Source of the DNA: a virus
IMG/VR virus record: IMGVR_UViG_3300049484_000377
Coordinates: 1 to 29,761 of that record
Strand: one strand, 5' to 3'
Length of the DNA stretch: 29,761 bases
A program made the translations under genes and the position numbers. The notes beneath the pieces are model-generated. The model worked only from the letters and a program-made list of their open reading frames with translations, was not told where the DNA came from and searched no databases. Shown piece by piece: positions 1 to 29,761 of this stretch (positions are counted from its first letter, which is position 1; each line of letters opens with the position of its first letter).

Positions 1-495
1 GAGTCATGGGAGATAAAAGAAATTACAAAGCGGATACCAGAAAGGCTTTATTTTACGAATGGCCGAATATTGTCCATTGAAGATATTAAGGCTTGGATAA
101 AACTAAATAAACCCAAAATTGTTTTTATTGATTATGACCAGAAACTAGATTTGCCGTTTGACAGGAATACTCCTGAGTGGAGGCAATTACAGCGTGCTGT
201 GTTAGAGCTAGAAGATTTCAGCAAGGAAGAAAAATTTTGCTGTGTATTAATGGCTCAAGTAAACCGAGAAGGAGAAATTTCTGCATCGCACAGAGCGACT
301 TTCGCAGCGCATACCATTTTACATTTTTTCGAAGACAGTGCTTATGGCGCAATTATTCATGCAAAAAAGAATCGACATGGGAAAAAAAATGCTGCTATAA
401 CCGTACTTTACAGTCAAGAGAACTCTTCGATAAAAGAAACATCAGTGATCACTTACGATAAAAAAAGCAAAAAAGAAGGGGAATACCTGAAATGA
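1..495 (+). CDS. DnaB-like replicative helicase, C-terminal fragment (partial)
   Basis: The frame is open from the first base of the window, so the N-terminus and Walker A lie outside it; 164 residues are visible. The visible part resembles the second half of the RecA-like core of DnaB-family helicases. It has a Walker B-like strand KIVFIDYDQ (Asp44 of the visible part; DnaB has IDYLQ), a sensor-like LMAQVNRE (residues 83-90; DnaB has SQLNR) and AKKNRHG (121-127), which matches the conserved KxRxG near the C-terminus. In this family the protein unwinds DNA at the replication fork as a hexamer. Its stop overlaps the next start (ATGA). It could instead be a RecA-like ATPase of the wider DnaB/RepA group, because only this half can be judged. 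Confidence 0.75.
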   Translation, partial: ESWEIKEITKRIPERLYFTNGRILSIEDIKAWIKLNKPKIVFIDYDQKLDLPFDRNTPEWRQLQRAVLELEDFSKEEKFCCVLMAQVNREGEISASHRATFAAHTILHFFEDSAYGAIIHAKKNRHGKKNAAITVLYSQENSSIKETSVITYDKKSKKEGEYLK

Positions 496-635
496 AAATA
501 AAAACAGAAATTGAAAGCGCTTTTTTAAAAATGCTTTTGCGGCACGCAATGATTATGATTAAACAAAATCCGGCATGGATAGAATCAGATGATTTTTGTT
601 TATGGTTAGAATATTGCAATAAGGCTTTAGAATAA
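492..635 (+). CDS. hypothetical 47-aa protein
   Basis: A small ORF whose ATG overlaps the helicase stop (ATGA), so translation is probably coupled. The 47-residue product is rich in Lys, Leu and aromatic residues (MKIKTEIESAF at the start, DDFCLWLEYCNKALE at the end) and looks helical. No family recognised. The coupled start, the good fit between two genes and the stop just before a strong ribosome site for the next gene support it as real. Confidence 0.5.
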   Translation: MKIKTEIESAFLKMLLRHAMIMIKQNPAWIESDDFCLWLEYCNKALE

Positions 636-658
636 AAAATAAATAGGAGGTAAACAAA

Positions 659-877
659 ATGAGTGAAGAGCTAAAAGAAAAAACGTTAGAAGAGTTAGTG
701 ATGGAGCTAGAAAAGGTCCGGCAGGAAAAGGCGGAAGTGCAAATGGCACTAGCTCAAGTAAGAGAGGAAAAAAGAGTTTTACTGCTTGAGTGTAAGAAAT
801 TCCAAGATCGTCTTAATTGGACAAATGACATTTACGACGATATGTTTTCAAAATTCATCGACAAGTTGGTGAAGTAA
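659..877 (+). CDS. small coiled-coil protein
   Basis: A 72-residue protein preceded by a strong site, GGAGG at 646-650, inside the leader GGAGGTAAACA that recurs before 5067 and 5610. Residues 1-50 are almost all Glu, Lys, Leu, Val, Arg and Gln in heptad-like spacing (LEELVMELEKVRQEKAEV), so a parallel coiled coil is likely. The C-terminal third (NWTNDIYDDMFSKFIDKLVK) looks like an amphipathic helix. It ends in a TAATG overlap with the nuclease gene. Function unknown; a dimeric partner of the replication or recombination proteins is only a guess from position. Confidence 0.7.
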   Translation: MSEELKEKTLEELVMELEKVRQEKAEVQMALAQVREEKRVLLLECKKFQDRLNWTNDIYDDMFSKFIDKLVK

Positions 878-1776
878 TGGAGCCGAACAAAGATTGTCAA
901 CCCAAAGAACCAAAAGTATATCCGTTGAATACGCTGATTGAAAATCTTAGTTTTGAAGATTATGCCGCCGCAGACGGTATAAACGCGAGCGGTTTAAAGG
1001 ATATTTTGCGATCACCGGCTCATTATTATGAAAATAAATATAACCCCATAGAGAAAAAAGAAACAGAGGCGCTTTTATTCGGCAAACTATTACATTATTC
1101 AATACTTGAACATGAGATGTTTAAAAAGAGGCTTTGTATTGAACCAAAATGTGATATGAGGACCAAGATCGGAAAAGAGACTAGAGAGCGATTTGAGGCG
1201 GATTTGAGGCCTGATGCGATAGTGGTTCCCGAAAGAATGGTTGATAAACTGATTAGGATTGGTGAAAAATTAGCTAAACATCCGTTAACAAAAAACGTGC
1301 TTGCTAAAGGTTCGCGTGAAGTAAGTCTATTTTGGAATGATCCTGTGACTGGGGAATTATGTAAAGCGAGGCCGGATTTTATAACGATCAAAGAAAGAAT
1401 GTCCGTAATGGTGGATTTAAAATCGTGTACCGATGCGAGATATGAGGCTTTTTTTCGTCAGTGCGATAAGCTGAATTATGATTTACAAATGGCTCATTAC
1501 TTTAATGGTCTTTGTGTTGCTGGTTTTTTTAAACAGAGTGATAGTGCAATGTTTATAGCTGTTGAGAAAGCACCACCTTACGAGTCAATGGCTTGGCCGA
1601 TTGGTGTCTCAGTAATTGCAAGAGGAGATAGAAAACGTGAGAAAGCAATGCAAGTTTATCATGAGTGCAGGCTATCGGGTAAATATCCTGGTTACCCTCA
1701 AAAAGCGGTGACGCTTGAGTATCCAGATTGGATGATGGAGAAAGAACTCTATGTTGAAGATGAGGGGGAAGAATGA
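877..1776 (+). CDS. RecE/exonuclease VIII-type PD-(D/E)XK nuclease
   Basis: A 299-residue protein with the motif order of the exonuclease VIII-like PDDEXK family. NASGLKDILRSPAHYY lies at 36-51 (substrate-side helix) and FGKLLHYSILE at 68-78 (conserved His73). SREVSLFW follows at 146-153 (Glu148) and GELCKARPDF at 159-168 (Asp167). VDLKS at 179-183 supplies the Asp-x-Lys metal-binding pair, and YDLQMAHYFNGL at 201-212 is the last motif (Gln204). In this family the enzyme degrades one strand of duplex DNA 5' to 3', leaving 3' ssDNA for an annealing protein. The matching RecT-type gene begins at 5610, unusually far away. All expected catalytic residues are present. Confidence 0.88.
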   Translation: MEPNKDCQPKEPKVYPLNTLIENLSFEDYAAADGINASGLKDILRSPAHYYENKYNPIEKKETEALLFGKLLHYSILEHEMFKKRLCIEPKCDMRTKIGKETRERFEADLRPDAIVVPERMVDKLIRIGEKLAKHPLTKNVLAKGSREVSLFWNDPVTGELCKARPDFITIKERMSVMVDLKSCTDARYEAFFRQCDKLNYDLQMAHYFNGLCVAGFFKQSDSAMFIAVEKAPPYESMAWPIGVSVIARGDRKREKAMQVYHECRLSGKYPGYPQKAVTLEYPDWMMEKELYVEDEGEE

Positions 1777-2132
1777 GAGTGCCAGAATTTTTAGAGGCTT
1801 TTAGAGTAGTAGAAAAACCATTTAATTCAAAAACAGGAGACCAATTTGGGATGTTTTTAATTCCAGTAATAAAGGGATCATTCCGAAAATTTACTGTTGT
1901 CGTGGCGCCTTGTGACCATGAATGGAAACATATTAGTGTTTCGTTGCCGGATCGTTGTCCAACATGGTCAGAAATGTGCATGATTAAAGACCTGTTTTGG
2001 GATGAAGATGAAACAGTAATCCAGTATCATCCTAAAAAATCAGAATACGTTAACGTCCATAAATATTGTTTACATTTGTGGTGGCATAAAGATATTATTT
2101 TGCCGCCAACAGAGTTTGTGGGGCCAGCATGA
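1773..2132 (+). CDS. conserved phage protein (DUF7694-like)
   Basis: A 119-residue protein that starts inside the nuclease stop (ATGA) behind a GAGGGGGAAG site. It has the pattern of a widespread small phage family usually found near replication and recombination genes. The pattern includes FGMFLIP, WKHISVSLPDRCPTWSEM (residues 49-66), IKDLFWDEDETVIQYHP and SEYVNVHKYCLHLWW near the end. I recall this family as DUF7694 and have not checked it. The fold is probably a compact beta protein with several conserved Trp, Cys and His residues. Biochemical role not known. Confidence 0.75.
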   Translation: MRVPEFLEAFRVVEKPFNSKTGDQFGMFLIPVIKGSFRKFTVVVAPCDHEWKHISVSLPDRCPTWSEMCMIKDLFWDEDETVIQYHPKKSEYVNVHKYCLHLWWHKDIILPPTEFVGPA

Positions 2133-2329
2133 CTGAGCGAGAGGGTTTAAAAAAGATTTATGACTTCGTAGATAACTACCATAGAAAGTCGCAGAACATT
2201 CGCAACGGTTTAGAAGTTGACGAGAACGGCAAAAAGATGGAGTTTGATGCCGTTCAAAAAGGCGCTCATGCGGCGACGGCAGTTATAAGATTATTTGTAA
2301 TACAAACCATAAAGGAGATCGGGAAATGA
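2129..2329 (+). CDS. hypothetical 66-aa protein
   Basis: A 66-residue protein starting at an ATGA overlap with the previous stop. It reads as two amphipathic helices (LKKIYDFVDNYHRKSQNIRNGL and GAHAATAVIRLFVIQTIKEIGK) joined by a charged turn. No family recognised. Its place in an unbroken chain of overlapping genes supports it as a coupled member of the same operon. Confidence 0.6.
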   Translation: MTEREGLKKIYDFVDNYHRKSQNIRNGLEVDENGKKMEFDAVQKGAHAATAVIRLFVIQTIKEIGK

Positions 2330-2586
2330 GAACGAATCCGGAAGATACAGCTTTTTCTGCTCCACCTGTAAGGGTTGGAGAGAGGGAATTGATACAGGGG
2401 AAATTAGGATTACTTAAGCGAGAGTATTTTGCTATCGCTGCCTTACAGGGGATTTTGGCTAATGAAGAAGTGTTTAAATCAATAAAAGTAGACCCGATAA
2501 AAAGCGCAGTAAAAATGGCCGATGAATTAATTAAAGAGTTAAACAAAAATGAAAGCGAGGTGGATAATGCCATTAAAATCGGGTAA
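2326..2586 (+). CDS. hypothetical 86-aa helical protein
   Basis: An 86-residue protein starting in an ATGA overlap behind AAAGGAG. The N-terminal 20 residues are polar and Pro-rich. The rest (GKLGLLKREYFAIAALQGILAN, then VKMADELIKELNKNESEVD) looks like two or three helices, the last acidic. Small proteins with IAAMQGLLA-like helices are common next to recombination genes in phages, but I cannot name a function. Its last 20 bases overlap the next small gene. Confidence 0.6.
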   Translation: MRTNPEDTAFSAPPVRVGERELIQGKLGLLKREYFAIAALQGILANEEVFKSIKVDPIKSAVKMADELIKELNKNESEVDNAIKIG

Positions 2587-2713
2587 ATCTAAAAAGGTTA
2601 TTAGCCAGAACATCAAGACAGAAATTAAAGCAGGGAAGTCACAAAAGCAAGCTGTTGCAATTGCAATGAGTAAGGCGGGAAAGAAAAAGAAGACAAAAAA
2701 AAGTAGGACTTAG
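2567..2713 (+). CDS. small basic phage protein (DUF6496-like)
   Basis: A 48-residue Lys-rich protein. The pattern MPLKSGKSKKVISQNIKTE then AGKSQKQAVAIAMSKAGKKKK matches a very common short phage family recalled as DUF6496, in which MPL.KSKSKK is followed by a GKPQKQALAIA-type helix. It overlaps the preceding gene by 20 bases and starts behind GCGAGGTGG. The strong positive charge suggests nucleic acid contact, but its role is not established. Confidence 0.75.
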   Translation: MPLKSGKSKKVISQNIKTEIKAGKSQKQAVAIAMSKAGKKKKTKKSRT

Positions 2714-2723
2714 GTTAGAAAGT

Positions 2724-2751
2724 TGGCCTGATGACTCAGGTCGTCGGGCCA
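2724..2751 (+). promoter_or_regulatory. strong 12-bp RNA hairpin before the fibre gene
   Basis: Bases 2724-2735 pair with 2740-2751 around a TCAG tetraloop, giving 12 pairs with two G-U wobbles. The hairpin sits in the 90-base gap between the early gene chain and the fibre-like gene. No run of T follows, so it is not a standard intrinsic terminator. It may mark an RNA-processing site or insulate the fibre gene from upstream transcription. Only the pairing is directly seen. Confidence 0.5.
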
Positions 2752-2803
2752 TTGCCATAGACAAGGCTTTCGTTTTGAAACAGACTTTTAGTGAGAGGTG
2801 AAT

Positions 2804-5050
2804 ATGTCGCAAAATATTTTTGATTTTAGTATTTCTGGGGAATATACAAAAACAAATACGCAAATTTCTGATGGCAAAGTTATCTTAGCAGAAGCGCAAT
2901 TGGAAAAAGAGGTAACTGAAGATTTTGACAGCGATAGCGGTTTTGACTATGACGATACGAAAGCCGAATTTGTAGGTGGTTTAGTTAGACAAAAAGCAAA
3001 TGATATAACAGAAAATTTTTTGCAAGAATTTACTTCTGATGCCGGATTTACTTACGATAATACTAAAGCGGAGTTTGCTTCAGGTCTTGCAAGAACTAAG
3101 TCTCAACGTCCTACTAATGCGACATTCGGTGCAACTTATACTGATAATATAAATGGTTCGTGGGGTAATGGCGGTTTAAATGGCACAGGAATAGGATCGC
3201 CAACAATATCAGGAGGAAAACTAGAACTAACAGGAGGGACAAAATACGTAAGTTATGATGCGGTTGGGAATGCCGATACTTTGCAGACTGGATGTATACG
3301 GATTCGTTACACGCCAAACTATACAGGAACACCAAGTGCATCGAGGGCCGTGTTTTGTATTTCTCAAGGCACGACGGGGAACAACGTTATATATTTATAT
3401 CATGCTACAGTCTCCGGTTATTTGTATTTTGCTATCAACAATTCTGCTGGTGGTCCTATTATACCAGAAACATCTTTTGGTGTTTGGTCTCCCGTGTCCG
3501 GAACGGAATATGAATTTGAATTGAATTTTGATATCACTGCTGGCGCAACAAGATTTTTTATTAATGGAACACAAAAGGGATCTACTCTCGTACAGACAGG
3601 AACAAGAAGCGGAGCAGTTACGCTTTTTAGAATAGGTGCATTATATAATACGGCCATGAAAGCAGACGCATATTTTAATGATATCGAAATATTTACTTCT
3701 GTTCAGCACACGGCAAACTATGCTCCAGATTACTCCGTGCCAGAAGCAGACTATATAGAGAGCGTTGTCCAATGCCCTGCCCGATCTTATCTTTACAACA
3801 TCGCATCATTCGGCGTCCCGACAACCACTGAGGTTAATGCTCCTAAGTATATTGTAAACGATTATTATTGGAATGGCGCCGCATGGGCCGCAAGTTCAAA
3901 TACCTATGCAACAGCGATGAGTAAGGCTGATTGGATAGCTAATATAGCAACGTTCCCAGAAGGGCAGCTTGGCAGCAGCGTTATTGTAAAAATAGTTTTT
4001 CAATCATCGAATACTCTCTCGTCGATTGATAGTATTGCGTTCACAATAAATGAAACAACCTATCTGGCATCTAATGTTACATTGCCAGAGATGGAACATC
4101 CAGGGCCTGGGACATTCGTTTCGGTTAATTCAATAGCTGTAACAGAAGGAAATACTCCAAGGTACACATTACAGATAGCAAGAAGCGGAAATTATTTATA
4201 TTGGAGTGGTACAGCATGGGTTACAAGTAATGGAACGTATGCACAGGCGAATGATATTGTAACATTCAATGACCATTGTTCTGAGTTACCAGTGGCTGGA
4301 GAAATTTATGGACAGTTCAAAATTCATTTTACAGCATCAAACAGCCAACAAAGTGTTAGCACATTAACAGCAACAATAACATCAGACGCATATTCCGCAA
4401 CGGGGACAATTTTAATAAATAATTACATACAAGCAGAAAGCATTTTATCCATAGATGTTGATGAAACAAAACCAGATGACACAAATATTAAATATGGAGT
4501 AATGGTTAATGGAACCTTAAAATATTGGAATGGTTCTGCATGGACGACAAGTAATGGTAGTGCGTTGCAATTAAATACATTGGCAGACCTTCAGGCTCAC
4601 ATTACAACAATTATTTCGACACGCAGTAAGATTAAAATTTTAACAATGCTTATTTCTGATGATGAGCATTTGCTGACACCAGATATTGATAATTTAACAA
4701 TTGTTTATGATTTTGGTGGAGTTGTTGATTTTGAAACAACTTTAGTAAATGTCTATGGAGAAATAAAAAGCATTACTGGTTCAGCAATTCAGGGTGCGGT
4801 AGTAACATTTACTCCAGCGGGACATTTAGATCGGTTGTTAATTTCATCACATAATTTAATAGGCACTGGTCCAAAAGCGGCAACGACAAGAGTTGATGGA
4901 TATTTTGAGATAGAATTGTTACCTGGAGCATATAAAGTAACGATTGCGAAAGCAGATGAGTTCACAATAACAAAAAAAGCAGAAGGAACGCCGCTTACTG
5001 TAGTAGTTCCTGATGCAGTAGAGGTTAATTTTGACAGTATAGCATCATAA
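2804..5050 (+). CDS. tail-fibre/adhesin-like protein with lectin-like domain
   Basis: A 748-residue protein. I chose ATG 2804, with GAGAGGTG upstream, over the in-frame GTG at 2798. Visible parts in order: a tandem pair of about 24 residues (around 41-64 and 76-99, FDSDSGFDYDDTKAEF and FTSDAGFTYDNTKAEF); a Gly/Thr-rich beta domain of concanavalin/LamG type (about 105-300, ending FNDIEIFTSVQH). Three repeats of roughly 110 residues follow, each with a Y-W-N-G-x-A-W-x-x-S-N-x-x-Y-like hairpin (near 354, 466 and 574). Last comes a carboxypeptidase regulatory-like beta sandwich (about 650-748, VYGEIKSITGSAIQGAVVTF to LPGAYKVTIAK). It is probably a surface or receptor-binding protein of the virion. 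Its position inside the recombination module is unusual. Confidence 0.65.
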   Translation: MSQNIFDFSISGEYTKTNTQISDGKVILAEAQLEKEVTEDFDSDSGFDYDDTKAEFVGGLVRQKANDITENFLQEFTSDAGFTYDNTKAEFASGLARTKSQRPTNATFGATYTDNINGSWGNGGLNGTGIGSPTISGGKLELTGGTKYVSYDAVGNADTLQTGCIRIRYTPNYTGTPSASRAVFCISQGTTGNNVIYLYHATVSGYLYFAINNSAGGPIIPETSFGVWSPVSGTEYEFELNFDITAGATRFFINGTQKGSTLVQTGTRSGAVTLFRIGALYNTAMKADAYFNDIEIFTSVQHTANYAPDYSVPEADYIESVVQCPARSYLYNIASFGVPTTTEVNAPKYIVNDYYWNGAAWAASSNTYATAMSKADWIANIATFPEGQLGSSVIVKIVFQSSNTLSSIDSIAFTINETTYLASNVTLPEMEHPGPGTFVSVNSIAVTEGNTPRYTLQIARSGNYLYWSGTAWVTSNGTYAQANDIVTFNDHCSELPVAGEIYGQFKIHFTASNSQQSVSTLTATITSDAYSATGTILINNYIQAESILSIDVDETKPDDTNIKYGVMVNGTLKYWNGSAWTTSNGSALQLNTLADLQAHITTIISTRSKIKILTMLISDDEHLLTPDIDNLTIVYDFGGVVDFETTLVNVYGEIKSITGSAIQGAVVTFTPAGHLDRLLISSHNLIGTGPKAATTRVDGYFEIELLPGAYKVTIAKADEFTITKKAEGTPLTVVVPDAVEVNFDSIAS

Positions 5051-5066
5051 AAAATGGAGGTAAACA

Positions 5067-5579
5067 ATGGCAGACTTTAAACAGGCTCTCGACCATGTGT
5101 TGAAAGACGAGGGCCTTTATAGTAATAATCCAAGTGATCGTGGAAGTGCTACAAAGTACGGCATAACTAGAAATACTCTTGCAACATATCGGGGCCATGC
5201 AGTATCAATTAGTGATGTGCAAACTCTTTCGCTTGACGAGGCTACGGAAATATATCTCAAGAATTATTGGGAGCCGCTGGGACTTGAAAATATCTTGGAC
5301 CAAAGAGTCGCGACAGCTTTATTTAGTGTTGCTGTAAATTGCGGTATTGTTGTTTGTGGAAGGATGGCTCAGATGGCGGCAGGAGTTAAAGTCGATGGAC
5401 ACTTCGGGCCAATCAGTATCGGAGCCGTTAACCAAATGACGCATAAGAAATTCTTAGTGCCGTTTATTTCTGCGGTGCAGGACCATTATGTGAACATAGT
5501 ATTAGCAGACACAACCCAGCTAACTTTTTTGCGCGGGTGGATAAATAGAACACAAAAGTTGATGGAATTTTTATTTTGA
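5067..5579 (+). CDS. endolysin, GH108-type N-acetylmuramidase
   Basis: A 170-residue protein cleaving peptidoglycan glycan strands at lysis. The N-terminus VLKDEGLYSNNPSDRGSATK (11-30) followed by YGIT is the glycosyl hydrolase 108 signature (family form EGGYSNDPDDPGGATNYGIT), with Glu15 as the expected catalytic acid. AVNCG at 89-93 matches the family's conserved helix. VKVDGHFGPISIGAVN (107-122) is the C-terminal peptidoglycan-binding part, and FLRGWINR (154-161) is also typical. The first glycines of the motif are replaced (GLY, DRG), but the Glu is kept. No signal peptide, so a holin would be needed; none is adjacent. Leader GGAGGTAAACA at 5056-5066. Confidence 0.88.
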   Translation: MADFKQALDHVLKDEGLYSNNPSDRGSATKYGITRNTLATYRGHAVSISDVQTLSLDEATEIYLKNYWEPLGLENILDQRVATALFSVAVNCGIVVCGRMAQMAAGVKVDGHFGPISIGAVNQMTHKKFLVPFISAVQDHYVNIVLADTTQLTFLRGWINRTQKLMEFLF

Positions 5580-5609
5580 GCTATAACCGTTTTATGGAGG
5601 TAAACAAAA

Positions 5610-6377
5610 ATGGAAGATCAAGAATTTGTAAAATCAGTTGACCAAGGTGCAATCGCAAAAATCGAATCAGAAAACATTCCGGCAGTAAGACAGGCAGCAA
5701 TGATGACAGACGACATTGGGTCTCTTGCATTGGTTAGCCTGGAAGACCAATTAAAGTTTGCAAACAGATTGATTCAGGAAAAAATGATTTCCGAAACATT
5801 CAAAACAGCTCAGCAGGTTGTGATCGGGATTCAGTATTGTAAAGCACTAAACTTGCCAGCTTTAGTTGGCCTGAAGATGATGTACGTTGTGAGTGGAAAA
5901 CCGTCCTTGTATGCAGAAGGTCCGTTGGCATTAGTGCAGAGAAGTTCAGTATTCGATAAAATCCGTGAGTATTTTATTGATGAAGATTGTAAAGAGATTT
6001 GCCCAGAAAATAAAAATATTGTTGGCGCGAAGTATTTTGGCGCAGTCACGGAAGTCTGGAGAAAGGGCGACGCAGAACCTCAAATTGATTTCTTTACGAT
6101 TGAGGACTTAGAAAGAGCCGGATTAGATTTTAATTCGTATGGTAAGAAAAAAGATACATGGGCGAAGTGGGAAAGGATAATGTTGCGTTATAAGGCGAGA
6201 ACCTTGGCCTTGCGGTCTAAGTTTGCTGATGTAATTGCAGGAGTGCCAGTAGCAGAGTATGATTATTCCTTCTCACCAGAAACACCAGACATCAATCCTG
6301 AAGTAGTAAACAAGATCAGTGTAGCAGATGAATTAAACGCCGAGTTTTTGGATAAATCAAATGAAGCAACGATGTGA
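5610..6377 (+). CDS. recT: RecT-family single-strand annealing protein
   Basis: A 255-residue protein with the RecT-type pattern: an N-terminal acidic stretch, then SLEDQLKFANRLIQEKMISETFKTAQQ, YCKALNLPALVGLKMMYVVSGKPSLYAEGPLALVQ and WAKWERIMLRYKARTLALRSKFADVIAGVPVAEYDY. The last motif, with a basic helix before an Asp-Val-x-x-Gly segment, is the most telling. In this family the protein coats ssDNA and anneals homologous strands, working with a RecE-type nuclease such as the one at 877. Its C-terminal tail is acidic and probably disordered. The start is fixed by GGAGG at 5596-5600, and the stop overlaps the HNH gene by 17 bases. Confidence 0.82.
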   Translation: MEDQEFVKSVDQGAIAKIESENIPAVRQAAMMTDDIGSLALVSLEDQLKFANRLIQEKMISETFKTAQQVVIGIQYCKALNLPALVGLKMMYVVSGKPSLYAEGPLALVQRSSVFDKIREYFIDEDCKEICPENKNIVGAKYFGAVTEVWRKGDAEPQIDFFTIEDLERAGLDFNSYGKKKDTWAKWERIMLRYKARTLALRSKFADVIAGVPVAEYDYSFSPETPDINPEVVNKISVADELNAEFLDKSNEATM

Positions 6378-6627
6378 GGCGTGCGGTGAGCGAGATCCAG
6401 ATAAACACCACATTAAAAGTCGTGGGGCTGGCGGTTCTGATGATGAGTTCAATATTTTGTATTTATGCCGCCATTGTCATACGGAAATACACGCGATTGG
6501 CCCAAAGAATTTCTGCGATAAATTCCCGCATATTGAAGTGTTGTTGGAAGATAGAGGATATGTGCTCATTCAGGAGTTTGGGCGATGGAGATTAAGCAGG
6601 AAAAGTATTTTTGAATCACGTGAGTGA
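6361..6627 (+). CDS. small HNH endonuclease-like protein
   Basis: An 88-residue protein with the HNH/treble-clef pattern. Cys5-x2-Cys8 forms the first knuckle and His16-His17 the catalytic pair, followed by the conserved SRGAGGSDDEFNIL segment with Asn31. Cys36-x2-Cys39 and His40 then x3 to His44 complete the zinc and metal sites. Compact HNH proteins of this kind sit beside recombination genes in many phages and may process recombination intermediates or nick DNA. It overlaps the RecT gene by 17 bases, so translation is probably coupled. No DNA-binding domain beyond the HNH fold is visible. Confidence 0.82.
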   Translation: MKQRCEACGERDPDKHHIKSRGAGGSDDEFNILYLCRHCHTEIHAIGPKNFCDKFPHIEVLLEDRGYVLIQEFGRWRLSRKSIFESRE

Positions 6628-6644
6628 TGTAGTAGTTGTTCATT

Positions 6645-6658
6645 CATTGTTTACCTCC
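6645..6658 (-). promoter_or_regulatory. inverted copy of the GGAGGTAAACAATG translation start
   Basis: Read on the minus strand, this is GGAGGTAAACAATG, identical over 14 bases to the start region of the endolysin gene (5056-5069). The minus-strand frame it would open encodes only 25 residues, ends at 6570 inside the HNH gene, and resembles nothing known. It may be the scar of an inverted or lost gene. Confidence 0.4.
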
Positions 6659-6682
6659 AAAGCAAGCAATGAAACTGCTCTG

Positions 6683-6709
6683 GTCCCGTAGCAGGTTAAT
6701 ATACGGGGC
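6683..6709 (+). promoter_or_regulatory. hairpin before small membrane gene
   Basis: Bases 6683-6690 (GTCCCGTA) pair with 6702-6709 (TACGGGGC), eight pairs with one G-U wobble and an 11-base loop. It lies in the gap between the HNH gene and the preferred start of the membrane peptide, 17 bases upstream of that ATG. It could affect translation or RNA stability; only the pairing is seen. Confidence 0.35.
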
Positions 6710-6725
6710 GCCTTTTGAGGTAGCC

Positions 6726-6842
6726 ATGGGTTTATGTATATATTTGTTGTTTATATTGTTGTGTTTTTGTATTGGCTATTCGATAAGAGCAGACAAGACC
6801 GAAGAAAAAAAGGAAAGGAAATTTAACTCAGAAAAAAGATAA
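6726..6842 (+). CDS. small single-pass membrane protein
   Basis: I prefer ATG 6726, with GAGG 5 bases upstream, giving 38 residues. In-frame ATG 6669 and TTG 6636 would give longer forms. The product is one hydrophobic segment (MGLCIYLLFILLCFCIGYSI) followed by a highly charged tail (RADKTEEKKERKFNSEKR), so a membrane peptide with its tail probably in the cytoplasm. No family recognised. A lysis-related or superinfection role is possible but not shown. Its stop lies inside the base of the RNA-like stem that begins at 6841. Confidence 0.5.
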   Translation: MGLCIYLLFILLCFCIGYSIRADKTEEKKERKFNSEKR

Positions 6843-6938
6843 GTGCATATAGGTGCCGTGGAATGGCTATCTGCGGAGAATTGCTGCCTGTCGGAGCCGA
6901 TTGGCGACTTAAAAAAAACAGCCTATATGTGCTTTTTT
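6841..6938 (+). ncRNA. candidate structured RNA with terminator-like 3' end
   Basis: Bases 6841-6854 can pair with 6921-6934 in a 14-pair stem (core GTGCATATAGG with CCTATATGTGC, including G-U pairs), and the stem runs into TTTTTT at 6933-6938. The enclosed 66 bases can form smaller hairpins: 6855-6857 with 6865-6867; 6873-6876 with 6884-6887; and 6890-6893 plus 6897-6898 with 6903-6908. An A8 run (6911-6918) lies near the closing stem. The plan of several hairpins closed by a long stem and a U tract resembles a small phage RNA or a leader element. It is not a tRNA: there is no T-arm consensus and the spacing is wrong. The pairing is seen; the function is inferred. Confidence 0.45.
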
Positions 6939-6947
6939 GAGGTTAGT

Positions 6948-7646
6948 TTGGAATTAGAAATAACATTAGAAAACAGACGGTGTTTAGGATGCCGAAAGAT
7001 GTTCAAAGTCTCCACCAGGAGCCAACAGAAGTATTGCAGTCAGATGTGCCAGAAGTACAGGGAAATGTATGGCGCAGTCCTGAGTCACTCGAAAAAAGAA
7101 GACTTAGAAACAACCAACGTCACCGTGAGCGTTACTGGACCGACGAAGAATACAGACAAAAGAGCTTACGTCGAAAGCAGCTTAGCCACATGGCGAACAA
7201 GGAAAAAGAAAATGAGCGAAGAAGAAAATACTACGAAGCCCATAGAGATGAACACTGTGAGCGAAGAAGACAATGGGATAAAGACAATAGAGAGCGAGCC
7301 AGAAAAACCCATAGAGAATATTATGCAAAACACAACAGAGAGCAGCGAGATAAAATCAGAGAAGCAAAACACCGGAGAAATCCAACGATTGGACTCTATT
7401 CTGCCATCCAACATTATAAAGCGGGACGTATTACGTTCGGGGAGCTTGATCTCATCTTCCGTCAGGCACATGAGGCAATTAGCAATAGACTTGTGTCCGC
7501 TGGAGGAGTGCAACGAGATGAGGAGTCGGGACCTGTCGAAGGTGGAAATGGTTTGTCGGCTGTATGACGGAATACATAAACTTTTAAAAGTGCAGGTGGA
7601 TTCAATTAAGGTGATGAGTTCATTAGTTAAAGAGAGTGAAGAATGA
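6948..7646 (+). CDS. zinc-ribbon protein, frame overlapping another ORF
   Basis: I start this 232-residue frame at TTG 6948, where GAGG (6939-6942) gives good spacing. The longer GTG 6843 start would translate through the RNA-like stem. Cys12-x2-Cys15 and Cys30-x3-Cys34 (RRCLGCRKMF then QQKYCSQMC) form a zinc ribbon. The middle (about 55-140) is low-complexity Glu, Thr, Ser, Lys. The last 75 residues look like a true helical domain (SSVRHMRQLAIDLC to LSKVEMVCRLYDGIHKLLKVQVDSIKVMSSL). From about 7100 to 7480 the other forward frame looks more protein-like. The C-terminal part could be a separate gene from ATG 7470, or a -1 shift at the A6 run (7092-7097) could join the ribbon to the other frame. 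Confidence 0.55.
   Translation: MELEITLENRRCLGCRKMFKVSTRSQQKYCSQMCQKYREMYGAVLSHSKKEDLETTNVTVSVTGPTKNTDKRAYVESSLATWRTRKKKMSEEENTTKPIEMNTVSEEDNGIKTIESEPEKPIENIMQNTTESSEIKSEKQNTGEIQRLDSILPSNIIKRDVLRSGSLISSSVRHMRQLAIDLCPLEECNEMRSRDLSKVEMVCRLYDGIHKLLKVQVDSIKVMSSLVKESEE
6989..7567 (+). CDS. Arg-rich helical protein in the alternative frame
   Basis: This frame overlaps the zinc-ribbon frame for its whole length; ATG 6989 is the first ATG (GTG 6980 is also possible), giving 192 residues. From about 7090 it shows the periodic pattern of basic phage helices: ERRRKYYEAHRDEHCERRRQ, then NRERARKTHREYYAKHNREQ. A compact segment follows (PTIGLYSAIQHYKAGRITFG then ELDLIFRQAHEAISNRL). The pattern recurs in phage proteins where an N-terminal Cys4 ribbon precedes such repeats, which is what a -1 shift at 7092-7097 would produce here. 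The first 30 and last 25 residues do not look protein-like. No function assigned; nucleic acid binding is likely from the charge. Confidence 0.5.
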   Translation: MPKDVQSLHQEPTEVLQSDVPEVQGNVWRSPESLEKRRLRNNQRHRERYWTDEEYRQKSLRRKQLSHMANKEKENERRRKYYEAHRDEHCERRRQWDKDNRERARKTHREYYAKHNREQRDKIREAKHRRNPTIGLYSAIQHYKAGRITFGELDLIFRQAHEAISNRLVSAGGVQRDEESGPVEGGNGLSAV

Positions 7647-7759
7647 ATCATTTTTATCGAATTAAACTATTTTTGTCTATAGTGTGGCGCGAAGGGTATG
7701 CTGAACGGATTGATATAAAAACAGCGTGGTGCATAAGCGGCATTGTGTGGGGTGAGTAA
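7643..7759 (+). CDS. hypothetical 38-aa protein
   Basis: A short ORF whose ATG overlaps the zinc-ribbon stop (ATGA), behind GAGAGTGAAG. The product, MNHFYRIKLFLSIVWREGYA then ERIDIKTAWCISGIVWGE, has the look of a real small phage protein with a helix and an RIDIKTAW segment. No family named. The TAAATG junction at its end leads only to an 11-codon frame. Confidence 0.45.
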   Translation: MNHFYRIKLFLSIVWREGYAERIDIKTAWCISGIVWGE

Positions 7760-7797
7760 ATGACAGAGCAAAAGAAGCAAGAAAAAGAGATTTAGTT

Positions 7798-7980
7798 ATG
7801 GATTGGGTTGAGGCGCTTGGTATAGAAAGTATTCGTGAAAATAGTATGGCTGGAGATGCATGGTGCGAAGAGGCACTAAAATTTTTGGAAGCAAATTGGA
7901 ATACAAAAGTTTTGTGTCTTTCAGCTACACAGCACGCTTTTTTATTAAAAATATGTGCATATGTAAGGGATGTATACTAG
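7798..7980 (+). CDS. hypothetical small protein, duplicate A
   Basis: A 60-residue acidic helical protein. Its core (WCEEALKFLEANWN then LSATQHAFLLKICAYVRD) lines up with the product of the next gene (YWDSASDFIVENWN then FSTKQLGWMEKILEDMVE): same spacing, the shared ENWN-like motif and a Gln before the last helix. The pair therefore looks like a tandem duplication. No strong ribosome site precedes the ATG. Function unknown. Confidence 0.6.
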   Translation: MDWVEALGIESIRENSMAGDAWCEEALKFLEANWNTKVLCLSATQHAFLLKICAYVRDVY

Positions 7981-8189
7981 TGAAGGTTTTGGAATTTTTT
8001 AGAGAAGAAAAACTAGAACTTGCTGATATAGAAGCTGTGGCAGAGCTTAGTTCATATTGGGATTCTGCTTCTGATTTTATTGTTGAGAATTGGAATAGAG
8101 AGACTGAGACTTTTTCAACTAAACAATTGGGGTGGATGGAAAAAATTTTAGAAGATATGGTAGAGCTTAGAATAGAGGGAAAGTTATGA
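7980..8189 (+). CDS. hypothetical small protein, duplicate B
   Basis: Start chosen as GTG 7980, overlapping the previous stop by one base, with AAGGGA upstream. Extending upstream to 7860 would read through the preceding gene in another frame. The 69-residue product (VKVLEFFREEKLELADIEAV and onward) is a helical acidic protein related to its upstream neighbour in its central 50 residues. Its stop overlaps an 18-codon frame not counted as a gene. Function unknown. Confidence 0.6.
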   Translation: MKVLEFFREEKLELADIEAVAELSSYWDSASDFIVENWNRETETFSTKQLGWMEKILEDMVELRIEGKL

Positions 8190-8222
8190 AAATCTATTAC
8201 GACATTCAATGTGAGGTAACCA

Positions 8223-8417
8223 ATGAGCCAGCGAAAGATTGAAATTCCAGATAAAAGTTGCGACAGGCAAAGCTGCTACTTTCTACATGACCCTTGGTTT
8301 TGTGCCCTTTATCAACGGGAAATTCTTTGCTTAGATGATAACGAAATAATTAAACCGTTTTGGTGCAAAGCAGTCAGCGTGACGATAGAGGAAAAAGAAG
8401 ATGCAAAAGATAATTAA
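8223..8417 (+). CDS. small Cys-rich protein, possible zinc binder
   Basis: A 64-residue protein behind a good GAGGTAACC site. Cysteines at 13, 18, 27, 36 and 48, together with His22, would suit a zinc site or a disulphide-free metal knuckle (SCDRQSCYFLHDPWFCALYQ). The C-terminus is acidic. Similar small Cys-rich proteins with a CxxxxC...C pattern are common in phage accessory blocks, but none is characterised to my knowledge. It overlaps the following membrane-protein gene by 17 bases. Confidence 0.6.
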   Translation: MSQRKIEIPDKSCDRQSCYFLHDPWFCALYQREILCLDDNEIIKPFWCKAVSVTIEEKEDAKDN

Positions 8418-8538
8418 ACAGTGTGAATCAATTTTTTATTTAGTCATAGTAATAGGGTTAACGCTAGTGATTGGGGCGTTCGCTATGTGGATTATATCGG
8501 TAACACTACACGACATAAGTACGACATGGTGTAGGTGA
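8401..8538 (+). CDS. small membrane protein
   Basis: A 45-residue ORF overlapping the end of the Cys-rich gene, with GAGG upstream (GAGGAAAAAGAAG before the ATG). One long hydrophobic segment (SIFYLVIVIGLTLVIGAFAM then WIISVTL) spans the membrane, flanked by MQKIIKQCE and HDISTTWCR. Size and topology would suit a small holin-like or signalling peptide, but it lies far from the endolysin and has no recognisable family. Confidence 0.5.
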   Translation: MQKIIKQCESIFYLVIVIGLTLVIGAFAMWIISVTLHDISTTWCR

Positions 8539-8614
8539 GGATTATGAGTAGAAAAGAATGTGGTTTAAAGTATTTAGGCGATATTTTGTAATAATAAAGA
8601 AAAGGAGAAAAAAG

Positions 8615-8818
8615 ATGACTAAAGTGGATTTGTTTATGCAGGGTTTAGAAGAATTTAGGTTTACAGACGAATCAGGTGACCAACTCGCTTATGTGGACCA
8701 TGATGGGATGTTAGTGTTAGAGGAGGAACGAGTTTTCCGAGAGGATGCAATAGCGTTAGCAAATTGGATTAAAGACCTTTACGAAGAAAAGCCAGTAAAA
8801 GCGAAAGGGAAAAAGTGA
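8615..8818 (+). CDS. hypothetical 67-aa acidic protein
   Basis: Start chosen as ATG 8615 because AAGGAG lies just upstream; the frame is open to an upstream ATG at 8558 without such a site. The product (MTKVDLFMQGLEEFRFTDE, then DQLAYVDHDGMLVLEEERVF, then a helix ending KAKGKK) looks like a small mixed alpha/beta protein. No family recognised. Its stop overlaps the GTG of the next gene. Confidence 0.6.
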   Translation: MTKVDLFMQGLEEFRFTDESGDQLAYVDHDGMLVLEEERVFREDAIALANWIKDLYEEKPVKAKGKK

Positions 8819-9117
8819 ACTCTCAAAAACTACTGCCATGTCCGTTTTGTGGGGCGATAGCTCTTTTGCAGACCTGCGGAATAAATAACTTTAAAGTTAT
8901 ATGTTCGGAGGATTGTGTGATAATGCCGCCAAGTCCAAACACCTTTTTCACTTCTAAAGATCAGGCAGTAAATGAGTGGAATCGTCGAGCGCCAACCTTT
9001 GATCAACTTGAATTAGAAAGGCTTAGAGTTGAAGTCTCATTAATAACCCAGGACTTAGATTCGAAAAGCAGGGAGTTAAAAATATTAAGGGAGGCTGTAA
9101 ATGCCAGACATAACTAA
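8815..9117 (+). CDS. Lar-like zinc-ribbon protein
   Basis: A 100-residue protein starting at GTG 8815 in an overlap with the previous stop. The N-terminal half matches the restriction-alleviation (Lar)-type zinc ribbon common in phages: KLLPCPFCG (5-13), a second Cys pair at 30 and 34, and the closing AVNEWNRRAP (51-60). The C-terminal 40 residues form a probable coiled coil (LERLRVEVSLITQDLDSKSR). In Rac prophage, Lar modulates type I restriction, but most proteins of this shape are untested, so an anti-restriction role here is inference only. Confidence 0.72.
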   Translation: MNSQKLLPCPFCGAIALLQTCGINNFKVICSEDCVIMPPSPNTFFTSKDQAVNEWNRRAPTFDQLELERLRVEVSLITQDLDSKSRELKILREAVNARHN

Positions 9118-9388
9118 GTGTGCTGACCATGAATGTCCTAAAAAGAAATTCTGTTTTCGGTATCGATCTAAAGCGAACGAAAACCAAAGCTGGTTTATGG
9201 TATCTCCAAGATATGGGATGACTTGTGAGGAGTTTTGGCAGGAAAAAATCCAAACCATAAATTGCCCGAATTGTAACAATACATGGTACGCTCATACTGA
9301 AGAGGGTTTAAGGTGTACGAAGTGCAGGCAGGTTTATCCAAAAAAGGAGAAAACAAATGGTCCCAGGACGGAAACTGATGAGGCGTGA
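9101..9388 (+). CDS. small protein with two Cys clusters
   Basis: A 95-residue protein, start ATG 9101 after AGGGAGG, overlapping the Lar-like gene by 17 bases. The first part (ITKCADHECPKKKFCFRY) matches a frequent phage pattern with three Cys before CxRY. The second half has a classic zinc ribbon, Cys55-x2-Cys58 and Cys72-x2-Cys75 (NCPNCNNTWYAH then RCTKCRQ). Probably a zinc-dependent nucleic acid or protein binder; no function known. Confidence 0.65.
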   Translation: MPDITKCADHECPKKKFCFRYRSKANENQSWFMVSPRYGMTCEEFWQEKIQTINCPNCNNTWYAHTEEGLRCTKCRQVYPKKEKTNGPRTETDEA

Positions 9389-9593
9389 TGTTGAGGATTA
9401 CATATCCTCTAAGGTAAGGCAGAAAACAGTTCAGTCGGCCTTTTTTAATGCCAGGTTTGGGAAAATTGGGGACATGAGGCCGGATGATTATGTCGAGTAT
9501 GCGGAAGGGAACGGTTCTAATAAAGACCCTTGGCGTACAGTTTTTAATATTGCAGTCATTCTTTTTGGAGGATTCGATGAAAGGAAAAAGTAG
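9357..9593 (+). CDS. hypothetical 78-aa protein
   Basis: A 78-residue protein from ATG 9357 behind AAGGAG (an internal ATG at 9378 is also possible). It overlaps its upstream neighbour by 32 bases. The N-terminal half is basic (MVPGRKLMRRDVEDYISSK). The C-terminal part holds FNARFGKIGDMRPDDYVEYA and a short hydrophobic stretch, VFNIAVILFGG. No family recognised. Confidence 0.5.
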   Translation: MVPGRKLMRRDVEDYISSKVRQKTVQSAFFNARFGKIGDMRPDDYVEYAEGNGSNKDPWRTVFNIAVILFGGFDERKK

Positions 9594-9714
9594 GAAACCA
9601 GTAGAAGTTATTAGAGTAAAACGCCCAAAAAAGAAGCAGACAGGCCAGAAAAGGGTTCCTTGTTCTTCTTTTGGGAAAGAGACGCATATGGACCGCGATG
9701 AAGTGGCATTTTGA
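9577..9714 (+). CDS. small basic protein
   Basis: Start chosen as ATG 9577, directly after GGAGGATTCG; a longer frame opens at 9484 without a comparable site. The 45-residue product is mostly Lys and Arg in its first half (MKGKSRKPVEVIRVKRPKKK) and polar after that. It may bind nucleic acid. It overlaps the stop of the preceding gene and its own stop overlaps a short hydrophobic ORF (TGATG). Confidence 0.5.
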   Translation: MKGKSRKPVEVIRVKRPKKKQTGQKRVPCSSFGKETHMDRDEVAF

Positions 9715-9815
9715 TGCTTGCCGCCATAATGATCTTCTATTTCTTAATTAACCATAACTATTTTTTCGCCTTCCTATGCTTCGTAGCTTTGATTGGGCAC
9801 GTTCTCACCCACTAA
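9714..9815 (+). CDS. possible 33-aa membrane peptide
   Basis: An ATG overlapping the preceding TGA opens 33 codons encoding an almost wholly hydrophobic segment (MLAAIMIFYFLINHNYFFAF then LCFVALIGHVLTH). No ribosome site is visible, so it would rely on coupled translation. A TAGTTATGGT repeat in inverse orientation lies inside it at 9751-9760. It may be real or a chance frame. Confidence 0.35.
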   Translation: MLAAIMIFYFLINHNYFFAFLCFVALIGHVLTH

Positions 9816-9860
9816 AGCCTAGTTATGGTCAGCCTGCGATGTACCGCCGGTGTACAAGCC

Positions 9861-9875
9861 TATAACGCTGTTATA
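9861..9875. promoter_or_regulatory. operator-like inverted repeat
   Basis: TATAAC and GTTATA are perfect inverted half-sites with a 3-base spacer (GCT), in the regulatory gap before the late genes. The dimensions suit a small dimeric repressor or a short hairpin. No protein is known to bind it. Confidence 0.35.
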
Positions 9876-9933
9876 TGATTGGCTCATTAGTCTCCTTTTG
9901 CTTTACTGATTAGAGTTTGTCATTTTTGAATAC

Positions 9934-9952
9934 AGGGCGGGTTCTCCGCCCT
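9934..9952 (+). terminator. GC-rich hairpin, possible terminator
   Basis: AGGGCGG (9934-9940) pairs perfectly with CCGCCCT (9946-9952) around a 5-base loop. The following TTACTTATC is only moderately T-rich, so it is a weak or factor-assisted terminator candidate. Its position, after the last accessory gene and before the late operon, fits the end of the early transcript. Confidence 0.45.
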
Positions 9953-10060
9953 TACTTATCACAGCGCATCAACAAAGTTTAGAGAAAAAGGGTTGAATTG
10001 AAAATCTAGTTATGGTGCCCTTGAATTAAGCCGATTAAGGCAAACAAGGAGCGTCAGACT

Positions 10061-10582
10061 ATGGCGAGTAAAAAAAAGGTGGACGATTTGTCTGCCGAAA
10101 TCGAAGAAGTATCACAAGAAAACGAAATCATAGAGCCAATTTATTCGGGCGAGCAAGTGTTTCGCAGCGACTTGTATAAGTTGTTAGTGGAAACCAGGCT
10201 ACATAATGTCGCTTGGACAGGAGAGCCTGATTACCAGGAGCTTGAACATTGTCACTTTTTTCATACCTTTGATAGTAAAGGCCGAGAGCAGACTTGTTGT
10301 GTATCAACAGGCCAGCATCACCATAAAATGAAGGTCACTAAAGTTAAAGGTGGAGTTCCTAAAGTGGAGTGTATTAGTGGGCCGATGTGTTGGACGAAAA
10401 AGAAGGTTCGGGGCCGGTGGACAAAAGTGGAAATTCCGTTCAATGAAGACGATCAACATACCCATGAGGTTAAATATATACGATCGCATAAAGTAGTAAT
10501 GCGGAAAACAAACGCTGAAGCTGTTAATTTGGTGACTCTTGCTGCAACAAAAGAGGCTCCTGTTTCTGGAGTTATTGGGTAA
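10061..10582 (+). CDS. uncharacterised protein, first gene of packaging module
   Basis: A 173-residue protein behind AAGGAG. The N-terminal 35 residues are acidic and Lys-rich, probably disordered. The core is rich in His and Cys (LEHCHFFHTFDSKG, CCVSTGQHHHKMKV, GPMCWTKKK, DDQHTHEVKYIRSHKVVMRK), which suggests metal binding. Proteins of this type sit just before terminase genes in other phages, but I know of no assigned function. It ends in a TAATG overlap with the next gene. Confidence 0.65.
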   Translation: MASKKKVDDLSAEIEEVSQENEIIEPIYSGEQVFRSDLYKLLVETRLHNVAWTGEPDYQELEHCHFFHTFDSKGREQTCCVSTGQHHHKMKVTKVKGGVPKVECISGPMCWTKKKVRGRWTKVEIPFNEDDQHTHEVKYIRSHKVVMRKTNAEAVNLVTLAATKEAPVSGVIG

Positions 10583-10998
10583 TGATCTTAAAACATCAGG
10601 TCAATCGCTGGTTCTTCGACTATGTGGAGCGACAGGAAATTCCTAGAGAACTAAAAGACTCAATGCGCACGCATGAAAGAGTGGCTTTTTTCATAAAAAA
10701 CCTTTACGAGCAGTTGTTAAAAGCAGAAACAACGCGAATGTTTGCCAAAAAACCTAAGTTGAGCGAGAAAACTCTTCGGGATACAGTGGAGTCAATGGCA
10801 GAGGTTTTTATAAGTTCGGTCCGGATGGAAGAACGTAAACGCCATGAGTCGAAATGCGAGGCTCTTAGGAAGCAGAAACTAATTAGTGATGCCAAAGACC
10901 TCCAATCCACAGCAGAAGGAAAACCAGCGGGAGAATTTGAAGAACTGGGGTTGAAGTTCCCAGAAGATAGGATTTTAAATGCCCCAAAAAAAAGCTGA
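10582..10998 (+). CDS. uncharacterised helical protein upstream of terminase
   Basis: A 138-residue protein, mostly helical and basic in the middle (VRMEERKRHESKCEALRKQK), starting in a TAATG overlap. The N-terminal part (VNRWFFDYVERQEIPRELKD) looks globular. Nothing identifies it. Position between the His-rich protein and the small terminase, with 20 bases of overlap at its 3' end, suggests a packaging-related partner. Confidence 0.6.
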   Translation: MILKHQVNRWFFDYVERQEIPRELKDSMRTHERVAFFIKNLYEQLLKAETTRMFAKKPKLSEKTLRDTVESMAEVFISSVRMEERKRHESKCEALRKQKLISDAKDLQSTAEGKPAGEFEELGLKFPEDRILNAPKKS

Positions 10999-11530
10999 AT
11001 TACCTAAAGATTTAGTCTCCCCACCTCAAGTCGGTAGACCAACGGATTACTCTCCCGAAATGTGTGACCAACTTATTGATCACATGAGGCAAGGGAATTC
11101 TTTTGAATCCTTTGGTGCGGTGGTAATGAAGGGACGGAACACTCTCTTTGAATGGGCGAAGGCGCATAAAGAATTTCAGGATGCCAAAGAAATGGGCAGC
11201 TCCTTGTGTTTGAAGTTTTATTTAGACTTAGGGAAGATGGCCGCCGCAGGACAGTTGAGAAGGTTAACCAAAGAAGAGCCTATTATGGTTAGCGATGGAA
11301 AAGGTGGGCATAAACCAGCAATTGACCCCAGTACCGGACAGGTGCTTTACAGACGTGAGTACGTGGCAGCCCAACCAGCTCAGGCTATTTGGATTTTCAT
11401 TATGAAAAACATCCATAAGTGGCGCGACAATGTTGAAGTCACCATGTCCGAGGGGTCTACTATTACGTTGGCTTACGCCCCTACAGAGCCAACAAAAGAA
11501 GAGCGTGACAAGTACGCTCTTAAGAAATAG
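10979..11530 (+). CDS. terS: terminase small subunit
   Basis: A 183-residue protein with the usual small-terminase pattern. VGRPTDYSPEMCDQLIDHMR (18-37) is followed by a helix-turn-helix-like region, NSFESFGAVVMKGRNTLFEW, then AKAHKEFQDAKEMG. The C-terminal part contains a Trp-rich helix (AIWIFIMKNIHKWRDN) and a disordered end. In this family the protein recognises the packaging site and loads the motor. It lies directly before the large subunit, 8 bases apart. Confidence 0.85.
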   Translation: MPQKKAELPKDLVSPPQVGRPTDYSPEMCDQLIDHMRQGNSFESFGAVVMKGRNTLFEWAKAHKEFQDAKEMGSSLCLKFYLDLGKMAAAGQLRRLTKEEPIMVSDGKGGHKPAIDPSTGQVLYRREYVAAQPAQAIWIFIMKNIHKWRDNVEVTMSEGSTITLAYAPTEPTKEERDKYALKK

Positions 11531-11538
11531 GTAAGTAA

Positions 11539-12891
11539 ATGTATGGGTCAACACCAGGGATTAACGAATTCAAACCGTTCGGATTCCAAAACTCGGTACT
11601 TTGGGACGTTGATCATTTTGATTATAACCTTGGGACTAATGAAGTTCTTCTTTCTGGGTCGGTGGGTTCTGCTAAATCAATTCTCCTCGCTCATTTAATA
11701 GTAAAGCATTGCCTTAGTTACCCGAAGGCTGATTTTATGATCGGCCGTAGGGCATTGCCTAAATTAAAAGCAACTTTGTACAGAAAGATCAAAGAACACT
11801 TGTGGGAGCAGGGGATCGATTATAAATATAATGATTCAACAGCGTGCTTTTCTCTCCCTGGAGGTTCTAAGATCACAGCTCTATCATGGGCTGATAACCA
11901 ATTATCTAAGTTTGGCTCTTATGAGTTTAGTGGCGCGGCAATTGAAGAATTAACTGAAAATAAAGACGGCGAATTCTACGAGGCAATATTCGAGCGTGTT
12001 GGCAGACTTCAGCATGTGCCGAACCCACTTATAATTTCGGCCACCAATCCGGAGGCTCCTTCACATTGGGCTTATAAAAGGTTTTTTGAGTCAAAGCTGG
12101 AAGCAAGACACGTTTATTTTTCGCTTACTCGAGATAACCCATACTTATCTAAAGCCTATATTCGGGGTTTAGAGGGTGGCATGGACCCCAAAAGAGCAAG
12201 GCGGATGCTTGATGGCCAGTGGATTGAGCTGCGTACTGATGTCATTTATCACGCATACACTAAAGAAGCCAACTTCAGAGATGTTGAATACCAAATCAAT
12301 GAATTCTTGCCGATTATTCTTGCCTGGGACTTTAACATTGGATTTGAAAAACCTCTATCAATGGTGGTTGGGCAGTTTGATAAAGGGGCCTTTCATTGGT
12401 TTAGTGAGGTAGTTATTGACGGGGCAGACACTCAGGATAGTTGTGAGGAACTCGCCGCTACTGGAATTCTAGACAGAAACACTGTTTTTATTGTTCATGG
12501 TGATGCTACCGGATTTAAAAAAGACACTCGTTCCAAAACAACAGACTATGACATTATAAATAAATTCCTTTCAAACTACCGCACAAAGACCAACGGAAGA
12601 GTACAGTTCGAAATGGCCGTTCCAAGATCAAATCCTCCAATAAGAACGCGCCATAATGTGGTTAACGGTTATTTCTGCAACGTCCACAAACAGAGGCGCT
12701 GTTTTGTTTACAAGGGCGCCCCAACACTAGATAAAGGTTTTAGGCTTGCTGCGCTGCGAGAAGGTGCAAGTTATATTGAAGATGACTCAAAGCCATATCA
12801 ACATTGCACGACAGCAGCAGGTTATGCCATAGTGAAAATTGATAAGGAACTACAAAGCCGGTCCGGCATTTATTCGACGAGGTATCGATGA
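11539..12891 (+). CDS. terL: terminase large subunit
   Basis: A 450-residue packaging motor. The Walker A motif is GSVGSAKS (40-47) and the Walker B-like strand is GAAIEELTE (132-140, catalytic Glu pair); SATNPE (168-173) is the coupling motif. The nuclease half begins at LAWDFN (261-266, Asp264) and continues with VHGDATG (319-325, Asp322). The ending, YIEDDSKPYQHCTTAAGYAI, is typical for the family. Length is normal. The ATPase pumps DNA into proheads and the RNase H-like nuclease cuts the concatemer. ATGA overlap with the portal gene. Confidence 0.93.
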   Translation: MYGSTPGINEFKPFGFQNSVLWDVDHFDYNLGTNEVLLSGSVGSAKSILLAHLIVKHCLSYPKADFMIGRRALPKLKATLYRKIKEHLWEQGIDYKYNDSTACFSLPGGSKITALSWADNQLSKFGSYEFSGAAIEELTENKDGEFYEAIFERVGRLQHVPNPLIISATNPEAPSHWAYKRFFESKLEARHVYFSLTRDNPYLSKAYIRGLEGGMDPKRARRMLDGQWIELRTDVIYHAYTKEANFRDVEYQINEFLPIILAWDFNIGFEKPLSMVVGQFDKGAFHWFSEVVIDGADTQDSCEELAATGILDRNTVFIVHGDATGFKKDTRSKTTDYDIINKFLSNYRTKTNGRVQFEMAVPRSNPPIRTRHNVVNGYFCNVHKQRRCFVYKGAPTLDKGFRLAALREGASYIEDDSKPYQHCTTAAGYAIVKIDKELQSRSGIYSTRYR

Positions 12892-14543
12892 ACCAACTTA
12901 GAATTATCAGTGAAGAGCAGTTACTTGATGAATCAATAAGAAAACAAATCATTGAAGAGATCGAAGGTCCCGAAGAGAATAGGCGCCGAGCGGAGCAGTA
13001 TAAACGTGATCAGATTTACAAAGACAAGGGCTTCCGGTGGGTGGTTGAGAACCTTCTGCATATGTTCGACACCGACACAGTGAAGGAAATGCAGTACGCA
13101 ATCAGCAATATTAATTTCCTTAAAAAGATGATTAATAAACTGGCAACAGTGTACAACCAGGGAGTAGTAAGGAAAGTTGTTTTTGATGGCGAAGTGAACG
13201 ATCAGGAAACGGCAAAAGTAAATAACCTTGAAAAGGTCCTGAAGTTTAACTCAAATATGAAAAAAACAAACCGCCTTTTGAAGCAATGCTTGAATGTGCT
13301 TTGTTATGTAAAACCGCATAAGATTGAGGATAAGTTTGGAGTTAAATTAGAGCCACTGTCTCCTCACCTTTATTCGGTGATCGAAGAACCAAACGATAGA
13401 GAAAAGCCGCTTGCTGTAATTCTGTCGAACTATAACTCAGACCAAACTACTTATGTGATTGGGGATGCCGCAGTCAGGCCGAAAGAGCCTCAAATAATGG
13501 CAAAATCAGACGGCAAGGACCAGGCCATTGCTGATGCAAAAGAAGATATTGAAAAGGAAAATAAACGTTATATTTGGTGGTCGAACTCGTACCACTTTAC
13601 CACAGACGGTCGTGGGAAGATAGTTAGCGTTGACGGGCCGAGTCGAGAAGTTGGCGTTGCTAACCCAATTGGGGAGCTGCCATTTGTAAACTTCGCCATA
13701 GATCAGGATGGGAATTTTTGGGCAGAAGGTGGCGACGATAAGGTTATGGGCTGCATCCTGCTAAACTCGCTAATCACAAACACAAATCATATCGGAATAA
13801 CTCAAGGCTATGGCCAGTTGTGGATGAAGGGAAAGAGGGTCCCAAGTTATCTTAAGATCGGACCTAATAGTGTTATCCGCATGGAATACGAAGAGGGTGA
13901 ACCAGAACCAGGAATTGGATACGCGACAAGCAATCCGCCATTAGATGAATTGATGAATCTGGTTAAAATTTATGCAGCTCTGTTGCTCTCAACTAACAAT
14001 CTATCAACTTCAGGAGTTAAAGCAGAACTGAATGGAGGAATGGACTTCCCTTCTGGTATTGCAATGCTGTTTGATAAAGCAGAGTCGCTTGAGGATGTGG
14101 CTGATCAGAGATCCATTTTTGTGGATGAAGAAATAAATATCTGGAGAAAAGTTAACGCCTGGTTGCTATTTTTTAAGGCAACAGGAAGTATTGCAGAGGC
14201 TTTTGAAGAGAATATTCTCCCAGAAGGTTTTGAGATGACTCATCAGTTCGCCGAGCCAACTCCGATAATGGCAGAGTCAGAAAAGTTAAATAACCTTAAA
14301 CTCAGAAAAGAGTTGGGAATTGATCGCATGATTGATTTGATAAAGCGAGATAACCCGACCTTTACGGAGCAAGAGGCGGAGGCTAAACTTCAACTGATAC
14401 TTGAGGAAAAGATAGCGAACGCTGCTAAATTTGGTCTTCCAGAAAATCCTGCCGATAAGAATAGCGAAAATAGCAATAAACCAACGGACGAAGATAATGC
14501 AGATAACAAAGACGAACGCGACGGAGAACAAGACAACGAGTGA
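12888..14543 (+). CDS. portal protein
   Basis: A 551-residue protein directly after the large terminase, with the layout of SPP1/HK97-type portals. It has an N-terminal helical stem (NRRRAEQYKRDQIYKDKGFRW) and a wing domain around residues 150-300 (LSPHLYSVIEEPNDREKPL, LPFVNFAIDQDG). A long crown helix segment follows (NPPLDELMNLVKIYAALLLS), then a very acidic disordered tail (NKPTDEDNADNKDERDGEQD). It forms the dodecameric DNA gate at one capsid vertex. The last 47 bases overlap the next gene. The call rests on position and overall shape more than on a single motif. Confidence 0.85.
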   Translation: MNQLRIISEEQLLDESIRKQIIEEIEGPEENRRRAEQYKRDQIYKDKGFRWVVENLLHMFDTDTVKEMQYAISNINFLKKMINKLATVYNQGVVRKVVFDGEVNDQETAKVNNLEKVLKFNSNMKKTNRLLKQCLNVLCYVKPHKIEDKFGVKLEPLSPHLYSVIEEPNDREKPLAVILSNYNSDQTTYVIGDAAVRPKEPQIMAKSDGKDQAIADAKEDIEKENKRYIWWSNSYHFTTDGRGKIVSVDGPSREVGVANPIGELPFVNFAIDQDGNFWAEGGDDKVMGCILLNSLITNTNHIGITQGYGQLWMKGKRVPSYLKIGPNSVIRMEYEEGEPEPGIGYATSNPPLDELMNLVKIYAALLLSTNNLSTSGVKAELNGGMDFPSGIAMLFDKAESLEDVADQRSIFVDEEINIWRKVNAWLLFFKATGSIAEAFEENILPEGFEMTHQFAEPTPIMAESEKLNNLKLRKELGIDRMIDLIKRDNPTFTEQEAEAKLQLILEEKIANAAKFGLPENPADKNSENSNKPTDEDNADNKDERDGEQDNE

Positions 14544-15141
14544 AATTGACCTGTTCAGTGATGTCGCGATTCCAAAAGACCTAAAAAGAGAAGTTGCCCA
14601 GGAAGTGGGTGAACTATTGGTCGAAAAGGTCCTTGGTGTTTTATCCGAAGGAAAGAAAAGTCCAGTTGACGGTGAGCAATGGCCGAAACTAACTACTAAC
14701 TACTTGCATAAAAAAGAAGCAGCAGGGCTACCAGGAAAACCCAACATGGAATTTACCGGAGAAATGCTTGATTCCTTATCTTTCAAAGTAACCAAAGAAG
14801 GTATTGAGTTCGGAATTTTTGGGAAAGATGCTCCCAAAGCCGATGGGCATAATAATTTTTCAGGACGATCACAGTTACCACAAAGACGCTTTTTGCCAGC
14901 GGAGGGCCAAGAGTTTATGAAGTCAATCCAAGAGGACGTACAAAAAATCATAGATGATGCCGTGGTGGGTGCGCAGAACATTCAAGACGAATTGGATGGA
15001 GTAAAAAACAGGCAAGAGTTCTGGGGGGTCTTAAATGATCTGTTCCCAGAACTGTCTCGGTCTGCAATTAAAGAGGCAGTCATGCGCTCCCCTTCCTTAG
15101 TGGCTTGGTTGGAAGAAGAGGAAATGCTCGAATGGCTATAG
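14497..15141 (+). CDS. tail-completion/virion morphogenesis-like protein
   Basis: I chose ATG 14497 (214 residues), inside the portal end, with only weak ribosome signals; the frame is open further upstream. The core contains DGEQWPKLTTNYLHKKEA, then PNMEFTGEMLDSLSFKV, GIEFGIFG and SGRSQLPQRRFLPAEGQEF. This is the pattern of the HK97 gp10 / Mu gpG-type morphogenesis group, in which a LxxSL strand and an Arg-x-Phe-Leu-Pro motif recur. The C-terminal 70 residues are helical and specific to this protein. It is related to the following gene product, so the two may be tandem copies. Role: head-tail joining or tail completion, inferred. Confidence 0.65.
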   Translation: MQITKTNATENKTTSEIDLFSDVAIPKDLKREVAQEVGELLVEKVLGVLSEGKKSPVDGEQWPKLTTNYLHKKEAAGLPGKPNMEFTGEMLDSLSFKVTKEGIEFGIFGKDAPKADGHNNFSGRSQLPQRRFLPAEGQEFMKSIQEDVQKIIDDAVVGAQNIQDELDGVKNRQEFWGVLNDLFPELSRSAIKEAVMRSPSLVAWLEEEEMLEWL

Positions 15142-15752
15142 TGAAAACAAAGCTACATGGTCTTGTAGCAATCTTAAGTGGGTTTAATGATAGACTAATG
15201 GCAAGGGAGGTTGGTGAATTTGTAGTCCGAGCTTCTCTTGAAAATATAGCAATGGGGATTTCTCCGGTTCGTGGTTATGGAAGATTTCCTGCTTATGTGG
15301 CTGATGATATGATGAGAATACAGCGAAAAAAACTTGGAAAAGGCGCTAAAACAGTAAAGGAAAAGTATTACCAAAAAGCCCGCAATGCAAGGGTTCGCGC
15401 ACGAATTGAAGAGTTAAAGGCGAATTATTACCCATTTTCAGCAATGCACAAATTTACAAATAAGAAACTCAGACCAGTAAATCTTAAACTGTCAGGTGAT
15501 TTTTTGTCAAAACTTGATTTTAAAGTCGGTGGTCAAAGAAGCCTGTGGGTTGGGTTATATAATGCGACAGCAAAGCAAAAACTCATGTTTGAAACCCACA
15601 ACGAAGGAACTCATCAGTTTGTTCCTCAAAGGAAGTTCTTGCCCACGGGAGAGGGTGAGCAATACACTGTTGGAATTATGCGCGGAGTATTAGATATTTT
15701 CAGTGAATGGGTCGGTAGAAAAATCAAAAAATCTAAAGTCTCAATTGACTGA
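15132..15752 (+). CDS. second morphogenesis-like protein, related to the previous one
   Basis: ATG 15132 follows GAGGAAATGCTCG, giving 206 residues; an upstream GTG-type start at 15105 is less likely. The N-terminal half is helical and basic. Then come NLKLSGDFLSKLDFKVGG, RSLWVGLYNATAK and THQFVPQRKFLPTGEGEQY, matching in order the TGEMLDSLSFKV, GIEFGIFG and LPQRRFLPAEGQEF of its neighbour. The two are therefore probably paralogues or two halves of one assembly step at the head-tail neck. The stop is followed by two hairpins before the scaffold gene. Confidence 0.65.
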   Translation: MAIVKTKLHGLVAILSGFNDRLMAREVGEFVVRASLENIAMGISPVRGYGRFPAYVADDMMRIQRKKLGKGAKTVKEKYYQKARNARVRARIEELKANYYPFSAMHKFTNKKLRPVNLKLSGDFLSKLDFKVGGQRSLWVGLYNATAKQKLMFETHNEGTHQFVPQRKFLPTGEGEQYTVGIMRGVLDIFSEWVGRKIKKSKVSID

Positions 15753-15789
15753 GAGGCCGTGCCTCAACCTTAACGCCTATTGTATAGGC
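15753..15789 (+). promoter_or_regulatory. two adjacent hairpins ahead of the scaffold gene
   Basis: GAGGC (15753-15757) pairs with GCCTC (15761-15765), loop CGT. GCCTAT (15775-15780) pairs with ATAGGC (15784-15789), loop TGT. The second stem ends directly at the AAGGAG ribosome site of the scaffold gene, so it could control translation. There is no T run for a terminator. Confidence 0.45.
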
Positions 15790-15800
15790 AAGGAGTCATT

Positions 15801-16439
15801 ATGCCAGAAGAGAACACACAAAAGCCTGCAGAGAACACAACAGACAACCCAACAGAGATCACCCCACCGGAAGAGACAATAAGTCGAAAAGAATTCGACA
15901 AAGTTAAGGGGGATATGCACAAATACAAGGATGCGCTGCGACAGGAACAGGCAAAAATCAAGGCTTTGGAAGAGGAAAAGCTAAAAAAGGCTCAAGAATG
16001 GGAGAAATTGTACGAAAAGGAAAAGGAAGATAAAGAAAAGCTCTTGACCGAAACCACAGGATTGAAACAAGCTGTGGTTAGAACTGCCAGACTCAGCGCA
16101 GTAAAAGAGGCCGCTTTAAAAGCAGGTCTCCGCAAGGAAGCCCTGGAGGACTTAAAACTTGTCGATCTCGGTGAGGTCGAAGTTGAATCGAGCGGAGGCG
16201 AAATTGCTTGTAGAGGGGCTGATTCATTTGTGGCCAGATTAAAAACTCTGAGGCCGCATTGGTTTGCAACAAAGCCGAATAACATAAATACGGATACGCC
16301 CACTACTACGCAACAGGGGGCGAAAACCATTAGTTATAAGGAAATAGATGCGGCAGAAGCAGAAGCAAAAAAAACTGGCGACTATCGGGAATACAAGCGC
16401 CTTGTTTTGGAATTTAAGAAACAACAATTAAAAAAATAG
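15801..16439 (+). CDS. capsid scaffolding protein
   Basis: ATG 15801 follows AAGGAG; an upstream TTG at 15780 lacks a site. The 212-residue protein is acidic and Pro/Thr-rich at the N-terminus. A long coiled coil follows (about 35-95, with repeated KDALRQEQAKIKALEEEKLK), then a small domain (AVKEAALKAGLRKEALEDLK, LVDLGEVEVE) and a basic end. This matches GP20-like phage scaffolds, which guide capsid assembly and are then removed. It lies directly before the capsid gene, 9 bases apart. Confidence 0.8.
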   Translation: MPEENTQKPAENTTDNPTEITPPEETISRKEFDKVKGDMHKYKDALRQEQAKIKALEEEKLKKAQEWEKLYEKEKEDKEKLLTETTGLKQAVVRTARLSAVKEAALKAGLRKEALEDLKLVDLGEVEVESSGGEIACRGADSFVARLKTLRPHWFATKPNNINTDTPTTTQQGAKTISYKEIDAAEAEAKKTGDYREYKRLVLEFKKQQLKK

Positions 16440-16448
16440 GAGTCTTAC

Positions 16449-17297
16449 ATGTCTGACGAAGTAATGACGGCGGGAACAGAAACTAGTGTGATAGTACCTG
16501 AAATATGGTCGAAGAAGTATTATGACACTCTTTTGGCAGCACTACCATTTAACGATGTTATTGATCGTAGTTGGGAAGGCGAAATAAAAACTCTCGGTGA
16601 TACCGTGAAAATCAGTACGATCCCAGAGTTTGATGAAGGCACAGAACTGCCAGAAGCAGATCGAGCCGATGCTGAGGCGCTAACTCTGACCCAACAATCG
16701 TTGGTGATCAATAAGCGCATCGTGAAAGATTTTATCGTGACTAATACTGCTTTACTGCAAAGTTTACCCTTTGTTGATAAAGTAAAAGAATTGGCCGTTT
16801 ATTCGATCATGAAAAAAATCCAAGCAGTCATTATCGCTGCAATCTCTCCGAGTGCTTCTAATCCTGACCACACGATTGCTTATGACTCATCAACCACGCT
16901 AGCGTTGGCTGACGCTCTCGAAGTTAAAGAACTTCTTGATGCGGCTGTGGTCCCAGCTCCAGGCAGAAGTGTTGTCCTTGGTGCTGAACAAATTAATGAC
17001 TTGTTCAATATCACGGGATTTATGAGTAGTGATTTTGTTACCGCTGATAATCAAGGCGGACTGATCACTGGCGAAATTCCAAAGATGTTGCTGGGTTTCA
17101 AACCTTATTTGACAACCATCGTTGGCGACACCAGCTATTGGTTCCATCAAACCTTTTTCACAATGGCTTCCCAACAAGGCATGAACGTTGCGGAATTTGA
17201 TCTTGGTGTTGATGGTAAGCGTGCGAAACGTATCAATACAGATACCCTTATTGGTGTCAAACAACTCGATAACACTCGCGTTGTTACTCTCGCTTAA
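16449..17297 (+). CDS. major capsid protein
   Basis: A 282-residue protein following the scaffold. It has the shape of an HK97-fold coat protein: N-terminal arm, an E-loop region (DTVKISTIPEFDEGTELPEA), the long spine helix (LPFVDKVKELAVYSIMKKIQ), and P-domain and A-domain segments (VVPAPGRSVVLGAEQINDLF, GGLITGEIPKMLLGFKPYLT). It ends with a strand set, KRAKRINTDTLIGVKQLDNT. Length is at the short end for the fold, typical of a compact coat protein. The call rests on position and pattern. Confidence 0.87.
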   Translation: MSDEVMTAGTETSVIVPEIWSKKYYDTLLAALPFNDVIDRSWEGEIKTLGDTVKISTIPEFDEGTELPEADRADAEALTLTQQSLVINKRIVKDFIVTNTALLQSLPFVDKVKELAVYSIMKKIQAVIIAAISPSASNPDHTIAYDSSTTLALADALEVKELLDAAVVPAPGRSVVLGAEQINDLFNITGFMSSDFVTADNQGGLITGEIPKMLLGFKPYLTTIVGDTSYWFHQTFFTMASQQGMNVAEFDLGVDGKRAKRINTDTLIGVKQLDNTRVVTLA

Positions 17298-17321
17298 TTA
17301 AAAGGTTGTTTGTTCTGGTAG

Positions 17322-17345
17322 AACCTCACTTAACAAGGTGGGGTT
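17322..17345 (+). terminator. hairpin after the capsid gene
   Basis: AACCTCAC (17322-17329) pairs with GTGGGGTT (17338-17345), eight pairs with one wobble and an 8-base loop, directly after the capsid stop. Only three T follow, so it may weaken transcription or protect the capsid mRNA end rather than stop the polymerase. Confidence 0.45.
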
Positions 17346-17380
17346 TCGCCTGAAGGATGTTAAATTTAAAGGAGAATTTC

Positions 17381-17881
17381 ATGAAATATTTAGTCACAGT
17401 TCTAGTGTTATTGTTTTCTTGTAACTTGTTCGCGGCTGGTTTTGGCAATGCCGGAGTCCATGTACAAGAATATTTGTACGATGGATCGGTAGATGGTTAC
17501 ACAAACACAACTTATACTCTAAGCTCCAAAAAGGGGTATAATGTTCTTCCAACTGGCGCAATTGTTCTCGATGTAGTTGCGAAAATTGTGACAACTTGTG
17601 CGACAAGTGCTGGCGCTACTGTTGCATGGGGACCATCAGCGGATGCCGATGGTTATTCTGGAACAACAATTGCTGCCGCTAGTTTAGTGGCTGGTACAAT
17701 TTGGCACGCTGGCTCACAAGGTTCTGAGGCATTGTTATGGGAAAATACCGGTGATTCAAACCTTTTTTACTATGCTGACGGTTCAACAAAAACTAACTTT
17801 ATTGTTACTGTAAGCACTGGCGCTTTAACCGCTTGCAAAATTCATTTCTCAGTTCTTTATTTGCTTCCAGGTTCTCGCTAA
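17381..17881 (+). CDS. capsid decoration-like protein with signal peptide
   Basis: ATG 17381 follows AAAGGAG; the upstream start at 17357 has no site. The 166-residue protein begins with a textbook Sec signal: Met-Lys, a hydrophobic core (YLVTVLVLLFSCNLFA) and a small-residue cleavage site (LFA-AG). The mature part is a Gly/Thr/Ser-rich beta protein (SSKKGYNVLPTGAIVLDVVA then ATVAWGPSADADGYSG) like the decoration or head proteins that often follow the coat gene. The signal peptide is odd for a protein that should assemble on the capsid in the cytoplasm. Cys14 is not in a good lipobox (LFSC). Confidence 0.65.
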   Translation: MKYLVTVLVLLFSCNLFAAGFGNAGVHVQEYLYDGSVDGYTNTTYTLSSKKGYNVLPTGAIVLDVVAKIVTTCATSAGATVAWGPSADADGYSGTTIAAASLVAGTIWHAGSQGSEALLWENTGDSNLFYYADGSTKTNFIVTVSTGALTACKIHFSVLYLLPGSR

Positions 17882-17888
17882 AAAAAAT

Positions 17889-17918
17889 AGGAGGTCAGAT
17901 CATATTTGGCCTCCTTTT
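17889..17918 (+). terminator. intrinsic terminator after the head genes
   Basis: AGGAGGTC (17889-17896) pairs with GGCCTCCT (17908-17915), eight pairs with one wobble and an 11-base loop, followed by TTTT. An A7 run precedes the stem, so it could work in both directions. It separates the capsid pair from the downstream genes. Confidence 0.8.
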
Positions 17919-17936
17919 ATCGTTGAGAGGAAAAAT

Positions 17937-18812
17937 ATGATTACGCAACCAGCTCAAGCAGTATCCGCATTGAAAGTATCTTCAGAGGCAATGAAAGAGA
18001 TCACAGAGTTCTCTCCAATTGCAGAGGAAAGTGTTTTAGAAGTTCAAAAAATAACTATTCCAGCAACCGCCTCAGCAGCCCAGGGTGATTTTGTTAAGAT
18101 TGTAAATAAAGCAGGAACATCATGGGGTGTTTGGCTAGATATTGACGCTGATGGAACTGCGCCAAGCGGTTTAATCTACACTGGATGTACCTATAAAGTT
18201 AAAGCATCAATTGTAACCGGTGGGTCGGCAATAGATAATGCCCTTATCGTAAAAACAGCAATTGAACTAGAGGCGCATTGGGCACAGATAACGATTACTA
18301 ATAACTTAGATGGCACTCTGACTTTAACTTCAACAAAAGTTGGTAATGTAACAGCTCCAACACCAAAAAACTCAGCAGAAAGTGGTGCTGGGTCAATAGG
18401 TGCTGAAACGGTAACAGGTGGTGTTGCAAGTAATCTACAAAATAAATATATTGTATTAAAAACTCATGCAGCCGTTCTTTACCATGCGTGGTTAAATGTT
18501 AATAGTGAAGGTGTTAATCCAGCTCCAGAAGGTAGCACTCAAATTCCTGTAGCGGTTCCAGCGGGGGCATCAATTAATGCGATTGCAGGATTGTTTGCGT
18601 CAGCGATTAATGCAGTTACGGGAGTATTCCAGAGTACGTCACAAAAAACAGGGACCTTTCAAGTGACTAATGTTGTTTCCGGTACGGCTGTTGATGCAAC
18701 TGCGGGAAATTCTGGGTTTACAGTAAAAACCCTACAACAAGGGGCTGCATTGGTTTATTCTCCGGAAATGTCTCCAGAAAGTTTAAGCATTAGTCCGTCC
18801 CTTATTAGTTAG
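17937..18812 (+). CDS. structural protein with two repeat domains
   Basis: A 291-residue protein after the terminator, start ATG 17937 behind GAGAGGAAAAAT. It holds two copies of a beta domain of about 110 residues. The first (about 36-160) has WGVWLDIDADGTAPSG, then AIDNALIVKTAIE and TNNLDGTLTLTST. The second (about 165-272) has NLQNKYIVLKTHAAVLYHAW, LNVNSEGVNPAP, GASINAIAGLFASAINAV and GNSGFTVKTLQQGA. A third copy is inserted in the tail tube protein at 19965. The ends are Pro/Ser-rich. Probably a head- or neck-exposed virion protein; exact place unknown. Confidence 0.65.
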   Translation: MITQPAQAVSALKVSSEAMKEITEFSPIAEESVLEVQKITIPATASAAQGDFVKIVNKAGTSWGVWLDIDADGTAPSGLIYTGCTYKVKASIVTGGSAIDNALIVKTAIELEAHWAQITITNNLDGTLTLTSTKVGNVTAPTPKNSAESGAGSIGAETVTGGVASNLQNKYIVLKTHAAVLYHAWLNVNSEGVNPAPEGSTQIPVAVPAGASINAIAGLFASAINAVTGVFQSTSQKTGTFQVTNVVSGTAVDATAGNSGFTVKTLQQGAALVYSPEMSPESLSISPSLIS

Positions 18813-18820
18813 GAACAAAA

Positions 18821-19528
18821 ATGGCTGTCTATCCGAATTTGAAAGTTGAGTCTATTGTTCAAGTTAAAGATAAAACGAGACTTAACGCTATTGATTCTTA
18901 TGTCTCAAAAGATTCAGAAGCAATTTCTTTGGTTGAAATACAACCCGAAATTGGTGCGGAATTTATAGAAGTAACGGGGACAAGTTCGTCAGATTGGTAT
19001 TTAGATTGGTCTTATGCTACGGAAGGCACAAAGGTCGTCACCGTTAGGGTTACCACGGATGGCGAGCCTGTGACGACCACTGGTTCTATTACAGTGGTTA
19101 CGGCAGCAATAGACAATCTTCTGTCTACTGACGCCGATCTTGCTGTTTTTGAAAACGATATTTTGAAGTGGATTCCAGCAGGAAGAAATTCCTGGTTGGA
19201 AAAACATCGCGCTGCAAGAGATGAAATTTTAGGTTGGCTTGATGAAAATGGTTATGTTGATGTCAATGGCAATAAATACACCGCTGCCGCATTAGTTGAC
19301 GTTAGTGAATTTAAGCGGTGGGCAACATTTATTACTCTGCGATTGATATTCCAAAGCATTTCAAATGCAGAGGATGATGTGTTCTCGAAAAAAGCATCAA
19401 AGTATGGTGACTCAGATCATGAGTTGGCAGCAAGGAAACGTGCTGTTATTAGAATTGATACGGACGGCGATGGTGTTGTTGATACTTACGAACAAGTTAA
19501 TATTTGTGGGAGATGCTCAAGGCGATGA
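18821..19528 (+). CDS. head-tail connector-like protein with calcium-loop motif
   Basis: A 235-residue protein, 8 bases after its neighbour. The first 90 residues form a beta region (VEIQPEIGAEFIEVTGTSSS, VVTVRVTTDGEPVTTTGSIT). A helical domain then follows, typical of gp6-like connectors: LLSTDADLAVFENDILKWIP, AARDEILGWLDENGY, EFKRWATFITLRLIFQSI and AEDDVFSKKASKY. Near the end, RIDTDGDGVVD places Asp-x-Asp-x-Asp-Gly as in an EF-hand or dockerin loop. The protein should join portal and tail. The C-terminal RRCSR-like end is short. Confidence 0.65.
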   Translation: MAVYPNLKVESIVQVKDKTRLNAIDSYVSKDSEAISLVEIQPEIGAEFIEVTGTSSSDWYLDWSYATEGTKVVTVRVTTDGEPVTTTGSITVVTAAIDNLLSTDADLAVFENDILKWIPAGRNSWLEKHRAARDEILGWLDENGYVDVNGNKYTAAALVDVSEFKRWATFITLRLIFQSISNAEDDVFSKKASKYGDSDHELAARKRAVIRIDTDGDGVVDTYEQVNICGRCSRR

Positions 19529-19956
19529 GTGGTGAGTTAAACATTCGTAGTTACTTTCAAACTAGAATGGCAACACTTGGTTATACTGAGTGGACGGATG
19601 AGTTTATCTGGCAAAATATTCCTTCAACTAAACTAGAAACCATTTATCACTTAGAGAATTTCGAGGGTAATTTAGAAGGCATGGGCCATAATGTGGCAAG
19701 ATTTAAAATGCCTGTTACTCTAAGGTGCTTTATTCAAGGGCGAGCAGACCCGAAAGCCTTCCATACAATAGTATTGGATAAAATTGGTTCTATCATGAAA
19801 GCAGTTTGTAACATGATTCAAGTGTCGGCTCAGTCTTATATTAAGTTAGTGGAACCTAGTTCATTTTCTCATGGGCCTATTGAAGAAACGAATGATAACA
19901 TTTTTATGATTGAAATAAAATTTAACTGCCTTGTGGTCTTTGACCTCAATGCCTAG
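19525..19956 (+). CDS. tail completion/terminator-like protein
   Basis: I start at ATG 19525, which overlaps the previous stop (ATGA) and gives 143 residues; TTG 19504 and ATG 19513 are alternatives. The sequence (MSGELNIRSYFQTRMATLGY, then IPSTKLETIYHLENFEGNLE, and ARFKMPVTLRCFIQGRADPK) ends in beta strands. This is the size and position of tail terminator proteins (lambda gpU-like) just before the tail tube. The family match is by context rather than motif. Confidence 0.55.
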   Translation: MSGELNIRSYFQTRMATLGYTEWTDEFIWQNIPSTKLETIYHLENFEGNLEGMGHNVARFKMPVTLRCFIQGRADPKAFHTIVLDKIGSIMKAVCNMIQVSAQSYIKLVEPSSFSHGPIEETNDNIFMIEIKFNCLVVFDLNA

Positions 19957-19964
19957 GAGGATTC

Positions 19965-20870
19965 GTGGGAACATTAGCAAACATTAAGGTTAAAAACTGT
20001 AGCGTTACTTGGGGAACTGATGTTGCACAAGTGTCTGAGATTACTTGTAGCGCGGACGTAAGTAAGTCACTTCAGAATAAATACTTCTTTTTCTACACTC
20101 CAGCAGGTATTGGCCATTATTGTTGGATTAACGTAAATAGTGAAGGCGTAGATCCAGCGTTAACAGGTTTTACACCTCATGCAGTTGCTATTGCTACTGG
20201 TGCAAGCGCGAATACAGTTGCTGCCGCCATAGAAGCAGTAATAGAAGAGGTCACAGGCTTTAACTCAACTGTTTCAAATGCTGTTATCACGATGACTAAT
20301 ACTGATACCGGCTATGCTCAAGGACCTCATGATGGCAATAGCGGTTTTACCTTCGAAGTGACCACAGAAGGTTCCTCTTCCGCAGACCTTGGCTATACAG
20401 AAGGCGTTATTGATGTGTCGATTGACCAGAAAGAAGCTGCCATTTCCACTCATCAAACAGGTTCAAATAAGCTGGGTTCTGTGATTACTGGCAAGGAAGT
20501 TAAAGTAAAACTCACTCTTTATGAGGCCACAAAAGCCCAGATCACCAAAATGTTGAGGAAAATGGGTGGTGGGTCCTTCACTCCAACAGGAGCATCAGGG
20601 ACAGAAGTTACCGGTCTTGGGACCCATAAAGATGGCGATAATACCTATACTTATGCAGATAAACTTGTGCTGCACCCCGTTAGTAAGGCTTCAGGGGATA
20701 AGTCTGAAGACATTACCTTTTGGAAAGCCTTTGTTAAGATGGACGGCTTGAAGTTTGATGGTGAGAAACCGCTAACTTTGCCGATTACGTTTGAAGTTTT
20801 CCCAGATATGTCCAAAAATGAACGAGTGCAGTATTTTGCTTACGGAGACGGCAGTCAGACTTTGACATAA
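19965..20870 (+). CDS. major tail tube protein with inserted domain
   Basis: Start GTG 19965 is fixed by AGGAGG 4-5 bases upstream. The tube protein pattern is split: strands at 1-33 and 146-301 (VIDVSIDQKEAAISTHQTGS, KEVKVKLTLYEATKAQITKM, ending LPITFEVFPDMSKNERVQYF) are interrupted by an insert at about 34-143. The insert matches repeat 2 of the protein at 17937 (LQNKYFFFYTPAGIGHYCWI, NVNSEGVDPALTG, GNSGFTFEVTTEGSS). The insert would sit on the outside of the tube. With 301 residues it is longer than a plain tube subunit. Followed by the chaperone and tape measure genes, as usual. Confidence 0.8.
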   Translation: MGTLANIKVKNCSVTWGTDVAQVSEITCSADVSKSLQNKYFFFYTPAGIGHYCWINVNSEGVDPALTGFTPHAVAIATGASANTVAAAIEAVIEEVTGFNSTVSNAVITMTNTDTGYAQGPHDGNSGFTFEVTTEGSSSADLGYTEGVIDVSIDQKEAAISTHQTGSNKLGSVITGKEVKVKLTLYEATKAQITKMLRKMGGGSFTPTGASGTEVTGLGTHKDGDNTYTYADKLVLHPVSKASGDKSEDITFWKAFVKMDGLKFDGEKPLTLPITFEVFPDMSKNERVQYFAYGDGSQTLT

Positions 20871-20881
20871 GGAGTAGTTAA

Positions 20882-21127
20882 ATGGAACTAAAGCTCACCA
20901 GAAAAACAGTTAAGGTTACTTACGACGAGAAGACTTATGATGTTATGGTCCCCACCACGGACCAACTAGAGAAGTTCTCGGATTCAATGGAAAGTAAGAA
21001 GCCCAATGCTGCGAAAATCCTGCGTGAGCTTTTGGTTGACCTTGGATTGCCGGAGGAAATCATCCGATCAATGGACATCTGGAGTATGAACGAGCTGGTT
21101 GAGTTCCTGTCGGCAAAAAAAAAGTAG
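20882..21127 (+). CDS. tail assembly chaperone (gpG-like, unshifted product)
   Basis: An 81-residue protein between tail tube and tape measure: KLTRKTVKVTYDEKTYDVMV, then PTTDQLEKFSDSMESKKPNA and a helical end (ELVEFLSAKKK). Its last codons are AAA AAA AAG TAG, so the in-frame heptamer A AAA AAG (21118-21124) touches the stop. This is the arrangement used by lambda gpG/gpGT and most siphoviruses to make a minor longer form. The chaperone holds the tape measure and recruits tube subunits during tail assembly. Confidence 0.82.
   Translation: MELKLTRKTVKVTYDEKTYDVMVPTTDQLEKFSDSMESKKPNAAKILRELLVDLGLPEEIIRSMDIWSMNELVEFLSAKKK
21118..21124 (+). promoter_or_regulatory. -1 programmed frameshift site A AAA AAG
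   Basis: The heptamer is in the correct phase of the chaperone frame, lies inside an A9-G tract (21115-21124), and is followed at once by UAG. Both tRNAs can re-pair perfectly after slipping back one base. This is the strongest class of bacterial slippery site. Confidence 0.8.
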
Positions 21128-21402
21128 ACCTAACGGGCTGGGAATACTCGCTAGCTAAGATGGCCCGTTATTATGGTTTTGCTGATTGGGAGATGCGACA
21201 GATGCCAAGTACCGTTTTCAAAGCGTATTGGAACGCCATTGAGCGATTGCAAGCAGAAGAGTCCCTTCGAATAATCAGAGACATTAGTTTTCCGCACATG
21301 GAAAAAGAACACCAGCAATCTATTGATAGCGAATTAAAACAACAGGCTCATTTAGGAACAGAAATGAATCTAGATGACCTTGGGAGGCTTTTGAATGGCT
21401 AA
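21124..21402 (+). CDS. frameshifted extension of the tail chaperone (gpGT-like)
   Basis: A -1 shift at the heptamer ending at 21124 continues as VDLTGWEYSLAKMARYYGFA with no stop until 21402, adding 92 residues to give a 173-residue fusion. The extension (DWEMRQMPSTVFKAYWNAIE and onward) is a helical T-domain-like segment. There is an ATG at 21160 but no ribosome site close to it, so the fusion is the better reading. The stop overlaps the tape measure start by 8 bases. Confidence 0.75.
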   Translation, partial: VDLTGWEYSLAKMARYYGFADWEMRQMPSTVFKAYWNAIERLQAEESLRIIRDISFPHMEKEHQQSIDSELKQQAHLGTEMNLDDLGRLLNG

Positions 21403-23149
21403 CCAAATTGAAATCGAAATCAAATTAGAAGATGGTTCTGTTAAAAAAGCATTTATCGACATTGAGGCGGGAGCCAAAAAAACAGGTGATGCTGTTGAAA
21501 AGAATGTTGGTGGTGCTTTTGAATTTATCAAGAAACACTTAATCGGGATTGCCGCAGCAGTTGGCTCATTCCATGCAATCAAAGCGGTACTTCATGAGTC
21601 TGTAACCGCAGCGATGAATAATGAAGCTGCGATTAATTCCCTTGTTCAAAGTATGCGTAATTCTGGTATAGCAAATGAAGAGGCAAAAAACAGATTTCTT
21701 GAGCTTGGGGAAGCTATACAAAAGACGACGACTATTGATGACGACATGGTTTATTCAATGGGCAAACTTGCTTATAATTTTGCCAGGTCTTCAGAACAAG
21801 CAGAGAAGATGACTAAGGCCGCTATTGAGTTGAGCGCCGCTACAGGTGTTTCTCTTGAGGGGGCCGTTCAGCAATTAGGGATGACGCTTGAGGGGAATAT
21901 TGGCCGACTTGGAAGAACGGTTCCTGCTTTACGCGGAGTAAGTGAAAGCTCCTTGCGTGCTGGTGCTGCGCTTGACATTGTAATGCAAAGATTCGCTGGC
22001 TCAGAAGCGGCAAAAATGAACACATTTGCAGGTGCTTTAGCTAATACTGGGAACAAATTTGAGGACATCTGGAAGGCTTTGGGGTCTTTAATAACAAACT
22101 CACCAGCTTTAACTGCTGCCATTAAAGTGTTTGGCGATCTATTTGGTAAGATGGCCGACAGTATCAAAGAGTTTGGGAAATCTGGGGATGTTGTTGGGAC
22201 TGTTTTGATCTATGTGGTTAAGTTTGCAGAGGCAGTTAATACATTCATGATTGCACCTTTAGAACTTTTGTATAACGTTGCGAATGCAGTTTTCTCGTTC
22301 ATTATAGAGCTGGTTTACAGTGTAATAAATGGATTTGTAGAAATAGGCGGTTTAATCGCTGACCTTGCAGACATGGCGGGGATAAGCGCTGGAGGTTTGA
22401 TTCAAACACTTCAGAACATGAGAAACCTGTCTAGAGAAGTGTTTTCCGAGCTTGAGGCTGACACGACGAACGCAGCAAATAATGTTTTGAATTTTGATGT
22501 TTCTGGAAAGTCTGCAATCTTTTTAGAAGACCTTCGCAGGACTATGGAGAACGCTCAAAAGATCACTGTGCCAGCAATGAAAAAAATAGGACAGGAGTTA
22601 GATTCTACTTGGACAACTCTTTGGACCAACATGAAAAAAACTGTCAACGACGCTATTGCTGGAGGTATTTCCAAAGGTATGCAGCTTCTAGTTACCAACC
22701 TTGCTAAAGGGAAAGGCGCATTTGATAATTTTGGTAAAGAGCTGTTAAATATGGCTGGAGATTTAGCGATTAAATTAGGTGAGATGTTAGTTGGCCAAGC
22801 CATTGCGCTTTGGGCAATTGGGGAGGCAATGAAAAATCCAATCACAGCAGCTCCCGCGGCGTTAGCGTGGGGCTTGGCTTTGATAGCTATTGGAGCGGCT
22901 CTTAAGGCTTTCGGTAGTGGTGGAGGAGAGGAAACAGCGCCCTCTACAAGCGCCGCAAGCATATCTGGCGCGTCACCTTCTTCTGGCAGTTTGTCAGAAC
23001 AGCAATCTACAAGCGATATGCTACAACATAAAGAATCCGCTGTGACAGTTCATGTCCACGGAAATGTATTTGATCGCAGAGAAACTGGTTTAGAGATTGC
23101 CAATATAATTAAAGAGGCTGTCAGAGAGCAAGGAGTTTCACTCGCATGA
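21395..23149 (+). CDS. tape measure protein
   Basis: A 584-residue protein after the chaperone pair, start ATG 21395 behind GGGAGG. It is mostly helical, with Ala-rich repeats in the first 240 residues (FIKKHLIGIAAAVGSFHAIK, LSAATGVSLEGAVQQLGMTL). There are two long hydrophobic stretches at about 266-328 and 455-506, and a disordered Ser/Thr-rich linker at 508-545. In this family the protein fixes tail length and may reach the cell membrane at infection. At about 0.15 nm per residue it predicts a tail near 88 nm. Its GNIGRLGRTVPALRG-like segment is frequent in such proteins. Confidence 0.88.
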   Translation: MANQIEIEIKLEDGSVKKAFIDIEAGAKKTGDAVEKNVGGAFEFIKKHLIGIAAAVGSFHAIKAVLHESVTAAMNNEAAINSLVQSMRNSGIANEEAKNRFLELGEAIQKTTTIDDDMVYSMGKLAYNFARSSEQAEKMTKAAIELSAATGVSLEGAVQQLGMTLEGNIGRLGRTVPALRGVSESSLRAGAALDIVMQRFAGSEAAKMNTFAGALANTGNKFEDIWKALGSLITNSPALTAAIKVFGDLFGKMADSIKEFGKSGDVVGTVLIYVVKFAEAVNTFMIAPLELLYNVANAVFSFIIELVYSVINGFVEIGGLIADLADMAGISAGGLIQTLQNMRNLSREVFSELEADTTNAANNVLNFDVSGKSAIFLEDLRRTMENAQKITVPAMKKIGQELDSTWTTLWTNMKKTVNDAIAGGISKGMQLLVTNLAKGKGAFDNFGKELLNMAGDLAIKLGEMLVGQAIALWAIGEAMKNPITAAPAALAWGLALIAIGAALKAFGSGGGEETAPSTSAASISGASPSSGSLSEQQSTSDMLQHKESAVTVHVHGNVFDRRETGLEIANIIKEAVREQGVSLA

Positions 23150-23913
23150 TAAACACTTACTCACAGTTTTTTTATGGGTTTCAGATTACAGAAGACAATC
23201 GCTATTTAGATTTTAACGATGATACGCCAATGACTGCCGAATTAGTTGTGGGTGATTATACTGCAACGACTATTCTTGCAGAAATTAAAAGAGCGATGGA
23301 TGAAGTCGGATCTCAGGCATACACAGTGACGATGAACCGGACGACAAGGAAAATAACAATTGCAGCCACATCTAATTTTTCGCTGTTGGTGTCTTCTGGT
23401 AATACGGCAGATACTTCTGTTTTTGGTCTTTTGGGGTTTACTGGAAGTGATCGCACCAGTGCCAACACCTATACTGGGGACGAAGAAGCAGGATATTGTT
23501 TTGAGCCTCAGTGTAAACTTCAGAGCTACCTTGACCCGAATGATAATGAAGAAAAGATCAGCGCCACAGTGAATGAAGCTGCAAATGGTGATTGTGAAGT
23601 GGTTTATTTCGGAACTAAAAGACGAATTGAAATGAATATAGACTGGGTGACTAATACTCCAATGCCGACAGGGTTTTCAATTAAGGACAATCGGACTGCG
23701 CTCACTGACTTAAGAGCATTTATGGCGAACGCAATCTGTAAGTACAAGATGGAGTTTATGCCTGACCTCAGTTCGCCGAGTACGTTTTATACTGTAATTT
23801 TGGAGTCAACACCGGAGAGTAGTTCTGGTGTAGCATTTAAAATCAAAGAAAAATATGATGCCAAAATGCCTGGTTTCTATTCAACTGGCGCCTTGAAATT
23901 TAGGGTGGTGTAA
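23146..23913 (+). CDS. distal tail-like protein
   Basis: A 255-residue protein overlapping the tape measure stop (ATGA). Residues 15-110 form a domain seen in phage tails (NRYLDFNDDTPMTAELVVGD, TTILAEIKRAMDEVG, AYTVTMNRTTRKITIAATSN, FGLLGFTGSDRTSANTYTGD), in which input values are spread over a grid-like fold. The second half (EVVYFGTKRRIEMNIDWVTN, YKMEFMPDLSSPSTFYTVIL) is beta-rich. Position just after the tape measure fits a distal tail or baseplate ring protein. The match is by pattern and place. Confidence 0.6.
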   Translation: MINTYSQFFYGFQITEDNRYLDFNDDTPMTAELVVGDYTATTILAEIKRAMDEVGSQAYTVTMNRTTRKITIAATSNFSLLVSSGNTADTSVFGLLGFTGSDRTSANTYTGDEEAGYCFEPQCKLQSYLDPNDNEEKISATVNEAANGDCEVVYFGTKRRIEMNIDWVTNTPMPTGFSIKDNRTALTDLRAFMANAICKYKMEFMPDLSSPSTFYTVILESTPESSSGVAFKIKEKYDAKMPGFYSTGALKFRVV

Positions 23914-23914
23914 T

Positions 23915-24958
23915 ATGACAATAAGCGATGGCCAATTAGCAAACGCTGCAAACCTCAATAATGCTTTTGCTAGTAAAACTGGTAATAATACTTTAACAGG
24001 GAAACAGACATTAAATAGGTCTGGTTCTGGGTCTCAAGTTGATGATGCCCAGCAAGCAATAAATGATTTGCAAACTGCGATAGATGTTGCAGAGGAAACT
24101 ATTATTTCATTGCAAGAAGCAATCGCAGCGATGGGGGAAACTGTTACAAGTATTGGCATAGATGGCGACGAAACAAAATTAACTGGCGATGTTGATTTAG
24201 AGCCAGGGAACTCGATTGATTTAACAAGAAATGGTCAGAAAATTTCGGTTGATTTGAACCTTCAAGATAATTTGATTATTAATAGGAAGTTGTATACGCC
24301 GACGCATCCTGTAAACAATAATGGTTGGTCGTCATTTTCTGCTGACAATATTTGGGCAGCATCGTTTATTTGTAAGACTTCAGAAGATTATAATTGGGGT
24401 GATGCTTGGCTTTATAAAACTGACTCTCCTAATTTTACTGCGATCAGAATGGAGATAAGAGAAGATGATAATTTATCACCAGGCGATGTTTTGGGTTATG
24501 CGGACGTTTTGATAGCCGCTATAACAACTGATACAGAACTCTCTGCCACAGAAACAGGGTTTGCTTTTGACCCAGAAATACCATTAGTAGCTGGAACTAG
24601 GTATTGGATTACAATTCGGCCTATTGGTGCTGCCGGCGGAGGTCTTGTTTATTCCTATTGTGGTGCTGCAATAGAAAATGAATGTTATACAGCAAGAAGC
24701 CAAAACGGCGGTTCTACTTGGGTTATAGGCGATCAAGTTATGCCAGCAATAAGCACAGGCGGCGATTCACAAGATTATTTTATTTTCGGTTTTTCAGAGG
24801 CCTTTATAAAGACTGATTGGCTTGGTAAAATTCCAGTGAGAGTCTTACCGGAACAAATGCCAGATTATTCTGAAGCAAGCGAGGGAGACATTTTGGCAAT
24901 AGAAAGTGGCGTACCGGCTTGGAAAGCCTCAACTAGTTACTTCCCTGGAGGCTGGTGA
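23915..24958 (+). CDS. tail fibre-like protein
   Basis: A 347-residue protein. The N-terminal 85 residues carry an Asn-rich anchor (ANAANLNNAFASKTGNNTLT) and a coiled coil (VDDAQQAINDLQTAIDVAEE), both typical of trimeric tail fibres. The rest is a beta domain of carbohydrate-binding shape (NNGWSSFSADNIWAASFICK, VAGTRYWITIRPIGAAGGGL, DSQDYFIFGFSEAFIKTDWL). It ends with an AIESGVPAWKAST segment seen in fibre proteins, where the Gly-x-Pro-x-Trp motif closes the trimer. Likely receptor contact or an adaptor for the next gene product. Its stop overlaps the next start. Confidence 0.65.
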   Translation: MTISDGQLANAANLNNAFASKTGNNTLTGKQTLNRSGSGSQVDDAQQAINDLQTAIDVAEETIISLQEAIAAMGETVTSIGIDGDETKLTGDVDLEPGNSIDLTRNGQKISVDLNLQDNLIINRKLYTPTHPVNNNGWSSFSADNIWAASFICKTSEDYNWGDAWLYKTDSPNFTAIRMEIREDDNLSPGDVLGYADVLIAAITTDTELSATETGFAFDPEIPLVAGTRYWITIRPIGAAGGGLVYSYCGAAIENECYTARSQNGGSTWVIGDQVMPAISTGGDSQDYFIFGFSEAFIKTDWLGKIPVRVLPEQMPDYSEASEGDILAIESGVPAWKASTSYFPGGW

Positions 24959-26841
24959 TGGGTGTTATTTTTTCTCTAAGATCGGATGATGCGAGTTTTT
25001 ATCCTTATCAAACAGCAGGAAGAAAAACACCATTTGTTTATGGAGCAAGTACAGCCCCAACAAGAGACGCTGATGCGAATTCAATAGGTGGTTATCGTTA
25101 TAATTTCGACCAAGCAGCGGCTGATAAAAAATGTTTACATTATGATTGGTGTTATTCTGGGGAAAATAGAGCGCGAACAGTTTTAGTACGAGTTTTATTT
25201 AACACGCTCCCTTCGGCCGCAGGTGGTTTAGTATCATTCCAATTGGGTCATAATTACATGACTTTAAGCCATTATTTATTTGAAGTGATTTATTCTTATA
25301 TATCATCTGCAAGAAGGATTGCGACGTATATTACGGATGAAGCTAATGCTTCAATTTGTTCGACGGCGTCTAATTCTGTTACTTACGTTCAAGATCAATG
25401 GCATGATTTGGTTGTTCAATGGGATGGTTCTGGAGGTGCTAACTCAATTAAATACTATTTAGATGGTGCTGCCGTTAGCACTGTTTCGCCCACCTCATCA
25501 AGAGATTGGCCTGCAACATTTCCTGATTATGCACACAAGGTATTAACTATTGGAAGCTGTGTTAATGGCATAAATACTAGGTGCTACATAAACGAAGTTG
25601 TAGTTTGGGACAACACTTTTGATGTTACTGCGGCTGTTACTTTAACAACGGGAACGGGTGTTCTTAGCGGGTCTACAAGATCATATTTTGTTGCTGCCAC
25701 AGCTCAAGATGGTGGAAATACTACAGACCCAGGTGAATCTAATGTAAGAAACGGCACTAGTTATTATGTTTTAGGAATTCAAAAAACTGGTAATGTTGTC
25801 ATTCCAGCAGATAACACGGTGAAGACTGGAACAACATTCGAACATAATTCTGAGCATACTGGTACTTATGACGGCTCAGATCGGTGGACCGATCCTGGAG
25901 AGGCGAACGTAAGAGATGGGACTGCGTACAAGGCCAACAGTACAAGCAATAACAAAGAGGGGACACTTGATCTTCCGGCAGAGGCCGATGTAAAAGATGG
26001 TGTTCTTTATGATGGTGGTTCTAAAGAAGGCACTTATGTTGGTGGAGGCGGAGACTTTCCTGATGAGGCAGATGTTCGTGATGGAGTTGAGTATAATAGT
26101 GGTGCTTTAACTGGGACGCTTGATTTACCAACAGAAGCCAATGTCCGCGATGGTGTTACTTATGATGGTGCCACTAAAGAGGGAACGTTAGACCTTCCTT
26201 CGATAAATGATGTGCGCTTAGGAACTCAATTTGATCAAACATCAAAAACAGGTTTGCTTGATTTACCTTCTGTAGATGACGTTAGAATTGGGGTTGATTT
26301 TGACCAAGAATCTAAAACTGGGTTAATGGACCTTCCAGATGAGGCTGACGTAAAAGTTGGAGTTAATTTCGATAATGGTACAAAGCTCGGCACTTATGCT
26401 CCTATTGTTTGGAATTCTGAAATGTTTGGCGACTTGACGGCTGGTCAGGCATTAAGTGTTTTATATGCAATCTGTGCTGGGAAATCTTCCGTTACTGTCG
26501 AAGAAGGAATTGCAACAGTTGTATTTAAAGGACCTGATGACACTACGACTAGAGCCACAGTTACGGTGGATGGTTCTGAAAGAACGGCGTTTGTATTTAA
26601 TCCACCAGCTCCCGAAGGAGGTTTTACAGAGAACCTTTGGGATACTGAAATAGATAACGCTATGACAGCCTTTGAGATGTTCAACGTTATTCTGAGTGTC
26701 GTTGCTGGAAAATCAACCGTAACTCCTGGAGATCCTGGGGAGGCAACAGTTGTTTTTAGAGATGGCGCTGATGAAGTAGATTTAATTACAGCATCTATGG
26801 TTGATAATGAACGTGTTACTGTTGTTATAAATTGGGGATAA
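24958..26841 (+). CDS. tail adhesin with LamG-like domain and tandem repeats
   Basis: ATG 24958 follows GGAGG by 7 bases; the reading frame also has a GTG just before it. The 627-residue protein has a concanavalin/LamG-like N-terminal domain (about 35-225: RTVLVRVLFNTLPSAAGGLV, SIKYYLDGAAVSTVS, CYINEVVVWDN). Nine tandem repeats of about 23-28 residues follow (about 257-480), with the form DLP-x-EA-D/N-VR-D-GV-x-Y-D. Two related C-terminal repeats end it (ALSVLYAICAGKSSVTVEEG and MFNVILSVVAGKSTVTPGDP). The fold suggests a long stalk with glycan-binding head. The repeat count is probably variable between relatives. Confidence 0.68.
   Translation: MGVIFSLRSDDASFYPYQTAGRKTPFVYGASTAPTRDADANSIGGYRYNFDQAAADKKCLHYDWCYSGENRARTVLVRVLFNTLPSAAGGLVSFQLGHNYMTLSHYLFEVIYSYISSARRIATYITDEANASICSTASNSVTYVQDQWHDLVVQWDGSGGANSIKYYLDGAAVSTVSPTSSRDWPATFPDYAHKVLTIGSCVNGINTRCYINEVVVWDNTFDVTAAVTLTTGTGVLSGSTRSYFVAATAQDGGNTTDPGESNVRNGTSYYVLGIQKTGNVVIPADNTVKTGTTFEHNSEHTGTYDGSDRWTDPGEANVRDGTAYKANSTSNNKEGTLDLPAEADVKDGVLYDGGSKEGTYVGGGGDFPDEADVRDGVEYNSGALTGTLDLPTEANVRDGVTYDGATKEGTLDLPSINDVRLGTQFDQTSKTGLLDLPSVDDVRIGVDFDQESKTGLMDLPDEADVKVGVNFDNGTKLGTYAPIVWNSEMFGDLTAGQALSVLYAICAGKSSVTVEEGIATVVFKGPDDTTTRATVTVDGSERTAFVFNPPAPEGGFTENLWDTEIDNAMTAFEMFNVILSVVAGKSTVTPGDPGEATVVFRDGADEVDLITASMVDNERVTVVINWG
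25723..26397 (+). repeat. nine tandem protein repeats in the tail adhesin
   Basis: Each unit encodes a P-x-E-A-D/N-V-R-D-G-x-x-Y core followed by a K-x-G-T-L-D-L turn. Units 5 to 8 are exactly 23 codons, the earlier ones are longer, and the DNA copies have diverged while the protein pattern is kept. It resembles fibre stalk repeats. Confidence 0.75.
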
Positions 26842-26844
26842 TGA

Positions 26845-29097
26845 ATGGCCCTTACTCTTACAGATAAGACAACGATGAAAACACTGGAGACGATGAAACG
26901 TCTTCAGATTGCTATTTCGATTGCAGATGTCGCTGGGGTTTATGGTACTGATAACATTATTGGCTCTGGTGTTGTTTACACCCCAATTAGAATTGGTGAT
27001 GGTCATTACGTGGATGGTTCGTGGGTGATTGGTGGAAGAGACGCAACAGAGGGCCAAGCATTTGAACCTGTAATTACTTTAGAGGGTTCAAGCACTAAAA
27101 TAGACCAGCAATTAAATGTGGACGATGCTTCTGGGTCCTCAATTTCGCAATTTGACGTTGCTTTGATTGATAAAAACGGCACCATAACTCAGCTAATTAC
27201 TCCTGGTGAAGTTGTTGAGGATATGCTGGGGAGAGCCGTCAAAGTTTATTTAGGGTTTGAGGATACGTCATTTCCGGATGATTTTATCAGAGTTTTTAGT
27301 GGTGTTGTTCAGAAAATCACTTCAAAAGCTGGGGTTGTTGTTTTTACTATTGCTCACCCTGATAATAAAAAGCGGCAAGAGTTGTTTCTCAAAGCTGACA
27401 CAGAGCTTGATGGTGCAATTGACGACGATGATACCTCGGTTGTTGTTAATGATGCCTCTCAGTTTTTATCTCCTGTGCTTGGTCCCGATGGAGAAAACGA
27501 TCCAACTCTTACTTTCTATTTGCTGATTGATGATGAGATCATGCAATACACAGAAATAGTTGACGAGACCTTTACGGTTTCTCAGCGTGGTTGTTTCGGT
27601 ACCACAGCCGCAGCTCATGAAGATGATGCTTCAGTGTCTAGTTTTTATTCATTAACTGGTAATGCAATGGACCTCGCTCTTAAATTGATGTTGTCCGGAG
27701 TGAATGATTATTTTATTGAAGAGGTCCCTATACATAACTTCGAGAAATTGGGAGATGATAGTTCTCTAGATAACGCAATTCAGTTTAGCGGCATCGATGT
27801 CGAAGAGTCTTACGGGTTGGTTGTTGGAGATTATATTACTACAACAGGTGCCTCTAACGGGGCGAACAACGAAGAACTTAAACCAATTTTGTCTATTGGC
27901 AAAAACGCTATGGGTTCTTACATTGTTGTCGATGATGTTACTTTTGTTGAGGAGCTGTCTTCCGCTGCTGTAGCGGCTTTCCGGAGTCAATACGATACTC
28001 TTGGCGAAGGTTTGGGAATGAATCCCGACGAAGTAGATGTCACTGAACACCTAAGAATTAAAAATGAGTTTTTGTCTAGTTTTGAATATCTTTTTTATAT
28101 CAAAGATATGTTCAATGGTAAGGAGTTTATTGATGGAGAAATTTATAAACCATGTGGCGCGTTTAGTGTGCCACGTAAAGCCCGCTGTTCTGTAGGGTAT
28201 CATTCTCCACCGGGTCCAGGCGATGACACAAAAATCCTTGATGCGACGAACGTTCTAAACCCAAAAGGTTTGGTTATTACTAGGTCGCTAACGCAGAATT
28301 TTTATAATACTATAATTTATCAGTACGAAGAAGATCCGTTAGAGGATAAATTCTACCGGCAGGTAGTACATATTAATTCGGATTCATTGGCGCAGATTCC
28401 AGTTGGCAAACGTGCACTTATTATTAAATCAAAGGGAATGAGGTCAACTCTCCAAGCTGAGATCAATGCCAACATAATTGCAAGTCGTAGATTGGACCGT
28501 TACAAGTATGGTGCGGAGACATTGCCTGTCGATGTAATGTTGGGCACTGGAGTAACAATTGAAATTGGTGATGTTGTTGTATTTGACGGACGAGAGCTGA
28601 GTGTATCGGATATAACTCAAGGCTCTAGAGAGTTTTCACCTAGGTTTTTTGAAGTAATTAATAAGAGTTCGGATTTAAAAACTGGGAAAACAAGCCTCAC
28701 TTTGATTGATACGAATTATGCTACTGGTGCACGAAGAGGTAAAATCGGGCCTAGTTCCTTAGTGGCAAGTGGATTAAGTCAAACTCAGTTCACCATAAAG
28801 CCAAGTTTTGCAATGAAGTATGGTGCAAATGAGTATTTAAAATGGTCAAGATATGTTGGGAAGGTAGTTCTTAGGGTAAGGTCTCCCGATGGAGCGACAA
28901 GCGGGACGGCTTATCTTAGTGCTGTTGATGGCAGTCTTCTCACTGTTGATGAGGCGTTAGGTTTTATACCTGCTGCAAATTACATAGTTGAGTTGGCTCC
29001 GTATGATTTACAAGACCCAACATTGTTATTAATTTATGCTTATATGACGGATGAGGCTACTTTCGATGATGGAAAGCCACCATTCCAAATGATTTAA
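26845..29097 (+). CDS. tail hub / tip attachment-like protein
   Basis: A 750-residue protein, start ATG 26845 just after the previous stop. It begins with MALTLTDKTTMKTLETMKRL, then VYTPIRIGDGHYVDGSWVIG, IDQQLNVDDASGSSISQFDV and LGRAVKVYLGFEDTSFPDDF; this order is shared by large proteins at the tail tip of many siphoviruses. A disulphide-free beta segment with TFTVSQRGCFGTTAAAHEDD lies at about 240-265. The C-terminal third has a fibronectin-like look (YLKWSRYVGKVVLRVRSPDG). Probably the hub or host-contact platform that closes the tail. Not certain which of hub, central fibre or receptor-binding protein. Confidence 0.65.
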   Translation: MALTLTDKTTMKTLETMKRLQIAISIADVAGVYGTDNIIGSGVVYTPIRIGDGHYVDGSWVIGGRDATEGQAFEPVITLEGSSTKIDQQLNVDDASGSSISQFDVALIDKNGTITQLITPGEVVEDMLGRAVKVYLGFEDTSFPDDFIRVFSGVVQKITSKAGVVVFTIAHPDNKKRQELFLKADTELDGAIDDDDTSVVVNDASQFLSPVLGPDGENDPTLTFYLLIDDEIMQYTEIVDETFTVSQRGCFGTTAAAHEDDASVSSFYSLTGNAMDLALKLMLSGVNDYFIEEVPIHNFEKLGDDSSLDNAIQFSGIDVEESYGLVVGDYITTTGASNGANNEELKPILSIGKNAMGSYIVVDDVTFVEELSSAAVAAFRSQYDTLGEGLGMNPDEVDVTEHLRIKNEFLSSFEYLFYIKDMFNGKEFIDGEIYKPCGAFSVPRKARCSVGYHSPPGPGDDTKILDATNVLNPKGLVITRSLTQNFYNTIIYQYEEDPLEDKFYRQVVHINSDSLAQIPVGKRALIIKSKGMRSTLQAEINANIIASRRLDRYKYGAETLPVDVMLGTGVTIEIGDVVVFDGRELSVSDITQGSREFSPRFFEVINKSSDLKTGKTSLTLIDTNYATGARRGKIGPSSLVASGLSQTQFTIKPSFAMKYGANEYLKWSRYVGKVVLRVRSPDGATSGTAYLSAVDGSLLTVDEALGFIPAANYIVELAPYDLQDPTLLLIYAYMTDEATFDDGKPPFQMI

Positions 29098-29106
29098 GAG
29101 GGGTTT

Positions 29107-29761
29107 ATGGGCGACATTACTGGGTTACTTGCAAAAATAAATGATACTGAAGTTGCAAATGATGCAAACATGTCTGAGACTCTGTTTGCCAAGATTGGAG
29201 CGAACATAAACGGGCTTATTGATTGCCTCATGGGTTATGCTGTTTACAGTTCCAACGATACTTGGACTTGTCCTTTAGCCGTTACAAGAGTGATTGTTGG
29301 TGCCTGTGGTGGAGGCGGAGGTGGTGGTGGAGGCGGACGCTGTTTTTACTCTCAAGCAATGGCAGGTGGGGGCGGCGGTGGCGGTGGTGGGTCTCCATTC
29401 CTTTTTTACCCTTTGGTTGTGGTCCCAGAAACCGCCTATAATGTGGTGATTGGAGCTGGTGGTTCCGGCGGAGCAGGAGCAACAGCATCTCAAACCTCTG
29501 GAACAAATGGATCAAATGGAGTTAGCACGACTTTTGGAGCCTTATTAACTTGGTTGGGTGGTATGGGTGGTGTTGGTGGTAGTTATAAGGATTTTTTAGA
29601 CCAGCCCTATCCTCCTGGAGGCTGGATGTGCGCCTTTGGAGGAAAAGGTGGGTTTGGTGGATATGGACGGGGTTTAGGTTGTCGCGGCGGAGATGGTGGA
29701 GATGGTGGGGTTATAAATACATGGGGAGAAACTTCCCAATTAATAAACGGTCGTCCAGGGC
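29107..29761 (+). CDS. glycine-rich tail adhesin, N-terminal part (cut by window end)
   Basis: ATG 29107 behind AGAGGGG opens a frame that is still open at the window end (218 residues seen). The first 47 residues look like a fibre anchor. Then SSNDTWTCPLAVTRVIVGAC (48-67) starts the glycine-rich fold common in phage tips, followed by ten consecutive Gly, a second block of nine Gly, and GGSGGAGATA, GGMGGVGGSYKD, GGKGGFGGYGRGLGCRGGDG. Such blocks can pack as polyglycine II helices in receptor-binding adhesins. Three Cys (55, 67 and 79) are notable. A role in host recognition is inferred. Confidence 0.72.
   Translation, partial: MGDITGLLAKINDTEVANDANMSETLFAKIGANINGLIDCLMGYAVYSSNDTWTCPLAVTRVIVGACGGGGGGGGGGRCFYSQAMAGGGGGGGGGSPFLFYPLVVVPETAYNVVIGAGGSGGAGATASQTSGTNGSNGVSTTFGALLTWLGGMGGVGGSYKDFLDQPYPPGGWMCAFGGKGGFGGYGRGLGCRGGDGGDGGVINTWGETSQLINGRPG

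Follow-up and report, generated by a model that had tools for sequence, protein, structure and literature searches.

We analysed a window of 29,761 nucleotides, positions 1-29,761 of IMG/VR record IMGVR_UViG_3300049484_000377, a linear virus record of 29.8 kb. The window is a tailed phage. Its recognisable genes are listed in Table 1 together with the features of the two-frame locus, which lies among small genes with the HNH gene on one side and the terminase on the other. The capsid (16449-17294) represents a little-known lineage: metagenomic viral contigs (L004-L014) were the only source of relatives, at 50-61% identity, and its identity to capsids of thermophilic Bacillaceae phages was about 29%.

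Table 1. Genes and features of the window; frame 0 is the frame of TTG 6948
Feature	Position	Strand	Description
GH108 endolysin	5067		
RecT-like protein	5610		
HNH protein	6361		
Shine-Dalgarno GAGG	6939..6942	+	5 nt 5' of TTG 6948
Frame 0 ORF	6843/6948-7646	+	TTG start at 6948
Zinc-ribbon N-terminal part, frame 0	6948..7070	+	CLGC-x14-C-x3-C (RRCLGCRKMFKVSTRSQQKYCSQMCQKYREMY)
-1 frame ORF	6980-7567	+	stop at 7565-7567
Likeliest frame change	7068..7072	+	TAT|GGC; REMY (frame 0) then WRSPESLEKRR (-1 frame)
Basic helical region, -1 frame	7070..7567	+	WRSPESLEKRRLRNNQ...NPTIGLYSAIQHYKAGRITFGELDLIFRQAHEAISNRL...; randomisation, codon usage, AlphaFold
A6 run	7092..7097	+	TCG AAA AAA GAA; proposed slip site
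Shine-Dalgarno GGAGGAG	7502..7508	+	9 nt 5' of ATG 7518; anti-Shine-Dalgarno pairing -9.3 kcal/mol
Probable separate 42-aa gene, frame 0	7518..7646	+	MRSRDLSKVEMVCRLYDGIHKLLKVQVDSIKVMSSLVKESEE; sequence and Shine-Dalgarno
Terminase	11539		
Portal-like gene	12888		presumed from position and general knowledge
Capsid	16449		
Tail-chaperone-like pair	20882/21124		
Tape measure	21395		presumed from position and general knowledge

As a preliminary description of this DNA had reported, two long forward frames overlap here and an A6 run lies within the overlap. Frame 0 most plausibly starts at TTG 6948, where pairing with the anti-Shine-Dalgarno sequence reached -6.3 kcal/mol, compared with 0 to -0.9 at the upstream starts 6927 and 6843. 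Its N-terminal part codes for a zinc ribbon, also as described: two Cys pairs (CxxC and CxxxC, with QKYCS) are present, and residues 8-39 gave weak PHROG matches to phrog_2308 (E 0.0037) and phrog_3794 (E 0.004). Synonymous codon usage was poor in this short piece. Pfam searches (E <= 0.1) with either frame and with joined versions gave no match, and the HNH catalytic motif was absent. The ribbon and the Arg/Tyr/His repeats are not in one continuous frame, and joining them in this contig needs one -1 change. An antisense ORF at 7166-7651 was taken as a shadow, as nothing speaks for it. Just upstream of TTG 6948, a 95-nt element (6840-6938) is predicted to form a three-way junction with a 14-bp closing stem (GUGCAUAUAGG...CCUAUAUGUGC) and then T6, its folding energy being -33.5 kcal/mol (z -2.6); it resembles a terminator- or attenuator-like RNA and matched no Rfam family.

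Both frames had been described as looking coding. We examined this by synonymous randomisation, in which the protein of one frame is held fixed while its codons are either re-drawn from the usage of the phage or permuted among the region's own codons. With frame 0 fixed over 7098-7469, the -1 frame was expected to contain 4.7 (own codons) to 13.0 (phage usage) stops, and it was open with a probability of 0.0007 or <0.0001, respectively. Frame 0 alone would thus leave the -1 frame full of stops, and it takes selection to keep the latter open. In the reciprocal experiment (-1 frame fixed, 7097-7468) only 0.6 (own codons) or 2.7 (phage usage) stops were expected in frame 0, with P(open) of 0.37 and 0.028; extending the region to 7565 gave 0.11 and 0.009. 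In the middle, therefore, frame 0 needs no selection to stay open, although the usage-based probabilities leave room for it. For 6948-7097 the -1 frame was open in 0.24 of the permutation draws (0.004 with phage usage), so this segment as a whole gives little indication of coding in the -1 frame. At the other end (7470-7566, frame 0 fixed) the -1 frame gave P(open) of 0.013 / 0.004, so that selection on it lasts to about its stop. In the other genes tested, alternative forward frames stayed open for at most 90 codons.

Synonymous codon usage over 7098-7567 was -0.017 per codon for the -1 frame versus -0.202 for frame 0, the latter worse than in any of the reference genes (-0.153 to +0.088). 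A combined codon-plus-amino-acid score favoured frame 0 in 7098-7400, but this score is dominated by the amino-acid composition of structural proteins and is uninformative for early genes of small size, with 0.04 for the neighbouring HNH gene. AlphaFold was run in single-sequence mode without an alignment, on each frame as it stands in the DNA. The -1 frame was modelled with a mean pLDDT of 79.5 (77 for residues 31-40 and about 84-98 for each block of ten between residues 41 and 170) and with predicted helices at residues 34-51, 55-133, 135-147 and 153-174, whereas frame 0 had a mean of 45.9 and an unstructured middle at 35-40. Charged helices rich in Arg and Glu gain high pLDDT easily, and the predicted terminal helix pair with its GRITFGELD turn is the more telling part of the -1-frame model. 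Foldseek with this model returned no match under E 0.1, long helices of this kind matching anything. These analyses show that coding in the middle uses the -1 frame, where the Arg/Tyr/His helical region had been placed, and that frame 0 there is poor, as had also been described, and mostly a shadow.

Overprinting, with both frames of 7098-7567 giving functional proteins, one basic and one acidic, would account for frame 0 being open over its whole length and for its P(open) of 0.009 under phage usage. The corresponding value with the region's own codons (0.11) speaks against such dual coding, as do a synonymous usage that was the worst seen and a frame-0 product that is low-complexity and predicted to be disordered. 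We consider it highly improbable.

The two frames had been proposed to be joined by a -1 slip at the A6 run, giving SHSKK-RRLRNN. In such a slip two tRNA-Lys on AAA AAA would move back one base, and the unshifted product would consist of the ribbon, an acidic tail and a helix. A -1 frame that is under selection yet has no good start codon at 6980 or 6989 is consistent with such programmed frameshifting, and this phage does possess a convincing -1 frameshift site elsewhere. In its tail-chaperone-like pair (20882-21402), the A9G run at 21115-21124 reads GCA AAA AAA AAG TAG; frame 0 stops at once (SAKKK stop) while the -1 frame continues as VDLTGWEYSLAKMARYY into the next ORF. It was already recognised that G_AAA_AAA at the A6 run is not a canonical heptamer and re-pairs imperfectly in the P site, and in E. 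coli even A_AAA_AAA is reported to be much less shift-prone than A_AAA_AAG (PMC5009743). No canonical X_XXY_YYZ heptamer occurs in frame 0 from 6948 to 7582; the sole one in the ORF, at 7583, comes after the end of the -1 frame. In intact genes the same G_AAA_AAA is read in frame, unshifted, seven more times (1054, 6147, 13260, 16812, 19388, 22580 and 22634), and at 1053-1062 it is identical including the following codon (G_AAA_AAA_GAA). The context of the A6 run is thus ordinary in this phage.

Signals around the run were examined as well. The 85 nt around and just 3' of it (7086-7170) folded no better than shuffled sequences (z -0.05), and no Shine-Dalgarno-like element lies 10-14 nt upstream. 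A wider segment (7040-7220) was more stable than its shuffles (z -2.5), which could favour recoding, but the helices predicted in it surround or flank the A6 run instead of standing at 3' spacer distance, and one hairpin holds the run inside. Frame 0 meets no nearby stop and continues for 549 nt past A6, and the coding signal of the helical region already starts 5' of the run. In a survey of frame transitions in prokaryotes, 4010 clusters were pseudogenes and 146 were recoding clusters (PMC3711429), and for this reason a lone transition without a motif is more often a mutation. Since the A6 context is commonplace in this phage, a programmed frameshift is less likely than a one-base indel; these comparisons do not support the proposed slip, and we regard it as quite unlikely. 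A variant in which a weak, non-canonical slip on G_AAA_AAA yields two proteins, one bearing a basic helical arm and the other an acidic disordered arm, as a form of charge switch, seems to us highly improbable. If recoding were nevertheless true, this phage lineage, itself poorly known, would have a programmed frameshift in a gene other than the tail chaperone, with oppositely charged products.

Where, then, does the frame change? A good region of the -1 frame had been recognised from about 7090. Such a region exists, and it begins earlier: the helical signal starts near 7070 (WRSPESLEKRR), about 20 nt 5' of A6, and the first predicted helix (residues 34-51) starts from 7079, also upstream of the run. 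When the two frames were joined at each codon boundary in turn, the segment matched the next repeat unit, RERYWTDEEYRQKSLRRKQ, best with the change after TAT 7068-7070, which gives REMYWRSPESLEKRRLRNNQ and scored 39 (shuffle P 0.038, uncorrected, with 31 positions tried), compared with a score of 29 (shuffle P 0.24) when the change was placed at A6. No slippery motif was found near 7068..7072. Reading of the repeat pattern thus suggests that the change most likely lies near 7070 and not at A6.

The -1-frame protein could instead have its own start within the ribbon gene, such as TTG 7034, and never be joined to the ribbon, an arrangement of separate overlapping genes that requires neither indel nor recoding. 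AGGAG at 7018-7022 pairs with the anti-Shine-Dalgarno sequence at -6.6 kcal/mol and could serve such a start, yet a TTG codon at a 12-nt spacing is weak. Furthermore, the 12 residues before W(7070) are unlike the rest and predicted to be disordered, and the ribbon gene would have to continue in frame 0 for 180 codons that are poorly coded. We consider this arrangement unlikely.

The C-terminal piece of frame 0 had been suggested to be a separate gene starting at ATG 7470. A separate gene is probable, judging from the sequence, with ATG 7518 as the better start: pairing with the anti-Shine-Dalgarno sequence at 7470 was only -1.9 kcal/mol and no Shine-Dalgarno sequence is present there. The TGA of the resulting gene overlaps the ATG at 7643 of the next ORF (ATGA). 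A helix was predicted over 7533-7640 with low confidence, and a search for homologues of the product found none. With a gene starting at 7518, no second shift would be needed to account for the good C-terminal part of frame 0, and with selection on the -1 frame reaching roughly to its stop codon, the two genes would overlap by 50 nt. Further downstream, two small ORFs (7798-7980 and ~7981-8189) adjoin and have a loose common pattern (FL..NWN / FIVENWN, LS..Q); BLASTP detected no similarity between them.

Taken together, we favour, with a probability of about 0.6, one ordinary zinc-ribbon/helical phage gene that carries a one-base indel near 7070, followed by a small downstream gene. Of the alternatives originally offered, an indel, an overprinted gene or three separate genes, the best fit is an indel near 7070 together with a small gene of its own at 7518. 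The first gene would encode a zinc ribbon leading directly into a long helical region rich in Arg, Tyr and His, in a single protein with a possible role in nucleic-acid binding. Many small nucleic-acid-binding proteins of phages, HNH-type ones among them, have this layout of a ribbon followed by a basic helix. A single -1 change between ribbon and helices (YREMY / WRSPESLEKRR) would have arisen by insertion or deletion of one base, either as a real mutation or as an assembly error. All 42 of the 42 A/T runs of at least six that lie well inside intact genes were in frame, which makes systematic homopolymer error unlikely; as the favoured place is not a homopolymer either, mutation or polymorphism is at least as likely as error. 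Past about 7070, frame 0 would be a shadow of the -1 frame; the purine-rich DNA and the scarcity of Leu, Ile, Val and Met codons for the basic protein would be the main reasons why frame 0 stays open. The 42-aa gene beginning at ATG 7518 would be coupled to the next ORF. The -1-frame product is a selected protein, a result equally expected under an indel. Purine-rich genes for basic helical proteins keep the +1-shifted frame open by composition alone, and long double-open stretches and short A runs are therefore weak evidence of frameshifting.

The comparison of both translations and joined versions with phage proteins, suggested at the outset, gave the weak PHROG matches to the ribbon and no relative of the gene; none was found among viral contigs, genome contigs, phages and plasmids, and accordingly no intact version in one frame was seen. 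The RecT neighbour, used as an anchor, gave no match. Terminase and capsid searches did retrieve related phage contigs (capsid identity 50-61%), one of them 37 kb long, in which the gene was absent or which were fragments stopping short of the region, and a capsid profile search of genome contigs found nothing. Degenerate patterns for the ribbon and for YWxDPEYR matched unrelated proteins of the same general architecture, which we treat as analogy only.

Three known systems bear comparison with the locus. Phage zinc-ribbon proteins of the CxxC...QKYCSxxC type (PHROG 3794 and 2308; loci L016-L022, and L033, whose ribbon protein carries KRKEQYWSDPEYRRK in one frame) share the ribbon spacing and the QKYCS..C..(Y)R signature, and their ribbon is often followed by basic or HNH segments; here, in contrast, the helices are in another frame, no HNH motif is present and the PHROG matches (E 0.004) cover the ribbon only. 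Among HNH-type phage endonucleases with Arg/Lys/Tyr helical repeats, the stretch WHAKHREENRERVKE of Pseudomonas phage PaMx28 gp09 (PHROG 7091) resembles the -1 frame, with 44% identity over 39 aa at an E value of 1-2 that is not significant and may be compositional; unlike the locus here, gp09 has no N-terminal ribbon and carries a C-terminal nuclease-like domain. With the -1 frameshift of lambda-type G/GT tail chaperones, the A6 run shares its direction and an A-run, but it has neither a canonical heptamer nor a nearby frame-0 stop, and its gene does not lie between tail tube and tape measure; the A9G site at 21115-21124 in the same phage is of the lambda-type G/GT kind.
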